Shown here piece after piece: positions 1 through 64,000 of a DNA stretch of 64,000 nucleotides. Source of the DNA: Terrimicrobium sacchariphilum (GTDB lineage Bacteria > Verrucomicrobiota > Verrucomicrobiia > Chthoniobacterales > Terrimicrobiaceae); NCBI RefSeq assembly GCF_001613545.1, contig NZ_BDCO01000002.1, positions 2,604,001 to 2,668,000 on the forward strand, read 5' to 3'. Within the stretch, counting starts at the first letter, position 1. The number at the start of each line of letters is the position of its first letter. A program made the translations under genes and the position numbers. The notes under the pieces are model-generated. The model was given only the letters and a program-made list of their open reading frames with translations. It did no database searches and had not been told where the DNA came from.

Positions 1-589
1 CGTCATAAAAACTCCGCCACCGCTGGAGACCAAGTTGGGAGCGGAGGCGGTTGAGGGGACGTTCAGCCACGACCCAGATCAGCCGATCCACCAACCAGAA
101 GAACGCTCGCTTGAACCAAAGCGGAGTGTGCTGGAGGAAGCCCATACTGGTCATGAAGAGCGGGAAGTCATGGATACTGCGAACACAGATCGGCTGCATA
201 TGGACCATGATCCGAGGAATGCCTTTAGCTTCTGCGAGTGAGGCGATCGCCACCCCCAGAGTGGAGAGAATAGCGAGATCGAACTGATCACCTGCGCGGT
301 CGAAGGCCGCCACCGCCTCGGGAATCGTGTCCACCATTCCCTTGATAACGGTACGCGGACCATTGCGAGGATCCCACGCCTTGGGATTGCGAGCAAAGGC
401 GAGGAATTGCTCCTCGGTGCCGATGGGGACAGCGGTGAAACCCTTTTTGTCAATGAGTCGCTGGTAATGGGGGGTGATGATGAAGACAACTTCGTGCCCT
501 CGAGCGGCCATCCCCTCAGCGATCCAGATCAACGGGTTGACGTCGCCCTCGCTTCCGAACGGGGTAAAAAGAACCCGCAAGCGCCTCAT
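1..589 (-). CDS. Glycosyltransferase, GT1/GT28 type, N-terminal part (cut by window edge)
   Basis: Reading leftward from an ATG at 587-589, an open frame of 196 codons runs off the left edge with no stop. It begins MRRLRVLFTPFGSEGDVNP, the glycine-rich opening strand-loop of family GT1/GT28 enzymes (UDP-glucosyl or rhamnosyl transferases of the sterol glucosyltransferase type), followed by a stretch like AEGMAARGHEVVFI. The nucleotide-sugar binding C-terminal half lies outside the window, so donor and acceptor cannot be predicted. Its ATG overlaps the TGA of the upstream aldo/keto reductase by 4 bases (ATGA, 586-589), which indicates translational coupling. The family assignment is fairly secure; the substrate is unknown. 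Confidence 0.8.
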   Translation of the reverse strand, partial: MRRLRVLFTPFGSEGDVNPLIWIAEGMAARGHEVVFIITPHYQRLIDKKGFTAVPIGTEEQFLAFARNPKAWDPRNGPRTVIKGMVDTIPEAVAAFDRAGDQFDLAILSTLGVAIASLAEAKGIPRIMVHMQPICVRSIHDFPLFMTSMGFLQHTPLWFKRAFFWLVDRLIWVVAERPLNRLRSQLGLQRWRSFYD

Positions 590-1527
590 GAGGTGAGAAA
601 GGCAGATTCTTCAGGAGTCAGGACGAAATCGGCATGGGAGAAGAGTTCTGCCGCCTGTTTGCCGCTTCGTACACCAATGATTGCGCCGGTGACCGCCGGG
701 TTATGGAGTGTCCACGCTGCAGCCACCGCACCCGGGGGGACGTTGTGATCCGCCGCCACCTTTTTCACGCGTTCGGCGAGAGCGAGATTGCTCGAGAGCT
801 TTGGCTCCTGAAACTCCGGATTCTTGTGTCGCCAATCGTTTTCCGGCAAGGCTGCTGCTCGTTCGCGAGTCATGGCCCCCGTGAGTAATCCCGAACCCAT
901 GGGAGAATACACGATGGCTCCAATCTGATGCTGGTGGCAAAAGGGGAGTTCACTTCCTTCCACGGCGCGTTTCACGAGCGAGTACGGAGGTTGGAGCGAG
1001 GTGATGCGAGCGATTTCCGAGGCGGCCGCCAGTTCATCCCGGCTGAAGTTTGATACTCCTGCCCATCGAATTTTGCCTTCCTGCTTCAGTTCATTGAGCG
1101 CGGCCCAACCCTCCAGCGTCTCCTCGAGATCGTCGGCAGGCCAGTGGATTTGATAAAGATCGATGACCTCCACCTTCAGCCGGCGTAGACTGGCTTCGCA
1201 CTCCCGGCGGATGGATTCGCGTCGGGTCGAGTAGTCGACGTCCCGGCTTTCGTTCCACACCATGCCACACTTGGTAAAGACATAGGGCTGCGCTCCACTC
1301 CATGAGGCGAGGGCGCGGGCCACGATTTCCTCGGAATGTCCCAGACCGTAGACAGCGGCGGTATCGATCCAGTTGATCCCGAGTTCCAAGGCCTGGTGGA
1401 TCGCAGAAATTGAGTCGGTGTCGTCCTGCGTGCTCCAACCAAACTTCCAGTCTCCGCCAATGGCCCAGGCGCCGAGGCCAAACCGGGTGATGGAGAGATC
1501 CGAATTGCCGAGGGTCGTGGTGATCAT
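586..1527 (-). CDS. Aldo/keto reductase
   Basis: A 313-residue NADPH-dependent aldo/keto reductase (TIM barrel, cytosolic). The catalytic tetrad is visible as Asp55 and Tyr60 (INWIDTAAVYG), Lys86 (VFTKCG) and His128 (LYQIHWP). The C-terminal segment AAWTLHNPAVTGAIIGVRS is the usual cofactor phosphate-binding region. An upstream in-frame TTG would add 12 residues, but the ATG at 1527 gives the canonical opening ITTTLGNSDLSITRFGLG and has GGAG just before it, so I chose it. It is the first gene of a pair with the glycosyltransferase, with a 4-base stop/start overlap. The family reduces many aldehydes and ketones; nothing here fixes the substrate. Confidence 0.92.
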   Translation of the reverse strand: MITTTLGNSDLSITRFGLGAWAIGGDWKFGWSTQDDTDSISAIHQALELGINWIDTAAVYGLGHSEEIVARALASWSGAQPYVFTKCGMVWNESRDVDYSTRRESIRRECEASLRRLKVEVIDLYQIHWPADDLEETLEGWAALNELKQEGKIRWAGVSNFSRDELAAASEIARITSLQPPYSLVKRAVEGSELPFCHQHQIGAIVYSPMGSGLLTGAMTRERAAALPENDWRHKNPEFQEPKLSSNLALAERVKKVAADHNVPPGAVAAAWTLHNPAVTGAIIGVRSGKQAAELFSHADFVLTPEESAFLTS

Positions 1528-1597
1528 GACTCCAAACAAATCAGTCCTTGGCTGCTTTTTCAACTGCGCGCACGGCGAGTTGGGCTATGGTGTCGCC

Positions 1598-1960
1598 ATG
1601 CCGACGAACGTTCTGGGTAGCGATTTGCAGTGTTGCTGTACCTCACCTATGACCGGATTTTATCGCGACGGATATTGTCGTACGGGTCCGGGCGATTATG
1701 GGTTGCATACCGTGTGTGCTGTGATGACAGAGGAGTTTCTCAAATTCAGCAAGGCGATGGGCAATGACCTGAGCACCCCCCGGCCTGATATGGCGTTCCA
1801 GGGACTGCAGCCCGGCGACAAGTGGTGTCTTTGTGTGGAGCGTTGGAAGGAGGCTTACGATGCGGGAATGGCTCCGCCGGTTGTGCTGGAGTCCACCCAT
1901 ACGTCTGCTCTGGAGTTCGTCTCCAGGGAGGAACTCGCGCAGCACGCGATCGACGCCTGA
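1598..1960 (+). CDS. DUF2237 family protein
   Basis: A 120-residue protein matching the DUF2237 family: it opens with NVLGSDLQCCCTSPMTGFYR and contains a DYGLHTVCAVMTEEFL segment and GDKWCLCVERW. Family members are short, cysteine-rich and widespread in bacteria, with no established reaction. The frame is open further upstream, but the ATG at 1598 gives the family's normal length and N-terminus. It lies divergent to the aldo/keto reductase, about 70 bases away, and 8 bases upstream of the DJ-1 gene in the same direction, so the two are probably co-transcribed. Function is unknown; the cysteines could bind metal, which is a guess. Confidence 0.85.
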   Translation: MPTNVLGSDLQCCCTSPMTGFYRDGYCRTGPGDYGLHTVCAVMTEEFLKFSKAMGNDLSTPRPDMAFQGLQPGDKWCLCVERWKEAYDAGMAPPVVLESTHTSALEFVSREELAQHAIDA

Positions 1961-1968
1961 TATCGTTT

Positions 1969-2508
1969 ATGAGCAAGCGCGTTCTTTGCCTTTTGTCCCC
2001 CGGCTTTGAGGAGATTGAGGCCGTGACCCCGATCGATCTGCTGCGGCGGGCGGACGTCGAAGTCACTTTAGCGGCTCTGGGGGAGACCCTTTCGGTGACA
2101 GGCCGGAGCGGCATCATCCTACAGGCTGATGTCTTGTTATCTCAGGTGAATGGCCGCGACTTTGATTTACTGTTTCTGCCCGGAGGGCCAGGCGTGAAAG
2201 GAATGCGGGAGGATGGCAGGCCGGCGGCTCTGGCGCGGACTTTTGCCGCTGAGGGAAAGACCGTGACCGCGATCTGTGCGGCACCCACGATCCTGCATGA
2301 TGCCGGGCTGCTGGCTGGAAAGGCTTTCACTGCGCACTTTTCGGTCAGGGAAGAACTATCCGGAGCCCGGGAGGGCCGGGTGGTGACCGACGGCGGGGTG
2401 ATTACTTCGCGGGGCGCGGGGACCGCACTGGACTTTGGACTCGAGCTTCTCCGGGAGCTTTGCGGTCCCGAAAAGGCCGAAGAGGTCGCCAAGTCAATCA
2501 TGGCCTGA
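1969..2508 (+). CDS. DJ-1/PfpI family protein (YajL-like)
   Basis: 179 residues of the DJ-1/ThiJ/PfpI fold. The redox-active nucleophile is Cys103 in the elbow TAICAAPTIL and its supporting glutamate is Glu17 in GFEEIEAVTP, as in human DJ-1 and E. coli YajL. The GGPGVKGMR loop is also typical. Family members act as redox sensors, chaperones or glyoxalase/deglycase-like enzymes, and the sequence alone does not separate these. The start is the ATG at 1969, giving the standard MSKRVLCLLSPGFEE opening; the longer open frame upstream overlaps DUF2237 and is spurious. Confidence 0.93.
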   Translation: MSKRVLCLLSPGFEEIEAVTPIDLLRRADVEVTLAALGETLSVTGRSGIILQADVLLSQVNGRDFDLLFLPGGPGVKGMREDGRPAALARTFAAEGKTVTAICAAPTILHDAGLLAGKAFTAHFSVREELSGAREGRVVTDGGVITSRGAGTALDFGLELLRELCGPEKAEEVAKSIMA

Positions 2509-2511
2509 CAG

Positions 2512-2967
2512 CTAGAGGGTCGCCCATATCCTTTGGATGATCAGGAAGAGAAAAGCGGTCGAGCACCCGAACATCAGCAGGCCGTTGATGGCCATGATCG
2601 GCCCCAACACCCGCCATGGCGGGCGTAGAACAATATCTCCATATCCCAGCGCGGTGATGGATGTGCCTGTAAAGTAGAGACTTTCGCTGAAGGTTGGGAA
2701 TTCCTTCATTCTCCAAAACAGCAGAGCCCATGCGCCTGCCTCGGCGAGATGGGTGATGAAGAGGATGAAGAAAGCGGTCAGAATGATCAACGGCCCGGCA
2801 ATATGAGCTTCCTCCCCGCGGGTGATATTTCCCGCATGGTGGACTAGAACCCAGCCCATCTCAAACATGATCCACGTGTGCATGGCGAAAAGCCCGGCCG
2901 CAAGTAGTAGACCAATGAAGTAGACTTGTTGCACCGTATGGCGCTTCCGTTCTTTGCTCATTGCCAT
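2512..2967 (-). CDS. Two-TM-pore potassium channel-like protein
   Basis: 151 residues with about four hydrophobic segments (roughly 14-33, 57-73, 78-86 as a weak helix, and 121-146). The K+ selectivity filter TALGYGD (residues 105-111) sits between the last two, in the pore loop. The C-terminal part therefore matches the Ion_trans_2 pore module. There is no cytoplasmic RCK/TrkA-N domain, so gating by NAD or Ca2+ through such a domain is not expected. The start could be the ATG at 2967 or the one two codons later. It ends 3 bases from the convergent DJ-1 gene. It probably mediates passive K+ flux across the inner membrane. Confidence 0.85.
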   Translation of the reverse strand: MAMSKERKRHTVQQVYFIGLLLAAGLFAMHTWIMFEMGWVLVHHAGNITRGEEAHIAGPLIILTAFFILFITHLAEAGAWALLFWRMKEFPTFSESLYFTGTSITALGYGDIVLRPPWRVLGPIMAINGLLMFGCSTAFLFLIIQRIWATL

Positions 2968-3013
2968 CTATGCATTTGGGAAGAGTCAGGATGTACCAAG
3001 AAAAATCGCTTCG

Positions 3014-4186
3014 CTAGACGACTTGGCCAGCGGCATTTCCGCTGGCCCAGGCCCACTGAAAGTTATACCCACCGAGCCAGCCTGTGACGTCGACCACCTC
3101 ACCGATGAAGTAAAGACCTGCCACTTTGCGGCTTTCCATTGTCTTGGAGGAAAGCTCGCTGGTATTCACCCCTCCCAGGGTCACCTCGGCCTTGGGATAT
3201 CCTTCGGTGCCCTCTACGTTCGGACTCCAGGAATGAATGCTTTGCGTTATGGCTGCGATTTCCTGGTTGCGGTAGTGACGCAATGGTTTATCCGCCGCGT
3301 AGTGCTGTATCCACTCCTCGGCGAATCGTTGCGGCCAGAGACGGGAGAGCACCTGCCTGATCGTTTCACCTGACTGTCGAGATTCACCTAGCCATCTCTC
3401 TCCGGGATGATCCGGCAGCAGATCAAAGGAGATCGGTTGACCGGGCTTCCAGAAGGATGAGATTTGCAGAATGACCGGACCGCTGAGTCCGCGATGGGTG
3501 AAGAGCATGGACTCATGGAAGGTCGTCGCTCCGATCTTCGCGGTGACGGGAAGTGATAGACCTGCAAGAGATTTCCAGCGTGTAAGCTCCGTCGATGGCC
3601 AGGTGAGGGGAACGAGGCCGGGGCGGGGAACTACCAAGTCCAGGCCAAACTGCCGGGCAATGTCATGCCCGAAGCTTGTGGCACCGAGCTTCGGAAAGGA
3701 TAACCCGCCGGTCGCAACGACGAGTGAGTCGCAAGTATATGTCCCCTCGGTTGTTTCCACTGTGAAACGTCCGGGGTGCTGGACGGACCGCACTCTCGCA
3801 TTGGTCACGATCTCTACACCACCATCGGCGCATTCCGCGAGGAGGAGTTCGATAATCTCCCGTGAGCTAGTGTCGCAAAACTGCTGCCCGAGCTTTTTCT
3901 CATGATAGCGGATGCCGTGCTTCTCAACGAGAGCGAGAAAATCCCATGGAGTGAATCGGGCGAGGGCCGAGCGACAAAAATCAGGATTCCCGGAGAGGTA
4001 ATTGCCAGGGCCCGCGCCGAGGTTAGTAAAGTTGCATCGCCCTCCTCCGGAAATAGCGATCTTTTTGCCAACCCGGTCATTGTGTTCGAGAAGAGTGACC
4101 GACCGCCCTCGCTGGCCCGCCACCAAGGCACACATGAGGCCGGCGGCTCCTCCACCGAGAACGACGACGTCCCGCTGTAGCGTCAC
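3014..4186 (-). CDS. BaiN/YhiN family FAD-dependent oxidoreductase (HI0933-like)
   Basis: A 390-residue flavoprotein. The N-terminal dinucleotide-binding motif VLGGGAAGLMCA (9-20) is followed by the family signature KIAISGGGRCNFTN (42-55). The C-terminus carries the second FAD contact, VTGWLGGYNFQWAWASG. Length and motifs agree with the HI0933/YhiN family, whose members include the bile-acid enone reductase BaiN; the physiological substrate of most members is unknown. The gene stands 6 bases downstream of the lipoprotein gene on the same strand, so it may be the last gene of the 5580-to-3014 transcript. Confidence 0.92.
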   Translation of the reverse strand: MTLQRDVVVLGGGAAGLMCALVAGQRGRSVTLLEHNDRVGKKIAISGGGRCNFTNLGAGPGNYLSGNPDFCRSALARFTPWDFLALVEKHGIRYHEKKLGQQFCDTSSREIIELLLAECADGGVEIVTNARVRSVQHPGRFTVETTEGTYTCDSLVVATGGLSFPKLGATSFGHDIARQFGLDLVVPRPGLVPLTWPSTELTRWKSLAGLSLPVTAKIGATTFHESMLFTHRGLSGPVILQISSFWKPGQPISFDLLPDHPGERWLGESRQSGETIRQVLSRLWPQRFAEEWIQHYAADKPLRHYRNQEIAAITQSIHSWSPNVEGTEGYPKAEVTLGGVNTSELSSKTMESRKVAGLYFIGEVVDVTGWLGGYNFQWAWASGNAAGQVV

Positions 4187-4192
4187 GCGAAC

Positions 4193-4657
4193 TTAAAGCG
4201 GCGGGGCAAGGATGCGCACCGCTGGATCGTTCTGGCGTTTGGTAGAGTAGATATTGGCTGGGCCAACGTCCTTTACCTCGTATCCCAATAGCACGAACTC
4301 CGGGTAAAATCCGTCGCTGGCCGGTTCATAGACCGTCTCACCGGAGAAGTACCCGGTCAGCTTGTACTCGTAGTTGTTATCTGAACCGATCTGGTTGCGC
4401 TCGCGATCTGGAGCAAGCTTGCGCTGCTCGTTGAACATGACGAGCTTCGCGGATTTCCAAGGCTTGCCTGGTTCGCGAACCCAGCCCCAGACCTTATAGT
4501 CCTTTTTGTACATGCGACGACCGACGAAGTAGTTGCCGGGCGCCTCCTGCAGGATCGCTGCATTGGCTGCGGAGCGGGCGCTGGCATCCGGATCGACAGT
4601 TTCGCAGCCGGTGAAAATCACGGCAGCGGTGAGCGCGAGGAGAAGGATACGGATCAT
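4193..4657 (-). CDS. Small lipoprotein of unknown function
   Basis: A 154-residue protein whose N-terminus MIRILLLALTAAVIFTGCE is a lipoprotein signal peptide with a lipobox ending at Cys18. The mature part is hydrophilic and tyrosine-rich, with a VWGWVREPGKPWKSAKLVMF segment, and I do not recognise a named domain. The start codon overlaps the stop of the upstream DUF4380-like gene (ATGA at 4654-4657), implying coupled translation. An outer- or inner-membrane-anchored periplasmic protein is the best description; function is unknown. Confidence 0.8.
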   Translation of the reverse strand: MIRILLLALTAAVIFTGCETVDPDASARSAANAAILQEAPGNYFVGRRMYKKDYKVWGWVREPGKPWKSAKLVMFNEQRKLAPDRERNQIGSDNNYEYKLTGYFSGETVYEPASDGFYPEFVLLGYEVKDVGPANIYSTKRQNDPAVRILAPPL

Positions 4658-5580
4658 CGGAGATGGGTCTGCTTAAGGAAACCTTCCATCCACTCAGCCA
4701 GGGAATCTTCTGACTCGATGCGCATTTCCTGGGTGAGAGGAAATACATACCAGTCCTCAACATGCACTGCGGATTCCCCGGGTGCCAGGGTCTTGAGCGC
4801 GCCGAGAGATTCAATCTCCATCATCTCGGAGTTTGTGAATGTTTCGAAGTTACAGCCTCCGTCCGGGTACTGGGCGCCGGTCTCATACTCGAAGATCTTG
4901 ATGAAGATGGAATCCGGAAGGACGTAGGCGATCCAGTGTTCCCGGTGGGCCAAGCCCAGCTTTGTCGGGAGATAGTCCTCGGCCTGGCGAAGCAGCCAGA
5001 ACTTTTGACCAAACGTCAACCGAGCATCCGAAAGATCCGTGTAGGGCCAAAGGACCATCCCGCGATTGGGGAGAAGATCTTTCGGATGCGAACCCAACGG
5101 AGGTTGCGGAATGATTTGCAGGCCGCCGGGTTGCATCACACTCAGGGCCCAGGGAGCGGCAAAAACAGGCTCACGATCTTCGTTCGTAATGATGTGGCGA
5201 ACCGTGGCGCGAGGGGCATTATCATGCACGAGCAACCCGAGGGTCTTTTTTACGCGCTGGGGCGTCTGTTGCACGCTCTCGATGAGGACCTCTCCGGTGG
5301 CCAGATCCTGTCGGGAGAGCACGGGTTCGTTGTCGATGTGATACTCGCCCTTGGGATCCTCAGGAGCGAGCCAGAGGCGATGGCCGCCGCGGATCATCCA
5401 CTCGGTCTCATTTTGTCCTCCAAGTTGCTCTTCGAAGACCTTGAAGACGTTGTCGTGCTGGTGACTTTTGAAAAGGATGACGCGCGGCCCAATGTCGGTG
5501 GTGACGACAAGTTCGATGTCCTCATTCGCAAGCCTCAGGGAGTTTTTCCACTTATTAAAGGAGATGGTTTCGATATTCAT
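4654..5580 (-). CDS. DUF4380-like / mutarotase-fold protein
   Basis: A 308-residue cytosolic-looking protein (no signal peptide). It contains TTDIGPRVILFK near residue 28 and GGHRLWLAPEDPKGEY near residue 65, with aromatic-rich beta-strand segments throughout and a final acidic helix. These features fit the DUF4380 family, which resembles galactose-mutarotase-like sugar-binding sandwiches. An enzymatic or binding role on a carbohydrate is plausible but not shown. It heads a minus-strand unit with the lipoprotein gene (4-base overlap) and probably the BaiN-like gene. Confidence 0.65.
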   Translation of the reverse strand: MNIETISFNKWKNSLRLANEDIELVVTTDIGPRVILFKSHQHDNVFKVFEEQLGGQNETEWMIRGGHRLWLAPEDPKGEYHIDNEPVLSRQDLATGEVLIESVQQTPQRVKKTLGLLVHDNAPRATVRHIITNEDREPVFAAPWALSVMQPGGLQIIPQPPLGSHPKDLLPNRGMVLWPYTDLSDARLTFGQKFWLLRQAEDYLPTKLGLAHREHWIAYVLPDSIFIKIFEYETGAQYPDGGCNFETFTNSEMMEIESLGALKTLAPGESAVHVEDWYVFPLTQEMRIESEDSLAEWMEGFLKQTHLR

Positions 5581-5741
5581 GGAAAAGCGAGCACAAGCGG
5601 GAAGACAATGGCTTTGCGGTTAGAGGTTTCGGCAGGGCGGACGCACGTCAGAACGATGAACCCGGCATAACGGGATTCCTCGCAAAATTCAAGCTCATCC
5701 GCGCATGTCCCCACGTCAAAAATATGCGGAGGTCCAGAAAG

Positions 5742-6743
5742 TTACGCCAAAACCGTGGCGCAAACTTGGCCATGGTAACCAGCGCTTGCAACCAGCACTC
5801 TGCCATACTCCCCGCATGCAACCAGATGATGAGCAAGAATTACCTGTTGCATGGTGCTTGCAGCCAGTGATTCCCCAAAAAACGGACCCGACGAAACGAA
5901 GGAAATCTCCGGGAAGACCTTTTTAATGGCCTCCCGTTCCACGGCTGCCACGTTGCTTCCTGCCATGGAAGAAATGCAGGCATGCGGAACACATTTGGGT
6001 GGGATGCTCTGTAGTATTCGAGTCAGTTTGGAGAGGGCGTCTGGATTAGAGCCGAAGGAATACCCGCCATGAGTGAACACGATGCCTCGGTCTTCAACCG
6101 AGCTGTCCAACAACAAAGCTCCGGCTCCCTCCGAGGGAAGAAGATCCCGGGAGAGACCCCAGCGCAGATAGGCACTGGCGTTGATGCGATCGAGTTCTTG
6201 TGCAGCGATAACCAGACAGCGCTTTTGCTCCCGGGAATGCACAAGTGCTCGGACGGAGTCCAGAGCAGCGAGGGCGGCGGCACCATCTCCCACGAAGGTG
6301 AGCGCCTCATCTTTTAGTCCGAGGGCGGCAGCCACGTGACTTGCAGGTGCGTTATACACCGTCTCGGGGAACAGAAGCGGGCTTCCCGACCCAGGGCCGC
6401 GAGTGACGATATCCTGATAAAAGCGGCGCGTGTAGACCACGCTGCCGTCCCCGGCAAGAAACAAGATGGGCAGGCTCGCGAGTTCGTCTTCCCGGAGGGA
6501 AAGGCCTGCCAGGGCATCCAGGGCAGCTGCAACGGCAAAATGAGAAATGACGCTGGAACGACGGAGGCGGGGAAGGCCCGAAACATCCGTTATGAGCGAA
6601 GCGTCGATGGGGAGAACCGGAGTTTCATATCCTTCCGGCTGGGTCGGGATAGCCGGAAGATTTTCTTTCACACGGGAAATCACCTCGGCTTGGGTACGGC
6701 CGACAGGGGTGACCCATCCAGAGCCAATAATGCGTAGACTCAT
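5742..6743 (-). CDS. Ketosynthase-like protein without catalytic residues (KS-beta / chain-length-factor type)
   Basis: 333 residues of thiolase/ketosynthase fold, opening SLRIIGSGWVTPVGRTQAEV like FabF-type enzymes. The nucleophile elbow, which should contain Cys, reads TFVGDGAAALAAL. The usual NAHGTGT histidine region is replaced by ACISSMAGSNVAAVE, and the usual GHxxGAAG region by SSGPFFGESLAAS. All three catalytic residues are therefore missing, as in chain-length factors of type II polyketide and aryl-polyene systems, which act only as dimer partners. It is translationally coupled (ATGA, 6740-6743) to the intact ketosynthase upstream, so a KS-alpha/KS-beta heterodimer is inferred. The product is unknown. 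No acyl carrier protein, ketoreductase or dehydratase is nearby. Confidence 0.8.
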   Translation of the reverse strand: MSLRIIGSGWVTPVGRTQAEVISRVKENLPAIPTQPEGYETPVLPIDASLITDVSGLPRLRRSSVISHFAVAAALDALAGLSLREDELASLPILFLAGDGSVVYTRRFYQDIVTRGPGSGSPLLFPETVYNAPASHVAAALGLKDEALTFVGDGAAALAALDSVRALVHSREQKRCLVIAAQELDRINASAYLRWGLSRDLLPSEGAGALLLDSSVEDRGIVFTHGGYSFGSNPDALSKLTRILQSIPPKCVPHACISSMAGSNVAAVEREAIKKVFPEISFVSSGPFFGESLAASTMQQVILAHHLVACGEYGRVLVASAGYHGQVCATVLA

Positions 6744-7915
6744 GTCAAACTTAGGATGATTGAGGCGTTCGACCCTCCAAATCCAAAGGAGTTGGAGAGG
6801 ACGTTTCGGAGTCGCGCTGCCCGGGAGGTGTTCGCCACAATGTTCAGTGCGATATCCGGGTCCCCCTCGCGGAAATTGATGTTTGGTGGAAGAAACTGGG
6901 ATCTCAATGCCGCCACGGAAAACGCGGCCTCGATGGCTCCGGCAGCGCCGAGAGAGTGTCCGGTCATGCTTTTTGTGCTGCTGGTCGGTGCAGACGGGCA
7001 GACGTTCTGGATCGCCCTGCCTTCGCTGGAATCGTTGAGCGGGGTACCAGTGCCGTGGGCGTTGATGTAGTCGATGCTACCGGGCGGGAGTTGGGCGTCC
7101 TGCAGCGCTGCGACCATGGCCTGCTCTGGACCACGCCCCGAGGGATGCGGTTGCGTAAGGTGGTGAGTGTCGATGGCACTGCCGTAACCGGTAATCTGCA
7201 ACTCTCCAGCACCCGACCGGAGGCAAAACATGGCGGCCCCCTCGCCAAGGGCGAGACCGGAACGCCGGGCATCAAACGGGCGGCAAATTTCCGGGGTGGA
7301 TGCTTTCAGGCAGTCGAACCCAGCAAATACCAGCTCGGCTATCGCATCGTAACCGCCGGCAAGGACACTCGTGGCCATCCCATCCCGGATCAACTGGCGG
7401 GCGATCCCGAGGGCATTCGAACCGGATGCGCAGGCATTGGAAATGATTCGCACCGGGGCATCGCTTCCGAAGACCTCAAGCGACTGGATGATGGGCTGAT
7501 GGGGAACGTAGTTTCGCACTTTCCGCGTGGCGTGTGCGACGTTTTTTCCAGAGGCCAGAGCCCGGAAAAACTCTTCGCCCAACGACATCCCGCCGCTGGT
7601 CGTGCCGATCACGACCACATCCGGGCGGAAGCCGGGGCAGCCCTTTAGAGCGTCCTCCATCGCGACCAGCACCATTTGCGCAGCCCGCGACCAGCGCCGT
7701 GATCGGGGAGCAATCGCGGAGGCGGCATCAGCCAGACGCTCGTCGACTTGCCCTGCGGTACGGCACTGGCAGCCATCGACAGAAAACAGCCGGACAGGAG
7801 TGATGCCCGAAGTGCCGGCGAGCAGCGAGGAACTCGTTTCCGGCATGCCGAAGCCCAACGGGCTGACACATCCCACGCTGGCGATGGAGACGGGGATGGG
7901 GACAGACGACGACAT
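6740..7915 (-). CDS. Beta-ketoacyl-ACP synthase, FabF-like (KS-alpha)
   Basis: A 391-residue condensing enzyme. The catalytic cysteine lies in IISNACASGSNALG, the first histidine in INAHGTGTPLNDSS and the second in KSMTGHSLGAAGAIEA, so the Cys-His-His triad is complete. The C-terminal SNSFGFGGSNASIIL is the family's closing motif. It catalyses decarboxylative Claisen condensation of an ACP-bound malonyl unit with an acyl primer. It lies between the MATE exporter gene (48-base gap containing a hairpin) and its catalytically dead paralogue (4-base overlap). This context suggests a specialised acyl or polyene product rather than primary fatty-acid synthesis. An AGGA ribosome-binding site precedes the ATG. 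Confidence 0.92.
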   Translation of the reverse strand: MSSSVPIPVSIASVGCVSPLGFGMPETSSSLLAGTSGITPVRLFSVDGCQCRTAGQVDERLADAASAIAPRSRRWSRAAQMVLVAMEDALKGCPGFRPDVVVIGTTSGGMSLGEEFFRALASGKNVAHATRKVRNYVPHQPIIQSLEVFGSDAPVRIISNACASGSNALGIARQLIRDGMATSVLAGGYDAIAELVFAGFDCLKASTPEICRPFDARRSGLALGEGAAMFCLRSGAGELQITGYGSAIDTHHLTQPHPSGRGPEQAMVAALQDAQLPPGSIDYINAHGTGTPLNDSSEGRAIQNVCPSAPTSSTKSMTGHSLGAAGAIEAAFSVAALRSQFLPPNINFREGDPDIALNIVANTSRAARLRNVLSNSFGFGGSNASIILSLT

Positions 7916-7928
7916 GGTTTTCCTGACG

Positions 7929-7950
7929 GTACGTAGCTCGTGCTACGTAC
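7929..7950. promoter_or_regulatory. Perfect inverted repeat between MATE and KS-alpha genes
   Basis: Two 9-base arms, GTACGTAGC and GCTACGTAC, flank a 4-base loop TCGT. In the minus-strand mRNA this forms a perfect hairpin ending 13 bases before the KS-alpha start and just upstream of its AGGA site. There is no U-run, so it is not a classical terminator. It could stabilise or stop an mRNA end, modulate initiation, or be an operator. Confidence 0.5.
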
Positions 7951-7963
7951 GGGTGGCAAAACT

Positions 7964-9316
7964 TTATTTGGATGTTCTCGATGCGGTCGCTATGCGCAGC
8001 CAGAGACGCCAGACCAGGGAAACCGCTGCGACCCATAGACCCACGACAAATCCGATCCATACCCCGGCGGGGCCAATCCCCGTGTGAAACGCGAGGAAAT
8101 AGGAAATGGGCAACGCTACAGCCCAATAGGAGAAAATGCCGATAAACATCGGTACCCGTGTATCCTCAAATCCCCGCAAAGCTCCCGAGCAGACGATCTG
8201 AATGCCATCGACGATCTGAAAAATGCCTGCGAGCAAAAGAAGCTTGGTCGTCAAAGCAACCACCGCCGGGTCGCTGACAAAGGCCCGTGCAATCCAATGC
8301 CCGCCGAGGACAAAAACGAGTGTCGAAAGAAACATCAGCGACACGACCACCGACTGGGCGCCAATCGCGATCGGGAGAAAACGCTCCGATGCCTTGGCTC
8401 CTCGAGCCTGGCCGATACGCACGGCGACAGCTTGCGAAACGCCCAAGGGGATCATGAATACCGTGGCTGCGCAGGTGATGGCGATTTGGTGGGCGGCAAG
8501 CGGAACCACACCCGCCCAGCCCATCATGACCGAGCCAAACGAAAATCCCCCTACTTCCGCCAGGTGCATGGTACCCGCAGGCAGACCGATCTTGATGAGG
8601 GAGCGGATCTCTGCCCGGTCGCGAAAATCGAAGGGATTGTGGGGGCGATAACGGGCAAACTCCTGCGAGGACAAGATGAACGTTACAACGCCGAGCATGG
8701 TCACGATGCGAGATATGAGGGTTGCCACGCCAGCACCCTCGAGACCGAGAGCAGGAGCGCCCAGATTGCCATAGATGAAGACCCAGTTGAGAAAGATGTT
8801 GAGCAGTACACCGCCCATCATGATCCAAAACGGTTCCCAGGGATGTCCCAACGCTTCTGCGTAGCTCTTGGCTGCACTGGTCAGGTAGACCGGGATGACA
8901 GACCACGCACAAAGAAGCAGAAATGTTACGCAAGCCCGGTTGACCTCGGGGCTTTGGCCGAGCAGCGGCAATAGCGGAACGCCGCATTGGATGAGCAGGG
9001 CAACGAGGATACCCGTGGCCAGAGCGAGCACGGCTCCCCACTTGAGCGCTTGCCCGGCGGAATCAGGCTTGTCAGCCCCGAAAGCGTGCGAGGTGCGGAC
9101 GCTCACACCGGAGAGGAAGCCAAATCCAAAGACGAGGGGTACGGCCAGGACGGTATTGGCAAAAGCGCAGGCGGCGAGGGCAACCACTCCGACCTGACCC
9201 ACCATGACAGTATCTGCCACGCCCATGAGCATCTGGCCCGCATTGCCGGCGGCGATCGGGAAGGCCAGCGCCAGGGTGCGGCGGTTTTCTTGCAGGGAGC
9301 GGGTAAGGAGAGACAT
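7964..9316 (-). CDS. MATE family efflux transporter (NorM/DinF-like)
   Basis: A 450-residue integral membrane protein with about 12 hydrophobic segments in two related halves, typical of MATE exporters. The first helix carries FPIAAGNAGQMLMGVADTVM, the family's N-terminal signature, with a matching region in the second half (PAGTMHLAEVGGF). MATE proteins export cationic or amphipathic organic molecules in exchange for H+ or Na+. It is the first gene of a likely operon with the KS-alpha/KS-beta pair, so export of their product is a reasonable hypothesis. The start ATG at 9316 is divergent from the amidohydrolase gene. Confidence 0.93.
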   Translation of the reverse strand: MSLLTRSLQENRRTLALAFPIAAGNAGQMLMGVADTVMVGQVGVVALAACAFANTVLAVPLVFGFGFLSGVSVRTSHAFGADKPDSAGQALKWGAVLALATGILVALLIQCGVPLLPLLGQSPEVNRACVTFLLLCAWSVIPVYLTSAAKSYAEALGHPWEPFWIMMGGVLLNIFLNWVFIYGNLGAPALGLEGAGVATLISRIVTMLGVVTFILSSQEFARYRPHNPFDFRDRAEIRSLIKIGLPAGTMHLAEVGGFSFGSVMMGWAGVVPLAAHQIAITCAATVFMIPLGVSQAVAVRIGQARGAKASERFLPIAIGAQSVVVSLMFLSTLVFVLGGHWIARAFVSDPAVVALTTKLLLLAGIFQIVDGIQIVCSGALRGFEDTRVPMFIGIFSYWAVALPISYFLAFHTGIGPAGVWIGFVVGLWVAAVSLVWRLWLRIATASRTSK

Positions 9317-9501
9317 CGCGAGGAGACGGAGAAAGAATGGATTTCTGCTAGAGAGGCAGAAATCCGGTTATTTGGCGGCAAACGGCCGCGCGGATTTCAT
9401 CGAACCACGAACGGCGAAAGCGTTGGCGGATTTCGATGATTTCATGCCGACACGCTAGACATCGGGCGAGAGGAAGTCAATGGGACACCTTCTGGCTTTG
9501 C

Positions 9502-10749
9502 ATGCTGGGAATTCCTGCTTTGTTTTTTCCGGTGAGGACTCTCCGTGCCAGATTTGTTTTGCCCATTTCGCAGCCGCCGATCGAGGACGGCGCGGTGCAG
9601 ATTCATCAGGGGCGCATTGTGGCTGTCGGCGAGTGGAAGGATTTGCGCTGCGATGACGCAGAGGATCTCGGTGAGCGAGTACTCATGCCGGGCCTGATCA
9701 ATGCCCATTGCCATCTCGATTACTCGGGCATGCGCAACGCGATCCTCCAGCCGAGCAGCTTTTCCAATTGGGTGCGCCGCCTTAATGAGTTGAAGCGTAC
9801 GGTTTCGGACGACGACTACCTCGATGCGATAGCCTTTGGATTTTCCGAGCTGAAAAAATGGGGAACTACATCGGTATACAATATCGAGTCCTTCCCCGAA
9901 CTCATGGTGCGCATGCCGGCTCCACCTTTGCGGACGTGGTGGTTTTATGAACTGCTCGACATACGCTCGCGCGTTCATACCGACGATGTGGTAGCGGGTG
10001 CTCTCGCCTTTTTCGAGAGCCGCCCGCAATGGCTTGGCGGCTTTGGTCTTTCCCCGCATGCCCCTTACACCACCTCGCTGGGCTTGTATGAACTCTCCCG
10101 TGTGTGCTGTGAAAAATACGCGATGCCCCTAATGACGCATCTGGCGGAGACGATTGAGGAGTATGAGATGTTTGCCTCAGCCAGCGGGGTGCTCTACGAC
10201 TTTCTTGCGCCTCTGGGGCGCGATATGTCCGACACGGGCAAGGTGACGCCGATCCGTCATCTTTTCGACTCCGGCGCTTTGCCTGTTGGGGCCATCCTCA
10301 CCCATATGAATTTCGTCTCCGAGGACGACTGGGGGCTGCTGGCACAGCGGCATGCGGATTTCTCGGTGGTGCATTGTCCGATGTGCCATGAGTATTTCGG
10401 CCGCGAGTTTTTTCCGCTGGAGCGCTTCCGCGAAATCGGAATGAACCTCTGCTTGGGCACCGACAGTCTCGCGAGCAACAAAGCTCTCAATCTTTTTGAG
10501 GAAATGCGCATGCTGATGCAGAAGCATCCTTCAGTACGTCCGGAGGACGCGCTGGCCATGGTAACGGTTAATCCGGCCTTGGCGATCGGCCTGGCCGGTC
10601 AGCTTGGGGAATTGAAAGAGGGCGCATTTGCCGATCTCATCGCCCTGCCGTTTGATGGCAAGGGGAAAAGCCTCGTCGAGGCGGTGGTTGCAAACCGCAC
10701 GCAGGTGGAGTGGACTATGGTGAACGGTGGGGTTCAGCCTCCAGCCTAG
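9502..10749 (+). CDS. Amidohydrolase family protein (aminodeoxyfutalosine/adenosine deaminase-like)
   Basis: A metal-dependent hydrolase of the TRZ/ATZ (chlorohydrolase/deaminase) group, about 415 residues. Metal ligands appear in PGLINAHCHLDYSGM (HxH), in LMTHLAETIEEYEMF and in CLGTDSLASNKALNLF (final Asp). The HCHLDYS...FSNWVRRL arrangement resembles aminodeoxyfutalosine deaminases of the alternative menaquinone pathway, but S-adenosylhomocysteine or other adenine-nucleoside deaminases are alternatives. The start is uncertain: ATG 9502 or GTG 9532, the latter giving the compact family start VRTLRARFVLP; neither has a clear Shine-Dalgarno. Its last four bases overlap the convergent FUSC gene. 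Confidence 0.82.
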   Translation: MLGIPALFFPVRTLRARFVLPISQPPIEDGAVQIHQGRIVAVGEWKDLRCDDAEDLGERVLMPGLINAHCHLDYSGMRNAILQPSSFSNWVRRLNELKRTVSDDDYLDAIAFGFSELKKWGTTSVYNIESFPELMVRMPAPPLRTWWFYELLDIRSRVHTDDVVAGALAFFESRPQWLGGFGLSPHAPYTTSLGLYELSRVCCEKYAMPLMTHLAETIEEYEMFASASGVLYDFLAPLGRDMSDTGKVTPIRHLFDSGALPVGAILTHMNFVSEDDWGLLAQRHADFSVVHCPMCHEYFGREFFPLERFREIGMNLCLGTDSLASNKALNLFEEMRMLMQKHPSVRPEDALAMVTVNPALAIGLAGQLGELKEGAFADLIALPFDGKGKSLVEAVVANRTQVEWTMVNGGVQPPA

Positions 10750-12977
10750 AGCTTGAAATCCCCGAGATAGGAACTCAGCTTCAGCTCTGCGAGCTGCCTG
10801 TCGGCATTGGATATTTCCCGGCTTGTTTCGATGTACAGAGCACAAAATCCCAGGATGCGGAAGGCATCGATGATCGGATAGTCATTAGCAAGCATCCAGG
10901 TCCGAAACCGCGTCACCCAGCTGGTCCATTTTTGCATGGCTTCTTCCAGTGGCTTGGGCGCTACGGGTGCCGGGATCGCTGTTTGGAGAGATTTGGTGTG
11001 AGCCTCGAGGTGGGATTTCCAGAGATTCGCGATGTGGTCGGTCTGCTCTCTGGCTTCTTCGACAAACTGGGCCGGGAGCAATGGCGAAAGATTCCCCGAA
11101 AGGGCGAGCATGTGACTGCCGCAGAACTGGAGCGTCGCCATGTAGGCGGAAACCTTCTCCTGCTCCCCAGGCGGAACGAGAGGAGGCGTGAGATTTGATG
11201 ATCGTTGCGCGATCTCGGATGGGATCAAGGTCATGCGGGCGCGCTCCCACAACGCAAGCGACGTCGAACCCTCTGCCAGAATTTTCTGGCAGAACCTGAT
11301 AAACTCGAAGAATCGATCGCGAATTTCAAACTGCGGTAGCGACGGCCATAACAGCCGTTGGATCACCGCAGAAAGGAGAAGTGCCAGCACGATGCCAAAA
11401 AACAGGTCGGCGATGGATTGAAACTGCACGGGCTTCTGAGCATTCAGTCCGAGCACGCCAACGATACTCAAAAGCCCGAACTGCATGGGAATCGTCATTC
11501 CGCGGGTTTTGTAAGTAAGGTATCCCCAGAGAAACAGCGCCGCAAAGAGCAGGGTGTTTGTCACCTCATAGCTCGCCATCATCGGCGTGGCAAAAAGCAG
11601 AAGGATACACAGGATCGCCATGCTCGCTGTCGCGTAGATCACATAGTGAAAGGCTCGCATGTCGCCACGACCGCCCGGGCTGGCGGCGTTGAACGCCGTG
11701 AAGACCCACGCTCCGAGAATGAACATCGACTGGCCTGGAGGATTCAGCCAGTTGGAAATGACCATCGCGAGGATGGTAGCCACCGCAGACTTGACCCCTG
11801 CTTTGATCCAGAATGGCGGTGGGAGAGGGGGAAGCAGGGCGTCGATTTCCTGTCGGGAGAATACCGGTTTCTCGGGAATGCTGTCCACCAACTGGTGAAT
11901 GTGCTCCAGCTGAGCACGGACAGAATCCATGGCGAGTCCGTGGAGGCCGACTTCCAGTGCCTCCTCCACGGTGACGTTCTTGAGGGCGATGTCATGGCGG
12001 AGTCTCTGGACAGCTTCCTCAAAGTGTTTCAACGCAAGATGGATGGCTTCTCGAGATTTGCTCCGACTTTCCACCGTGGTACTGGGGTGCCCGAGGTCTT
12101 CCAGCGCAGTGCCGATCGCATGATGCAGTTCCTCCAACGGCTCGGCAAGGCATGGCCTGTATTTGGAATCCGCCGGAAGCGTGTGGGAAAGAGTCGCGAT
12201 GGCGTTGCCAATGCGGCTCAGGCAGGTCGTAACATCAAAGTAGATCGGCAGTCGTTTGCGAAAGGCCGAGCTTTCTTTTGAACCAAACTCCAGCAGGGTA
12301 CGCAAAGCGGTGATGCGCTCTGGAAAAACCCGGATGCGGGCCAGGGCAGACGGATTTTGCCCCTCAAGGAGTATGCGTGAGCTGTTGCAAAAGCACTGGT
12401 GCAGATCACGAAAGGCTTTTTGTACATTCGCCAGAAACTCGGTGCGGGCAAACCTTGGCCAAAGTGTGCTTTGAACAAGTACGGTGACAATGATGCCAAG
12501 TGAGACCTCCTCGATACGCCACAGCATGTATTTCCATGAGGAGTCGGGGTTCCCAAAACCATTGCCTGCAACGACCGCCGTTGTCAGGCCCGCGAGCATG
12601 AACGCGTAGGGGTATCGGCTTTGTCCCATCATGGCCGTACAGCTCCCCACGATCGAACCGAGCAGCAGGAGATAGATGACGGGATTCTGTTCCAGACTGC
12701 CCGTCAGTAAATACCCCATGAGGCCGCCGACGATCGTGCCAATGAAACGAAAGAGCGCCTTCTCTGCGACAGCCCCAACATATTGGGCGATCATCAGAAC
12801 GAAGGTAGTGATGACCGCCCAGGTGGGGTTATCCAGCCTGATATAGAGGGCGATGAAAAATGCCAGCGTGCCAGCTAGTCCGAACTTTATGCCGTATTTG
12901 CAAGCTTCCCAGTCGATCCAGCTTTCTGCCGCGACTGGAGCGGGAGCTGTCGGTCGGGGAGTCGCGAGGTTGGCCAT
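10746..12977 (-). CDS. FUSC-family transporter, AaeB/YccS-like
   Basis: A 743-residue membrane protein with two blocks of about six transmembrane helices, one starting near residue 25 and the second at about residue 395, separated by long soluble helical regions. This is the duplicated FUSC/aromatic-acid-exporter architecture of AaeB. The N-terminal block contains RLDNPTWAVITTFVLMIAQ, the family's conserved helix. The ATG at 12977 (MANLATPRP) is preferred to the extended frame at 13016. It diverges from genes for a DUF1656 protein and an HlyD-like adaptor, the expected partners of an AaeXAB-type pump. Substrates in this family are aromatic carboxylic acids; the one here is unknown. Confidence 0.88.
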   Translation of the reverse strand: MANLATPRPTAPAPVAAESWIDWEACKYGIKFGLAGTLAFFIALYIRLDNPTWAVITTFVLMIAQYVGAVAEKALFRFIGTIVGGLMGYLLTGSLEQNPVIYLLLLGSIVGSCTAMMGQSRYPYAFMLAGLTTAVVAGNGFGNPDSSWKYMLWRIEEVSLGIIVTVLVQSTLWPRFARTEFLANVQKAFRDLHQCFCNSSRILLEGQNPSALARIRVFPERITALRTLLEFGSKESSAFRKRLPIYFDVTTCLSRIGNAIATLSHTLPADSKYRPCLAEPLEELHHAIGTALEDLGHPSTTVESRSKSREAIHLALKHFEEAVQRLRHDIALKNVTVEEALEVGLHGLAMDSVRAQLEHIHQLVDSIPEKPVFSRQEIDALLPPLPPPFWIKAGVKSAVATILAMVISNWLNPPGQSMFILGAWVFTAFNAASPGGRGDMRAFHYVIYATASMAILCILLLFATPMMASYEVTNTLLFAALFLWGYLTYKTRGMTIPMQFGLLSIVGVLGLNAQKPVQFQSIADLFFGIVLALLLSAVIQRLLWPSLPQFEIRDRFFEFIRFCQKILAEGSTSLALWERARMTLIPSEIAQRSSNLTPPLVPPGEQEKVSAYMATLQFCGSHMLALSGNLSPLLPAQFVEEAREQTDHIANLWKSHLEAHTKSLQTAIPAPVAPKPLEEAMQKWTSWVTRFRTWMLANDYPIIDAFRILGFCALYIETSREISNADRQLAELKLSSYLGDFKL

Positions 12978-13076
12978 CCGGCAGAGACTAGAGCCTTGCG
13001 ATGGCGCTCGTGTCAATGTCGCGATGAAGTCTACCGCGCACTTGCCATAGCGCCATTGGCATGAAAGAAAAGCAAC

Positions 13077-13292
13077 GTGCTACCGAGCCTCCACAACGCA
13101 GAGATAGCGATCGGTGATTTTCTCTTTCCTTGGGGAATGGTGGTCTCCGCTCTCGGTTTTCTGCTCGCGTTTTTTGTGGTGCAACTGCTCGAGCGCCTCG
13201 AGTTGACCCGGAACATCTGGCATCTGCCCCTCTTTTTTGTCGCTTTGTCGGTGCTTTTTGGAAGCTTGCTCGGCCTGATTTTCGCCCCGTAA
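13077..13292 (+). CDS. DUF1656 small membrane protein (AaeX-like)
   Basis: 71 residues with two hydrophobic helices (about 20-37 and 48-69) joined by ERLELTRNIWHLPLFFVAL. This short two-helix form with a WHxPLF motif is DUF1656, the AaeX family that accompanies AaeA/AaeB-type efflux systems. It starts with GTG at 13077, preceded by a purine-rich AAAGAAAAG. Its TAA overlaps the ATG of the HlyD-like gene (TAATG), so the two are co-translated. The role is probably structural within the efflux complex; it has no known catalytic function. Confidence 0.82.
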   Translation: MLPSLHNAEIAIGDFLFPWGMVVSALGFLLAFFVVQLLERLELTRNIWHLPLFFVALSVLFGSLLGLIFAP

Positions 13293-14158
13293 TGAATAGC
13301 GCTGTACGCAATTACCTTATTACAACAGCCGTCGTCGTGCTGGCCATCGGAGCCAGCATCCTGATGTACGTGCGTTATGTGAACAAGCCTTGGACTCGGG
13401 ATGCCCAGGTACGAGCCAATGTCGTGGGTATCGCTCCCCGTGTCTCCGGGCCGATCATTCAGATCCCCATCCGAGACAACCAGACAGTCAAAAGAGGGGA
13501 TCTGTTGTTTGAGATCGATCCCGCGACATTCCAGGCGGCATTGGATAATGCATTGGCGAATCTCAAACAGGCTCAGGCTTCGCAGATCAAAGCCCAGCAG
13601 ACGCTCCAGAGGCAGACGGAGCTTTATGAGACAAAGGTTATCGACCTGCAGACATTCCAGGATACCCAGGATGATGCTCTAGCCGCAGACGCCGATGTGG
13701 CCGCAGCCCAGGCCAATCTGGAAACCGCTCAGCTCAATCTCGGCTATACCAAGGTCTTCGCGCCTGTCGATGGATATTTGACCAACGTCAATACCAGCGT
13801 CGGCACATACGTGAATGCCGGAGAGCAACTTCTTGCGCTGGTCGATGGCAGCTCATTTTGGATTGCCGCCTATTTCAAGGAAACCCAGCTAAAGCATCTC
13901 GTGGAGGGTGCAAAAGTCCGCCTGACCATGATGGGGCACGAGTCCCAGCCGTTCCAAGGCGTAGTCAATAGTCTCGCGTGGGGTATTTACCTCTCCGATG
14001 GTGCGACGGTGGATTTGCTCCCGCAGGTGAGCCAGACGATTGACTGGGTGCGTCTTCCCAATCGGTTCCCGGTCCGTATCGATGTGCAGGGAGCGACTCC
14101 GGTCCCTTTGCGCATCGGGCAGACGATTTCCGTGGCAGTCGAGCAATCCCGGCCATGA
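13292..14158 (+). CDS. HlyD-family periplasmic adaptor (AaeA-like)
   Basis: 288 residues. An N-terminal membrane anchor (about 7-26) is followed by a first lipoyl half-motif (GIAPRVSGPIIQIPIRDNQ) and a coiled-coil hairpin rich in Ala/Gln (about 80-140). A second lipoyl segment (FAPVDGYLTNVNTSVGTYVN) and a beta-barrel domain complete it. This is the standard membrane-fusion/adaptor protein of inner-membrane exporters. The start is fixed by the one-base overlap with the preceding DUF1656 stop. With the divergent FUSC gene it would form a tripartite aromatic-acid efflux pump together with an outer-membrane channel encoded elsewhere. Confidence 0.92.
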   Translation: MNSAVRNYLITTAVVVLAIGASILMYVRYVNKPWTRDAQVRANVVGIAPRVSGPIIQIPIRDNQTVKRGDLLFEIDPATFQAALDNALANLKQAQASQIKAQQTLQRQTELYETKVIDLQTFQDTQDDALAADADVAAAQANLETAQLNLGYTKVFAPVDGYLTNVNTSVGTYVNAGEQLLALVDGSSFWIAAYFKETQLKHLVEGAKVRLTMMGHESQPFQGVVNSLAWGIYLSDGATVDLLPQVSQTIDWVRLPNRFPVRIDVQGATPVPLRIGQTISVAVEQSRP

Positions 14159-14200
14159 TGCCGGGTTATGACGGGTCCTTTCCACGCCATTCATGACGAT

Positions 14201-14509
14201 ATGAGAACACTCGCTTTGTTGTCGGCGATCTTCCTCGTTCTAGGGGCGGGTTCCGCTCCGGCCCAGTTTTTCCTGTTCGATAATCCACCGGTGATCGTGG
14301 TGAACAAGGGAAAAGCCAAAACCTTCGATCCCTACTACAACCAGTCAAAATCCTCGTATGGGAAAAAACCCGTCTACTACGAGACAAAGGAGACGGTGAA
14401 AAAGGGCGACAAGGTCACCAAGAAAGTCACGATCCGGGACCAATACGGCAACGTTGTTTACAAAGACAAGACGACCAAGACGGAAAAGAAAAAAAAGAAA
14501 AAGAAATGA
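14201..14509 (+). CDS. Small secreted protein with lysine-rich tail
   Basis: 102 residues starting at the ATG of MRTLALLSAIFLVLGAGSAPAQ, a clear Sec signal peptide. The mature part is hydrophilic and rich in Tyr, Lys and Thr, and ends in a run of lysines after TTKTEK, giving a strongly basic C-terminus. No domain is recognised. The frame is open 11 codons upstream, but only this start places the signal peptide at the N-terminus. It overlaps the next gene by 4 bases (ATGA). A periplasmic or surface protein that binds an anionic partner would fit the charge, but that is inference. Confidence 0.7.
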   Translation: MRTLALLSAIFLVLGAGSAPAQFFLFDNPPVIVVNKGKAKTFDPYYNQSKSSYGKKPVYYETKETVKKGDKVTKKVTIRDQYGNVVYKDKTTKTEKKKKKKK

Positions 14510-14856
14510 AAGCTTTTCTGATCCTCATCCTGGCCGCAGGGCTGGCTTCCGCTGGAATGGCTTCCGATCTCGACTTTGATCTTGTCAATAAGACGAGTCG
14601 GGACTTTGAAGCCATCTACATCTCCTCCTCTGCCGAAAAATCATGGCATGGCAACCTTTTGGCCGACGGGAGGAAGCTTGACCCCAGAGATACGCTGAAA
14701 ATCCGGTTTTCGGACAAAGAGACCTCGCCGACCTGGGACATCAACATAGTCGATGCCGATGGGCTTTCTGTGGCTTTTGACGATGTGAAGCTCGCTGGCG
14801 CCCAAAGAATCATCCTCACGGAGTCGGAAGGAAAACTCGTCGCTACTGTTGAGTAG
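14506..14856 (+). CDS. Small secreted protein, unknown
   Basis: 116 residues with signal peptide MKAFLILILAAGLASAGMA. The mature domain (about 95 residues) reads as an all-beta fold with LDFDLVNKTSRDFEAIYISS at its start and a short TWDINIVDADG segment, similar to small periplasmic proteins of unknown function that are sometimes loosely annotated. The ATGA overlap with the preceding lysine-rich protein suggests they are made together. No enzymatic motif is visible. Confidence 0.7.
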   Translation: MKAFLILILAAGLASAGMASDLDFDLVNKTSRDFEAIYISSSAEKSWHGNLLADGRKLDPRDTLKIRFSDKETSPTWDINIVDADGLSVAFDDVKLAGAQRIILTESEGKLVATVE

Positions 14857-14981
14857 CCAGCGGGACCGGTCGAGCGGAGGAGCTAGGGGTATGCCCTGAT
14901 CGGGCTCTCAGGGCAGGCAAGATTTCGTCAAATCGTTTGCACCATACGCCCGGTGGGCGTTCGGTTAACGTAAAGAAAAGC

Positions 14982-16163
14982 ATGCCTGCGGCAATCGATT
15001 CTTGCGTCGTTTTCCCCGAGGCAGCGACGACCTTCATGAAATCTCCCATCGACCCAAATATCATTCCCCTGGATCAGAAGTACCGAGACGAATTTTTGGG
15101 AGTTTTGGCGCACGAGTTGAGAAACCCGCTGGCTCCGTTACGCAATGGCCTGGAGATCATCCGACGGTCGCAGTCCGATCCAAAAATTGTCCACGAGGCC
15201 CTTGAAGTCATGGACCGGCAGTTGCAACAGCTTTCGGGTTTGATCGATGGTCTCGTTGAGGCCAGCAACCTCCGGCAGGGGCTTGTCGAGCTCAAGGTCG
15301 AGACACTCAATATCGGGAGTATTATCGAGGAGTCGGTAAAATCAATTGGCGCCCGGCTCGCGGAAGGCGGCCCGAAGCTGATATTTACGCCGTTGGCAGA
15401 ACCGCTCCTTGTGGAGGGTGATCCCAAGCGGATCAGGCAAATCCTGGTCAACCTGATCGAAAACGCCGTGAAGTATACCGGACGGGACGGGTGCATCGAA
15501 GTCGATGCACATGGGGAATCCGGAGAAGTTGAGATTTCCGTGAAGGATGATGGCATTGGCATTCCTCAGGAGAAACTCGGTGAGATATTCGAGCTGTTCT
15601 CGAAAGCAGATCACTCTCTGGAGCGAGGCCAGGATGGCCTCGGGCTGGGTTTGTCGATTGTTCGCGGTCTGGTCGAGCTTCACGGAGGTTCAGTCGAAGC
15701 TCACAGCGTAGGGCCTGGAGCAGGGAGTCAATTCATCGTGCGCCTGCCGCAGGCAACGTCGGGCGTGGATTCTCCGCGGATTTCCGAGAAACGGCGAGTG
15801 CTGGTGGTTGATGACAATCGCGACTGTGCGTCGAGCCTGGCCATGATGCTCGGAATCATGGGATTTGAAACCGAGACGGCTGCGGATGGTGTCGAGGCAT
15901 TGCGCACCGCTGCCGCTTACCGTCCGGACGCCATCTTCCTTGATATCGCGATGCCCAAGCTCAACGGTTACGACGTTTGCAAGGTGATCCGAGAACAGGC
16001 TTGGGGAAAAGACCCGGTCGTCATTGCGCTCACTGGCTGGGGGCAGAACGACGATATCGAGCGATCCCGAGAAGCGGGCTTTGATCATCATCTGGTCAAA
16101 CCCATTGAGCTTGCCTCGCTTGAGCCGATTGTGAGGGAAATCAAGGCGGTTCATTCGGCATAA
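14982..16163 (+). CDS. Soluble hybrid histidine kinase / response regulator
   Basis: About 393 residues without membrane segments. HisKA begins at KYRDEFLGVLAHELRNPLAP (phospho-accepting His). HATPase_c follows with the N box LIENAVKYTG, G1 VKDDGIGIP and G2 GLGLGLSIVRG. A C-terminal receiver starts at RVLVVDDNRDCASSL, with phospho-acceptor Asp in AIFLDIAMPKLNG and the conserved Lys in HHLVKPIE. No sensor domain precedes the kinase, so the input must come from a partner protein or its short N-terminus. Start choice is uncertain: ATG 14982 or ATG 15036; a TTG at 14937 is also in frame. Confidence 0.88.
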   Translation: MPAAIDSCVVFPEAATTFMKSPIDPNIIPLDQKYRDEFLGVLAHELRNPLAPLRNGLEIIRRSQSDPKIVHEALEVMDRQLQQLSGLIDGLVEASNLRQGLVELKVETLNIGSIIEESVKSIGARLAEGGPKLIFTPLAEPLLVEGDPKRIRQILVNLIENAVKYTGRDGCIEVDAHGESGEVEISVKDDGIGIPQEKLGEIFELFSKADHSLERGQDGLGLGLSIVRGLVELHGGSVEAHSVGPGAGSQFIVRLPQATSGVDSPRISEKRRVLVVDDNRDCASSLAMMLGIMGFETETAADGVEALRTAAAYRPDAIFLDIAMPKLNGYDVCKVIREQAWGKDPVVIALTGWGQNDDIERSREAGFDHHLVKPIELASLEPIVREIKAVHSA

Positions 16164-16210
16164 CCGGACGGATTTTTTTCAGTCCGGCCCGAGGTTTCCC
16201 TCGGGGAAAC
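16164..16210 (+). terminator. Two hairpins after the hybrid kinase gene
   Basis: Immediately after the kinase TAA, arms CCGGAC (16164-16169) and GTCCGG (16182-16187) flank a T-rich loop. Then GTTTCCC (16194-16200) and GGGAAAC (16204-16210) flank TCG. There is no trailing T-run, so intrinsic termination is only possible, not clear. Confidence 0.3.
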
Positions 16211-16226
16211 GGAATTTACTCGCCCA

Positions 16227-16246
16227 AAATGAGCATATGCTCATTT
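16227..16246. promoter_or_regulatory. 20-bp perfect palindrome, putative operator of the CobW operon
   Basis: The sequence AAATGAGCATATGCTCATTT is its own reverse complement over all 20 bases and lies 20 bases upstream of the CobW gene start. Its core GAGCATATGCTC recurs at 19029-19040 in front of the DUF134 HTH gene and the thioesterase gene. The perfect symmetry, placement and repetition point to the binding site of a dimeric regulator. Confidence 0.7.
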
Positions 16247-16266
16247 ATTTGGCAGATAAATTCCGT

Positions 16267-17271
16267 ATGAAACAGCAGGATGATCGGCTTCCCATTACTG
16301 TAATCTCGGGCTTTCTGGGCTCCGGTAAAACGACTCTACTTAACCATGTCTTGGAAAGTCTTGATCGCCCGCGTGTGGCAGTGATCGAGAATGAGGTCGG
16401 AGAGATTTCCATCGATCATCATCTGGTACTCCGTACCGATATCGGCAGTTTGCAGAATATTAAGGGACGCACATGTTGCACCTCTCGCGAGGAATTCATA
16501 CGACTCCTGCAACTTCTCGCGAAGTATAGGTCCCGGTATGATCGCTTGCTAGTGGAGACCACTGGTGTTGCGCATCCTGGGATGGTCGCCCATGCCATAT
16601 GGGGAGATCCCGTGCTCAAGGAGTGCTTGCGACTGGATGGTGTGGTCACCGTGGTCGATGCGAGGCATATTCATGAGCATCTCGGCGGAGAAGGACACGC
16701 CAGCGAGCAGATCGCATATGCCGACCTGCTGGTCATTAACAAGGTGGATTTGGTTTCGGAGAGCGAACTGCAAGACGCTCTGCAGGCCGTGACACACGTA
16801 AACGGAAAGGCACCTCATCTGCTCGCCGAGGCGGCTATGGTCGATCCTGCCAGGGTGCTGGATATCGGGGGATTTGATCTCATGCGTATTGAGAGTGGCG
16901 TTGGAGGATGCTCGAAGGCCGGAGGGCATGAATCGCGGGGCGACTCTGCGCATCGGCACGAAATCCAGACGGTCAGCATCGAATTACCCGGCGCGATGGA
17001 TGTGGATCGCTTTCAGCACTGGCTGGAGGGATTTGTCATGGAGCATTCTGCTGATCTCTTCCGGAGCAAGGGTATCGCGGCAATACAGGGAATGCAGGAG
17101 CGGGTGCTTTTTCAAGGGGTGCATGGGATGTTCCAGATGGCCTTGGGACAACCATGGATGGAGGCTGCTCGCTCAACTCAGGCCGTCTTTATCGGGCGAA
17201 ATCTCGACAGTAGGGAGATTCGCTCTGCCATGATGGCCTGTTTGTGGGAAGGGAAAGGAGCGATGGTCTAG
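16267..17271 (+). CDS. CobW/P47K family GTPase (metallochaperone-like)
   Basis: 334 residues. The P-loop is in TVISGFLGSGKTTLLNH, Walker B is in RYDRLLVETTGVAHP, and the guanine-specificity motif is in LLVINKVDLV. A C-terminal CobW_C domain holds QTVSIELPGAMDVDRFQHWL. The CxCC metal-binding motif of COG0523 proteins is degenerate (IKGRTCCTSREE keeps only the last two cysteines). A histidine-bearing stretch, HESRGDSAHRHE, lies between the domains. The family delivers Zn, Co or other metals to target enzymes. The start is the ATG after an operator-like palindrome. It is followed 2 bases later by the DUF89 gene, so the two form an operon. Confidence 0.87.
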   Translation: MKQQDDRLPITVISGFLGSGKTTLLNHVLESLDRPRVAVIENEVGEISIDHHLVLRTDIGSLQNIKGRTCCTSREEFIRLLQLLAKYRSRYDRLLVETTGVAHPGMVAHAIWGDPVLKECLRLDGVVTVVDARHIHEHLGGEGHASEQIAYADLLVINKVDLVSESELQDALQAVTHVNGKAPHLLAEAAMVDPARVLDIGGFDLMRIESGVGGCSKAGGHESRGDSAHRHEIQTVSIELPGAMDVDRFQHWLEGFVMEHSADLFRSKGIAAIQGMQERVLFQGVHGMFQMALGQPWMEAARSTQAVFIGRNLDSREIRSAMMACLWEGKGAMV

Positions 17272-17273
17272 CC

Positions 17274-18167
17274 ATGCAACCGGCACTCGAGTGCCTTCCG
17301 TGCCTCGTTCGCCAGGCTGCGGAAGCCGTAGCTTTGAGCGAAAAGCGGACGGAGCGCCGCCCCGCGATACTGAAGCGTATACTCCGCGCCCTGGCCGAAA
17401 CCGATTGGGATCGATCCTCTCCAGCGATGGCTCAAATGATTCATCAAATTGTTCGCGAAGAAACCGGGAACGGGGATCCCTATCGGTCCATCAAGAAGCG
17501 GATGAATCGAGCGGCCCTCGAAGGCATGCCCGTCTGGCGGGAGTTAATGCTGAAATCGGAAAACGCGCGGGAGACTGTGATACGGCTGGCTGCGGCCGGG
17601 AACCTGCTCGATTCCGCGGCGAAGACCAGTATGCAGCCGGAGGATATTCCTCGTCTGGCTTCGTTATGGACGCGTCCTTTGGTGGGCGATCCGCACGATC
17701 TCTTTCGGCTCGCGGACCGCGCGACGCAAATACTTTACCTCGCAGACAATGCGGGAGAAATTGTCTTTGATCGGCTGCTCATTGAAACCCTGCCCACCGA
17801 GAAAGTCACCATGGCGGTCCGGGGAGGGCCGATCCTCAATGACGCGCTGATGGAGGATGCGGCTATGGCTGGTGTCCTAAAGATAGCCTCCGTGGTGTCG
17901 AATGGTTCGGATGCGCCGGGAACCATTCTGGACGACTGCTCCGAGGAGTTTCGCACCCTCTTTGCAACAGCTGACTTGATTGTCGCAAAAGGGCAGGGGA
18001 ACTATGAAACATTAGCCGAGGTTCGCGCGCCGGTGGTTTTCCTTTTTACGGTGAAGTGCGAGATCATAGCCGACCGCATCGGAAAGCCCGTGGGTAGTCT
18101 GATCGCAACGAGAGGCTCAAACTGGACAACGCGCGGTTCAACTTGCCGCAGCCCGAAAAACTTATGA
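17274..18167 (+). CDS. DUF89 / ARMT1-like metal-dependent phosphatase
   Basis: 297 residues of the DUF89 family (COG1578, stand-alone prokaryotic type). The N-terminal LECLPCLVRQAAEAV carries the CxxC of subfamily I. The core shows ILYLADNAGEIVFDRLLIE (metal-binding DNAGE motif) and DLIVAKGQGNYETL, both family hallmarks. Characterised DUF89 proteins are Mn/Ni/Co-dependent damage-control phosphatases that act on phospho-metabolites. The gene sits between CobW and DUF4405 genes, overlapping the latter by ATGA (18164-18167). A metal-supplied phosphatase fits the neighbouring metallochaperone. Confidence 0.85.
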   Translation: MQPALECLPCLVRQAAEAVALSEKRTERRPAILKRILRALAETDWDRSSPAMAQMIHQIVREETGNGDPYRSIKKRMNRAALEGMPVWRELMLKSENARETVIRLAAAGNLLDSAAKTSMQPEDIPRLASLWTRPLVGDPHDLFRLADRATQILYLADNAGEIVFDRLLIETLPTEKVTMAVRGGPILNDALMEDAAMAGVLKIASVVSNGSDAPGTILDDCSEEFRTLFATADLIVAKGQGNYETLAEVRAPVVFLFTVKCEIIADRIGKPVGSLIATRGSNWTTRGSTCRSPKNL

Positions 18168-18568
18168 GAACCTACGCCAATCGCATTCTTAATCTACTCC
18201 TTTGGTTAACGCTCTGCTTTCTGGCTGGCACTGGTTTCCTTCTCGCCTTTCGATTGTTGCCGGGTTCCCGTGGCGGCTCTGGTCTGCAAGCACTTGGGAT
18301 GGAACGCCATGATTGGAGGGATCTGCACACGTGGAGCAGCTATGCCTTCCTGGCATTGCTCATGGTTCATCTTTGGATGCACTGGCAATGGATATGGAAG
18401 GTCGCAAGCCAGCGTCGCTTTTGGCTCCTCGGCTCAGGATTCGGCGCAGGCGTGTTTATTCTGATATGGCTGACTTTCCTGCCCGTTTCCGAGCGGGCAG
18501 GGGAGAGGGATGGCAGGGGGCATCACGGGCGACACGACCGTATATCCGTGGAGAGCTCTTTACCCTGA
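18164..18568 (+). CDS. DUF4405-type membrane protein
   Basis: 134 residues with three hydrophobic helices (about 8-27, 46-66, 77-97). Histidines fall in ERHDWRDLHTWSSYAF and MVHLWMHWQWIW, the positions expected for heme or metal coordination in the DUF4405/cytochrome b561-like group. The polar tail is His/Arg-rich (GRGHHGRHDR). It is coupled to the DUF89 gene by a 4-base overlap. Its last 46 bases overlap the convergent thioesterase gene, so the exact C-terminus, or one of the two ends, may have been added late. An electron-transfer role is inferred only from the histidine pattern. Confidence 0.72.
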   Translation: MRTYANRILNLLLWLTLCFLAGTGFLLAFRLLPGSRGGSGLQALGMERHDWRDLHTWSSYAFLALLMVHLWMHWQWIWKVASQRRFWLLGSGFGAGVFILIWLTFLPVSERAGERDGRGHHGRHDRISVESSLP

Positions 18569-19020
18569 GGAGTTCCCTCACGGATCTCCATGAACTTGGC
18601 TGATGCTCGCGCGGCAAGCCTGTCCTTCTGGATGATTTCGGCCCGACATTGGTAGATCCGATGGCGGGATGCTTCAACCCAGCCTCGCACTGTTATGGCT
18701 GAGTCGAAACCAACACCATGCAGATATCGGACAGTCAGTTCGGCGGTTACGCCGGCGATTCCACGAGCGAACAAGGCATGGACAATGGCGCTGTCCATCA
18801 TGGTGGCAAGGATACCCCCGTGTATACGATCTGGATAGCTGCTGAATATTTGCAGAGGCTGCCATGCTCCCTCGGCAACGCCATCCGGATTGATTGCAAA
18901 ACGCAGATTGAGGCCGTCCGGATTTTCTTTTCCGCAAGCGAAGCATTGATGATGGCTGGTGATGGCGGGATGCGGGTATCGTCCCGCAGAGGAACGGAGG
19001 AGGGGAAGTCGGTCTTCCAT
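18523..19020 (-). CDS. PaaI-family hotdog thioesterase
   Basis: 165 residues, hotdog fold. The N-terminal HQCFACGKENPDGLNLRF is the CFxCG...NPxGL signature, and SYPDRIHGGILATMMDSAI contains the HGG...D catalytic region of 4HBT/PaaI acyl-CoA thioesterases. ELTVRYLHGV is the following strand. It hydrolyses an acyl-CoA thioester; the acyl group is not predictable. It diverges from the DUF134 gene over a 100-base region holding a GAGCATATGCTC palindrome 8 bases upstream of its start, so the two may be co-regulated. Its 3' end overlaps DUF4405. Confidence 0.88.
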   Translation of the reverse strand: MEDRLPLLRSSAGRYPHPAITSHHQCFACGKENPDGLNLRFAINPDGVAEGAWQPLQIFSSYPDRIHGGILATMMDSAIVHALFARGIAGVTAELTVRYLHGVGFDSAITVRGWVEASRHRIYQCRAEIIQKDRLAARASAKFMEIREGTPQGKELSTDIRSCRP

Positions 19021-19028
19021 GCATTATC

Positions 19029-19040
19029 GAGCATATGCTC
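19029..19040. promoter_or_regulatory. Second GAGCATATGCTC palindrome, divergent thioesterase/DUF134 region
   Basis: A 12-base perfect palindrome GAGCATATGCTC whose right flank continues CAT as in the 16227-16246 site (one mismatch over the 14-base TGAGCATATGCTCA). It lies just upstream of the minus-strand thioesterase start and about 80 bases upstream of the DUF134 start. This is consistent with autoregulation by the DUF134 protein, which is an inference. Confidence 0.6.
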
Positions 19041-19120
19041 ATATCGCAATTGGTCAATTGCCTATGCCCCGGGATGGGAATTGCCAGGCGGGCAGGTTGA
19101 CATGAGGTTCAAATGCGCTT

Positions 19121-19417
19121 ATGCCCAATATGACTCGTATGCCTCGCCCTTCGTGTCCGCGCAAGATCGCTCATCTACCTCCCGCCACATATTTCAAACC
19201 AGCGGGCATTCCTTTGCGAGAGATCCGGGAGATTCGACTTGCCGCAGACGAACTTGAAGCCATGAGACTGGCAGATTACGAGGGGTTGTATAATGTCGAT
19301 GCCGCTGAGCGGATGGGGGTCTCGCGACAGACCTTTGATCGCATTGTCAACCGGGCTAGAAAGAAGGTCTCGGAAGCCTTGGTGAATGGCTGTGCTTTAC
19401 GGGTCGAGGGAGTTTGA
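19121..19417 (+). CDS. DUF134 (COG1342) helix-turn-helix protein
   Basis: 98 residues matching the DUF134/COG1342 family: RPSCPRKIAHLPPATYFKP at the N-terminus, then LREIREIRLAADELEAMRL. The closing YNVDAAERMGVSRQTFDRIV is a sigma-region-4-like HTH. Family members are predicted DNA-binding proteins, often beside Fe-Mo-cofactor-type, Mrp or metal genes in anaerobes; few have been tested. Start may be the ATG at 19121 or the one three codons on. The palindrome about 80 bases upstream, repeated before the CobW operon, makes this the likeliest cognate regulator. The next gene is the tautomerase in the same direction. Confidence 0.88.
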   Translation: MPNMTRMPRPSCPRKIAHLPPATYFKPAGIPLREIREIRLAADELEAMRLADYEGLYNVDAAERMGVSRQTFDRIVNRARKKVSEALVNGCALRVEGV

Positions 19418-19487
19418 CGGAAATACCTGGATTTTATCCTGCCTTCCTTGGCTTTCGACGAATGGATGAGGTATTGCTGACGGCGAT

Positions 19488-19703
19488 ATGCCATACGTCA
19501 ATCTTCAGATCACCAAGGGGGCAACCCGTGAACAAAAGCAGCGACTCGTGGCGGATTTCACGGCGAGCCTGGTCAATACCCTCGGTAAAAAGCCCGAGCA
19601 CATCCACATCGTCATCGAGGAAGTCCTTGAGGAAAACTGGGGATTTGCGGGAATGCTTACGGACGATTTCCGCGCGAAGGAGCGACATGCCCCACAGGGA
19701 TAG
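19488..19703 (+). CDS. 4-oxalocrotonate tautomerase family protein
   Basis: 71 residues, the standard size of a 4-OT monomer. Pro2 follows the initiator Met (MPYVNLQITKGATREQK) and would be the catalytic N-terminal proline after Met removal. The C-terminal part VIEEVLEENWGFAGMLTDDF is the usual EEV..NWG(F/I)GG-like motif. Such enzymes tautomerise enol/keto acids or act as small dehalogenases; the substrate is unknown. It lies 70 bases after DUF134 on the same strand, so it may be in the same transcript. Confidence 0.88.
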   Translation: MPYVNLQITKGATREQKQRLVADFTASLVNTLGKKPEHIHIVIEEVLEENWGFAGMLTDDFRAKERHAPQG

Positions 19704-19733
19704 AAAATGCTGGATGGGTCTCCCCGGACAATC

Positions 19734-21050
19734 CTAATACCTGGGAAACGACTCGAGCATGCGTCGGCGAAGCGTGTCGTAAATTGGTTCTCCGCGCACG
19801 ATGGAGGCTGTCAGCATGGCGCCAAAGCATGCCACCAGCATCGGAACCATGAGTGCAGTGGTTGCTGTCATCTCCGCGATGAGAACAATGCCGGTAACCG
19901 GCGCACGGACGACGCCCGTGAAGAAAGCCGTCATACCGACGATGGCAAAGGCCACGGCTGAAACAGATGCCTGCTCGGGTATCATCGCATTAACCAGTCC
20001 CGCAAAAATCGCTCCAAAACATGCTCCCACGAGGAGCAACGGAGAGAACAAGCCCCCCGGCGTACCGGCCGAGTAGCTCAGGGGTCCCAGAAACCATCTC
20101 ACCACGAGGATGATGATGAGAGGGCCGAGCGCCATGCCTCCCGAAAGAATTTCTTGGGAGAGACCATCTCCGCCGCCGACAAAACGGGGAAAAAACCATG
20201 CCACGAGGCCTACGATCGCTCCGACGATACCTGCACGTACCTCCACAGGCCAGCGTGAGCAGCGGGCAAACACTTCCAGTCCGGATACCGTGATCTTGTT
20301 GTACAGCACCCCTAGCAGGCCAAGAAGACAGCCGAGGATGAGGAATGCCCCGAGGGTCCAGGGCGCACCGGCCTCCTGCGGCTTCACGAGAAAATCGGAT
20401 GTACTGCCTAGAATCATGCGCATGACTGCGATAGCCGTACCGGAGCCTATCAATGTAACCAGAGTGAGGCGAAGGCGGAAAGAGCGCGCAACTTCTTCAA
20501 AGACGAAAAGAGCTCCGCCGACCGGAGCATTGAATGCGACGGCGAGGCCGGCACCTCCCAAGGCGGCCTGCAGTTCCTGCATGACGATCCTGGGACATTT
20601 CAGGCTCTTGGAAAGCGCGGCACCGATCGTCGCTCCCATTTGAATGGTAGGGCCTTCTCGACCGAGAGCCAGGCCGGAGCCGATGGCGAGCAATCCCCCG
20701 AAAAACTTGATCGGCACGATCCAGAGGGAGCCTGGCTCGGCTTGATCTCGCATGATCGCCTCGACGTGCTGGACTCCGGAGCCCGATGCCAGCGGGTGTG
20801 GCCGGATCATTAGCCGCGCGATGGCGACACCGACTGTACCCAGTGCGACGGGAAAAATCCATCCGAGGAGCGGCCAACCGTGCGCCCAGTCGACAAATTC
20901 CAGATGGCGTTGTCCCAACCAACTGAGGCTGGCGCGAAAGGCGGCACCGATGACACCGATCAACGCGCCGCCGATGACAGCAACGATACATGCCCGGATG
21001 ATTCCCGGCAGTTGATCGTTCCATTCCGCTTCTGACTGCTTCTCTGGCAT
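19734..21050 (-). CDS. ClC-family chloride channel/antiporter
   Basis: 438 residues with many hydrophobic segments. Anion-binding motifs occur in order: ASGSGVQHVEAI (GSGIP-like), ALGREGPTIQMGA (GREGP with the external gating Glu) and SAGTPGGLFSPLLLVG (GxFxP). A glutamate pair follows the sixth-to-seventh helix region (ALFVFEEVARSF), at the place of the internal proton-glutamate of CLC-ec1. Cl-/H+ antiport is therefore more likely than a pure channel. No CBS domains follow the membrane part. The gene ends about 30 bases from the convergent tautomerase gene. Role: anion and pH homeostasis. Confidence 0.93.
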   Translation of the reverse strand: MPEKQSEAEWNDQLPGIIRACIVAVIGGALIGVIGAAFRASLSWLGQRHLEFVDWAHGWPLLGWIFPVALGTVGVAIARLMIRPHPLASGSGVQHVEAIMRDQAEPGSLWIVPIKFFGGLLAIGSGLALGREGPTIQMGATIGAALSKSLKCPRIVMQELQAALGGAGLAVAFNAPVGGALFVFEEVARSFRLRLTLVTLIGSGTAIAVMRMILGSTSDFLVKPQEAGAPWTLGAFLILGCLLGLLGVLYNKITVSGLEVFARCSRWPVEVRAGIVGAIVGLVAWFFPRFVGGGDGLSQEILSGGMALGPLIIILVVRWFLGPLSYSAGTPGGLFSPLLLVGACFGAIFAGLVNAMIPEQASVSAVAFAIVGMTAFFTGVVRAPVTGIVLIAEMTATTALMVPMLVACFGAMLTASIVRGEPIYDTLRRRMLESFPRY

Positions 21051-21065
21051 CGCTGCGGATACTTT

Positions 21066-21266
21066 TCAGGAGTTGGCGGGTGCCTGGACTGGTGCGTCGG
21101 GCGCTGGGACTGGCTCAACGCTTTCGTCCATCGTCAGTACGTAAACAAGGATGCCGATCAGCATCAGGACGACCGCGGCAATCAAGCGCTTGTCCCGATG
21201 AAAGGGAGTCGCCCGGCTTTCCTGCTGACGGGGTTTTCCGTGATGGTGATGTTGATGGCGGCTCAT
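21066..21266 (-). CDS. Small His-rich single-TM protein
   Basis: 66 residues: an N-terminal histidine-rich stretch (MSRHQHHHHGKPRQQ), one hydrophobic helix (about 28-45, LIAAVVLMLIGILVYVL) and a Pro/Ala-rich acidic tail. It is 15 bases upstream of the ClC gene on the same strand, so it may be its first cistron. No family is recognised and the ribosome-binding site is weak. Short membrane proteins like this are common beside transporters but can also be chance frames. Confidence 0.5.
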   Translation of the reverse strand: MSRHQHHHHGKPRQQESRATPFHRDKRLIAAVVLMLIGILVYVLTMDESVEPVPAPDAPVQAPANS

Positions 21267-21496
21267 GGTATCGACTCAAGTTACGTCTGGGGCAATCCCC
21301 TTACGACATATTCCGTGAAGCATGGGCGACTCATTGCCAAGAGGCAAGCCCGTGGCGAATATCTGAACAGGCGGGAATAACTTCGCCTTCAAAGGCAACT
21401 GGCCGGGATGCTTTTCCCCGTAGATGACAAGGGGGCGGAGGCACGCTTTGAGGGAGAAAATATTCGCCTCGATGGGTCCGATGACCGTCTTTCCGA

Positions 21497-21900
21497 TTTG
21501 AGAAGACTGTCGTTCAAAATCCTCCAGAGAAATTTAGGGCGGGAACGCCGGATATTGCCGGAGTGGTTGGCCATGAAGCCGCTATTGACTATCTCTTTCA
21601 AGTTGGCGATCCCATCGATCGCCGACGACGAGCACTCTTTCTTCGAGAAAGCGACAGCCGTCCTATCTGCCATCCCCGGCGTTCGCCCGATCGCTACCGC
21701 CGCCAAAAAGGCCAAGGGTGGCGTCGTTCGTCATACCGGGCATCCCGAAGGAAGACATCGCATGGCGTCTCGATCGATATGGCATCGCCATACGGGTGGG
21801 GCATCACTGCGTATTGCCTGCCATCCGGCGTTTCAGCCTGTAGGGAACTGTGCGCCCCCCTCGATGTCTTTTATAACACTCGCGGAGGTGTAGATACGCT
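21497..21900 (+). pseudogene. Decayed C-terminal fragment of a SufS/CsdA-type cysteine desulfurase
   Basis: Homology to class V aminotransferase-type cysteine desulfurases jumps through the frames. Frame at 21497 reads FEKTVVQNPPEKFRAGTPDI and then AGVVGHEAAIDYLF. A second frame from about 21620 reads DDEHSFFEKATAVLSAIPGV. A third from 21718 reads VASFVIPGIPKEDIAWRLDR and then IRVGHHCVLPAIRRF, with the catalytic-Cys loop, and hits an in-frame TAG at 21841. It then resumes as GTVRP and, shifted in a C-run, as LDVFYNTRGGVDTL. That is at least three frameshifts and one nonsense codon over about 135 codons. The N-terminal two thirds, with the PLP lysine, are not seen, so this is a relic. Confidence 0.85.
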
Positions 21901-22136
21901 CGAAGTGCGCTACATCGATTGCCAGGAAAATAGTAAATTCATTTTCACCATCCCTTCCGAGAACAGCCCAGCGGGAGGAACCAAACCCTACGCTGTCGCT
22001 CGCAGATGGGCAGACGCCTCTGAAGTGTGCCGGGGAAGGGAATTCAAGCCCTGCCGTTCGGCACTGCACGATTTTCGTAGCCTGCGCGGCATTGCCAGCA
22101 GGGCTGGACCGCTATCAGAATCCGAGTAGCATTCCT

Positions 22137-22508
22137 TTATTCCTCTCCGACGTTTTTTGACGCGGCCACCCGCTGGTCGTGGTCGGCTTCCTCCAAGCCC
22201 TCCTGGATCAATTTTTCTCCCGGGTTGTCTTCATCTTCAGGTATCAGACGAGTCGCGCTGCTGCCGCTCGAGTTGGGAGGAACTCCCCATTCATATGGTT
22301 CCATCTCGACTTCTTCAGGAGGTGGTGGCGGCCCTGGCGCTTCGAGAGCTTCACGTGCTCTCGCGAGATCAGCATCGGTGGCCTCCGCTCGACCGTCCGC
22401 TAGGGCGATCTCCCGGGCTCGTCTTTCGATTTCCGAGTCGCTGATTTCGCCGATTCCTCGTTCGCTAATTACAATCCTGCCTTCGGAAACCGGATTTCTT
22501 TTGTCCAT
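22137..22508 (-). CDS. Acidic hypothetical protein
   Basis: 123 residues, strongly acidic, without signal peptide or membrane segment. The N-terminal half has SDSEIERRAREIALADGRAE, a helical motif reminiscent of DUF2934-type proteins, followed by a proline run (GPPPPPEEVEMEPYEWGVP) and a disordered tail ending in a Lys/Glu segment. Codon use looks like that of neighbouring genes. Function is unknown; an alternative is a chance open frame, but the composition is more protein-like than its antisense frames. Confidence 0.55.
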   Translation of the reverse strand: MDKRNPVSEGRIVISERGIGEISDSEIERRAREIALADGRAEATDADLARAREALEAPGPPPPPEEVEMEPYEWGVPPNSSGSSATRLIPEDEDNPGEKLIQEGLEEADHDQRVAASKNVGEE

Positions 22509-23404
22509 AGCGGGAAGGAATCGTCCCGCAAGGTGCGGAAAGACTCAGGACGCGCCCTGAAGCGGGTATCCGAGTCTCATCGGGGATGGGAGAAGAAAGG
22601 ACCCTCATCTTGCCGTCGCGGTATGCCGCTCTGGGGGGAAGAAATCGGGATCGCGCCGCGAAACTCAGATCCTACTCTCCGGGCGCGGAGACCCGGGTTC
22701 AGGACCGCTGAGGTCTCAGGAAGTCGATAAGCTCCTGTGGGAGTGCCCCGAAGTTTGGCCCCGTAAAGACCTCGGACAGGAAATCGCAGATGCGAAACGG
22801 CAGAGCCCCTGGTTGATCGAATAATGGGAGGGCAGAGAATCTACAAAAGGCGACAAAGAGCTGAAGAGCAGGATAGGTTGCTCCTTTGCGAGGGAAGATA
22901 TCTGCCGCTGTAAGGGGCTGAAATCTATGGAAAGCTTCCCGAAAATTAATGCTGCCTAAGGACAGGCTTTTTCTTTTAGGGATCGGTTCCATAAGAATCG
23001 GTCCAAGGTAGAAAGGAATACGTGGGTATATGATGGAGATGCGCTTCTCACGCATGATGACGCTTTCGGAGAATCGCAAGACCACACGGCGAGAAGACAT
23101 GCCTGCCTTTGCAGGGTTTGAGTGCTGATGAGCGCCCGGCAGTAAATCCAGGGTATTACGGCTGCGGCCTTGCCAGGCTCCGAGGATGCTAACGAATACG
23201 CGCTTTTTCCTGCATTTCGTGTCATTGCTGGTTGATGCCAGCGCTTAGAGACGGGTGCCCAGGTCCCACGGGAAATCTTTTTTTCCTGGCACCAATCGGT
23301 GTCGGAAGGTTGGCGCTGAAAAGCGCTCTGCGAGATGGGAGCGGTTATTTCGCCACTGTCGTCGTGGCATCAAATGTGGAAGCCGTGTGCATCTGCCAGA
23401 AAGA
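22509..23404. other. About 0.9 kb without a recognisable gene
   Basis: No frame here has recognisable homology. The longest candidate is a 133-codon minus-strand frame (22699-23100) with a hydrophobic middle (YPALQLFVAFCRF) and no identifiable domain; its overlap with another minus frame (22956-23225) suggests neither is real. I saw no further tRNA, rRNA, CRISPR repeat or insertion-sequence end. It may be degraded sequence continuing from the cysteine-desulfurase relic. The tRNA-Glu gene bounds it on the right. Confidence 0.5.
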
Positions 23405-23480
23405 TGGCGACCCTAACGGGATTCGAACCCGTGTTACCGCCGTGAAAGGGCGGTGTCCTAGGCCACTGGACGATAGGGTC
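23405..23480 (-). tRNA. tRNA-Glu (anticodon UUC)
   Basis: A complete 76-base cloverleaf on the minus strand. The acceptor stem GACCCTA pairs with TAGGGTC, followed by the discriminator G and an encoded CCA (forward TGG at 23405-23407). The anticodon stem CCGCC/GGCGG holds the loop CTTTCAC with anticodon TTC. The T-loop region reads ACGGGTTCGAATCCCGT. It decodes GAA/GAG. There is no integrase or duplicated 3' end beside it in this window. Confidence 0.96.
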
Positions 23481-23614
23481 GTGCAGGACGGGTGAAAATG
23501 GGGGAGAATCGCTCCGGAGGCAAGGAATTTTTATCCGGGAATTATCGAAAACTTCTCCAGCCCTCTTGGATACCAGGCGTGACAGGTTTCCGGGGGTATG
23601 CATGATGCGCCGAC

Positions 23615-24904
23615 ATGCATCCCGTCTACAGGAAGATTTGCTGGCGCTTGTTGCCGATTCTCGTCGGGTGCTTTCTCGTCAATTATCTCGATCGCATCAA
23701 TGTGAGTTTTGCTGCTCTCACCATGTCCGCCGATCTTGGGTTGAGCGACGCGGCCTATGGTTTTGGAGCCGGGGTTTTCTTTCTGGGGTACTTTCTTTTT
23801 GAGGTTCCGAGTAACCTCGCGCTCTACAAGGTCGGGCCGCGTCTTTGGTTCGCTCGTATCGTGTTAAGCTGGGGCGCTGTGTCAGCTGCCACGGCCCTCG
23901 TGCGAGACCCCTGGCATTTCTATCTTGTTCGCTTCCTGCTTGGAGTGGCCGAGGCTGGATTCTTTCCGGGTGTGATGTTGTACATCACGTGGTGGTTTCC
24001 GGTGGACCTTCGCGCGCGAATCGTCGGCCTGTTTCTCTTGGGGGTGCCGGTAGCGGGAATCTTGGGAGGGCCGGTCTCGGGGTGGATCCTTGAGAGCTTT
24101 GCCGAGTTCGGTGGCCTGCATGGATGGCAGTGGCTGTTCCTTCTGGAGAGTGCCCCATGCCTCCTTTTGACAATCTGGGTCTGGCAGTGTCTGCCCGATC
24201 GTCCGCGGGATGCCAGTTGGCTTAGTGGATCGGAGAAAGTGCTCGTCGAGAGCACCATTTCGCTTGAGGAGGAGTCTCGTGGCCGCCTCGGTGCGCCTGA
24301 CACGATCCGGGGAGCTTTCCGTCGACCGGTTGTCTGGAAACTCTGCGCGACCTACTTTTGCTCGGCAATGGGTCTTTACGGGTTGTCATTCTGGATGCCT
24401 CAGATTATTCGCGAGTTCGGCGTGAAGACGCCCATCGATATCGGTTTGTACTCGATGATCCCGTGGGCGGTGGCTGCGGTCGTCATGCTCATGGTTGGAG
24501 CGAGTTCCGATCGCACTGGAGAGCGGCGATGGCATGCGATCGTTTCCTCACTCGTGGCAGCGGTCGGTTTCTCCATCTGCCTGGTTACTCGCAATCCGGT
24601 TCTGGATATGGCCGGCATCTCAATTGCCGCAGCGGGAGTGATGTCCATCGATGCGGTGCAGTGGGCCATGCCTGCGGCAGCTCTTAATGCCTCGGCAGCG
24701 GCCGCGGGAGTCGCGCTGATCAATTCCTTCGGCAATCTGGGCGGCTTTTTCAGCCCGACGCTGATCGGATTCATCTCCCAGAGAACGGGTAGCCCTGAGC
24801 TGGGGCAATCCGTCACCATCGCGGCGATGGTTCTCGCAGCCTGTATTATTTTTGTCTGCCGCTCTCTCCAGCCTCCTCGGCTGCGGGGAAAAGAATTGGC
24901 GTAG
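23615..24904 (+). CDS. MFS transporter, anion:cation symporter (ACS) type
   Basis: 429 residues with about 12 transmembrane segments. The N-terminus KICWRLLPILVGCFLVNYLD with RINVSFA after it, and FFLGYFLFEVPSNLALYKVG, are the ACS-family signatures of phthalate, tartrate, hexuronate and 4-hydroxyphenylacetate permeases. The cytoplasmic central loop separates two six-helix halves. The likely cargo is an organic anion imported with H+, but no adjacent catabolic gene names it; the following hemB gene is housekeeping. The ATG at 23615 gives a normal cytoplasmic N-terminus. Confidence 0.9.
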   Translation: MHPVYRKICWRLLPILVGCFLVNYLDRINVSFAALTMSADLGLSDAAYGFGAGVFFLGYFLFEVPSNLALYKVGPRLWFARIVLSWGAVSAATALVRDPWHFYLVRFLLGVAEAGFFPGVMLYITWWFPVDLRARIVGLFLLGVPVAGILGGPVSGWILESFAEFGGLHGWQWLFLLESAPCLLLTIWVWQCLPDRPRDASWLSGSEKVLVESTISLEEESRGRLGAPDTIRGAFRRPVVWKLCATYFCSAMGLYGLSFWMPQIIREFGVKTPIDIGLYSMIPWAVAAVVMLMVGASSDRTGERRWHAIVSSLVAAVGFSICLVTRNPVLDMAGISIAAAGVMSIDAVQWAMPAAALNASAAAAGVALINSFGNLGGFFSPTLIGFISQRTGSPELGQSVTIAAMVLAACIIFVCRSLQPPRLRGKELA

Positions 24905-24953
24905 GGCGGGGGTGGGGGTGATACTCAACTTTTCGATCACCCTGGCAGCTAGA

Positions 24954-25943
24954 ATGAACCTACCCATCCGTCCTCGTCGTCTTCGCCGCACTGCTTCCAT
25001 TCGTCGCATGGTTCGCGAAACTGTGCTCACTCCGGATTCTTTCATTTACCCGTTGTTTGTTCATGCCGGAGCAGAGGCGGTGGAGATCGCGTCGATGCCG
25101 GGAGTCCGCCGCTTGCCTGTGGCGGGACTGGTGGCAGAGTGCGAGGCTGCGTGGGCGGTGGGTATTCCTGCGGTGGCAATCTTTCCAGCAATCGCCCCGG
25201 AGTTGAAAGATGCCCGAGGGACTCATGGGCTGGACGTGCGGAATGTCCTGTTTGCGGCCGTCAGAGAGGTGAAAACAGCCATCCCCGGGTTGACCATCGT
25301 GACCGATGTTGCACTCGATCCCTACACGAGTCACGGGCACGATGGAGTGCTGAGCGCTGACGAGAAAGAGGTGGTCAATGACGAGACGGTTGAGATTCTT
25401 TGCGAACTCGCTGTCAAGGAGGCTGAGGCTGGTGCGGATATCGTGGCTCCGTCCGACATGATGGATGGCCGGGTGGGGGCGATACGTGCTGCCCTCGATG
25501 CTGCAGGCTTTGAGAATACGATCATCCTTTCCTACGCAGCCAAATACGCCTCGGCCTACTACGGGCCTTTCCGGGATGCGGTCGGGAGCAAGATCGGCAA
25601 GGATGCCATCAGCAAGGCAACCTATCAGATGGACCCGGCCAATGCCATGGAGGCCGTGCGTGAGATTGCCTTGGATGAAGCCGAGGGAGCCGACATGGTG
25701 ATGGTGAAGCCAGCTGGAGCATATCTCGATGTCATTCGCACCGTACGCGAGGTGACAGACCTCCCGTTGGCGGCCTATCAGGTGAGCGGAGAATATTCCC
25801 AGATCCATGCCGGGGCGAGGCTCGGCTGGCTGGACTATGAGCGCACCCGCGACGAATCGCTGCTCGCGATCAAGCGAGCGGGTGCGGACATGATCCTGAC
25901 GTACTTTGCCCGCGAGGTCGCGGAGAAGCTCGCCCGGGCCTAG
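24954..25943 (+). CDS. hemB: Delta-aminolevulinic acid dehydratase (porphobilinogen synthase)
   Basis: 329 residues. It condenses two 5-aminolevulinate molecules to porphobilinogen in tetrapyrrole synthesis (cytosolic octamer). The two Schiff-base lysines are Lys197 (SYAAKYASAYYGP) and Lys252 (VMVKPAGAYLDV). The metal-site loop TDVALDPYTSHGHDG (118-131) has Asp/Ala where zinc enzymes have cysteines, so this is the Mg2+/K+-dependent type. The start is the ATG at 24954, opening NLPIRPRRLRRT, 50 bases after the MFS stop; an in-frame upstream extension overlaps that gene and is discarded. It converges on the pilB-like gene with a 4-base overlap. Confidence 0.97.
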   Translation: MNLPIRPRRLRRTASIRRMVRETVLTPDSFIYPLFVHAGAEAVEIASMPGVRRLPVAGLVAECEAAWAVGIPAVAIFPAIAPELKDARGTHGLDVRNVLFAAVREVKTAIPGLTIVTDVALDPYTSHGHDGVLSADEKEVVNDETVEILCELAVKEAEAGADIVAPSDMMDGRVGAIRAALDAAGFENTIILSYAAKYASAYYGPFRDAVGSKIGKDAISKATYQMDPANAMEAVREIALDEAEGADMVMVKPAGAYLDVIRTVREVTDLPLAAYQVSGEYSQIHAGARLGWLDYERTRDESLLAIKRAGADMILTYFAREVAEKLARA

Positions 25944-27634
25944 GTGTACTTGACGACTTCCTCGATGGTCGTGAGGCCGTCGTAGATCGAGCGGAGACCA
26001 TCCTCCCGGAGGGTGGTCATGCCGAGTTCGATGGCCTTTTGGCGCATCACGACGCCCGGGGCGCGATCGTTGATCATCTCACGAAGCGGGTCGCTGATTT
26101 TCAGCAGTTCGTAGATGCCTTTACGGCCTTTGTAACCGGTGTTGTTGCAGACGTCGCAGCCCTTGCCAAAGTAGAAGTTTTTGTCGCCGATGTCGTGTAC
26201 CGACAAGCCCAGTGACTGAAGCACCTGCTCGGTCGGTTCATAGGGCGTGCGACATGAGGTGCAGATACGGCGGATAAGTCGCTGCGCGAGCACGCACTCA
26301 AGAGAAGCCGAGATGAGGAACGGCTCCACACCCATGTCCATGAGACGGGTGACGGCACCGGTAGAGTCATTCGTGTGGAGTGTCGTGAAGACAAGGTGGC
26401 CGGTGAGCGACGCCTGAATGGCAATCTGAGCCGTCTCGGTATCACGAGTCTCTCCTACCAGAATGCGGTCGGGGTCCTGACGCAGGAATGCGCGAAGGAT
26501 GCGGCCAAACGTCATTCCGATGGCATCATTAATGGGCACCTGGATAATGCCGTCGATCTCGTATTCCACCGGGTCCTCAGCGGTGAGGAGCTTGGTGTCG
26601 ATGGTGTTGATCTTCCGAAGGCAGGAGTAAAGTGTCGTCGTCTTGCCGGAACCTGTCGGGCCGGTGACGATGAAGATGCCGTTCGGCTTTTCAATAACCT
26701 CGAGGATGTAGTTGTAGATATACTCGGGCATGCCGAGACTCTCGAGATCGAGGTTCACGCTGGAGCGATCGAGCACGCGGAGCACCACGCTTTCGCCAAA
26801 GGCTGTTGGCAGAGTCGATACACGAAGGTCGATCTGCTTGCCATTCACGACACGCTGGATACGACCGTCCTGCGGGAGGCGACGCTCGGCGATGTTGAGA
26901 TTGGACATGACCTTGACGCGCGAAATGACGGGCAGGGCGAGGTGCCGGGGCGGCGGGTCCATCTCGTAGAGCGCACCGTCCACTCGATAGCGGATCTTGA
27001 ATTCCGTCTCGAACGGCTCGAAGTGAATATCACTGGCACGCGCTGCGATGGCTTTGTCGAGGATCAGGTCAACGAAGCGGATGATCGGCGCGGCGTTGGC
27101 CTCCTGTGCGGCAGCCTGGGCGTTGAACTCCTCCTCGTTTCCTTCGCGGAGAGTGAGCTCGGCCGAGTCACCTAGCTGCGAGAGAACGTCGTCAAGGCTG
27201 GTCGCCTCGGAGCCATAATACTCATCGATCATCGAGCGCACCTTTGAAGGCGGCGCGACCATGAGATGGATTTCTCGGCCGAGAGCAAAACGCAAATCCT
27301 CGACGGCCTGTGCGTTCATCGGGTCAACCAGCACCACGTATATCGTATTCTGCGAGGCCCCAATGGGCATGGCCCCATGCAAGCGAGCCAGACCGCCAGG
27401 TATGAGATGAAGGATCTCCGAAGCTCCGTCAAAGTGCGCCAGATCGGCAACCTCTGTGCCGAGCGAATCGGCGATCACCTGATAAAATTGGGCCTCATTG
27501 AGCAGGCCGCTTTCGATCATCACGGTTTCGATCGGGCGATCGGTCGTGGCGACTTCCTGCACAAAAGAGTGGGCCGTTTCCGGACTCAGGTAGCCGGCCT
27601 CGACGAAGATGTCTGTGACTTGTTTGGCGTCCAT
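25940..27634 (-). CDS. Type IV pilus / type II secretion ATPase (PilB/GspE family), copy 1
   Basis: 564 residues. The N-terminal MshEN-type domain (to about 140) is followed by the secretion ATPase core with Walker A GPTGSGKTTT (325-334). Asp-box TAEDPVEYEIDG, Walker B DPDRILVGETRDTET and the His-box GHLVFTTLHTNDS follow. A C-terminal zinc-binding insert has CTSC and CDVC pairs. It hexamerises at the inner membrane to drive pilin or pseudopilin assembly. The gene starts one base after the stop of the closely related copy upstream, so both share a transcript. No pilT, pilC or pilin gene is in the window, so PilB and GspE cannot be separated. Confidence 0.93.
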   Translation of the reverse strand: MDAKQVTDIFVEAGYLSPETAHSFVQEVATTDRPIETVMIESGLLNEAQFYQVIADSLGTEVADLAHFDGASEILHLIPGGLARLHGAMPIGASQNTIYVVLVDPMNAQAVEDLRFALGREIHLMVAPPSKVRSMIDEYYGSEATSLDDVLSQLGDSAELTLREGNEEEFNAQAAAQEANAAPIIRFVDLILDKAIAARASDIHFEPFETEFKIRYRVDGALYEMDPPPRHLALPVISRVKVMSNLNIAERRLPQDGRIQRVVNGKQIDLRVSTLPTAFGESVVLRVLDRSSVNLDLESLGMPEYIYNYILEVIEKPNGIFIVTGPTGSGKTTTLYSCLRKINTIDTKLLTAEDPVEYEIDGIIQVPINDAIGMTFGRILRAFLRQDPDRILVGETRDTETAQIAIQASLTGHLVFTTLHTNDSTGAVTRLMDMGVEPFLISASLECVLAQRLIRRICTSCRTPYEPTEQVLQSLGLSVHDIGDKNFYFGKGCDVCNNTGYKGRKGIYELLKISDPLREMINDRAPGVVMRQKAIELGMTTLREDGLRSIYDGLTTIEEVVKYT

Positions 27635-27635
27635 G

Positions 27636-29306
27636 TTAGTCGGAGTCTGTCATGGTGGTGGTGATGACCTCCTCGGCGGTGGTCATACCGGAGAGAACCT
27701 TGCGAATGCCGTCCTCGCGGAGCGTGCGCATGCCGAGTTCGCGAGCGCGAGCGCGGAGTTGCACTGTCGTCGCGTTATTGATGATCATGTGCCGGACTTC
27801 GTCGTCGATTTGGAATAACTCAAAGATACCACGGCGTCCTTTATACCCCTTGCCCCGGCAGGATTCGCACCCGTGCGGTTTCATCACGGAGGACTCGGCC
27901 AACTGGCCGGGATCAATACGAAGTGTACGGGATTCATATTCCGTCAGTTCAGTGGGCTGCTTGCAGTTCGGGCACAGGCGCCGGACGAGTCGCTGGGCGA
28001 GAGCTGCGCGGACTGAGCTGGAAACGAGGAATGGCTTGATGCCGATGTCGACCAGACGCGCGATCGCGCCAGGAGCGTCGTTCGTATGTAGCGTCGAGAG
28101 CACGAGGTGACCCGTGAGGCTGGCGTTGATGGCGATACTCGCCGTCTCCAGATCTCGGATCTCACCGATCATGATGATGTTTGGCGCCTGGCGCAGGATC
28201 GAGCGCAGAGCCGCAGGGAAAGTCATTCCGATTTCGGAATTCACCGGCACCTGATTGATGCCGCTAAGCTGGTACTCCACCGGATCTTCGACCGTAATGA
28301 TCTTGCGGTCCGGTTTGTTCATGTAGTGCAGCGACGCGTAGAGTGTCGTTGTCTTGCCCGATCCGGTCGGGCCGGTGACGAGCAGGATGCCGTCTGGGAG
28401 ATTGATCAGCCGCTCAAACTTGAGCTGATCATCAGAAAGAAAACCAAGGTCCGGCAGACCCAGCATGAGCGAGGTCTTGTCCAGGATACGCATGACGATG
28501 CTTTCACCATGGACCGTCGGGATGCTGGAGACGCGCAAGTCGAGAGCCTTCTGTCCGAGTTTGACCTGGATGCGACCATCCTGCGGGATGCGCTTTTCCG
28601 CGATGCTCATCGAACCCGACATGATTTTGAGTCGGCTGATGATGGCAGAGTGAAGCTTCTTTGGCGGACTCTGCATCTCCTGGAGCACGCCGTCGATGCG
28701 GAACCGCACGCGGAATTTCGTCTCCAGCGGCTCAAGATGAATATCGGATGCCCGATTGTTATAGGCCTCGAGGAGCAGCATCGACACCATCTTGATGATG
28801 GGGGCGTCACCCTCGGTTGTCTCGATGTCTCCCGAGTCACCCAGGAACATCGTGTCATCCTGGCCGGCATTTTCATCCCCGGTCCCGTAAAAATCCTGAA
28901 TCGCTTTCGCGATCGCGTCCGGCGTGGCGCAGACGTACTCAACATCGCGATTAAGAACGAAAGACAGATCATCCATCGTCTGCATGTCCAGCGGATCGCT
29001 GACGGCGACGACAAGAGTATCCTCATGCAGAGCCACGGGTACCGCACGATAACGCCGGGCGTCGTCCACCTTTACGATTTCGAGGACATCTGGAGGCGGA
29101 GCGACAGAGGCGAGGTCGACAAATTCCATCCCGTTCTGGGCGGCCAGAGTCCGGGTGATGTCTTCCTGAGTGAGGACTCCGGCGTCGACGAGGGCTTTGA
29201 GCACGTTTCCGTCGCTCGCATTGGCACGGGCGTCCTCGAGCTGACTGCCGGTGATCAGGCCGACATCCTGGAGAATCTCAACGATGTAATCTTCGTTATG
29301 GGCCAC
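27636..29306 (-). CDS. Type IV pilus / type II secretion ATPase (PilB/GspE family), copy 2
   Basis: 556 residues with the same layout as copy 1: an N-terminal domain (about 1-150), Walker A GPTGSGKTTTLYA, Asp-box TVEDPVEYQLSG, Walker B APNIIMIGEIRDLET, His-box GHLVLSTLHTNDA and CPNC/CESC zinc pairs. The paralogues differ through the N-terminal third, which in this family contacts the platform protein, so they may serve different machines or form a mixed hexamer. It is the promoter-proximal gene of the pair; the divergent adk gene begins about 120 bases away. Confidence 0.93.
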   Translation of the reverse strand: MAHNEDYIVEILQDVGLITGSQLEDARANASDGNVLKALVDAGVLTQEDITRTLAAQNGMEFVDLASVAPPPDVLEIVKVDDARRYRAVPVALHEDTLVVAVSDPLDMQTMDDLSFVLNRDVEYVCATPDAIAKAIQDFYGTGDENAGQDDTMFLGDSGDIETTEGDAPIIKMVSMLLLEAYNNRASDIHLEPLETKFRVRFRIDGVLQEMQSPPKKLHSAIISRLKIMSGSMSIAEKRIPQDGRIQVKLGQKALDLRVSSIPTVHGESIVMRILDKTSLMLGLPDLGFLSDDQLKFERLINLPDGILLVTGPTGSGKTTTLYASLHYMNKPDRKIITVEDPVEYQLSGINQVPVNSEIGMTFPAALRSILRQAPNIIMIGEIRDLETASIAINASLTGHLVLSTLHTNDAPGAIARLVDIGIKPFLVSSSVRAALAQRLVRRLCPNCKQPTELTEYESRTLRIDPGQLAESSVMKPHGCESCRGKGYKGRRGIFELFQIDDEVRHMIINNATTVQLRARARELGMRTLREDGIRKVLSGMTTAEEVITTTMTDSD

Positions 29307-29426
29307 GGTGTGGGAGGGTGTCAGAGGAGGTTAGGGGCAAAGGTCCAAAATCACCGCGATGGCTTGCAGGGTCAATGAACTTTTGCAGGATTGCGCCTCT
29401 TTCTTGTCGTTGGTAGTGTCCTTGGG

Positions 29427-30050
29427 GTGTCCCTCAAATACAGAACCTACCTGATCTTTGGCGCTCCCGGCAGCGGCAAAGGCACTCAAGGCCGCACTCT
29501 TGGCTCGATCCCGCGTTTTTTTCATTGTGCGTGCGGCGATGTTTTTCGCTCGATCGATACGAGGACTCCGCTCGGAAAGGCCTTCATTGAGTATTCCAGC
29601 CGCGGCGAACTGGTCCCGGACGAAGTCACCGTTCAGCTCTGGCGCGTGCGCATCGAACAGTGCGTTGATGCGCATGAGTTCAAACCCGACATCGACTTCC
29701 TCGTTCTCGATGGCATTCCGCGCAATGTCCGTCAGGCGGAGCTTCTCGAGCCATTCCTGGATGTGCGAAAGATCTTTCATTTGAGCTGCCCGGATCGCGA
29801 CAAGCTGGTTGCTCGCCTGAAAAAACGGGCGATCAAGGACAATCGTCTCGACGATGCCAACGAGGAGGTCATTCGACGTCGACTTAAAACATACGAGGAC
29901 GAGTCCAAGCCGGTGCTCGACCACTACGGTGCCGAGCGCATCGTGAATATCGACGCGATGGAACCGCCCATTCTGGTGCTGAACAAGATTCTCTCCGAGA
30001 TCGTCGCCAGCCGTCAGAGTCCGGTTGAGTTTACCGAAAAGGCGAGTTGA
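29427..30050 (+). CDS. adk: Adenylate kinase
   Basis: About 207 residues. The P-loop IFGAPGSGKGTQ (10-21) and the AMP-binding region HCACGDVFR ... DGIPRNVRQAE mark adenylate kinase, which interconverts ATP + AMP and 2 ADP. The LID segment is short (KKRAIKDNRLDDANEEVI), lacking the zinc-finger-like insert of long-form bacterial enzymes. The proposed start is GTG at 29427 (VSLKYRTYLIFGAPG), because upstream candidates (TTG 29391) would add unrelated residues; confidence in the start is moderate. It diverges from the pilB pair. UMP/CMP kinase is a less likely alternative. Confidence 0.87.
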   Translation: MSLKYRTYLIFGAPGSGKGTQGRTLGSIPRFFHCACGDVFRSIDTRTPLGKAFIEYSSRGELVPDEVTVQLWRVRIEQCVDAHEFKPDIDFLVLDGIPRNVRQAELLEPFLDVRKIFHLSCPDRDKLVARLKKRAIKDNRLDDANEEVIRRRLKTYEDESKPVLDHYGAERIVNIDAMEPPILVLNKILSEIVASRQSPVEFTEKAS

Positions 30051-30072
30051 GCGATCTTCCCGCGAGAAAGAG

Positions 30073-30088
30073 ATAAACACTTGTTTAT
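30073..30088. other. AT-rich inverted repeat between adk and fmt
   Basis: ATAAAC and GTTTAT flank ACTT, an AT-rich island between adk and fmt, 29 bases upstream of fmt. It could be part of a promoter or operator, or a weak terminator stem without a T-run. Confidence 0.3.
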
Positions 30089-30116
30089 ACGCGCCTAAAG
30101 CGGCATTCACACTGCG

Positions 30117-31064
30117 ATGTCGCAGTTGAGAATAGTCTTCATGGGCACCGGCGGAATCGGTGTGCCCTCGCTTCGTGCCCTTGTTGCCGAAGGGCATGAC
30201 GTGGTGGCGGTATACACCCAGCCGGACCGGCCAGCCGGGCGAGACATGAAACTGCGGCCTTCGCCCGTCAAGCTCGTGGCTCAGGAGCTGGGAGTGCCGG
30301 TACTGCAGCCGGAAAGGATTCGTCTCCCGGAAGAGATTGAGCAACTGAAAGCACTGCGAGCCGATCTTGCAGTCGTCGTCGCTTACGGCCAGATCCTTCC
30401 CAAGACTGTGCTGGAAACCCCACGGCATGGATGCTGGAATATTCATGCATCTCTGCTTCCCAGGCATCGGGGAGCAGCACCTATTCAGGCGGCGATTTTG
30501 GCTGGAGACTCCCAGAGCGGGGTGACCATCATGCAAATGGATGAGGGGCTGGATACCGGCCCGATTCTGGTGCAGGAGGCATTTGATTTGCATCGTCATG
30601 AGACTGGCGGCTCACTGCACGATCGCCTTGGAGTACAGGCGCCAAGCTTGCTGCTGCAGGTGCTGGCGAAGCTTCAGGCCGGGACGTTGCAGATGACTCC
30701 TCAGGACTCCGAGCTTTCCACCTATGCACCGAAGCTTTCCCGGGAAAACGGCCGGATCGACTGGACCCACAGCGCCAGGGAGATTGATCGGCAGATCCGG
30801 GCGTTCACCCCATGGCCGGGGGCCTTCACGACCATCGACCAGGGTGGTCAGGCGGTGGTGTTGAAGATCCATCGCTCCGCTCTGACAAGAAACCTCCGCG
30901 GAGAGCCGGGTACGGTTTTGAAAGCAGACCGGCGAGGAATCCTCGTTGCAGCGGGCGAGGGGGGCATTTTGTTGCTGCAAGTCCAGGCACCTGGGGGGAA
31001 ACGGCTTGCGGCTCATCAATATTTGCTGGGCCACCCGTTGACGGTCGGAAGCCGTCTCGGCTGA
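30117..31064 (+). CDS. fmt: Methionyl-tRNA formyltransferase
   Basis: 315 residues. It formylates initiator Met-tRNA using 10-formyltetrahydrofolate. The N-terminal Rossmann domain begins LRIVFMGTGGIGVPSLRAL. The catalytic block is NIHASLLPRHRGAAPIQAAI (Asn and His plus the SLLPxxRGxAP signature) with Asp in MDEGLDTGPIL. The C-terminal OB-like domain (from about 210) binds tRNA. The usual partner def is not next to it. It precedes pyrH by about 75 bases, possibly in one housekeeping transcript. Confidence 0.96.
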   Translation: MSQLRIVFMGTGGIGVPSLRALVAEGHDVVAVYTQPDRPAGRDMKLRPSPVKLVAQELGVPVLQPERIRLPEEIEQLKALRADLAVVVAYGQILPKTVLETPRHGCWNIHASLLPRHRGAAPIQAAILAGDSQSGVTIMQMDEGLDTGPILVQEAFDLHRHETGGSLHDRLGVQAPSLLLQVLAKLQAGTLQMTPQDSELSTYAPKLSRENGRIDWTHSAREIDRQIRAFTPWPGAFTTIDQGGQAVVLKIHRSALTRNLRGEPGTVLKADRRGILVAAGEGGILLLQVQAPGGKRLAAHQYLLGHPLTVGSRLG

Positions 31065-31138
31065 GGTGCTAATACGCACTGCGGTACATACATTTGCCTT
31101 TCCTTGCCGCCTCGGATGCGTTTTTATCCGCGCAGTCC

Positions 31139-31870
31139 ATGTCCACCAATCCTCGCTACAAGCGTGTTGTTTTAAAAGTCAGCGGCGAGGCACTCCGGGA
31201 GCCCGGCAGCCGCGACAACATCTCACCTCAGATCGTCCAGTCAATCGCTTCGCAAATCCGCGAGGTTAAAGAACTTGGCGTTGAACTCGCCATTGTAATC
31301 GGAGGCGGGAATATCTGGCGCGGTCTCTCGGCCAGCCATCGTGGGATGAATCGCGCTACGGCCGATTACATGGGGATGCTCGCCACGGTCATCAATGGCC
31401 TGGCTCTCATGAGCGCCCTGGAGGACCTGGGGATCTCCGTGCGGGTGCAAACCGCCATCGAGATGAACAACGTGGCCGAGCCATTCATCCTGCGGCGGGC
31501 TACGCGACACCTCGAGTTGGGGCACGTCGTCATTTTCGTCGCCGGAACTGGCAACCCGTTCTTTTCCACCGATACGACTGCAGCGCTGCGGGCAAATGAG
31601 ATCGGCGCCGAGGTCATCCTCAAGGCTACCAAAGTCGACGGCATCTATGATCGCGACCCGATGCTGCACAAGGATGCCGTACGATTTGACCACATCACCT
31701 ATGGCGAAGCTCTTTCACGCCGACTTCAGGTGATGGATTCCACCGCATTTAGCCTTTGCATGGACAATCGGATGCCCATCATCGTATTGGACATGAACAA
31801 GCCGGACAATATCCGCCAAGCCGTACTTGGCGCTAAAGTCGGCACCACAGTTTCCGACAAACAAGTATGA
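31139..31870 (+). CDS. pyrH: UMP kinase
   Basis: 243 residues of the amino-acid-kinase fold. The opening YKRVVLKVSGEAL and the glycine loop VIGGGNIWRG are followed by TADYMGMLATVINGLAL and VDGIYDRDP, all UMP-kinase hallmarks. It makes UDP from UMP and is GTP-activated and UTP-inhibited in other bacteria. The start at ATG 31139 gives the normal N-terminus; the upstream frame is spurious. It overlaps frr by ATGA, the widespread pyrH-frr arrangement. Confidence 0.97.
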   Translation: MSTNPRYKRVVLKVSGEALREPGSRDNISPQIVQSIASQIREVKELGVELAIVIGGGNIWRGLSASHRGMNRATADYMGMLATVINGLALMSALEDLGISVRVQTAIEMNNVAEPFILRRATRHLELGHVVIFVAGTGNPFFSTDTTAALRANEIGAEVILKATKVDGIYDRDPMLHKDAVRFDHITYGEALSRRLQVMDSTAFSLCMDNRMPIIVLDMNKPDNIRQAVLGAKVGTTVSDKQV

Positions 31871-32427
31871 GTCTCGAAGAAGCCATTTTTGAATCCGAAG
31901 CAGGCATGGATAAAGCCGTGGAGTTCATGCTCCACGAGTTTGCAGCCATTCGTACCGGCAAAGCATCGCCCGCCCTGGTGGAAAACCTCGATGTGGATGC
32001 CTACGGCAGCCTGATGAAGCTGAAGCAGCTCGCGCTTATTTCCGCCCCCGAGCCCCGCTTGCTTGTCATCCAGCCATTCGATGCCTCGACGGTTCGCGAC
32101 ATCGAGCGCGCGATCAACGAATCCAAGATCGGCATCACGCCAGCCGTCGATGGAAAGCTGATTCGCATCCCGATCCCGGAGCTCTCCGAGGAGCGTCGTC
32201 GCGATCTCGCCAAGACTGTTAAATCCCTGGCCGAGGATGCCCGAGTCCGTGTACGCGCTTGTCGCCGCGAGGCGATGGAGGCAGCCAAAAAACTCCAAAA
32301 AGATGGCAAGCTGACGGAGGACGATCTCCGTGTTGCCGAAACGGACATCCAGAAGATGACCGACAAATACGTGGCTTCCGTCGACAAGCATGTCGAGACC
32401 AAGGAAGCGGAGTTGATGAAGATCTGA
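31867..32427 (+). CDS. frr: Ribosome recycling factor
   Basis: 186 residues, the canonical RRF length. Long helical segments carry FAAIRTGKASPALVENLDVD and the conserved DASTVRDIERAINES, with IPELSEERRRDLAK in the second half. It splits post-termination ribosomes with EF-G. It is coupled to pyrH (4-base overlap) and its TGA overlaps the ATG of the next gene (TGATG). Confidence 0.97.
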   Translation: MSLEEAIFESEAGMDKAVEFMLHEFAAIRTGKASPALVENLDVDAYGSLMKLKQLALISAPEPRLLVIQPFDASTVRDIERAINESKIGITPAVDGKLIRIPIPELSEERRRDLAKTVKSLAEDARVRVRACRREAMEAAKKLQKDGKLTEDDLRVAETDIQKMTDKYVASVDKHVETKEAELMKI

Positions 32428-32906
32428 TGAAGCGCGTACTCCTCGCTCTCGCCGCATTAGCGGTGTTGGCTGCTCCGGTTTCTGCCGAAGTCGTGCGTCC
32501 CGCGCCTTTGATCCAGTGGATCGATTCCGCAGGAAAGCCGCAAAGCACGGCGGCATTCAAGGGGCAGCCCATCGTGATCATCATTGCGCCAACCCCGAGG
32601 AGTTGGGCGTTTCGATCCCAGGTCGGCCAGTTGCAGAAGATGTATCAGAGGTTCGCCGCGGAGAAGATCATCTGCGTCGCGGCGTTCACTCAGGAACCAG
32701 GGCTGATCCGGTCCAATATTCCGTTTGCCGTGGCTTCCGATGGTCCCCGTGCTGGATATGATTTCCAAGCTGGTCCAAGGATCACCGTGGCCGTGATCGG
32801 CCGCGATGGAAATCTCGATTACGTGGGGAACAAGGTGGTCCCCGCCCAACGCATTTTCGACATCGTTCGCAACTCCTACGATGTTCAGCAGGCAATGCGC
32901 CGCTAG
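32427..32906 (+). CDS. Secreted thioredoxin-fold-like protein, unknown
   Basis: 159 residues with a signal peptide MKRVLLALAALAVLAAPVSA. The mature part resembles a small thioredoxin-like fold: a strand KGQPIVIIIAPTPRSWAF at the place where redox proteins carry CxxC, but here with no cysteine pair, then KIICVAAFTQEPG and a GYDFQAGPRITVAVIGRDG segment. A redox role is therefore doubtful; DUF4174-like proteins are the closest resemblance I can suggest. It is translationally coupled to frr, an unusual position for an exported protein. Confidence 0.65.
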   Translation: MKRVLLALAALAVLAAPVSAEVVRPAPLIQWIDSAGKPQSTAAFKGQPIVIIIAPTPRSWAFRSQVGQLQKMYQRFAAEKIICVAAFTQEPGLIRSNIPFAVASDGPRAGYDFQAGPRITVAVIGRDGNLDYVGNKVVPAQRIFDIVRNSYDVQQAMRR

Positions 32907-32931
32907 CCTCTGTTAGCAGAGACCCCTCGCG

Positions 32932-33031
32932 CTTGCTGAAGCACCGTCGCGTGCATGTGCGGCGGTGTTGGTGATCGCGGGATTCGATATGTTCGTCCCC
33001 CTGCCTGCACCGGGCGGGAGGCTTCAGCAAG
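32932..33031. other. Structured intergenic element (nested inverted repeats)
   Basis: An 11-base arm CTTGCTGAAGC (32932-32942) is exactly complementary to GCTTCAGCAAG (33021-33031) 78 bases away. Inside, CACCGTCGC (32942-32950) pairs with GCGGCGGTG (32959-32967) through one G-U pair around an 8-base loop. The element fills most of the spacer between two convergent genes. It could be a terminator-like RNA, a small RNA or a short mobile-element relic. Confidence 0.45.
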
Positions 33032-33057
33032 ATTGAGGATATACTCGGGCGTGTGGT

Positions 33058-34965
33058 CTAGCGGTTTGCCTCGATGATATCGACCCAGATGGGGAGGGCC
33101 AGTTCGGCTCCGGTGCCGCCCTGCATGATTTTCTCGGGCACATCGAAGCCCACCCACACGCCGCAGGTGATCTGATCGTCGAAGCCGAGGAACCATGCGT
33201 CCTGGTAATCATTGGTCGTTCCGGTCTTCCCGGCGGCGCGATGCCTGAGTCCCAATGCTCGCGAACGAGCGGCTGTTCCTCGAATGAGGACGTCCTCCAT
33301 GATGGATGAGGTCATGCGAGCAGATTGCTCCGGCAGCACCGGTACGCTGGCCTTGGTCGCTCGATAAATCACATTATTTTCCGCATCTACGATCTTCTCG
33401 ATGAGGTACGGCTGCAGCTTCGTTCCGCCGGTGGCAAAAACCGTATAGGCCGCAGTCATGTCCTTGAGCGTGGCTTCGAATGCACCGAGGCAGATCGATG
33501 GGTAGCGAGGTGGGTTCGATGCGATGCCTGCACGAATGATGCAGTTGGCGACATTTTCAAAACCGGCGATCCGGCCCACCCGTACCGACATGGTGTTTCG
33601 TGACAGCACGAGTCCATCGGCCGCAGGAAGCAGTCCTCGGTAAGTGTTGTCGGAGTTTGCAGGATTGTATTTGCGAAAGGCGGCAGGCAGATCACCCGGG
33701 CCGAGTCGATTGTCGTTGATGGGATCGCCTGGGTGCAGCCCTGCCTCGAATGCCTTGGCGTAGACGAAAGGTTTGATCGATGACCCTACCTGGCGCTGCC
33801 CGAGGAGTGCGCGATTGAATTTACTATACTCGTAATCCCTGCCCCCGACGATGGCGCGTATGCCTCCGCTTCTATTGTCAACGGCCAGGGCTGCAGCCTG
33901 GAGGAAGGGCGATGCTGCCAGGTTGGCGATTTCTTCATTCGTCAGTGCGTGGAACGTCTTGTGCTTAAAGGCCGAGCCTTTCTCGATTTCCCTGAGCCGC
34001 TGTTTGACTGCGCCCTCAGCGGCCTTTTGCAGGTCGCTATCGACCGTTGTGTAGATTTTGAGACCACCTTCATCGAGTTGGTCCTGATCGATCACGAGTT
34101 GCAGATCTCTCACGATGGCGTCCATCGCCCAGTTTTCCTGAGGGGTGGAGCGGGGGCGTGGACCGGCGATGACCTTGGTGGCGAGGGCGGTCTGATATTG
34201 TGCCTCGTCGATGTACCCCAGTTTGAGCATTCGACCCAATACCGTATTTCGCTCGCGCGTGGCCCTTTCCGGATCGTTGAATGGAGAGAACCGATTCGGA
34301 CTGCGAATCAGCCCGGCCAAAAGGGCTGCCTCTGCGACCGTCATACGCGAGGCAGGTTTTCCAAAGTAGGCCTGGCTGGCTGTTTCAACCCCGTAATATC
34401 CGCTCCCGAAATAAATCCGGTTCATGTAGGCCTCGAGGATCTGCTCCTTTGTCAGTTCGGTCTCGATGCGATAGGAAAGTGCGGCCTCGATCATCTTGCG
34501 ATGGAAGTTTTTCCCCCCGAGCGGGAAGCTGTTGCGTGCGAGCTGTTGGGTCAGCGTGCTGGCACCCTCCTTAAGGCGGAAGCCTCCGATGAAATTTCGC
34601 ACTACAGCCCGGGCGATTCCCACCGGGTCGATGCCATGATGGTAGTAAAATCGGGTATCCTCCCGGGCGAGGAGGGCATTGACGAAGTCATTGGAGATCT
34701 TGTCAAACGGCACCACTATGCGGTTTTCGCCCGCCAGACGACTGTAGAACTTTCCATCCTTGTCATAGACGGCCGAACGTTGCCGCATGTCGCTGATGGT
34801 GCGGAGGTCGAAAGTCAGGGCCCAAGCGTAATAGCCCAGCAATACCACGGCGGCGATGAGAAGGAAAACCACACTGGCCTTGACTCCCAGCCAGAATAAT
34901 CCGCCCAGACAGCCCTTCTTTTTCTTTGGGGGTATTTTCTTGGATGGGCGACGGGATTTCGACAC
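33058..34965 (-). CDS. Bifunctional penicillin-binding protein, class A (PBP1-type)
   Basis: 635 residues. A short basic cytoplasmic tail and one membrane helix (about 28-50) precede the GT51 transglycosylase domain, with catalytic Glu102 in AREDTRFYYHHGID and the GASTLTQQLARN motif (134-145). The transpeptidase domain has SSIK (Ser395, Lys398), SRN (455-457) and KTGTT (580-584). It polymerises and cross-links peptidoglycan from lipid II in the periplasm. No OB-fold insert or UB2H domain is obvious, so PBP1A versus PBP1B cannot be decided. The divergent neighbour is trmD. Confidence 0.95.
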   Translation of the reverse strand: MSKSRRPSKKIPPKKKKGCLGGLFWLGVKASVVFLLIAAVVLLGYYAWALTFDLRTISDMRQRSAVYDKDGKFYSRLAGENRIVVPFDKISNDFVNALLAREDTRFYYHHGIDPVGIARAVVRNFIGGFRLKEGASTLTQQLARNSFPLGGKNFHRKMIEAALSYRIETELTKEQILEAYMNRIYFGSGYYGVETASQAYFGKPASRMTVAEAALLAGLIRSPNRFSPFNDPERATRERNTVLGRMLKLGYIDEAQYQTALATKVIAGPRPRSTPQENWAMDAIVRDLQLVIDQDQLDEGGLKIYTTVDSDLQKAAEGAVKQRLREIEKGSAFKHKTFHALTNEEIANLAASPFLQAAALAVDNRSGGIRAIVGGRDYEYSKFNRALLGQRQVGSSIKPFVYAKAFEAGLHPGDPINDNRLGPGDLPAAFRKYNPANSDNTYRGLLPAADGLVLSRNTMSVRVGRIAGFENVANCIIRAGIASNPPRYPSICLGAFEATLKDMTAAYTVFATGGTKLQPYLIEKIVDAENNVIYRATKASVPVLPEQSARMTSSIMEDVLIRGTAARSRALGLRHRAAGKTGTTNDYQDAWFLGFDDQITCGVWVGFDVPEKIMQGGTGAELALPIWVDIIEANR

Positions 34966-35013
34966 GGGCTTGCAGGACGCTCTGGATTATAAGAGGAATC
35001 ATGCCCTCCTGCC

Positions 35014-35682
35014 TTGAAAATCCAAATACTTACGATTTTTCCTGCCATGTGCCGTGGTCTCCTTGAGGGAAGTATCCTCAAGCGTGCCCAGGACAAGGGC
35101 CTCGCCGAGCTTGAGGCGGTCGATCTCCGTCAGTGGGCGGTCGACAAGCATCGCACCACGGATGACACCCCGTACGGTGGCGGACCGGGGATGGTGATGA
35201 AAATCGAGCCGATCTACCGGGCACTGCAGGAACTCCGCACTCCCGATACGAAGGTGGTGCTCATGACGCCGCAGGGGCGACCATTTCAACAACGCATCGC
35301 GGAGGAGTACCGCGAAGTCTCGCATATCGTCATGATTTGTGGCCATTACGAAGGAGTCGACCAGCGAGTGGCAGATCATCTCGTGGATGATGAGATCTCC
35401 ATCGGCGACTATGTTTTAACCAACGGCGCACTCGCAGCCCTGGTCGTCACCGACGCGATCGTCCGGCTCATCCCTGGAGTGCTCGGCGACGCCGATAGCG
35501 CGGTACAGGATTCCTTTTCCACTGGAGTGCTGGATCATCCGCATTTCACTCGGCCAGAGGTGTTTAACGGCTGGAGTGTTCCGGATGTGCTCATGTCGGG
35601 AAATCACGCTGCAATCGAAAAATGGAGGCGGCAACGAGCTTTGGATCTGACACGGGAGCGCCGCCCCGACCTTCTTGGTTGA
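35014..35682 (+). CDS. trmD: tRNA (guanine-N1)-methyltransferase
   Basis: 222 residues of the SPOUT family. It starts LKIQILTIFPAMCRGLLEGS, with a TTG start codon at 35014 (no nearby ATG). Core motifs are TDDTPYGGGPGMVM (substrate loop), ICGHYEGVDQRVAD and SIGDYVLTNGALAAL (AdoMet trefoil knot). It methylates G37 of tRNAs, preventing frameshifting. The usual rpsP-rimM-trmD-rplS neighbours are absent here; it stands alone between the PBP and cimA genes. Confidence 0.96.
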   Translation: MKIQILTIFPAMCRGLLEGSILKRAQDKGLAELEAVDLRQWAVDKHRTTDDTPYGGGPGMVMKIEPIYRALQELRTPDTKVVLMTPQGRPFQQRIAEEYREVSHIVMICGHYEGVDQRVADHLVDDEISIGDYVLTNGALAALVVTDAIVRLIPGVLGDADSAVQDSFSTGVLDHPHFTRPEVFNGWSVPDVLMSGNHAAIEKWRRQRALDLTRERRPDLLG

Positions 35683-35734
35683 GGCTGGGCATTGCGTCCA
35701 GGCGACCGGTATCATATACTGGTCGTCTTTTCCA

Positions 35735-37297
35735 ATGAGCCAGAAAACCGTCTCGATCTACGATACCACACTGCGTGATGGCACGCAGGGCACCGGAATC
35801 TCCTTCTCGGTGTTGGACAAGATTCGGGTTGCCCAGCGACTCGACGCCTTTGGTATCGATTATATTGAGGGGGGCTGGCCGGGTTCCAATCCTCGTGATG
35901 CCGCCTTTTTTGAAGAGGCCGCCAAACAGGAGTGGAAGCACGCCAAAATCGCGGCCTTCGGCATGACGCGTCGAGGACGCATCAGCGTGGAGGAAGATTC
36001 CCAGGTGCGGATGCTGCTCGCAGCGGAAACGCCCGTGGTAACCATCGTGGGCAAGACATGGCCATTGCATGTCACCGAAGTCTTTGGGGTTTGTCTTGAG
36101 GAGAACCTCGCGATGATCGCCGACACTGTGAAGTACCTCAAGGCACACGGGCGTGAGGTCTTTTACGACGCGGAACATTTTTTTGACAGCTATCGCGAAG
36201 ATCCAGCGTATTCGCTCGCAACAATCAAGGCCGCGAAGGATGCCGGGGCGGATCTCGTGATCCTTTGTGACACGAACGGAGGCTCGCTGCCCGGGTTTGT
36301 GGGCGAGGTCACCCGAACCGCAGTTGCGCATCTCGGTGCCTCGGTGGGCATCCATACTCACAACGACAGCGGACTCGGAGTCGCCAACGCTCTTGCCGCG
36401 GTAGAAGCTGGCGCTTCACAGGTCCAGGGCACAATCAACGGTTACGGCGAGCGAGTGGGAAATTGCAACCTCGTGAGCGTCATCCCGACGTTGCAGCTCA
36501 AGTACAATATTCCTGTTGTTCCCGATCTGACACAGATGAGGGAAGTCTCCGTCTTCGTTGATGAACTCGCCAATGTTCCGCATGACATCCGGGCGCCCTA
36601 CGTGGGGGCTGCGGCTTTCACCCACAAGGGGGGCCTGCATGTCCACGCCGTACAGAAGCTCGCGCGTACCTACGAGCACATCGATCCCAGCCTCGTTGGC
36701 AATCGCCAGACCATCGTGGTCTCCGACATGTCGGGGCAAACTAACGTGCTCATGCGAGCCAAGGCCCTCGGGTTCGAACTCGAGAAAGGCTCTGCCCAGG
36801 TTTCTGAGATCCTCACCAAGATCAAGGCGGCGGAGAACGAGGGGTACGAATTCGAAGCAGCTGAAGGCTCCTTCAATCTCCTGATCCGCAAGGCGCTCGG
36901 CCTGTACCGTCCACTCTTCGAATTGAAGGAATACCACTGTAACTACCGCAATCTTGGGACGAATGGCTCTGATCTTTGCGAAGCAACCGTCAAATTGATC
37001 GTCGGCGGAGTGCCAGAGTATACCGTGGCGGAGGGCGATGGTCCGGTAAATGCTCTGGATGCGGCATTGCGCAAGGCCCTGCGTCCTTTCTACCCGTGGA
37101 TCGATACGTTGCGCCTGACGGATTACAAGGTACGCATCGTCGATGGTGCCCGAGGAACCGCTGCGCGCACCCGGGTTCTGATCGAGTCCACAGATGGTAA
37201 CACCAACTGGGGCACGGTCGGCGTGTCCGACAATATCATCCAGGCCAGTTGGGAAGCTCTCGTGGACAGTTACGAGTTCTTCAGCGCTGGCCGCTAG
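35735..37297 (+). CDS. cimA: (R)-citramalate synthase
   Basis: 520 residues of the alpha-isopropylmalate/homocitrate synthase superfamily, citramalate branch. The TIM barrel opens VSIYDTTLRDGTQGTGI and contains IHTHNDSGLGVANALAAVEA and VQGTINGYGERVGNCNL (metal and acetyl-CoA sites). The insertion IAAFGMTRRGRISVEED is typical of CimA-type enzymes. A C-terminal LeuA dimer regulatory domain (about 400-510) would bind isoleucine. It makes citramalate from pyruvate and acetyl-CoA, the threonine-independent route to 2-oxobutyrate and isoleucine. The start is the ATG at 35735; the frame open to 35675 overlaps trmD. Confidence 0.93.
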   Translation: MSQKTVSIYDTTLRDGTQGTGISFSVLDKIRVAQRLDAFGIDYIEGGWPGSNPRDAAFFEEAAKQEWKHAKIAAFGMTRRGRISVEEDSQVRMLLAAETPVVTIVGKTWPLHVTEVFGVCLEENLAMIADTVKYLKAHGREVFYDAEHFFDSYREDPAYSLATIKAAKDAGADLVILCDTNGGSLPGFVGEVTRTAVAHLGASVGIHTHNDSGLGVANALAAVEAGASQVQGTINGYGERVGNCNLVSVIPTLQLKYNIPVVPDLTQMREVSVFVDELANVPHDIRAPYVGAAAFTHKGGLHVHAVQKLARTYEHIDPSLVGNRQTIVVSDMSGQTNVLMRAKALGFELEKGSAQVSEILTKIKAAENEGYEFEAAEGSFNLLIRKALGLYRPLFELKEYHCNYRNLGTNGSDLCEATVKLIVGGVPEYTVAEGDGPVNALDAALRKALRPFYPWIDTLRLTDYKVRIVDGARGTAARTRVLIESTDGNTNWGTVGVSDNIIQASWEALVDSYEFFSAGR

Positions 37298-38220
37298 GGC
37301 ATCTGATCCCGACCGCTCGGGCCGTGGAGATACGATGTCTCCGGCCCGATCGGAACGATGCGGGTGGGATTGATATCATCATGCGTCACATAATAGTGGC
37401 GCTTGATGTGGTCGAGATTCACTGTTTCTGCGACGCCGGGCCATTGATACAGATCGCGCAGATATCCGGAAAGGTTGGGGTAATCTACGATCCGTCGAAG
37501 ATTGCATTTGAAATGCCCGTGGTACACGGGATCGAACCGGATGAGCGTGCAGAATGCCCGCCAGTCGCTCTCGACAGGGTGACTCGTGATGAGAAAGCGC
37601 TGGCTCGATAGAATGGACTCGAGTTCATCGAGCATTTCAAAGAGGGAGTTGGCGGCTCGTTCGTACGCCTTTTGAGAGGTTGCAAATCCTGCACGATAGA
37701 CCCCGTTGTTGACCTTCTCGTAAATCGCATTGCTCAGAGCTTCCTGACTGTGCGAATGGGCTGACGGAAAAAGATCAACCTTCCATTTGTGGAAGGGAAG
37801 AAATGCCTCGGCGAACATTCGGCAGATATCATCCTCCGAGTTGTTGACAATGCGCGAGGTTTTTCGATCCCAGAGGACGGGAACAGTCACCCGCCCATCA
37901 AATCCGGCATCGCTGGCACGGTATGCCTCTGCCAGGAAGGAGAATCCATTGACTGGATCGGGTTCTCCAGGCGAGCGAAAAGCCCATCCCCGTTCGTCAC
38001 GGATAGGATCGACGATGCTGCAGGAGATTGTCTCTTCGAGACCCAGGAGTTTCCTGGCGATGAGCGTCCGGTGCGCCCATGGACAGGCTAGAGAAACATA
38101 CAGATGGTAGCGAGCGCTTTCCGGTTCGTATTTTGTTCCAGGAGCAACAATTTCGCGAAATTCATCGGCTTGTCGCTGAAACTCGCCGTCGGTTGACTGT
38201 TCCTTGGGAAACTGTGCCAT
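37294..38220 (-). CDS. Glutathionyl-hydroquinone reductase (Xi-class GST, YqjG/EcmA-like)
   Basis: 308 residues. The thioredoxin-like N-terminal domain has the Xi-class active site SLACPWAHRT (Cys46). RDERGWAFRSPGEPDPVNGF and the closing helical domain with WRAFCTLIRFDPVYHGHFKC are characteristic of S-glutathionyl-(chloro)hydroquinone reductases. These enzymes remove glutathione from quinone adducts, so the cell presumably meets quinone conjugates or makes glutathione-like thiols. Its 3' end overlaps cimA by 4 bases, convergently. Confidence 0.93.
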   Translation of the reverse strand: MAQFPKEQSTDGEFQRQADEFREIVAPGTKYEPESARYHLYVSLACPWAHRTLIARKLLGLEETISCSIVDPIRDERGWAFRSPGEPDPVNGFSFLAEAYRASDAGFDGRVTVPVLWDRKTSRIVNNSEDDICRMFAEAFLPFHKWKVDLFPSAHSHSQEALSNAIYEKVNNGVYRAGFATSQKAYERAANSLFEMLDELESILSSQRFLITSHPVESDWRAFCTLIRFDPVYHGHFKCNLRRIVDYPNLSGYLRDLYQWPGVAETVNLDHIKRHYYVTHDDINPTRIVPIGPETSYLHGPSGRDQMP

Positions 38221-38309
38221 CGTCGTATTTAAGTTGAGTGCTTCCTCGCGGACCGAGGGTTCTCAACTGACAGTTTAGGCGGGACCTGGCAAGGATTTCT
38301 CCGTAACGA

Positions 38310-38660
38310 TCACGAGGCTGAAGGTGAGGGCTTCTCGGGCAGCGTGGGGCTGGGTTCCTCGCCGTTCAGATGGAGATCGAATGCCTCAACCCTTTTGCGG
38401 ACCGTTTCCACGTCAAAGGAACCGGTTTCCAGCGTCTCCTCGTAGAGGTCGAGCAGGGTCAGAAAATCCTCATAAATCCGCCATACACTGCCTGTCTCTC
38501 CACGGTGACCTTCCACCAAAGCCTCAAGCTTGTCGCGATAGGACTCGAAGTCATGATGATGCTTCGCGAGATAGCGAATGTGCTCGGTCAGGGCGAATGG
38601 ATCTTTTTCCCTGATATCGCCAATGCCGACCAAGATGGGGTATTCGGTATGCGTGGTCAT
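38310..38660 (-). CDS. Hypothetical helical protein
   Basis: 116 residues, acidic, predicted mostly helical (HIRYLAKHHHDFESYRDKLE and EDFLTLLDLYEETLETGSF), with a Pro/Ser/Glu-rich tail. No signal peptide, membrane helix or recognised domain. It lies about 90 bases upstream of the glutathionyl reductase gene on the same strand, and 66 bases from the divergent lipid kinase. It is probably a real gene because the reverse-strand frames here look less protein-like; function is unknown. Confidence 0.6.
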   Translation of the reverse strand: MTTHTEYPILVGIGDIREKDPFALTEHIRYLAKHHHDFESYRDKLEALVEGHRGETGSVWRIYEDFLTLLDLYEETLETGSFDVETVRKRVEAFDLHLNGEEPSPTLPEKPSPSAS

Positions 38661-38726
38661 AAACGGGAATCGAAAAACATCAACGATCTGCGCGGGTTCA
38701 TGGGACCAGATCTGTGACTTCGCGCG

Positions 38727-39734
38727 ATGTATCCCACGATGAGCAGGGTTTTATCGAGTGCAGGCAAGGTGAAGGGGAGCAGCTCTACTGCGGTGCTCAT
38801 TGTGAATGAAGCGGCGGGAAAACAGAATGCTGGCGGCGATCGTCTGGCCGAACTCAAAAAGCGCCTCTCTCCACGTTTTCCCGGCCTCGAAGTCCGGATG
38901 ATCACGCCGGATCTGTCGGCCGATCAGATCGCCGGGGAGGCCATGGAGCGGGGAGTCTCGCATTTGCTCGTCGGGGGAGGTGACGGCACGGTGAGTGTGG
39001 TGGCACGGACCATTGTGCGCCGTCCCGTCACATTGGGTATCATTCCACTTGGCACCTATAACAATATTGCAAGGTCGCTCAATATACCGCCGGACATAGA
39101 GGCGGCCTGCCGCATCATTTGCGAAGGACAAGAGCGCCCGGTCGATGTCGGGATCGCCAATGACGAGCGGTACTTCTTCGAAGCTGCCGGAGCGGGACTC
39201 GATGCCGCGCTGTTTCCCCTTGGAGAGGAAATCAAGACCGGGCGCTGGGGACGAATTCTGCAATTTGCCCGACTGACCATGAACTACAGCGCCCAGCGCA
39301 TGAGGCTGGAGTTTGATTCATCAGTGGCAGCAGCGCTTCCCAAGGAAAGGAGGCGCAAGTTCTCCTCCTCCCACTTGTCCGGAAATTCCCTGGTAATGCG
39401 CGCCTTGCTTGTTGCTGTCGCCAATGGCCCCTATTACGGCAGCGGCTTTGCTGTTGCGCCCGCGGCGCGGCTCAACGATGGCAAGCTCACCGTGGCAGTG
39501 TTTCGCCGATTCTCCAAATACGAGTTGATACGCCACTTCATTTCAATCAGCCAGGGGCGCAGGCATTTTTGTCCAAAATTGGAGCTCTTCTCGGCGCGCC
39601 GGGTGAAGATATCCGCATTTCGCAAGCTGCCGGTGCATCTGGACGGAGTACCTTATGGAGGCGCACCCATCCGATTGGAGGCGGTGCCGGAAGCACTCCG
39701 GGTAATCGCTCCCCAGAAAGAACCAGTTGCGTGA
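38727..39734 (+). CDS. Diacylglycerol/sphingosine-kinase-family lipid kinase
   Basis: 335 residues of the DAGK_cat fold. STAVLIVNEAAGKQNAGGD is the N-terminal nucleotide motif. SHLLVGGGDGTVSVVAR holds the GGGDGT signature and LGIIPLGTYNNIARSLNIP the GTxNxxAR-like motif. The C-terminal beta-sandwich ends with LPVHLDGVPYGG. It resembles YegS/DgkB-type kinases that phosphorylate diacylglycerol or another lipid alcohol at the inner membrane. Start may be the ATG at 38727 or four codons later. Which lipid is phosphorylated is not predictable. Confidence 0.88.
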   Translation: MYPTMSRVLSSAGKVKGSSSTAVLIVNEAAGKQNAGGDRLAELKKRLSPRFPGLEVRMITPDLSADQIAGEAMERGVSHLLVGGGDGTVSVVARTIVRRPVTLGIIPLGTYNNIARSLNIPPDIEAACRIICEGQERPVDVGIANDERYFFEAAGAGLDAALFPLGEEIKTGRWGRILQFARLTMNYSAQRMRLEFDSSVAAALPKERRRKFSSSHLSGNSLVMRALLVAVANGPYYGSGFAVAPAARLNDGKLTVAVFRRFSKYELIRHFISISQGRRHFCPKLELFSARRVKISAFRKLPVHLDGVPYGGAPIRLEAVPEALRVIAPQKEPVA

Positions 39735-39848
39735 CTTGAGGGAATCTTTTGGAAACACCTCCAGCACTACAGGTAAGGACGATGCCCGAGCGCGTTGCCG
39801 AGCCTCTGCTCAGGTCATTCCCTGATGCCCTTCGCTCTTGCTGCCATC

Positions 39849-42206
39849 ATGAGCAAGGCGTTTAGTATGAATTATTATCTGATGGCACCAACCACTCGAT
39901 TCTTTGCGTTCGGCGTCGCCGTGCTATCGGTAGCATTAGCGTCGCTGACCAGATGGGGACTTATCATGCCCATGCTGGGAGATCGTTCGCCATATGCTGC
40001 GTTTCTCTGTGCGGTGATCGTATCTGCATGGGTGGGCGGTCTTTATCCTGGCCTGCTCGCTGTAGGCTTATCCCTTATTTGCGGATGGACCTTTTTGTCC
40101 CCTCAAGCGCGCTCTGGTGATGTCGCGACGATGGTGATCACGGTCTTTTTTCTCATCATCGGAATCCTGATCTCCATTGTCTGCGAGTCTCTGCATCGGA
40201 GCCGCAGGAGGGCCGAGCAGGCGAAGGCGGAGATTGCTAGTGGACAGGCGCGGATCGAGGCGGCAGAGGAGCGTCAGCGAGAGATTCTCGACGCCATTCC
40301 CCACCTGATCTGGAAGTCCTCTCCAGAGGGTGAGCTTTCCTATATCAATCGTCGCTGGACGGAGTCGCTGAACCTTCCCCTGAACGAAGCGAGGAACTAC
40401 GGATGGACGAAAGTGATTCACCCCGAGGATGTGGATTCCGTGAAGGAGCGGTGGGAAGAGGCACGGGCCAAGGAATGCGAATTTCACATGTCTTTTCGCA
40501 TCAAGCTGGGAAGCGGGGTCTATCGCTGGCACGAGGTGCGGGTTCGGCCGTCACGCGACTCCTCGGGTGTCTTGATCGGTTGGTTTGGCAGCGCGACGGA
40601 TATTGAGGATTCCCACAATCTGAATGAATCCCTGCGCGCTAGCGAAGAGCGATTCCGGCGGCTGGCTGATCAGGCACCAGTCTTGATCTGGATGAGCGAT
40701 ACGTCCAAGGCGACGACGTGGTTCAATAAACCTTGGCTGGAGTTTACCGGTCGGTCGTTGGAGCAGGAGATCGGGAACGGTTGGGCAGGGTCCGTACATC
40801 CCGATGATTACGCATACTGTTTGGAAACCTACTCAAACAACTTCGAGGCCAGGCAGCCCTTTGAAATGGACTACCGCCTGCGTCGGAGCGATGGCGTCTA
40901 CCGGTGGGTAATGGATCGTGGCATCCCCATTTTCGGCCAGGATGGAGTCTTCCTCGGGTACATGGGAAGTTGCATCGACATCAACGAGCGCAAGGAGGCG
41001 GAGGAACAAGGCGATGCCTTGCTGAAAATGGAGCAGGCTGCCCGGGTGCAAGCCGAGCGCACGGCTTTGTTAAAAGACGAATTTCTTGCCACGGTCAGTC
41101 ACGAAATGCGCACTCCGCTGACAGCGATGCTGGGCTGGGTACAGCTTTTGCGGAGCGGCAGCCTGCCCTCAGAGACCGTGCCGCAAGCTCTTGAAACGAT
41201 CGAGCGCAATGCCCGTGCTCAGGCCAAGCTGATCGATGATCTGCTCGACATGAGTCGCATTCTTTCCGGGAGGTTGCGTCTCGATGTTCAGACGGTCAAT
41301 ATCGTGGAAGTCGTCGAGGCCGCTCTCGACGCGGCAGAGCCTGGGGCCGCGGCGAAAAAGATTCGCATGGTACGGGTACTCGACCCCTTGTCGGGGCCGG
41401 TGACGGGCGATCCCATGCGCCTGCAGCAAATCGTTTGGAATCTTCTGAGCAACGCGGTGAAATTTACCCCGGCCGGCGGAAGAATCACCACGACACTGGA
41501 ACGGATCAAATCCCATCTGGAGATTTCCGTGAGCGACTCCGGCGAGGGAATCGTGGCCGAGTTCCTGCCTCATGTCTTTGATCGTTTCCGCCAGCAGGAC
41601 TCGTCGACGATGCGCAAGCATCAGGGACTCGGACTGGGTCTGTCCATCGTGAAGCAACTCGTGGAACTGCACGGTGGTTCGGTGCGAGCCACCAGCCCTG
41701 GCCAGGGGCAGGGTGCAACATTTGTCGTTTCTCTGCCAGTGGCCGCTGCACATAAGGAAGTAAGGGAGAAGGAAAAGGAAGTCGCAGTGCCCGTTGAGCC
41801 TCCTCCAGCAAGCGAAGGGGTGCCGACATTGCTGGGAACCCGGGTGCTCGTGGTCGATGATGACGGCGATGCGCGGGAGCTCCTTCGCTCGATTCTCGCA
41901 CAGCGTGGCGCGAGTGTGCGAACGGCCAGCTCCGCCTCCGAGGCTTTGAGTCAGCTGGATTCCCGGGTGCCGGACGTTCTGGTCAGCGATATCGGCATGC
42001 CGGGTCAGGATGGGTATGGACTAATCCGCGAGGTGCGACTGCGGTCGAGGGAGAAGGGGGGGCACGTACCTGCGCTGGCGCTCACCGCATTTGCCCGATC
42101 GGACGATCGACGCCGCGCCATCAGCGCGGGATTTCACATGCATCTCGCCAAGCCGGTGGAACCTGCCGAGTTGGTGACTGTGGTTGCCAGTCTGGCCCGC
42201 CGCTGA
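39849..42206 (+). CDS. Membrane-anchored PAS hybrid histidine kinase
   Basis: About 785 residues. A DUF4118-like N-terminal membrane domain with several helices (about 13-115) is followed by a coiled segment. Two PAS domains follow (from EILDAIPHLIWKSSPEGELS and RLADQAPVLIWMSDT), then HisKA with the phospho-accepting His in FLATVSHEMRTPL. HATPase_c has LLSNAVKFTP and GLGLGLSIVKQL, and the C-terminal receiver has the Asp in VLVSDIGMPGQDG. DUF4118 proteins include KdpD-like sensors. Start is uncertain among ATGs at 39825, 39849 and 39867. The ligand and cognate output are unknown. Confidence 0.87.
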   Translation: MSKAFSMNYYLMAPTTRFFAFGVAVLSVALASLTRWGLIMPMLGDRSPYAAFLCAVIVSAWVGGLYPGLLAVGLSLICGWTFLSPQARSGDVATMVITVFFLIIGILISIVCESLHRSRRRAEQAKAEIASGQARIEAAEERQREILDAIPHLIWKSSPEGELSYINRRWTESLNLPLNEARNYGWTKVIHPEDVDSVKERWEEARAKECEFHMSFRIKLGSGVYRWHEVRVRPSRDSSGVLIGWFGSATDIEDSHNLNESLRASEERFRRLADQAPVLIWMSDTSKATTWFNKPWLEFTGRSLEQEIGNGWAGSVHPDDYAYCLETYSNNFEARQPFEMDYRLRRSDGVYRWVMDRGIPIFGQDGVFLGYMGSCIDINERKEAEEQGDALLKMEQAARVQAERTALLKDEFLATVSHEMRTPLTAMLGWVQLLRSGSLPSETVPQALETIERNARAQAKLIDDLLDMSRILSGRLRLDVQTVNIVEVVEAALDAAEPGAAAKKIRMVRVLDPLSGPVTGDPMRLQQIVWNLLSNAVKFTPAGGRITTTLERIKSHLEISVSDSGEGIVAEFLPHVFDRFRQQDSSTMRKHQGLGLGLSIVKQLVELHGGSVRATSPGQGQGATFVVSLPVAAAHKEVREKEKEVAVPVEPPPASEGVPTLLGTRVLVVDDDGDARELLRSILAQRGASVRTASSASEALSQLDSRVPDVLVSDIGMPGQDGYGLIREVRLRSREKGGHVPALALTAFARSDDRRRAISAGFHMHLAKPVEPAELVTVVASLARR

Positions 42207-42248
42207 TGTCCCACGTGCGAAGACCCAGGCATTGAGCCAAGATCGTTC

Positions 42249-42277
42249 TTGGGTCCTGCCGGATTCTTGACTAAAAT
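42249..42277 (+). promoter_or_regulatory. Candidate sigma-70-type promoter for the treS operon
   Basis: TTGGGT (42249-42254) and TAAAAT (42272-42277) are separated by 17 bases and lie about 65 bases upstream of the treS ATG. The -35 box departs from consensus, so this is a suggestion only. Confidence 0.35.
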
Positions 42278-42342
42278 CTGAACTCGGGTCGGAACAAGAC
42301 ACGCGGCGGGGCGGGGAGCCGCGAATACTATCGAACTTGCCG

Positions 42343-45300
42343 ATGCATAACGTGTCATCCGCCCAGTGGTATAAAGACGCAGTCATTTATGAACTGCATG
42401 TGAGGTCATTCGCTGATAGCTCCGGCGATGGAATCGGGGATTTCCGAGGCTTGACGGAGCGGCTTGGATACTTCGAGGAACTCGGGGTTACAGCTCTCTG
42501 GCTTCTTCCTTTTTATCCGTCGCCGTTGCGTGATGACGGGTATGACATCGCCGATTACATGGCGGTAAACCCGTCCTACGGAACGCTGGAGGACTTTCAG
42601 GAGTTTCTGGCCGAGGCTCATAAGCGAAACCTGAAGGTGATTACCGAACTGGTCATCAACCACACTTCGGATCAACATGCCTGGTTTCAACGAGCGAGGC
42701 GCGCGCCTGTCGGCTCTGCCGAGCGCGATTTTTACGTCTGGAGCGATAACCCGAGAAAGTTTGAGGAGGCCCGCATCATCTTCAAGGATTTTGAGTCTTC
42801 CAACTGGGCGTGGGACCCTGTCGCCAAGGCCTACTACTGGCACCGGTTTTACTCACATCAGCCCGACCTCAACTTTGACAGCCCGCATGTGCAGCAGGCA
42901 GTTTTTGAGGTTCTGGATTTCTGGTTGAAGCTGGGGGTCGACGGATTACGCCTGGATGCAATTCCCTACCTTTTTGAAAGAGAAGGGACATCGTGTGAAA
43001 ATCTACCGGAAACGCACGCCTACCTGAGAAAGCTCCGCAGGCATGTGGAGGAAAACTATGCGGGCCGCATGCTGCTGGCCGAGGCAAACCAGTGGCCGGA
43101 GGATGCAGTCGCTTACTTTGGCCAAGGGGATGAGTGTCATATGTCCTTCCATTTTCCGCTCATGCCGAGAATTTTCATGAGCGTTCAAATGGAGGATCGT
43201 TTTCCGATCATCGATATCCTTGAGCAGACTCCGGAGATCCCCGCAGAGTGCCAGTGGGCGATCTTTCTCCGCAATCACGATGAATTGACTTTGGAGATGG
43301 TGACGGACGAAGAGCGGGACTACATGTACCGTCTTTATGCGGAAGATCCCCGAGCGAGGATCAATCTCGGTATCCGCCGCCGCCTTGCTCCATTGCTGGA
43401 TAATAATCGCCGGAAAATCGAGCTGGTGAACTCACTTCTTCTCTCGCTTCCCGGCACCCCGATAATCTATTACGGCGACGAGATCGGGATGGGGGATAAC
43501 TTCTACCTGGGCGATCGGAATGGCGTGCGTACTCCCATGCAATGGAGCGCGGATCGGAATGCCGGCTTCTCTCGGGCCAATCCCCAGCAGCTCTTTTTAC
43601 CTGTCATCATCGATCCGGAGTTTCATTACGAGGCAGTCAATGTCGATGTGCATATGAAAAACCTCTCATCACTTTTCTGGTGGATGAGGCGGGTTGTTGA
43701 TGCACGCAAGCGCCACCCGGCCTTCTCTCATGGCACTCTCGAGTTTCTCCGGCCAGACAACGCGAAGGTGTTGACCTTCCTGCGACGGGATGCAGATGAG
43801 GTGATTCTCGTCGTGGCAAACCTGTCGCGATTTTCTCAATGCCTCGAACTGGATCTTTCGGAGTTCAAGGGTTCCCGGGCCGAGGAGATGTTCGGCGGCG
43901 GTGTGTTCTTTGAGATCAAGGACGCACCGGTCACCTTTACCGTAGGTCCTCATGGCTTCTATTGGCTGCTCCTCAAGTCGACAATGGCGTCAAAGCCTGG
44001 CGCCGAGGCTGCGGTTGTTCCGGAGATTGCCTTGGCGGGTGAATGGTCCGAAGGACTCATCGATCACCTTGAGACGGCCATCCTTCCGGGCTATCTATCA
44101 TCCTGTCGGTGGTATGGGCAAAAGGATCGTATCCTCCGACTCGCGAAGGTTCGCGAGAGCTTTGCCGACCCTTCTGGAAACAGCCGGATCATTCTCCTGG
44201 AGCTCACCTTCACGGATGGTGATCCAATGACCCAGATCCTCGCTCTGGCGATTGGGGCAGAAGATGCAGGAGACGTCTCCACCAGTCCGGCAATGGTGGC
44301 GCGGTTTACTGATGGTCGGGTCCTCTGGGACCTCCTTTATACTCCGGAGGGTCGGGGTCGGATATGGGATATGCTGACAGGGGAACTCCGATGGGGAGAT
44401 TCCCGGCATCACCTGCGTGGCATCAAGGGTGACGGCATATCGGGCGGCGCACCTGCCTCCCGGGTCTTGGGTGGCGAACAGTCCAATACAGCCCTCGCAT
44501 ACGGCGACGAGTGGATGTTCAAGTTCTTCCGCATATTTACCGATGGACCTCATCCGGATGCAGAGATCCTCCGAGTGCTGTCTGAGCGAGGATTTCCTTA
44601 TTCGCCGCGTTTCGGAGGCGAGATTCGCTGTCGACTGAATGATGAGGAAGGGGCCGCTGGTCTCCTGACTTCTTTCGTCAAGAACCAGGGCGATGGATGG
44701 AGCTACATGCTTGATGCTGTTGGCAGGTTCTTTGAGCAGGTCGTCTCCGTGGAGGTGCAGGCGGAAGCCACAGGGCAGTTTGACGAGATCATTGAGCAGG
44801 TTATCCCGCAGCGCGCTCAACAACTTGGTCAGCGGACAGCAGCTTTACATGCGTGCCTGGCATCGGTAACCGAACTGCCTGAGTTTGCACCCGAGGCTGT
44901 CAGCTCGCTCTATCAAAGATCTCTTTACCAGACGATGCGGAGCCAGTTGCGGCGCACTGAGGTCATGGTGACCCGGAAGCTTCCATCTCTGCCCGCCGAA
45001 TCTCGCGAGGTTGCCATCTCCTGGCTTGCCACAACTCCTCGCATACTCGATTCCTACCAGGAACTGCTCCGCCATCGGGTGCACCTCGATAAAATTCGTG
45101 TCCATGGAGACTACCATCTTGGTCAGGTGCTCAATACCGGAAACGATTTCGTCATCCTGGACTTTGAAGGCGAGCCGCGGCGCAGTCTCGGTGAGCGACG
45201 GTTAAAAAAGTGCTCGTTGGTCGATGTCGCTGGAATGATGCGATCATTTGATTACGCGGTGCAGGTCTCGTTGAATCGCCAGAAACCCGAGGATCGTCCG

Positions 45301-45552
45301 CGTCTTAAGCCGTGGGCTGAGCGATGGTTGGGCGTAGTGAGTAAAGCCTTTCTCGACGGCTACCGAAGCGAGGCCGGGGATGCCTCTTTCCTCCCAGCCT
45401 CTGAGCAGGATTTTCAGTTTTTGCTACTCCTCTTTCTCTTGGACAAATCCGTGTACGAGATCGGCTACGAATTGAACTACCGACCGGACTTTCTCTCCGT
45501 GCCGATGGGGGCGGGAGAACGACTTCTTAATAACAGGGAATCAAAGGTATAA
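42343..45552 (+). CDS. treS: Trehalose synthase-maltokinase fusion (TreS-Pep2)
   Basis: 1069 residues. The N-terminal GH13 domain (about 1-545) begins [20 protein letters not shown], with nucleophile Asp in [13 protein letters not shown], acid/base Glu in [10 protein letters not shown] and a third Asp in [12 protein letters not shown], as in trehalose synthases that interconvert maltose and trehalose. The second half starts with the maltokinase cap [17 protein letters not shown] and has a kinase-like [13 protein letters not shown] and [10 protein letters not shown]. It would phosphorylate maltose to maltose-1-phosphate. Fusion is a known architecture. The ATG at 42343 is preferred to TTG 42337. 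glgX follows after 3 bases. No glgE gene is in the window. Confidence 0.95.
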
Positions 45553-45555
45553 CTT

Positions 45556-47736
45556 ATGGCAGACGATAACAAACCGACGGTGTGGCTGGGACGCTCGTAT
45601 CCTCTTGGGGCTACGGTTACTCCGGAGGGAACGAATTTCGCAATCTTTTCGCAGAACGCCACTGGAGTGGAGCTTTGCCTCTTCAACGGGCCTGACGATA
45701 CCGAACCGTCCGCCCGTATCAGTGTGAAGGAACGCACTGATGACGTCTGGCACTGCTTTCTGCCTGGCATTGGCCACGGGCAGCTCTATGCGTATCGGGT
45801 TTCGGGTCCTTATGATCCGGCTGCAGGTCATCGTTTCAACGACAGCAAGCTTCTCCTCGATCCCTATGCCAAGGCTATCGCTGGTCCGATCAAATGGTGT
45901 GACGAGATGTTTGCCTATCAATTCGGGGGAGATGACGCCGATTTGCACCCCGACACTCGTGACAACTCCGCCGGCATGCCCAAATCCGTCGTAGTGGCCA
46001 ATGGTTTTGACTGGAATGGTGATCGCAAGCTCGACGTGCCGTTGGCGGAGTCAGTTATTTATGAGGTCCATGTCAAAGGATTTTCCAAGCTTTGCCCGGA
46101 GATCCCCGAGGATATTCGCGGCAGCTACGCTGCGTTGGGCAGCGACTTTGCCATCGAGTACTTTACGAAACTCGGAGTCACTGCCGTGGAACTCCTGCCG
46201 GTGCATCATTTCGTAAACGACGACTATCTGGAGAAAAAGGGCCTGGCGAATTACTGGGGATATAACTCAATCGGGTACTTTGCTCCGCATTGGGCCTACT
46301 CAAGCTCTGGGTACCTGGGAGACCAGGTGCGGGAGTTTAAGGAGATGGTGAAACGGCTTCACGCGGCGGGCATCGAGGTGATCCTGGATGTCGTCTACAA
46401 CCATACTGGCGAGGGCAATCACATGGGACCCACGCTGAGCTTCCGCGGAGTGGATAATGCCTCGTACTACCGTCTGGTGGGTGATGATCGGCGCTATTAC
46501 ATGGATTATACGGGCTGCGGAAACTCGCTGAACATGATGCATCCACGCACGCTCCAGATGATCATGGATAGCCTGCGCTATTGGGTCCAGGAGATGCATG
46601 TGGACGGCTTCCGATTCGATCTCGCATCCACCCTGGCCCGCGAATTGCACGAGGTGAACCGGCTCTCGGCCTTCTTCGACATTATTCACCAGGATCCGGT
46701 GATCTCCCGAGTGAAGCTTATTGCAGAACCCTGGGATGTCGGTGAGGGAGGGTATCAGGTGGGCAACTTCCCGGTTCTCTGGGCGGAATGGAACGGAAAG
46801 TACCGCGATTGCATTCGCAAGTATTGGAAGGGCGATGAGGGTAACATCGGGGAATTTGCCTCCCGTCTGACGGGAAGTTCCGACCTTTATCAAAGCGATG
46901 GCAAACGTCCGTACGCGAGCATCAATTTCATCACTGCGCACGATGGATTTACCATGCACGATCTCGTGAGCTATAATGAGAAGCACAACGACGCGAATCA
47001 GGAGGGGGGTTCCGACGGCGATAGTAGTAATAATAGCTGGAACTGCGGAGCAGAAGGACCGACGGAAGACACCGGAATTCTCGCGCTCCGCCAGCGGCAG
47101 ATTCGGAACTTCCTGACCACGCTTCTTCTCTCGCAGGGTGTGCCCATGATTTCGGGCGGTGATGAGTTTGCCCGCTCTCAGGCCGGCAACAACAACGTGT
47201 ACTGCCAGGATAACGAGCTGTCCTGGTTCTCGTGGGAGCAATCTCCCGAACAGCATCAATTGACGGAGTTTGTCTCCCGTTTGATCCAGTTCCGAAAGAC
47301 TCACTCTGTTTTTCGGCGGCCGAAGTTCTTTCAGGGACGGCCGATCCGCGGTCTTGGAATCAAAGACATCATGTGGTTTAATCCTGATGGCCACGAGATG
47401 TCGGACGAGGAGTGGTCGGTGGGCTATGCGCGTTCAATGGGAGTCCTGTTGAGCGGGCTTGGCATGGATGTACGCAACTTCAAGGGTGAACCGATCACCG
47501 ACGATACCTTTGTCGTGCTTTTCAATGCACACCACGAGCAGATCGAGTTCAAGTTGCCGCGCATCAAGAACAGCCGGGCAGGGTGGGAGATGATACTCGA
47601 CACGAATCTTCCAGAGGGTTTCCTGACGGCGAAGACACGTCATTCCGCGGCGGCTCCCATCCCTGTCGAGGCGAGATCCATCGTCGTGCTCAAACACGGC
47701 CTCTCCCGCGAAAAGGCGACCCAGCAGGTGCAATGA
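45556..47736 (+). CDS. glgX: Glycogen debranching enzyme
   Basis: 726 residues. An N-terminal CBM48 (PLGATVTPEGTNFAIFSQNA) is followed by the GH13 barrel with VILDVVYNHTGEGNHMGPTL, nucleophile Asp in VDGFRFDLASTLARE, Glu in KLIAEPWDVGEGGYQVG and Asp in FITAHDGFTMHDLV. These match GlgX/isoamylase-type debranching enzymes, which hydrolyse alpha-1,6 branches of (phosphorylase-trimmed) glycogen. A purine-rich AAAGG lies 8 bases before the ATG. It is 3 bases after treS and overlaps treY by 4 bases, so the three are one operon. Confidence 0.95.
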   Translation: MADDNKPTVWLGRSYPLGATVTPEGTNFAIFSQNATGVELCLFNGPDDTEPSARISVKERTDDVWHCFLPGIGHGQLYAYRVSGPYDPAAGHRFNDSKLLLDPYAKAIAGPIKWCDEMFAYQFGGDDADLHPDTRDNSAGMPKSVVVANGFDWNGDRKLDVPLAESVIYEVHVKGFSKLCPEIPEDIRGSYAALGSDFAIEYFTKLGVTAVELLPVHHFVNDDYLEKKGLANYWGYNSIGYFAPHWAYSSSGYLGDQVREFKEMVKRLHAAGIEVILDVVYNHTGEGNHMGPTLSFRGVDNASYYRLVGDDRRYYMDYTGCGNSLNMMHPRTLQMIMDSLRYWVQEMHVDGFRFDLASTLARELHEVNRLSAFFDIIHQDPVISRVKLIAEPWDVGEGGYQVGNFPVLWAEWNGKYRDCIRKYWKGDEGNIGEFASRLTGSSDLYQSDGKRPYASINFITAHDGFTMHDLVSYNEKHNDANQEGGSDGDSSNNSWNCGAEGPTEDTGILALRQRQIRNFLTTLLLSQGVPMISGGDEFARSQAGNNNVYCQDNELSWFSWEQSPEQHQLTEFVSRLIQFRKTHSVFRRPKFFQGRPIRGLGIKDIMWFNPDGHEMSDEEWSVGYARSMGVLLSGLGMDVRNFKGEPITDDTFVVLFNAHHEQIEFKLPRIKNSRAGWEMILDTNLPEGFLTAKTRHSAAAPIPVEARSIVVLKHGLSREKATQQVQ

Positions 47737-50531
47737 GCGAGCAAAATTTTCCCCGTATTCCGTCGGCAACTTATCGTCTTCAGTTTCATGCGGGCTTTAC
47801 TGTACGCGATGCACTGGAAATCCTGGACTATCTGAGTGACCTCGGCATCAGTGATGTCTATTCCTCTCCTTATTTTCAGGCGTCGCCAACGAGCACGCAC
47901 GGCTACGACGTTGCGGATCATAACCGGCTGAATCCCGCAGTGGGTGATGCCTCGGATTTTCATGCCTTCAGCCAGGGGCTGAAGGAGCGATCAATGGGGC
48001 AGGTGCTGGATTTTGTTCCAAACCACATGGGTATCGGCGAGTCCTTGAATACCTGGTGGCTTGAGACGCTCGAGGATGGTATTGCCTCTCCCTATGCCCG
48101 CTATTTTGATATCGATTGGCAGTCCGGCAAGGAGGCGCTGGCGGATCGTGTGCTGCTTCCCATCCTGGGGGATCGTTACGGGCGGGTGCTGGAGAATGAT
48201 GACTTCCATCTCGTTTTTCAGGATGGCGCTTTTGTTCTCAATTATTATGAAACCCGTTTACCGATCAATCCTCGGACATATCCCTTGATCCTGCGTGCGA
48301 CTCTCGCGAGCCTTGAGGGAGAGGAGCTGGATATGATGCGCGATGTCATCGCCAGTTTTGGGGCTTTGGGCCGTGTCACAGACGAGCCTGACGCGAAACA
48401 GAAGGCGAAGAGTCGTCTGGCGGAGATCGCTGTCCGACCGCGGATTCGGCATGCGATCGATCTTGCCTTGAAGTCTTTCGCTGGGACGAAGGGCGACCCT
48501 GCTTCTTTTGATGCGCTCCATGAATTGCTCGAGGGGCAATATTACCGGCTGAGCTATTGGCGGGTGGCGGCAGAGGAAATCAACTACCGCCGTTTTTTTG
48601 ATATCAATACGCTTGCGGCGATCCGCATCGAGATTCCTGAGGTATTTGAGGCTGCCCACAAGCTGGTTTTCGAACTCCTGGCCAGAGGGGCGGTCACAGG
48701 GCTGCGAATTGACCACATTGATGGCCTGTGGAATCCCCGGCAATATGTGCAGCGACTTCAGGATCGCGTTGCCAAGATGGCTGGGACCAGCACGGACAAG
48801 CCACTCTACCTCGTGGTTGAAAAAATTCTTGAGGTGGCTCGCGAGGAATTGCCAGCGGACTGGCCGGTTCATGGAACGACTGGGTATGAATTCGCAAATC
48901 AGGCTGTACAGGTGCTGGTCGACGGCCGGAACCACAAGGCCTTTGACCGGCTTTACTCGCGCTTCATCGACGAGGACCTGATCTACGCGGATCTGGTCTA
49001 TGCCAAAAAGAAACTCACGATGGACATCCTGCTGCGGAGTGAGGTCTCTGCCTTGGGGCGGCGGTTGAATGAGTTGTCCGAACTTCATCGTGACTTCAGG
49101 GATCTGACACAGAATACCCTGACCAGTGCCGTCGAGGAGGTGATTGCCTGTTTCCCGGTTTACAGAACATACGTCAGCGAGGACGGGGTCGTGTCGCCTC
49201 TGGATGAGAAAGTCATTTTGCGGGCCATCGTGGCAGCGCGTCGACGCAATCCCACCATCGAAAAAGCGGTATTCGACTTTCTCAGGGGAGTGCTCTTGCT
49301 CAAACTGCCTGATCGGCTCACCGAGGAACAACGCAAGGCACATGTGGATTTTGTCATGCGGTTCCAGCAATGCAGTGGGCCGGTGATGGCCAAGGGACTG
49401 GAGGATACCACATTCTACATCTACAACCGGCTCGTGGCGCTGAATGAGGTGGGAGGAAATCCCGGCATGTTCGGTATCTCCATCGAGGAATTTCATCGCC
49501 TGAATCAGGAGCGAGCTGAGCGCTGGCCTCATTGCATGCTGGCGACCTCAACGCATGACACCAAGAGGAGCGAGGATACTCGGATGAGGCTTGTCGCCTT
49601 GTCCGAAATCCCGGAGGACTGGAATTCCGCAATACGTGCGTGGTCGCGGATGAATCGCAAGCATCGGACGAAGATCGATGATCTCATCGCTCCCTCACCG
49701 AACGAGGAGTATCTGCTTTATCAGGCTCTCGCTGGCATCTGGCCGATCGGAGAAGTCGACGATGTTTTACGGGAAAGTATCGTGGCCCGGGTTCAGGAGT
49801 ATATGACGAAGGCGTTGAAGGAGGCCAAGGTCAACAGCAGTTGGACAGAGCCCAACGCTGCGTGGGAGGAAGCGGTCATGAAGTTTATTGACGCAATTCT
49901 CGATGCGGAGAGGAGTCAGGAATTTCTCTCCAGCTTCTCGGCTTTCACGGCAAGGCTGGCCCGACTGGGTGCATGGAACTCCCTGGTCCAAACCGTCCTG
50001 AAATGTACTTGTCCCGGAGTGCCGGATTTCTATCAAGGCACTGAACTGCTGGACCTCAGTCTGGTAGATCCGGACAATCGACGCCCGGTTGACTACGGCT
50101 TGCGTCGGAAGCTTTTGGATGAGGTTTCAAGCGAGTGTCCCAGGAATCTTCTGTCTCACGTGGAAGATGGGCGGATGAAGCTCTTTGCCATCCGCTCCCT
50201 GCTGCGATTCCGCCGCGACCATCAACGCCTGTTTGGCGATGGAGACTACCAGCCTCTTGAGGTCGATGGGCCGCTGAGTCACCGGGTGATTGCCTACCAG
50301 CGCACCTCCAGCGATGGAATACTGGTCGTGTGTGTGCCTCGTTTCTTCGCCGGCCTCGGAGAAACTCCCTGGGGTGAGATCTGGAAAGGGACTACTGTCA
50401 AAGGGCTGTCTCTGGGAACGTGGTGCAACCTGCTCACGGAGGCGGCCATGGAAACTGATGGCAAGCTGGATTTGGCAATGGCATTCAGCGATATGCCAGG
50501 CGCTGTCCTCTGGCAGCCCACAGAGTCTTGA
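47733..50531 (+). CDS. treY: Malto-oligosyltrehalose synthase
   Basis: 932 residues, the usual TreY length. It opens IPSATYRLQFHAGFTVRDAL and contains YSSPYFQASPTSTHGYDV, both TreY hallmarks. The catalytic Asp is in GLRIDHIDGLWNP, and VEKILEVAREELP and STHDTKRSEDTRMRL follow. It converts the reducing-end alpha-1,4 bond of maltodextrins to a trehalosyl end. Its usual partner TreZ, which releases trehalose, is absent here, so it must be elsewhere or replaced. Its ATG overlaps the glgX stop (ATGA). A strong hairpin terminator follows 25 bases later. Confidence 0.95.
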   Translation: MSEQNFPRIPSATYRLQFHAGFTVRDALEILDYLSDLGISDVYSSPYFQASPTSTHGYDVADHNRLNPAVGDASDFHAFSQGLKERSMGQVLDFVPNHMGIGESLNTWWLETLEDGIASPYARYFDIDWQSGKEALADRVLLPILGDRYGRVLENDDFHLVFQDGAFVLNYYETRLPINPRTYPLILRATLASLEGEELDMMRDVIASFGALGRVTDEPDAKQKAKSRLAEIAVRPRIRHAIDLALKSFAGTKGDPASFDALHELLEGQYYRLSYWRVAAEEINYRRFFDINTLAAIRIEIPEVFEAAHKLVFELLARGAVTGLRIDHIDGLWNPRQYVQRLQDRVAKMAGTSTDKPLYLVVEKILEVAREELPADWPVHGTTGYEFANQAVQVLVDGRNHKAFDRLYSRFIDEDLIYADLVYAKKKLTMDILLRSEVSALGRRLNELSELHRDFRDLTQNTLTSAVEEVIACFPVYRTYVSEDGVVSPLDEKVILRAIVAARRRNPTIEKAVFDFLRGVLLLKLPDRLTEEQRKAHVDFVMRFQQCSGPVMAKGLEDTTFYIYNRLVALNEVGGNPGMFGISIEEFHRLNQERAERWPHCMLATSTHDTKRSEDTRMRLVALSEIPEDWNSAIRAWSRMNRKHRTKIDDLIAPSPNEEYLLYQALAGIWPIGEVDDVLRESIVARVQEYMTKALKEAKVNSSWTEPNAAWEEAVMKFIDAILDAERSQEFLSSFSAFTARLARLGAWNSLVQTVLKCTCPGVPDFYQGTELLDLSLVDPDNRRPVDYGLRRKLLDEVSSECPRNLLSHVEDGRMKLFAIRSLLRFRRDHQRLFGDGDYQPLEVDGPLSHRVIAYQRTSSDGILVVCVPRFFAGLGETPWGEIWKGTTVKGLSLGTWCNLLTEAAMETDGKLDLAMAFSDMPGAVLWQPTES

Positions 50532-50556
50532 TGCCGAGCGACATTTCCTAAAAAAG

Positions 50557-50585
50557 AAAAGGCCACATTGTGAGTGTGGCCTTTT
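50557..50585. terminator. Bidirectional rho-independent terminator after treY
   Basis: The perfect arms AAAAGGCCACA (50557-50567) and TGTGGCCTTTT (50575-50585) flank a 7-base loop, with A-run and T-run on either side. It separates treY (+) from the convergent response-regulator gene (-) and can end both transcripts. Confidence 0.9.
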
Positions 50586-50606
50586 CAGCGTCCAAGTGCG
50601 GAAAGA

Positions 50607-51290
50607 TCAGGCTTTCTCCTGGGCAACCCAGTCGATGGCAAAGCGCACCATCTCACCGGCGTCGCGAAATCCGAGCTTCTCCTTGATATGCGCACGATGG
50701 GTTTCGATCGTCTTTACACTCAGGTGCAGTTCTCCGGCGATTTCCTTGGTGCCATAGCCGCGTCCGAGGAGCTCAAGCACCTCCAGCTCACGATCGGAAA
50801 GTCGGTCGACTGGTGATCCACTGCCGCCCTCCGCAGTCTGGATCGCCTGGAAGATTAGACGCTCGCTAAGCCTGGGGCTGACGTAGATTTCTCCTTTAAG
50901 GACCTTGCGAAGGGCGTCGAGGACGTGTGTCAGGGCCTCCGCTTTCATGACGTAGCCCAATGCTCCCGCTTTGAGTGCACGGAGGGCGTAGAGAGATTCG
51001 TCGTGCATTGAGAGCATGAGGAGAGGGAGCTTGGGCTGCTCCGACTTCATGAGTTTGATCAGCTCAATACCATTGGTTCCCGGCAGAGAAATGTCCAGGA
51101 GAGCTACATCCGGCTTCAGAGTGCGCATGGCCTCCAGGGCGGAAGGCGAGGAGGCAGCTTCACCGCAGACCTCCAGATCCGCCTCTGCGTTGATCAATGC
51201 CGTGATACCGTGGCGGAATACCGGATGGTCATCCACGATCAATACCCGGCGCTTGGCTTCAGTGGCCTTGTCTGTTTTCGAGTCACTCAT
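50607..51290 (-). CDS. LuxR/NarL-family response regulator
   Basis: 227 residues. The receiver starts RRVLIVDDHPVFRHGI, with phospho-acceptor Asp in VALLDISLPGTNG and the conserved Lys in GYVMKAEAL. The C-terminal GerE/LuxR HTH reads LSDRELEVLELLGRGYGTKE, IAGELHLSVKTIETHRAHI. It is the partner of the histidine kinase immediately upstream, with which it overlaps by 8 bases. Target genes are unknown; adjacent DUF1328, CBS and DUF883-type genes hint at a stress response, which is inference. Confidence 0.93.
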   Translation of the reverse strand: MSDSKTDKATEAKRRVLIVDDHPVFRHGITALINAEADLEVCGEAASSPSALEAMRTLKPDVALLDISLPGTNGIELIKLMKSEQPKLPLLMLSMHDESLYALRALKAGALGYVMKAEALTHVLDALRKVLKGEIYVSPRLSERLIFQAIQTAEGGSGSPVDRLSDRELEVLELLGRGYGTKEIAGELHLSVKTIETHRAHIKEKLGFRDAGEMVRFAIDWVAQEKA

Positions 51291-52272
51291 GAGGATTTGG
51301 AAATGTACAGATCACCCGGGTCCCTCTGCCGGGCTCAAAATGAAAATGGACTTCACCTCGCATTGCCTGCGCCCTGTAGCGCAGGGTACGAACAGCAGTT
51401 CCGTAGGGCTCCTTGGTCAATTCACCCTCGGACTTTCCATTATCGAGAATTTCGAGGCAAATCGAATCGTTCTTCTTCGAAAGGGTGAGGGTGATATGGG
51501 AGGCTCCAGATTGCTGGATGGCTGTGGTCACCGCCTCTTGGGCGATTCGGTACGCATTGCGCGCGGCGATGGAATTCTCCACAAGGATGTTCTTCTTGCA
51601 GTGGAAGTCGCATCGAATCGAATGGCTGGCGCGCGTCGCAAGTTCCTGCAAAGCCGACATAAGCCCGGCTGAGTCAAGTTCCACCGGATGCAGGCCTCGG
51701 GATATATCCCGAGCCTGAGTGACGGAGTCATTGATGAGCCTGGCGAGATCATGGAGCGCCGAGGCGTGATTGGAGCCATCCCGCTCCAAGGCCCCTGCCA
51801 GCGCTTTAGCGGCGAATGCCGCGCCTAACAAGTGCTGGCAGAGATGATCATGAAGTTCCTGGCCGATTCGGCGTTGCTCCCGTTCTGTTGCTTCCAGGAG
51901 AGCGCGTTCGAGGAACTTTTGCTCCGTGATATCCTCCGCCAGGATGAGCGTCTCGTCGACGGAATCAGCAAGATGCAGGAGCTTGAGTTCCACGGGTTCG
52001 CCGGACTTGCGTGTGGTTTCCACCTCCTGTTCCTGAACGGAACCACCGGTGTTTTCGCTCACGCGATTCCAATCCACCAATTTATGGAGCGGCTGTCCCA
52101 TGACCTCGTGTGCATCCCATCCAAATATTGCGGCAGCGCCCTTGCTCCATTGCCGGATGATGTTTTCCCGGTCAACGCTGAGGCGACCCACGGGCAGGGC
52201 GTCGAGCAGTGGCTCGAACCGCTGCCCGTGGTCACCATTCGGGTTTATCGAGTCATCCTCTACCGTAGCCAT
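51283..52272 (-). CDS. PAS-domain histidine kinase, HisKA_3 (NarX/DegS-like)
   Basis: About 329 residues without membrane helices. A PAS domain (FEPLLDALPVGRLSVDRENI to EDITEQKFLE) precedes HisKA_3 with the phospho-accepting His in RRIGQELHDHLCQHLLGAAF. The HATPase has a weak N box (RIAQEAVTTAIQQSGAS) and ends VICTFPNPHE. Such cytosolic kinases often sense redox state or cofactors through PAS. The start at ATG 52272 (MATVEDDS) is preferred; an extension to 52308 exists. It is translationally coupled to its LuxR-type response regulator. Confidence 0.9.
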   Translation of the reverse strand: MATVEDDSINPNGDHGQRFEPLLDALPVGRLSVDRENIIRQWSKGAAAIFGWDAHEVMGQPLHKLVDWNRVSENTGGSVQEQEVETTRKSGEPVELKLLHLADSVDETLILAEDITEQKFLERALLEATEREQRRIGQELHDHLCQHLLGAAFAAKALAGALERDGSNHASALHDLARLINDSVTQARDISRGLHPVELDSAGLMSALQELATRASHSIRCDFHCKKNILVENSIAARNAYRIAQEAVTTAIQQSGASHITLTLSKKNDSICLEILDNGKSEGELTKEPYGTAVRTLRYRAQAMRGEVHFHFEPGRGTRVICTFPNPHE

Positions 52273-52351
52273 CGCTACAAGAGCAACACGTCCACAGAGG
52301 GATGACAAGCTTCACCTCCCAGCAAGGGGGAGTCGATTCCCGCTTTGTTCA

Positions 52352-52519
52352 TCAGGCGACCGGAGGCCGTCCCCGGAAGATGAGGGAAATGATGAACAGA
52401 ATGAGGAATAAACCAAACAGCACCTGAGCAATCCAGGCTGCGGATCCCGCAATGCCGCTGAATCCGAGCGCTGCTGCTATCAGTGCTACAACCAAGAATG
52501 TGAGTGCCCAACTAAGCAT
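52352..52519 (-). CDS. DUF1328 small membrane protein
   Basis: 55 residues with two hydrophobic helices: [20 protein letters not shown] and [19 protein letters not shown], ending RGRPPVA. This is the YtjA/DUF1328 family, small inner-membrane proteins common in stress-related gene sets, function unknown. The start at 52519 has AAGGA 6 bases upstream, which decides it against the longer frame to 52585. It stands alone, upstream of the kinase on the same strand. Confidence 0.9.
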
Positions 52520-52636
52520 AGTGTTCCTTTCGTTTTGAAGGGCATCGCCTCGGCTGGCATACCTGCGTGTATCGATGGGTGCCATCGCTAGGATACGGAT
52601 GGCGTGGTCAGGTTATGCCCTGACCGGGGCAGCGCC

Positions 52637-53026
52637 TTACTGGGCGGAAATCTCAGCGGCAGCTTCCTTCAGGACGGTATCGAGTTCGTCGGGACCGAAG
52701 GGTTTGACCAAATGATGGCGAAATCCAGCGGAAAGGCTTTTTTCCTTGTCAGCTCGCATTCCGTATCCGCTCATCGCGATCCCAAAGGGAAGCACGCCAC
52801 TTTCCCGGATGCGGCGCATCAACTCCCACCCATCCCCATCGGGAAGACCGATGTCGGATATCAGGACATCTACCGGGACCGATCGCAGGTCCTCAAGAGC
52901 GGAGGCCATGTCGCGCGCGCTGCGCACCGAATGACCTACCATGGAAAGATACTTGCCAAGATATTGGAGGGTGTCCTCGTGGTTCTCGACGATAAAAATG
53001 GACAATGCACGGCCTCGATCTTCCAT
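52637..53026 (-). CDS. Single-domain response regulator
   Basis: 129 residues, receiver only. The acidic pocket is in LSIFIVENHEDTLQYL, the phospho-acceptor Asp in VLISDIGLPDGDGWE and the conserved Lys in HHLVKPFGPDEL. There is no output domain, so it probably works by protein interaction or in a phosphorelay with the neighbouring hybrid kinases. The pocket has Glu/Asn in place of the usual DD pair. It sits between DUF1328 and another receiver gene on the same strand. Confidence 0.88.
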   Translation of the reverse strand: MEDRGRALSIFIVENHEDTLQYLGKYLSMVGHSVRSARDMASALEDLRSVPVDVLISDIGLPDGDGWELMRRIRESGVLPFGIAMSGYGMRADKEKSLSAGFRHHLVKPFGPDELDTVLKEAAAEISAQ

Positions 53027-53108
53027 GACTCTCCCAGCATACTACGTTCTGTGCCAGGAGAGTGCCAACGCAAAGATCGATTCGATTGGGAAATACCTGG
53101 AAGGGAGC

Positions 53109-53474
53109 TTACTCGTCCCGGAATGGCGTGAGGTATTTCTCGGTTTTTGTAATGACCTCTGCTTCCGCGAAAGGGTAGGCCAGATAGTCGGTCGCGCCAC
53201 TGTCAAAGGCGGCGGAAAGCATTTCATTGTCGTCATCCCTAGCTACCACGAGGATTTCCGTGCCGTCGACGGGAGGAATATCCCGGATCAAGGCGACTTC
53301 CTGGATGGAATCCGTGATCACAATGATCGGGGAATCGATCTCCTGAAGCTTTTCCCGTTCGCTGATGACTAGCAGGCTGGAATAGTGGTCCCGGAGGATT
53401 CGTTCGATCTGGCCGAGAATCTCGCCATCCCGAACGAACAAGGCAATACGAGGGAGAAATGTCGTCGTTTCCAT
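53109..53474 (-). CDS. Degenerate receiver-domain protein
   Basis: 121 residues with receiver-like topology: PRIALFVRDGEILGQIERIL (only one acidic residue where two are expected), PIIVITDSIQEVALI with a possible phospho-Asp, and ATDYLAYPFAEAE. In the last motif the otherwise invariant Lys before ProPhe is replaced by Tyr. Normal phosphorylation switching is therefore doubtful. The ATG at 53474 is chosen because the upstream extension to 53543 looks non-coding. It is probably regulated or used together with the adjacent single-domain receiver. Confidence 0.7.
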   Translation of the reverse strand: METTTFLPRIALFVRDGEILGQIERILRDHYSSLLVISEREKLQEIDSPIIVITDSIQEVALIRDIPPVDGTEILVVARDDDNEMLSAAFDSGATDYLAYPFAEAEVITKTEKYLTPFRDE

Positions 53475-53604
53475 GTCGATGAATCGATTTCGGGGGTGGC
53501 CTGGATGCCTTCTTGTCAGGATGAGAGGGAAACTCAGGTGCATATTTTACCTCTGCGAAAAAAGTTCAGGGCCGCCCACCCGGGCATTTGCGTTCCTTGT
53601 GGAT

Positions 53605-54039
53605 ATGAAGCAAAAGGAATCCAAAAAAGGGGGGCGGGTGAGGGATGTAGCTTCGGCCCACCCATCCGCTCTCGACGTGACCACCTCGACCAAATCAGCG
53701 GGGGAAAAGTTGAAACGGCTCAATACAGAGAAGTTTCCTGTCGCCAAGGGCGATAAGCTCGTTGGACGGACGAACGATCTCAATCCCGAGCGATCTGCTG
53801 CGCGGTTCGGACACGATCCAGAGTCCACCACCATAGGGGAAACGGAACTGAGCGAGGCAGTGTACTGCTATGAAGATCAATCGTCCGACGAAGCAAAAAA
53901 GATCATGTTGGAGAATGGACTCGAACATATGCCGGTCGTCGACCGCGAACTGCGAATTGTCGGGATCGTTTCCCTCAAGTCGTTGAAAACAGGAGAGGTG
54001 CCGGAACCCCCGAAGACCAAAAAACGAAAGGCGGCCTAG
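53605..54039 (+). CDS. CBS-domain pair protein
   Basis: 144 residues. Two CBS-like repeats are visible, one around GEKLKRLNTEKFPVAKGDKL and one around AKKIMLENGLEHMPVVDREL with RIVGIVSLKSL. The N- and C-termini are basic (KTKKRKAA at the end). CBS pairs bind adenosyl ligands such as AMP or ATP and often act as energy sensors. The start is the ATG at 53605. The stop codon TAG lies inside the palindrome of its own terminator. Confidence 0.8.
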   Translation: MKQKESKKGGRVRDVASAHPSALDVTTSTKSAGEKLKRLNTEKFPVAKGDKLVGRTNDLNPERSAARFGHDPESTTIGETELSEAVYCYEDQSSDEAKKIMLENGLEHMPVVDRELRIVGIVSLKSLKTGEVPEPPKTKKRKAA

Positions 54040-54050
54040 GCCGCCTTTCG
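54025..54050. terminator. 26-bp palindromic terminator overlapping the CBS gene stop
   Basis: A perfect palindrome with 12-base arms CGAAAGGCGGCC and GGCCGCCTTTCG around TA. The stop codon TAG (54037-54039) is at its centre. It lies between the CBS gene (+) and a convergent membrane-protein gene (-), so it may act in both directions. The T-run is short. Confidence 0.6.
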
Positions 54051-54087
54051 GATCAGGTTGCGATAGTGTGGTTGAAGCCGATCGCTT

Positions 54088-54429
54088 TCAGGTGGTCGGT
54101 CCTGTCGGTGAATCGATCACCGGCTCATGCGCACCTTCGACCAGAGTGCGGCTGTTGGCCTGCACTTGGGCCGCGATGAACTCATAGAGCTTGTAAGCAC
54201 CGAAAAGGAGCAAAGCAGGCTTGAGCAAAGCCAGGAAGATACGAATCTTGAGCCGGACAATCAGTCCTATAGGCAGGAAGTGCAGGACATACCCGATAAG
54301 GGCAGCGACCAGAACGGAAGCGAGTGGAGCGCTACGGATCTGCTCTTCGCAATCCTTGCAGGTAGCGTCGAGCGTCTTGCAGGCACTTTGCACTCCCTTG
54401 CCGAGGGTGTCATCAATGGATGCGCTCAT
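54088..54429 (-). CDS. Small membrane protein next to DUF883-like gene
   Basis: 113 residues. The N-terminus has cysteines (SACKTLDATCKDCEEQIRS), followed by two hydrophobic segments (about 37-58 and 63-82: LASVLVAALIGYVLHFLPIG, then FLALLKPALLLFGAYKLYEF), and a polar tail. It is 3 bases after the DUF883-like gene on the same strand and likely its partner. No named family; resembles membrane proteins of stress-related operons. Confidence 0.65.
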   Translation of the reverse strand: MSASIDDTLGKGVQSACKTLDATCKDCEEQIRSAPLASVLVAALIGYVLHFLPIGLIVRLKIRIFLALLKPALLLFGAYKLYEFIAAQVQANSRTLVEGAHEPVIDSPTGPTT

Positions 54430-54432
54430 GAT

Positions 54433-54795
54433 TTACCACCATTTCAGCTTGCTGCCGAGGGCCTGGGCCTGCTCGACAATGTTGGACTGGGTCTCGGCGT
54501 AACGCTGTTTCAGCTGGGGAATCTTCTCCCGCAGCTCGGAATACGCCGTATCGAGGAGCTCTCGGGCCGCCTGGGCCGTGTCCTTTTCTTTCTCCTCGCG
54601 CTGGCTCAAGAGATAGCCCAGTCCCAAACCGAGGGCGAAGGCGCCGGCGATAACCGGGATGGGGTTTTCTCGCACGTATTTGCGGCTCGCCGCATAGGCG
54701 CTCTTGGCTCCTTCGACGCATTTACAGGCCGGAGGCGGAGTCTCATCAAATTCAGTGGAGGTCGTGCCGATTTCTTCAGGTATGGGATTGCTCAT
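54433..54795 (-). CDS. DUF883 (ElaB/YqjD-like) family protein
   Basis: 120 residues. A polar N-terminus with ACKCVEGAK precedes SRKYVRENPIPVIAGAFALG and LGLGYLLSQREEKEK, the DUF883-type C-terminal membrane helix with its (N)P...GLG.LL motif. Here an amphipathic helical tail (ARELLDTAYSELREKIPQLK) follows it. E. coli relatives are inner-membrane ribosome-associated proteins of stationary phase. The ATG at 54795 is chosen over the frame to 54876. It forms a two-gene unit with the membrane protein downstream. Confidence 0.72.
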   Translation of the reverse strand: MSNPIPEEIGTTSTEFDETPPPACKCVEGAKSAYAASRKYVRENPIPVIAGAFALGLGLGYLLSQREEKEKDTAQAARELLDTAYSELREKIPQLKQRYAETQSNIVEQAQALGSKLKWW

Positions 54796-55039
54796 GACGT
54801 TGGATGTCTCAGGTTGCTGATATATCGGGCGCAGCACCCGGAGTGGTCGCCTGCGCTCGATGATGATTGGACTCACGATTCCTCATGGCGGAACTCGATG
54901 GCTTCCACAATAAACCTGATCCCGGTTGCTGACAACGACGAACTCTCCCTTCCCAAGAGCAGGGGGATTGCCTGGAACCTGAAATCGGGTGCAAAAATCC
55001 CCTTTTCGTCACGCCAGATTGCCGCTTTCATGTCCCTTT

Positions 55040-56221
55040 ATGACGAAAGCGGTTTTGGCCTTGGAAGACGGGACGATTTTTCGGGGCGAATCATTTGGCG
55101 CGAAGGTTAACCAAGCGGGGGAAATCTGTTTCAACACCTCCATGACGGGGTATCAGGAAATCCTGACCGATCCATCGTATCGCGGCCAGATCGTTGCCAT
55201 GACGTACCCGCTGATCGGCAACTATGGCATCAACTTCACCGATGTGGAGAGTGAGGCTCCTCACGTGCGTGGATTCGTCATCGAAGAACTCAGCGCCATT
55301 CCCAGCAACTGGCGTGCCCAGAGCACACTTCCCGAATATCTCGAGAAGTATGGCATCCCAGGCATTCAGGGCATCGACACGCGTGCACTGACTCGAAAGC
55401 TCCGCACTGGTGGCTCATTGAGGGCTGCCATCGTGGTGGGTGAGGTTTCCGATGAGGAGGCCGTGCGCATGGCTCGCGAGGCTTCGTATGACGGTATCGA
55501 TTTCGTCAAGGAGGTCACCCCGTCCTCAAAGTATCAATGGGACCCCAACGCTCTCGAAAGTGGCAAGTGGGTTTGCGCAAAGGCCGAGTACGCCCAGAAA
55601 GTCGTAGTCGACGGCAAGGGAAATATTTTTGAGGAACTGGCTCCTGCCGAGCACAAGATCGTTGCCTACGATTTCGGCATGAAAAAGAACATCCTTCGCT
55701 CGCTGCGGCGGCACGGTTTTGACGTGACTGTCGTACCGGCCTCCACTCCTGCCGCCGAGGTATTGGCGCTCAATCCCGATGGGGTTTTTCTGTCAAATGG
55801 ACCGGGCGACCCGGCGGCTCTGGAGTACGCACACGCCACCGTGCGTGAGATCATCGGCAAGAAACCGATCTTTGGCATCTGCCTGGGTCACCAGATTCTG
55901 GCGCTTGCCCTGGGGGGAAAGACTTTCAAGCTGAAGTTTGGACATCGTGGCGCGAATCAGCCGGTGCAGGATTTGCGCTCCGGCAAGGTCGCTATCACCT
56001 CACAGAATCACGGCTACGCAGTCGACCCCGACTCGCTACCCGGTGACGTCGAAGTGACTCACGTGAACCTCAATGACGGAACCGTGGCCGGACTCCGCCA
56101 CAAGGAACAGCCTGCGTTCAGCGTCCAGTATCACCCGGAGGCTTCTCCTGGGCCGCACGATGCGTCGTATTTCTTTTCCGAGTTCGCCAAAGAGGTTGCC
56201 CGGTACAAAAATTCCGCTTAG
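55040..56221 (+). CDS. carA: Carbamoyl-phosphate synthase small subunit (glutaminase)
   Basis: 393 residues. The N-terminal CPSase_sm_chain domain ([17 protein letters not shown]) is followed by the class I glutamine amidotransferase domain with nucleophile Cys in [13 protein letters not shown] and the His/Glu pair in [13 protein letters not shown]. It hydrolyses glutamine and passes ammonia to CarB for arginine and pyrimidine synthesis. carB is not adjacent. The ATG at 55040 gives the standard start [10 protein letters not shown]; the upstream in-frame ATG at 54989 is discarded. The FHA gene follows 9 bases later. Confidence 0.96.
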
Positions 56222-56230
56222 TAGTACGCC

Positions 56231-56743
56231 ATGCCCCAGATTCAGGTCTTTCTCTCGGACGAGAACAAGATTTCCCACGATCTTTCCGAAGACAAGATAA
56301 CGGTAGGTCGTTTGGCCGATAACTCGCTCCAGATCGACGATGGCTCAGTATCGAGTCACCACGCGGAGCTGGTGTTTGAGAATGGAGAGTATCATCTCCA
56401 TGACCTTGGCTCGACCAATGGCACCTTCCTCAATGAGGAGCAGGTGACCGACGCCATCCTGAAACATGGGGACGAGATTCGCTTTGGCCGCATCCCGGCG
56501 GTTTATCAGGGCGAGGAGGAAAGCGGCGCTTCTCAGCCGTTGCCTTCCAGCACGTCCAGCAAAGTGGCCGAGGTCGCCCAGCAAAGCGCCCGCCCGGTCA
56601 ACTTTGTCAGCACCTCTCCGATTCCGCGCAATGTCGAAAAGAAGGATGTGGTAGGCGTAGCACTTTATGCTCTCGCCGCCCTGGCCTTCGTTGTAGCCGG
56701 CTATGCCGCCTACTGCACATTCGCGCTTGCTCCGTCGGTCTAG
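56231..56743 (+). CDS. FHA-domain protein with C-terminal membrane anchor
   Basis: 170 residues. The FHA domain (about 1-90) has KITVGRLADNSLQID, VSSHHAELVFENGEYHLHDL and GSTNGTFLNEEQV, the phosphothreonine-binding residues Arg, Ser and His-Asn of the fold. A Ser/Pro-rich linker leads to one membrane helix (about 144-165: VALYALAALAFVVAGYAAY). It would present the FHA domain in the cytosol at the inner membrane. It lies 9 bases after carA, possibly cotranscribed. A partner kinase is not seen. Confidence 0.9.
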   Translation: MPQIQVFLSDENKISHDLSEDKITVGRLADNSLQIDDGSVSSHHAELVFENGEYHLHDLGSTNGTFLNEEQVTDAILKHGDEIRFGRIPAVYQGEEESGASQPLPSSTSSKVAEVAQQSARPVNFVSTSPIPRNVEKKDVVGVALYALAALAFVVAGYAAYCTFALAPSV

Positions 56744-56761
56744 CGCGCGGAGCGCTTTGAT

Positions 56762-57313
56762 TTACCGACCCGCGTAGCGGGCAATCGCCTCGGGTCCCAG
56801 TACGCCCACAAGCGGCAGATTGCGGTAGCGTTCGTTATAGTCGAGTCCATAGCCGACCACGAAGGCATCGGGGATGTCGAAGGCGATGAAATCAGCCTCC
56901 GCTTTTCTGGGTTGAGCGATCAGCTTGCGCAGCAGCACGCAGGACCTGAGGCTCAAGATCGTTTTGTCCTGGGCAAAATGGTCCAGCACGGTCCGCAGGG
57001 TAGTGCCAGTATCCAGAATGTCGTCGAGTACAAGCACATGGCGATTGGAAAGATCGGCCACGGGGGTCTGTCGGAAGGTGACAGAACCCTTGCTCTGGGT
57101 ACCGTGGTAGCTTGACACGGCGAGACAGTCGACCTGCAGGGGCAGGGGGATGCGGCGTAGCAAATCTGCCATGAAAATCACGCTGCCATTTAGCAGTGCC
57201 ACGATGGTGAGGTCCTTGCCCTCATACTCCGCGGTGATCTTCCGTGCCAGGATATCGAGTCGACCGAGGATGGTTGCCTCGTCAAAAAGGACTTCAGTGA
57301 TGTCTTTGATCAT
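56762..57313 (-). CDS. hpt: Hypoxanthine phosphoribosyltransferase
   Basis: 183 residues. The PRPP-binding motif is HVLVLDDILDTGTTLRTV, and the N-terminal LLNGSVIFMADLLRRIPLPL and later FVVGYGLDYNERYRNLPLVG are typical of bacterial Hpt/HGPRT. It salvages hypoxanthine (and guanine) with PRPP. It lies 2 bases after the secreted-protein gene on the same strand, so the two share a transcript. Convergent to the FHA gene. Confidence 0.95.
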   Translation of the reverse strand: MIKDITEVLFDEATILGRLDILARKITAEYEGKDLTIVALLNGSVIFMADLLRRIPLPLQVDCLAVSSYHGTQSKGSVTFRQTPVADLSNRHVLVLDDILDTGTTLRTVLDHFAQDKTILSLRSCVLLRKLIAQPRKAEADFIAFDIPDAFVVGYGLDYNERYRNLPLVGVLGPEAIARYAGR

Positions 57314-57315
57314 GA

Positions 57316-57927
57316 TTAGCGATAGCGACCGACGGCAACGAATCTGCCATTTACAAAGGAAAACAGCTCGCGAGACACAGGGTAGGGAGATGCTTCATAT
57401 TCCAGAATCACCTCTTCGGCCATATCTTGGGAAATGGAGGAGAGTTTCGGAAAAATGTAGATCACATGTCTCGACGGGATTGCCACAATGACATCCGGGC
57501 CGAGCTTTTTATCGAACATCGTGGGAAATTCAGGAGCCAGCACCGCCGAGGCGGTGAGGGGACTATCCGACTGGATCATTGCATAGGCAATAACCCCGTT
57601 TGCGTCGCGGATATAGTTGGGCTTCAGTTCCTTGAGTATAGCGGAGGCAGCAGGGATAGCCTGAGCAAGGATGTCCTTGCGCGTGACACCCATGTCCTTG
57701 ATCTCAGTGCGTTTCAGAGGCGAAATTTCCCCGTCAACCAACCTGGCTGGAACGAGTACTGTGCGTTCTGCCCCGGGGATTGGCCATTCGGCATCGTGAG
57801 GCTCATAGCTCGGTTCGATAAGTAGACGCCAAGGTTCTTCCGCCTGCGCAATCATCATGGTAATGACGAGTAACGCGATAGTGGATTTGAGTTTTTGAAG
57901 AGGTCTGCTACAGGGAGCTTTGATCAT
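57316..57927 (-). CDS. Secreted protein of unknown function (DUF1444-like)
   Basis: 203 residues. A signal-peptide-like N-terminus (KLKSTIALLVITMMIAQA, residues about 12-29) is followed by PERTVLVPAR-like beta strands (AERTVLVPARLVDGEIS), AIPAASAILKELKPNYIRD and GPDVIVAIPSRHVIYIFPKL. The latter is reminiscent of DUF1444/YtpQ-like proteins; the similarity is not certain. The start codon ATG at 57925-57927 overlaps, on the opposite strand, the ATG of ruvA (57926-57928). It precedes hpt by 2 bases. Confidence 0.65.
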   Translation of the reverse strand: MIKAPCSRPLQKLKSTIALLVITMMIAQAEEPWRLLIEPSYEPHDAEWPIPGAERTVLVPARLVDGEISPLKRTEIKDMGVTRKDILAQAIPAASAILKELKPNYIRDANGVIAYAMIQSDSPLTASAVLAPEFPTMFDKKLGPDVIVAIPSRHVIYIFPKLSSISQDMAEEVILEYEASPYPVSRELFSFVNGRFVAVGRYR

Positions 57928-58534
57928 GATCGCATTTTTGGAAGGCGAACTCGCCGAGGCCCTGCCTACGCACCTCGTTATCAATGTTCATGGAGTCGGC
58001 TATCACGTCATGATTCCGCTATCAAGTTTTGAGAAGCTCCCGCAAGTGGGAGCAAGGACCCGCATCCTCACGCATCTTGTCGTCCGGGAGGACGCCCATG
58101 TGCTTTACGGGTTCGTCACGGCCGGGGAGCGGGATCTATTTCGGTTGCTCGTCAATCACGTCACCGGCGTCGGTCCCAAGATGGGGCTGGCCGTACTCAG
58201 CGGAATGAGTGTCGAGTCCTTCAAGGCGGCGGTCGTCGCCGGGGATATCGTTGCGATATCCCGTATCAGCGGGGTCGGAAAGAAGACGGCCGAGCGCATC
58301 GTTCTGGAGCTCAAGGACAAGGTGGGGGTTGCGGCGGAGTGGGAGGCAGCCAGCGCGGCAAACGCCCCGGGACCGCGCGACCATGCCATTCACGATGCGG
58401 TGCTGGCCCTGATCTCTCTCGGCTACAAGCAGGTCGACGCTCACAAGGCCGTGAAGCAGGTCCTCGACAAGACACCGGCAGCTGCGGGCGACGCAGAGGA
58501 GTTGATCCGCCAGGCCCTTCGCTATCTCATATGA
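57926..58534 (+). CDS. ruvA: Holliday junction branch migration protein RuvA
   Basis: 202 residues. The N-terminal OB-fold (HLVINVHGVGYHVMIPLSSF) is followed by two helix-hairpin-helix motifs (LLVNHVTGVGPKMGLAVLSG and ISRISGVGKKTAERIVLELK) and a C-terminal RuvB-binding domain (AVLALISLGYKQVDAHKAVK). It binds four-way junctions and loads RuvB. ruvB and ruvC are not adjacent. The ATG at 57926 is chosen over TTG 57920; it shares bases with the divergent start codon. It overlaps the next gene by ATGA. Confidence 0.95.
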   Translation: MIAFLEGELAEALPTHLVINVHGVGYHVMIPLSSFEKLPQVGARTRILTHLVVREDAHVLYGFVTAGERDLFRLLVNHVTGVGPKMGLAVLSGMSVESFKAAVVAGDIVAISRISGVGKKTAERIVLELKDKVGVAAEWEAASAANAPGPRDHAIHDAVLALISLGYKQVDAHKAVKQVLDKTPAAAGDAEELIRQALRYLI

Positions 58535-59844
58535 GCACGCTTTCCGTAGCCCAAAGCATTCGGGATGCCCTGCCAGAGGGCGGTCTGTTTCATGAGAAAT
58601 CGTGGCGGGTCGCGCCCTCGGCTTTTCCTTTGGATGAGGACTTTGTGGAAGAGCTGAACAAGCTCGGCTATCGACTGACGAAGTTTGTCCGGGCCTGCAA
58701 CCAGCTCTATCGCTTCAGCATCGTGGGCAGACAACCCTCGTGGATTGCCAACCTGCTCGAGCGCGGCAAGCCAGTCGATCTCGTGGCGATTCAGAGGGAG
58801 AAGATCTTTGCGATGGATACTCCGAGGGTCATTCGCCCGGATATCATCCTGACCGACGATGGCTTTATCATCGCCGAACTCGACAATGTGCCGGGAGGCA
58901 TCGGGCTCACCGCCTGGCTCTCTGGCGTCTACGCAGGGCAGGGGGAGACGATCTTGGGCGGTCCCGACGGAATGCTGGATGGGTTTGCCTCGATCCTGCC
59001 CGGTGGAGATATCGTTGTTTCCGAGGAAGCATCGACCTACCGCCCCGAGATGGAATGGCTCTCGGCCAAGCTAAATGGTACGCGCAGTCAAATTGGCACG
59101 TGGCGCGTGGTGGAGGATGCGCCTCGGGATGACTGGCAAACGAATGTTTACCGGTTTTTTGAATTGTTCGATCTGGCCAATGTCCGGTCGTCCGTTCAGC
59201 TCCGGGAAAAAGCGCTGGCGGGAGAAATCCACGTCACCCCTCCATTCAAGACTTATCTGGAGGAGAAGCTTTGGTTTGCCTTGTTCTGGCTGAAGCCGCT
59301 GGAGCAGTTCTGGCTGAGGGAGCTCGGCGAGCGAAACCTCGTCGCTCTTCGCAAGGTCATTCCCTACACTTGGCTGGCTAATCCGGAGCCGCTGCCGTTT
59401 CATGCCGTACTGCCGCGTCTCGACGTGCATTCCTGGGACGAGGTCGGCAGGTTTAGCCAGAAGCAGCGCTCGCTCATCCTCAAGATCAGCGGCTTTTCCG
59501 AGACCGCCTGGGGATCGCGCGGAGTGGTGGTGGCGCAGGATCTCCCGCAGGCGCAGTGGCAGCAGGAGTTGCAGTCTGCCCTCGCGGATTACGAAAATCA
59601 TCCTCACATCATCCAGCAGTTCCATGCCGGGCGGCTGGTCAATCACGATTACCTCGACGAAAGCTCCGGCGAGCTGCGCCGGATGCGCGGCCGTGTCCGG
59701 CTCTGCCCGTATTACTTCGTCGGAGAGACGGAAACAACCTGCGGCGGCGCGCTGACCACCATCGTGCCCGACGACAAAAAGCTCATTCACGGCATGACCG
59801 ACGCCATCCTCGTGCCCGCATCCATCGCGCCGCCAGAGGTTTAG
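58531..59844 (+). CDS. Hypothetical protein with ATP-grasp-like features
   Basis: 437 residues, cytosolic. A region IIAELDNVPGGIGLTAWLS resembles the substrate-binding NxxPGG loop of glutathionylspermidine-synthase or ATP-grasp type ligases. LILKISGFSETAWGSRGVVV resembles the lysine/glycine-rich nucleotide-grasp loop. Conserved acidic residues follow (RPEMEWL). I do not recognise a named family, and the ATP-grasp assignment rests on weak motifs. It is translationally coupled to ruvA (ATGA, 58531-58534), an unusual pairing, and lies 105 bases before rpmI. Confidence 0.6.
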   Translation: MSTLSVAQSIRDALPEGGLFHEKSWRVAPSAFPLDEDFVEELNKLGYRLTKFVRACNQLYRFSIVGRQPSWIANLLERGKPVDLVAIQREKIFAMDTPRVIRPDIILTDDGFIIAELDNVPGGIGLTAWLSGVYAGQGETILGGPDGMLDGFASILPGGDIVVSEEASTYRPEMEWLSAKLNGTRSQIGTWRVVEDAPRDDWQTNVYRFFELFDLANVRSSVQLREKALAGEIHVTPPFKTYLEEKLWFALFWLKPLEQFWLRELGERNLVALRKVIPYTWLANPEPLPFHAVLPRLDVHSWDEVGRFSQKQRSLILKISGFSETAWGSRGVVVAQDLPQAQWQQELQSALADYENHPHIIQQFHAGRLVNHDYLDESSGELRRMRGRVRLCPYYFVGETETTCGGALTTIVPDDKKLIHGMTDAILVPASIAPPEV

Positions 59845-59949
59845 GGGGAAATTTTGAGCCCGAATCAGACAATATTCTTGTCCCGGAAAGCCCGGGTGAA
59901 AGAATTTGTTTGCTAGTCGGTACAGAACCGCTACTTTCCACACCTTCCC

Positions 59950-60159
59950 ATGCCAAAGCCAATCGCACGCAGCAAGACGCGCAAATCGGTTGCCAAGCGC
60001 TTCAAGGTCACCGCCAAAGGAAAGGTGATCCGTACCCGCAGCAGCCGTCGGCATTTGCTTGAGTGCAAGTCAGCCAAGCGGAAACGCAAGCTGTCTAAAG
60101 CCGCACTGGTGCACGACACCGATGTGGCCCGCATCAAGGCAAATCTGCCGTTTGCGTAA
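59950..60159 (+). CDS. rpmI: 50S ribosomal protein L35
   Basis: 69 residues, very basic. KTRKSVAKRFKVTAKGKVIR and SSRRHLLECKSAKRKRKLS are the L35 signature. It is followed by rplT after a 124-base spacer containing stable hairpins. infC, which normally precedes rpmI, is not found upstream; the gene before it is the ATP-grasp-like one. Confidence 0.96.
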   Translation: MPKPIARSKTRKSVAKRFKVTAKGKVIRTRSSRRHLLECKSAKRKRKLSKAALVHDTDVARIKANLPFA

Positions 60160-60175
60160 GTAGCATCGATCCGAT

Positions 60176-60219
60176 GGACTTCCCCGCCTCCGGGTGGGGA
60201 TTACGGAACTGGTGAGTCC
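60176..60219 (+). promoter_or_regulatory. Structured rpmI-rplT spacer, candidate autoregulatory RNA
   Basis: Outer arms GGACT (60176-60180) and AGTCC (60215-60219) enclose a stem: TCCCCGCC (60181-60188) pairs with GGTGGGGA (60193-60200), with one G-U pair, around the tetraloop TCCG, a C(UNCG)G-type cap. A second hairpin, CGAGGC/GCCTCG (60256-60273), ends 10 bases before rplT. L20 represses its own operon by RNA binding in other bacteria, so this could be such a site. Confidence 0.45.
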
Positions 60220-60283
60220 CCGGATCGCAAAAAAAACAGCTGGTTCCAAGGAGCTCGAGGCTTCACCGCCTCGGGATTAGAAA

Positions 60284-60661
60284 ATGCCACGTGCAACAAA
60301 CTCGCCCGCCAGCCGCGCTCGTCGCAAGCGGGTCATTAAGGACGCCAAGGGTTACCGCGGCCGTCGTTCCAAGCTCTTCCGCTACGCCAAGGATGCGCGC
60401 ATGAAGGCCAAATACTGGGCCTATCGTGACCGCAAGACCCGGAAGCGGAATATCCGCGCCCTGTGGATCACCCGTCTCAACGCCGCCGTGCGTGCAGAGG
60501 GCATCACCTACAGCCGCTTCATCGAAGGCCTCAAGGCCGCCGGCATCACGCTCGACCGCAAGGTCCTCGCTGATCTCGCCGTGACGGACGAGGCAACCTT
60601 CAAGCAGATCGTCGCCCAGGCGAAGGCTGCTTACGACGCCAAGGCTCCGGCCGCCGCCTAG
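60284..60661 (+). CDS. rplT: 50S ribosomal protein L20
   Basis: 125 residues; the basic N-terminal helix [20 protein letters not shown] is followed by the globular domain ([40 protein letters not shown]) typical of L20. It is needed for early 50S assembly and can act as a translational repressor. A terminator hairpin follows; pheS begins 75 bases downstream. Confidence 0.97.
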
Positions 60662-60676
60662 TATTCAGGTTTTCGT

Positions 60677-60716
60677 GCAAAACCCAGACGAGCCAAGAGC
60701 CTGTCTGGGTTTTTGC
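60677..60716 (+). terminator. Rho-independent terminator after rplT
   Basis: GCAAAACCCAGAC (60677-60689) pairs with GTCTGGGTTTTTGC (60703-60716), with one extra T, around a 13-base loop. The stem is GC-rich and the T-run is in its 3' arm. It separates rplT from pheS, though readthrough is possible. Confidence 0.7.
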
Positions 60717-60735
60717 GCGTCCTGATCATACGCAG

Positions 60736-61752
60736 ATGGAAGCGGAGATTGCTTCGTTACAGGCTGCGGCGCTGGCCGAGATCGAAACGGTAGGCGACCG
60801 CAGTTCCCTCGACGCTTTCAAGGTCAAGTACCTTGGCAAGCAGGGGGAAATCACCAAACTCAGCGAGGGCATGCGCCACGTCGCCAAGGAGGACCGTCCT
60901 CGCTTTGGCAAGGCGCTCAATGAACTGCGCCAGAGCGTCACCTCCCGGGTGGAGGAGCGCGAGCAGTCCCTGGCCTCCCAAGCCGATGCGGAGGTACTTT
61001 CCCGCGTCGACATTTCTCTTCCCGGCATTCCGGCCGAGCAGGGTGCGCTGCATCCTCTGACTCATTTGCTCGACCGCGCCGTCCGCATCTTCCGCCGTCT
61101 CGGCTTTGCCGTCGCGGAAGGCCCGGATATCGAGGACGAGTGGCATTGCTTCGATGCCCTCAATACCCCGCAGGATCACCCCGCTCGCAACGAGCAGGAT
61201 ACCTTTTATCTCCCGGATGGCCGGTTGCTGCGCACGCACACCTCGACCGTCCAGATCCGCGTCATGGAAAATCAGGCCCCTCCGGTGCGTATCATCGCCC
61301 CGGGTGCGGCCTATCGCCGTGACGAGGTGGACGCCACGCATCTGGCCCAGTTTACCCAGATGGAGGGTCTCTATGTGGATCGCGATGTCTCGGTGGCCGA
61401 TCTCAAGGGCACGACGGAGTATTTCTTCCGCCAGCTCTTTGGTTCCGAAACCGAGGTGAGGTTCCGTCCGCATTTCTTCCCCTTCACCGAGCCCAGCTAC
61501 GAGATCGACATCCGCGCCAAGTCCCTTGGCGGAAAGTGGATGGAGCTTGCCGGTTGCGGCATGGTTGATCCCGCTGTCTTCGAGGCAATCTGCCAGAAGC
61601 GCGGTGATCGCGCCTTCGATCCCGATGTGGTCAGCGGCTTTGCCTTTGGCTTTGGCCTCGACCGTCTGGCGATGAATCTGGCCCAGGTGCCGGACATTCG
61701 CATGCTCGTGGAAAACGACCTTCGCTTTCTCAAGCAGTTCTCTGCTCTATGA
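60736..61752 (+). CDS. pheS: Phenylalanyl-tRNA synthetase alpha subunit
   Basis: 338 residues. A coiled-coil N-terminal part (to about 85) precedes the class II catalytic core: motif 2 region VRIIAPGAAYRRDEVDATHL, RFRPHFFPFTEPSYEIDIRA, and motif 3 FAFGFGLDRLAMNLAQV. With PheT it charges tRNA-Phe as an alpha2beta2 tetramer. The rpmI-rplT-pheS-pheT order is common in bacteria. Its TGA overlaps the pheT ATG (ATGA, 61749-61752). Confidence 0.97.
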   Translation: MEAEIASLQAAALAEIETVGDRSSLDAFKVKYLGKQGEITKLSEGMRHVAKEDRPRFGKALNELRQSVTSRVEEREQSLASQADAEVLSRVDISLPGIPAEQGALHPLTHLLDRAVRIFRRLGFAVAEGPDIEDEWHCFDALNTPQDHPARNEQDTFYLPDGRLLRTHTSTVQIRVMENQAPPVRIIAPGAAYRRDEVDATHLAQFTQMEGLYVDRDVSVADLKGTTEYFFRQLFGSETEVRFRPHFFPFTEPSYEIDIRAKSLGGKWMELAGCGMVDPAVFEAICQKRGDRAFDPDVVSGFAFGFGLDRLAMNLAQVPDIRMLVENDLRFLKQFSAL

Positions 61753-64000
61753 ACATTTCTCTGAATTGGCTGCGTGAATTCGTCGACTGGACGGGCACGC
61801 CCGAGGAACTCGCCACACTCCTGACCCGCACCGGGCTGGAGGTCGGCTCGATCGCGACCCGAGGGGCGGATTTCCCCAAGGTCGTCATCGCGCAGATCCT
61901 CGAAGCAACCCAGCATCCGAACGCCGACCGCCTGAGCGTCTGCCGCGTCGACGATGGCTCCGGCCATCCGCGCCAGATCGTCTGCGGCGCGAAGAACTTC
62001 AAGGTGGGTGACAAGGTGCCCCTCGCGCTTCCGGGAGCCGTGTTGCCGGGCGATTTCAAGATCAAGGTGGGCAAACTCCGAGGAGTGGAAAGCGAAGGCA
62101 TGCTGTGCAGCGCCAAGGAGCTTTCGCTCGCCGCCGATGCCGACGGTCTGCTCATCCTGCCTGCCGACGCTCCCGTCGGTCAGCCCATTGCCACGCTCTT
62201 CCCGCCGGAGACGGCCTTTGAGATCGAGATCACGCCAAATCGCCCCGACTGGCTCAGCCATGTCGGGATTGCGCGCGAGGTCGCGGCTTTCACGAGCCAG
62301 GCGCTTAAGTGGACCCGCCCGGCTGCGCCTCAGACGACGGAATACGCCAGTCGCATCGGCGATCTGGAGCGCTGCCCGTTCTACACGCTGCAGCGCATTG
62401 CGGGTGTGAAAGTAGGTCCGAGTCCGGATTGGCTGCGCCAGCGCCTGGAATCCGTGGGGCTTCGTTCCATCAACAACGTCGTCGACGTGACGAATTTCGT
62501 CATGCTGGAGATCGGCCAGCCGCTCCACGCCTTCGACGCAGCCAAGGTGAATGGCGACATCCAGGTGCGCCTCGCCGGGGAAGGGGAGAAGTTCCTCGCC
62601 CTCGATGGACGCGAGTACACTCTGAGCACCGACGACCTCGTCATCGCCGATTCTGCCCGTACTCTGGCTCTCGCCGGGGTGATGGGCGGCGAGGAATCAG
62701 GCGTCACCGAGACGACCACCGAGATTCTCCTGGAGAGCGCGATTTTCCAGACCAGCGGCGTACGCCGTACCGGTCGCCGCCTTGATCTGCACAGCGACTC
62801 AAGCTACCGCTTCGAGCGCGGCATCGATCCGGCTGGCGTGTTGGCGGCTTCCGCTCGCGCCACACAGCTTATCCTGGAGCTGGCTGGCGGCACGATCTCG
62901 GGTTCCGCGGAAGTTTCCGGAAAAGAACCGGAGGCTCCGGCTCCGGTGGCCCTGCGCCAGGGGAAAGTCAATGCACTGCTCGGACTGGAGCTCACGGCAG
63001 ACGAAATCACTGCGGCTTTGTCCGGGCTCGGCCTGACCGCTGGGGAAGTCTCCGAAACTGCGACGACGTGGGGCATTCCGAGCCATCGCCTCGACCTGAT
63101 CCGCGAGGTGGATCTCGTGGAGGAAGTGGCGCGCGTTGTCGGTATTGACCGCATCCCGTCCAGGGTTTCCGCCAATCCGGCGGAGCCGACCAAGGCGGAT
63201 GCCTCCTATGACTTTCAAATCCGCGTGCGCGGTCGTCTCGCCGGGCTGGGCCTGAGCGAAGCTCGCACGAGCACGCTGGTGTCTCCGGCCTCCGTCTGGA
63301 GCGAAGCCGAAGCGATCAAGCTCAAGAATCCGCTGGGCGAGGATCAGTCCTTTCTCCGCAGCAGCCTCATTCCAGGCCTCCTCGCGGCGGTGGAGCGCAA
63401 TCTCCGCTACGGCGCCGCTTCGGTGGCTCTCTTTGAAGTCGGGCGCACCTTCCATGCCAGGGGGCGGGAGGAAAGCCCCACGCTCGCCATCGCGCTGACC
63501 GGCCTGAGCCGCACAAGCTCCTGGCGGGACGGGGCAGCCAAGGCCTTCGACTGGTGGAACCTCAAGGGTATCATAGCCGCGCTGGTTCCAGTTGAACTCG
63601 AGTGGAAGAAGTCCGATGCCCAGGGCGATCTCGCGTTGGTATCGACTGTTTCCGCCAATGGCAAGACGCTCGGCCTGATTGGCCAGTTGTCTCCCGCCGC
63701 AGCCCGCAAGCTCGACGCGCGCGAATCAGTGCTCGTCGCCGAGATCGATCTCTCGGCGTTGCAGTCAATTCCCGCCTCGCCGGTTTACCGCGAGATTCCG
63801 AAATACCCGGCAACCACCCGCGACATCGCCATTGTCGTTCCCGCGACCTTGCCCTACGGCGAGATCGAGAGGACGCTGCAGGCGGTCCGCGAGCCTCTGC
63901 TGGTGGACATCGAGCCCTTTGATGTCTTCAGCGATGCAACCGGGGCGAAGCTCGCCGCAGACCGGAAATCTGTCGCGATCTCCTTGACATTCCGCGCTCC
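61749..64000 (+). CDS. pheT: Phenylalanyl-tRNA synthetase beta subunit (3' end beyond window)
   Basis: 750 codons read without a stop to the right edge; family members are about 800 residues, so only the end is missing. It opens MNISLNWLREFVDWTGTPEE, with the N-terminal tRNA-binding (EMAP-like) domain around AQILEATQHPNADRLSVCRV. ITPNRPDWLSHVGIAREV marks B3/4, and HRLDLIREVDLVEEVARVVG the B5/core region. The missing piece would contain the end of the anticodon-binding (FDX-ACB) domain, whose beginning (YREIPKYPATTRDIAIVV) is present. It is translationally coupled to pheS. Confidence 0.96.
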   Translation, partial: MNISLNWLREFVDWTGTPEELATLLTRTGLEVGSIATRGADFPKVVIAQILEATQHPNADRLSVCRVDDGSGHPRQIVCGAKNFKVGDKVPLALPGAVLPGDFKIKVGKLRGVESEGMLCSAKELSLAADADGLLILPADAPVGQPIATLFPPETAFEIEITPNRPDWLSHVGIAREVAAFTSQALKWTRPAAPQTTEYASRIGDLERCPFYTLQRIAGVKVGPSPDWLRQRLESVGLRSINNVVDVTNFVMLEIGQPLHAFDAAKVNGDIQVRLAGEGEKFLALDGREYTLSTDDLVIADSARTLALAGVMGGEESGVTETTTEILLESAIFQTSGVRRTGRRLDLHSDSSYRFERGIDPAGVLAASARATQLILELAGGTISGSAEVSGKEPEAPAPVALRQGKVNALLGLELTADEITAALSGLGLTAGEVSETATTWGIPSHRLDLIREVDLVEEVARVVGIDRIPSRVSANPAEPTKADASYDFQIRVRGRLAGLGLSEARTSTLVSPASVWSEAEAIKLKNPLGEDQSFLRSSLIPGLLAAVERNLRYGAASVALFEVGRTFHARGREESPTLAIALTGLSRTSSWRDGAAKAFDWWNLKGIIAALVPVELEWKKSDAQGDLALVSTVSANGKTLGLIGQLSPAAARKLDARESVLVAEIDLSALQSIPASPVYREIPKYPATTRDIAIVVPATLPYGEIERTLQAVREPLLVDIEPFDVFSDATGAKLAADRKSVAISLTFRA

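Follow-up and report, generated by a model that had tools for sequence, protein, structure and literature searches.

The locus lies in a 64,000-nucleotide stretch of Terrimicrobium sacchariphilum DNA (the window) and combines metal-linked and poorly described gene families with a recurring palindrome. Its features are listed in Table 1.

Table 1. Genes and predicted regulatory features of the locus, in window coordinates
Feature	Position	Strand	Remarks
Operator 1 (predicted)	16227..16246		perfect 20-bp palindrome AAATGAGCATATGCTCATTT before CobW (16267)
CobW/COG0523-type GTPase	16267..17271	+	PF02492 1.8e-47, PF07683 2e-21; GRTCC replaces CxCC
DUF89 / ARMT1-like phosphatase	17274..18167	+	PF01937 1.1e-60
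DUF4405 protein	18164..18568	+	PF14358 7.6e-17; PF01292 2.3e-06, below its cut-off
PaaI-like 4HBT thioesterase, divergent from DUF134	18523..19020	-	PF03061 4.4e-10
Operator 2 (predicted)	19028..19041		CGAGCATATGCTCA between the divergent thioesterase and DUF134 genes
Likely DUF134 promoter	19097..19125	+	TTGACA 19097-19102, 17-bp spacer, TATGCC 19120-19125
Operator 3 (weak, predicted)	19114..19127		TGCGCTTATGCCCA, 3 mismatches, over the DUF134 -10
DUF134 (PF02001) regulator	19139..19417	+	92 aa; recognition helix SRQTFDRIV; PF02001 4.8e-22, scanned from 19121
4-oxalocrotonate-tautomerase-like protein	19488..19703	+	PF01361 7.5e-17

Genes, palindromes and the DUF134 protein

The families assigned by the first-pass annotation (CobW with CobW_C, DUF89, DUF4405, 4HBT thioesterase, DUF134 and tautomerase) were all recovered, and the DUF89 protein can now be called ARMT1-like (205.9 bits, cut-off 25). 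The CobW protein has a G domain and a CobW_C domain. Its most likely start is 16267, since the palindrome contains the ATG at 16237. For DUF134, the start is most likely 19139 (MPRPSCPRK, the usual start in the family). The DUF4405 protein is probably membrane-bound, with a weak cytochrome b561-like match, and the tautomerase-like gene is possibly co-transcribed with DUF134. Operator 3, missing from the first-pass list, overlaps the TTGACA-17-TATGCC promoter just before DUF134.

COG0523 proteins (CobW, ZigA, YjiA) have been linked to zinc homeostasis, and no DUF134 system was found in the part of that paper covered (PMC2770081). The window CobW is likewise a GTPase of the COG0523 type, and its context is presumably metal-related. 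The part covered of a second paper describes a CxCC metal motif in COG0523 GTPases (PMC9164220). This motif has no match in the window CobW, which carries GRTCC (RxCC) instead, as do 3/3 relatives examined.

The 20-bp palindrome was read directly from the window letters. The only other perfect one of this length within the window, at 54028, is probably a terminator. The 12-bp core GAGCATATGCTC is found again at 19029-19040 and is the sole perfect 12-bp palindrome present twice in the window. The two palindromes reported earlier stand. The 14-mer at 19028-19041 differs from TGAGCATATGCTCA by one mismatch. Up to three mismatches give 7 window matches against 2.42 expected, so only copies that are exact or differ by one base are informative. 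No T-run follows the palindrome.

The first-pass annotation had proposed a genome scan, in which many unrelated matches would count against its reading. The whole genome of 4,751,807 bases holds three exact copies of GAGCATATGCTC and none of the reversed control word. The third copy lies inside an ORF, within codons for LEHMLF; judging from a motif, we take this ORF to be an M16 peptidase, and the copy was rejected as a regulatory target. Allowing two mismatches to the 14-mer yields 15 sites (reversed control, 3). By overlap with mechanical ORFs in 3-kb pieces, the 13 sites other than those of the locus fall within ORFs of 260-843 aa (12 sites) or 155 aa (1 site). No ORF of at least 60 aa covers the 16230 site, and the 19028 site is overlapped only by ORFs conflicting with the thioesterase and DUF134 genes. 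The scan did not yield the many unrelated matches that would have spoken against the earlier reading.

The window DUF134 protein scores 78.8 bits (cut-off 27) over profile positions 1-92 of 98, and its N-terminal MPRP..R.I and HTH core match those of relatives. Many members of the family, which is also named UPF0251 and COG1342, carry a Zn-ribbon-like or NifX-like extension at the C-terminus that is absent from the window protein. Its structure model has a pLDDT of 88.8, with a helix spanning residues 63-83. Most of its Foldseek matches are to sigma region 4 domains, at weak E-values (best 0.049); in the 12 best, the HTH superposes on this -35 recognition domain at about 0.5-0.9 A over 42-50 columns. 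Unlike sigma factors, DUF134 has no other sigma regions, and its proposed target is a palindrome in the core promoter. A PDB sequence search gave matches only at E >= 0.42. No DUF134 operator, target or ligand was found in the literature searched, as judged by titles and abstract openings. The name UPF0251 turned up in a mutation table, in an entry for a possible transposon insertion.

The palindrome beside DUF134 across genomes

DUF134 exceeds the cut-off in 52/288 sampled genomes of the window's phylum, and in 45/148, 39/148 and 16/121 genomes of the phyla of a Desulfobacterales, an Ignavibacteriales and a Dehalococcoidales genome, respectively.

In the congener (G289), TGGGCATATGCTCA precedes CobW (L227:5072) as the counterpart of operator 1, and AGAGCTTATGCCCA occupies the place of operator 3. 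A TTGACA/TATGCC-type promoter arrangement is likewise readable there before DUF134. Variants of operator 2 lie in the thioesterase-DUF134 intergenic region of relatives. In each of the 10 DUF134 loci examined from relatives, a variant with at most two mismatches stands ahead of DUF134, CobW or the thioesterase gene, a raw count with no shuffle background. The links of CobW, DUF89, DUF4405 and the thioesterase with DUF134 recur in these relatives. The thioesterase is linked in 6/10 of the loci and the tautomerase in 1/10, adjoining DUF134 in the congener.

Starting from the motif, at least 116 loci with the 16-mer ATGAGCATATGCTCAT were found in species genomes. Among the matches listed, 63 hold a DUF134 ORF, and these represent a dozen or more named phyla. 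With refined starts, the 16-mer lies at most 200 bp before the DUF134 start in 56 of these 63 listed loci and at most 60 bp in 49; in the remaining seven, it is more than 200 bp away from DUF134. Exact 14-mer copies are single in 45/50 genomes, covering 50 of the 63 listed DUF134 loci, and two or three in 5/50. Thus, the genome-wide regulon was rejected, with 13 of 15 near-matches inside ORFs and a single copy in most DUF134 genomes. Of the earlier term "regulon", the local cluster stands and the genome-wide set does not.

Starting from the gene, 112 of 119 Pfam-picked loci in four phylum samples passed E <= 1e-10 for DUF134. They are the best-scoring matches and not a random draw. Three of the samples were centred on motif-bearing genomes, and 3/112 loci (L271, L288, L293) are not independent of the motif, as their centre genomes (G346, G369) were found through it. 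Weak matches were left out, as were over-cut-off matches in G028, G039, G093, G172, G340, G627 (C97), G632, G674, G701, G710, G744, G756 and G760. CATATG is the top enriched upstream 6-mer, present in 39/112 loci against 3.75 in shuffles. TGNNCATATGNNCA occurs in 22/112 loci, with none in 20 pooled shuffles and one in a separate Verrucomicrobiota run. The loci often share the same architecture, and the arms around CATATG vary (TGAG, TGAA, TGTG, TTGG, TGCT). In the Ignavibacteriales-centred sample, most loci showed no upstream motif signal.

Over 143 sites of all sets, the median distance from site to start codon is 22 bp, and 127 sites lie within 5-60 bp. In 102/142 sites, against 31.5 in shuffles, a -35-like hexamer precedes the centre of the palindrome by 16-45 bp.

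Covariation of helix residues and operator bases

We propose to write the recognition helix as SR-X1-T-F-X2-X3 and the half-site as T-G-A-G-C-A-T. Across 86 loci, pooling training and held-out loci, and 91 alignment columns, mutual information is highest between column 68 and operator position 2, column 64 and position 3, and column 67 and position 4. X3 would accordingly be the reader of half-site position 2, X1 of position 3 and X2 of position 4. In a half-site T-N2-N3-N4-C-A-T, the suggested code pairs X3 = R with G2 and X3 = N or L with T2; X1 = G with T3 and H with C3; and X2 = S or T (perhaps H) with A4, otherwise mostly G4. Accordingly, the helix classes FGR, FSR, FGN, SRG..Q and SRH are predicted to go with TGAG, TGAA, TTGG, TGTG and TGCT arms, respectively.

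The arm rule, noted before 60 further loci were fetched, held in 31/33 scorable held-out sites, a value reached by none of 2000 label shuffles; the held-out and training loci include close relatives of each other. Exceptions numbered 3/52 in training, 2/33 in held-out and 3/56 in motif-picked loci (matches listed). Under the criteria used, no site-plus-helix pair was obtained for 60/112 training and 27/60 held-out loci. Of the latter 60, four had been inspected earlier (L355, L356, L360, L366), and only L366 is among the 33 scored.

DUF134 pairs drawn from different phylum samples, with identity below 40% when the helix is left out, had the half-site in common in 64/77 cases with the same helix class, against 5/465 with different classes. 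On a helix-free tree, the minimum number of helix-class changes is 14. Since classes changed rarely, leaving one independent well-supported-branch pair per class for three classes, covariation was not significant by the tree test.

The window helix SRQTFDRI has X3 = R; the 16230 site has TGAG arms, and the 19028 site has one TGAG and one CGAG arm. An X2 of D, as in this helix, is rare, and the arms of the weak site at 19114-19127, TGCG/TGGG, are off-consensus.

Proposed regulation and competing readings

Searches from the motif and from the gene lead to the same pairing, and residues of the recognition helix covary with the arms. Together, these are strong indications that the palindrome is bound by DUF134 itself; the core inference of the first-pass annotation thereby gains strong computational support, and its reading as a whole is supported in part. 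Very probably, DUF134 is a sigma-region-4-like HTH protein that binds TGAGCATATGCTCA, reads the half-site through X1-X3 and represses its own and adjacent genes until a signal relieves it. The computed support for this explanation consists of the palindrome-DUF134 link across phyla, the site position and the covariation.

A presumed DUF134 dimer would sit on the palindrome through its helix-turn-helix. The predicted sites fall within the core promoter, either over the -10 or in the stretch from there to the gene, and binding should therefore block RNA polymerase. Given this position and the single exact copy in most of the listed genomes, DUF134 most likely acts by local autorepression. Its targets within the window would be the CobW-DUF89-DUF4405 operon, the divergent PaaI-like thioesterase gene and DUF134 itself. 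By the newly proposed criterion of a CATATG-centred palindrome at DUF134's own promoter region, one is present at 19028-19041, and the nearer one at 19114-19127 is weak. A metal or metal-cofactor signal probably lifts repression, and the targets may serve metal trafficking or repair.

An unlikely reading is that DUF134 binds the palindrome yet activates the operons, its sigma-4-like domain recruiting RNA polymerase. The fold matches agree with it, but a -35-like hexamer precedes the sites, which lie close to the start codon. Repressors typically occupy such positions; activators as a rule bind upstream of the -35. Still less probable is recognition by an ArsR/SmtB-type metal sensor instead of DUF134, as seemingly occurs in Bacilli. 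ArsR/SmtB sensors (CzrA type) belong to a protein family unrelated to DUF134 and act by local autorepression of metal genes. Eight Bacilli loci among the matches listed carry the 16-mer, six near ArsR-family genes and seven near CzcD-type efflux genes (clusters C4, C3), so the palindrome is not exclusive to DUF134. Of 37 flanking proteins, three matched HTH_5, which the L048 gene encodes, and two Cation_efflux. Against this, only one listed member of the ArsR cluster (L014) falls within a DUF134 locus, and it is with residues of the DUF134 helix that the arms covary. ArsR was rejected as binder in the window, where a model of the Bacilli proteins found no relative among 434 ORFs.

That the palindrome is a chance word or an RNA hairpin or terminator, with no regulatory meaning, is hardly credible. 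Chance copies do occur: 288 genomes hold 51 exact 12-mers, only about 7 of them near a DUF134 gene, and 10 copies of the reversed control. However, the site position, the presence in relatives, the covariation and the missing T-run speak against this origin, and chance was rejected on the three genome copies, the CATATG enrichment before DUF134 and the covariation.

Returning to repression by DUF134, a broader view seems reasonably likely: DUF134 proteins would be widespread sigma-4-fold local repressors with an X1/X2/X3 code, controlling a module for the trafficking and repair of metal cofactors (NifX, Mrp-type ATPase, DUF364, DUF5320, DUF89, CobW), and in the window's clade they would have taken over a CobW-DUF89-DUF4405-thioesterase set. 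The support for the metal link made earlier comes from neighbour genes across loci (NifX, Mrp-type ATPases, DUF364, DUF89, CobW). The loci compared were of unequal length: about 3 kb at most for controls and Pfam-picked loci, 8-16 kb for relatives and no more than 8 kb for motif loci. The window's own genome has one NifX match, which coincides with none of the 15 near-palindrome sites.

An operator with a residue-to-base code would allow target prediction from sequence, and DUF134 would offer a small orthogonal repressor family for engineering. The functions of neighbours such as DUF4405, DUF5320, DUF89 and NifX-like proteins would become testable with one derepressed mutant. There would also be a foothold on the signals to which NifX/Mrp-type ATPase clusters respond. 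If the code is true, changing R68 (X3) to N in a TGAG-type DUF134 would shift the preference from TGAGCATATGCTCA to TTGGCATATGCCAA, i.e., from TGAG to TTGG arms.

Palindromes and their association with DUF134

The 20-bp palindrome before the CobW operon and its recurring core, both described in the first-pass annotation, are present in the window (see the table). A genome-wide scan for the palindrome, proposed there as a check on DUF134 binding, found three exact cores in the 4.75-Mb assembly, against none of the reversed control word. The third lies within the coding sequence of a peptidase-like ORF, presumably an M16-like peptidase. At two mismatches or fewer to the 14-mer, 15 sites were found, and only the window's two fall outside convincing ORFs; one of the other 13 falls in an ORF of just 155 aa. 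The genome carries a single DUF134 gene. The other perfect 20-bp palindrome of the window looks like a transcription terminator.

Features of the window and of two other loci
Feature	Position	Remark
Histidine kinase with receiver domain	14937-16163	HisKA, HATPase_c, Response_reg; directly upstream of CobW operon
Perfect palindrome, 20 bp	16227-16246	Direct reading of sequence
CobW gene	16267-17271	
Repeated 12-bp core	19029-19040	Second copy of palindrome core
Promoter TTGACA-17-TATGCC		Before DUF134; -10 overlapped by degenerate copy
Degenerate third copy	19114-19127	On the -10 of that promoter
DUF134 gene	19139-19417 (+)	
Perfect palindrome, 20 bp	54028-54047	GC-rich; at ORF end
DUF134-Nitro_FeMo-Co fusion	L136:1012-1980	Long DUF134 protein
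DUF134-Nitro_FeMo-Co fusion	L032:6328-7122	Long DUF134 protein

The supposed link between palindrome and DUF134 was borne out from both directions. Scanning one genome per species with the 16-mer ATGAGCATATGCTCAT gave at least 116 stretches. Among the matches listed, a profile grown from the window's protein detected a DUF134 ORF in 63 of 116, with the 16-mer no more than 200 bp ahead of the adopted start in 56 and no more than 60 bp ahead in 49. These 63 come from many phyla, most commonly Chloroflexota (10), Ignavibacteriota (7), Omnitrophota (6), Bacteroidota (5) and Thermodesulfobacteriota (5). In the reverse search, DUF134 loci over the Pfam cut-off were taken from five samples: the window's phylum (52/288 genomes), its nearest relatives (6/58), and the phyla of a Dehalococcoidales (16/121), a Desulfobacterales (45/148) and an Ignavibacteriales genome (39/148). 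Within 100 bp upstream of 112 such loci, no 6-mer was more strongly enriched than CATATG (39 loci, against 3.75 in shuffles); TTGACA ranked next. TGNNCATATGNNCA stood upstream in 22 of the 112, and in none of 20 pooled-set shuffles. No CATATG-type site precedes DUF134 in most loci of the Ignavibacteriales-centred sample.

DUF134 is very probably an HTH regulator of a predicted palindromic operator, repressing its own and adjacent genes; our confidence is slightly lowered because the palindrome lies away from DUF134 in 7 of the 63 motif-picked loci (among matches listed). The family is known, as is its probable kind, the small HTH autorepressor. In the open-access records searched, mentions of DUF134, COG1342 or UPF0251 were scant and unrelated to an operator, titles and abstracts gave nothing relevant on the palindrome, and concept searches likewise; operator and code appear undescribed there.

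Among the matches listed, the identical 16-mer also lies near ArsR-family or CzcD-type cation-efflux genes in eight Bacilli loci (L011, L040, L046, L048, L080, L094, L098, L109). Two unrelated regulator families therefore seem to share one operator word.

Proposed recognition code

The arms of the half-site T-N2-N3-N4-C-A-T vary by locus and track the recognition helix SR-X1-T-F-X2-X3. At X3, R goes with TGAG or TGGG, and N or L with TTGG or TTAG; at X2, S or T goes with TGAA; at X1, G goes with TGTG and H with TGCT. This rule, obeyed in 49 of 52 scorable training loci (of 112), was recorded before 60 held-out loci were retrieved. It held in 31 of the 33 with scorable site and helix, a set that contains close relatives of training loci and one locus (L366) seen beforehand; none of 2000 label shuffles equalled 31 (best 21). 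The 53/56 among the motif-picked matches listed is no covariation test, since the motif is fixed there. Class-free mutual information over 86 loci ranked columns 68, 64 and 67 top of 91 protein columns for operator positions 2, 3 and 4. In the AlphaFold model (pLDDT 88.8), these columns map to the opening two turns of the helix spanning residues 63-83.

Shared ancestry is a caveat: of at least 14 helix-class changes on a helix-free tree, few fall on well-supported branches, which leaves the independent-pairs test without power. Speaking against ancestry alone are protein pairs that are less than 40% identical and belong to different phylum samples: both members have the same half-site in 64 of 77 pairs with a common helix class, and in 5 of 465 pairs whose classes differ.

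Mode of action

A -35-like hexamer lies 16-45 bp ahead of the palindrome centre at 102 of 142 sites (31.5 expected), in several registers, which places the putative operator on the -10 or between -10 and gene. We read this position as repression: bound there, DUF134 would block polymerase. That it instead activates is improbable. Most of the solved structures that DUF134 matches best are domains of sigma region 4, with weak E-values (12 best matches: rmsd 0.5-0.9 A over 42-50 columns). The exact 14-mer, the one form counted, occurs once in 45 of 50 genomes and two or three times in five; DUF134 is therefore probably a mostly local autoregulator.

Partner genes and relatives

Outside the window's clade, the usual partner is a NifX-like protein, matched in 37/63 motif-picked DUF134 loci and 9/53 motif loci lacking DUF134 (among matches listed), and in 0/39 controls. 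Pfam domains of 74 following genes included Nitro_FeMo-Co (23), DUF5320 (8), NUBPL/Mrp-type ATPase (4) and DUF364 (3). Of 235 DUF134 proteins, 81 carry a terminal Zn-ribbon-like CxxC pair, 32 are long and 57 short as in the window. Both long proteins scanned are Nitro_FeMo-Co fusions, whose NifX-like domain could be a sensor; L033, L114, L137, L138 and L149 resemble them in appearance. Judged by sequence, neighbours and protein ends point to metals or metal cofactors. In L006 and L086, DUF89 follows the palindrome, with no DUF134 ORF within the stretch read. L063 and L071, two further motif loci without DUF134, have the same small group of three genes (clusters C73-C75) next to the palindrome, as well as NifX-like matches.

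In relatives, an operator variant (two mismatches or fewer) is present in 10/10 DUF134 loci. Congener G289 retains the order kinase-CobW-DUF89-DUF4405-thioesterase-DUF134-tautomerase, and G288 retains CobW-DUF89-thioesterase-DUF134. Near DUF134 in the ten loci stand CobW (3), DUF89 (5), DUF4405 (2), thioesterase (6) and tautomerase (1); none of these occurs in the 39 control loci, which are shorter. The histidine kinase keeps its place in G289. In the window's CobW and in each of three relatives compared with it, GRTCC takes the place of the CxCC of COG0523 proteins, so that the first metal-binding Cys is absent (4/4).
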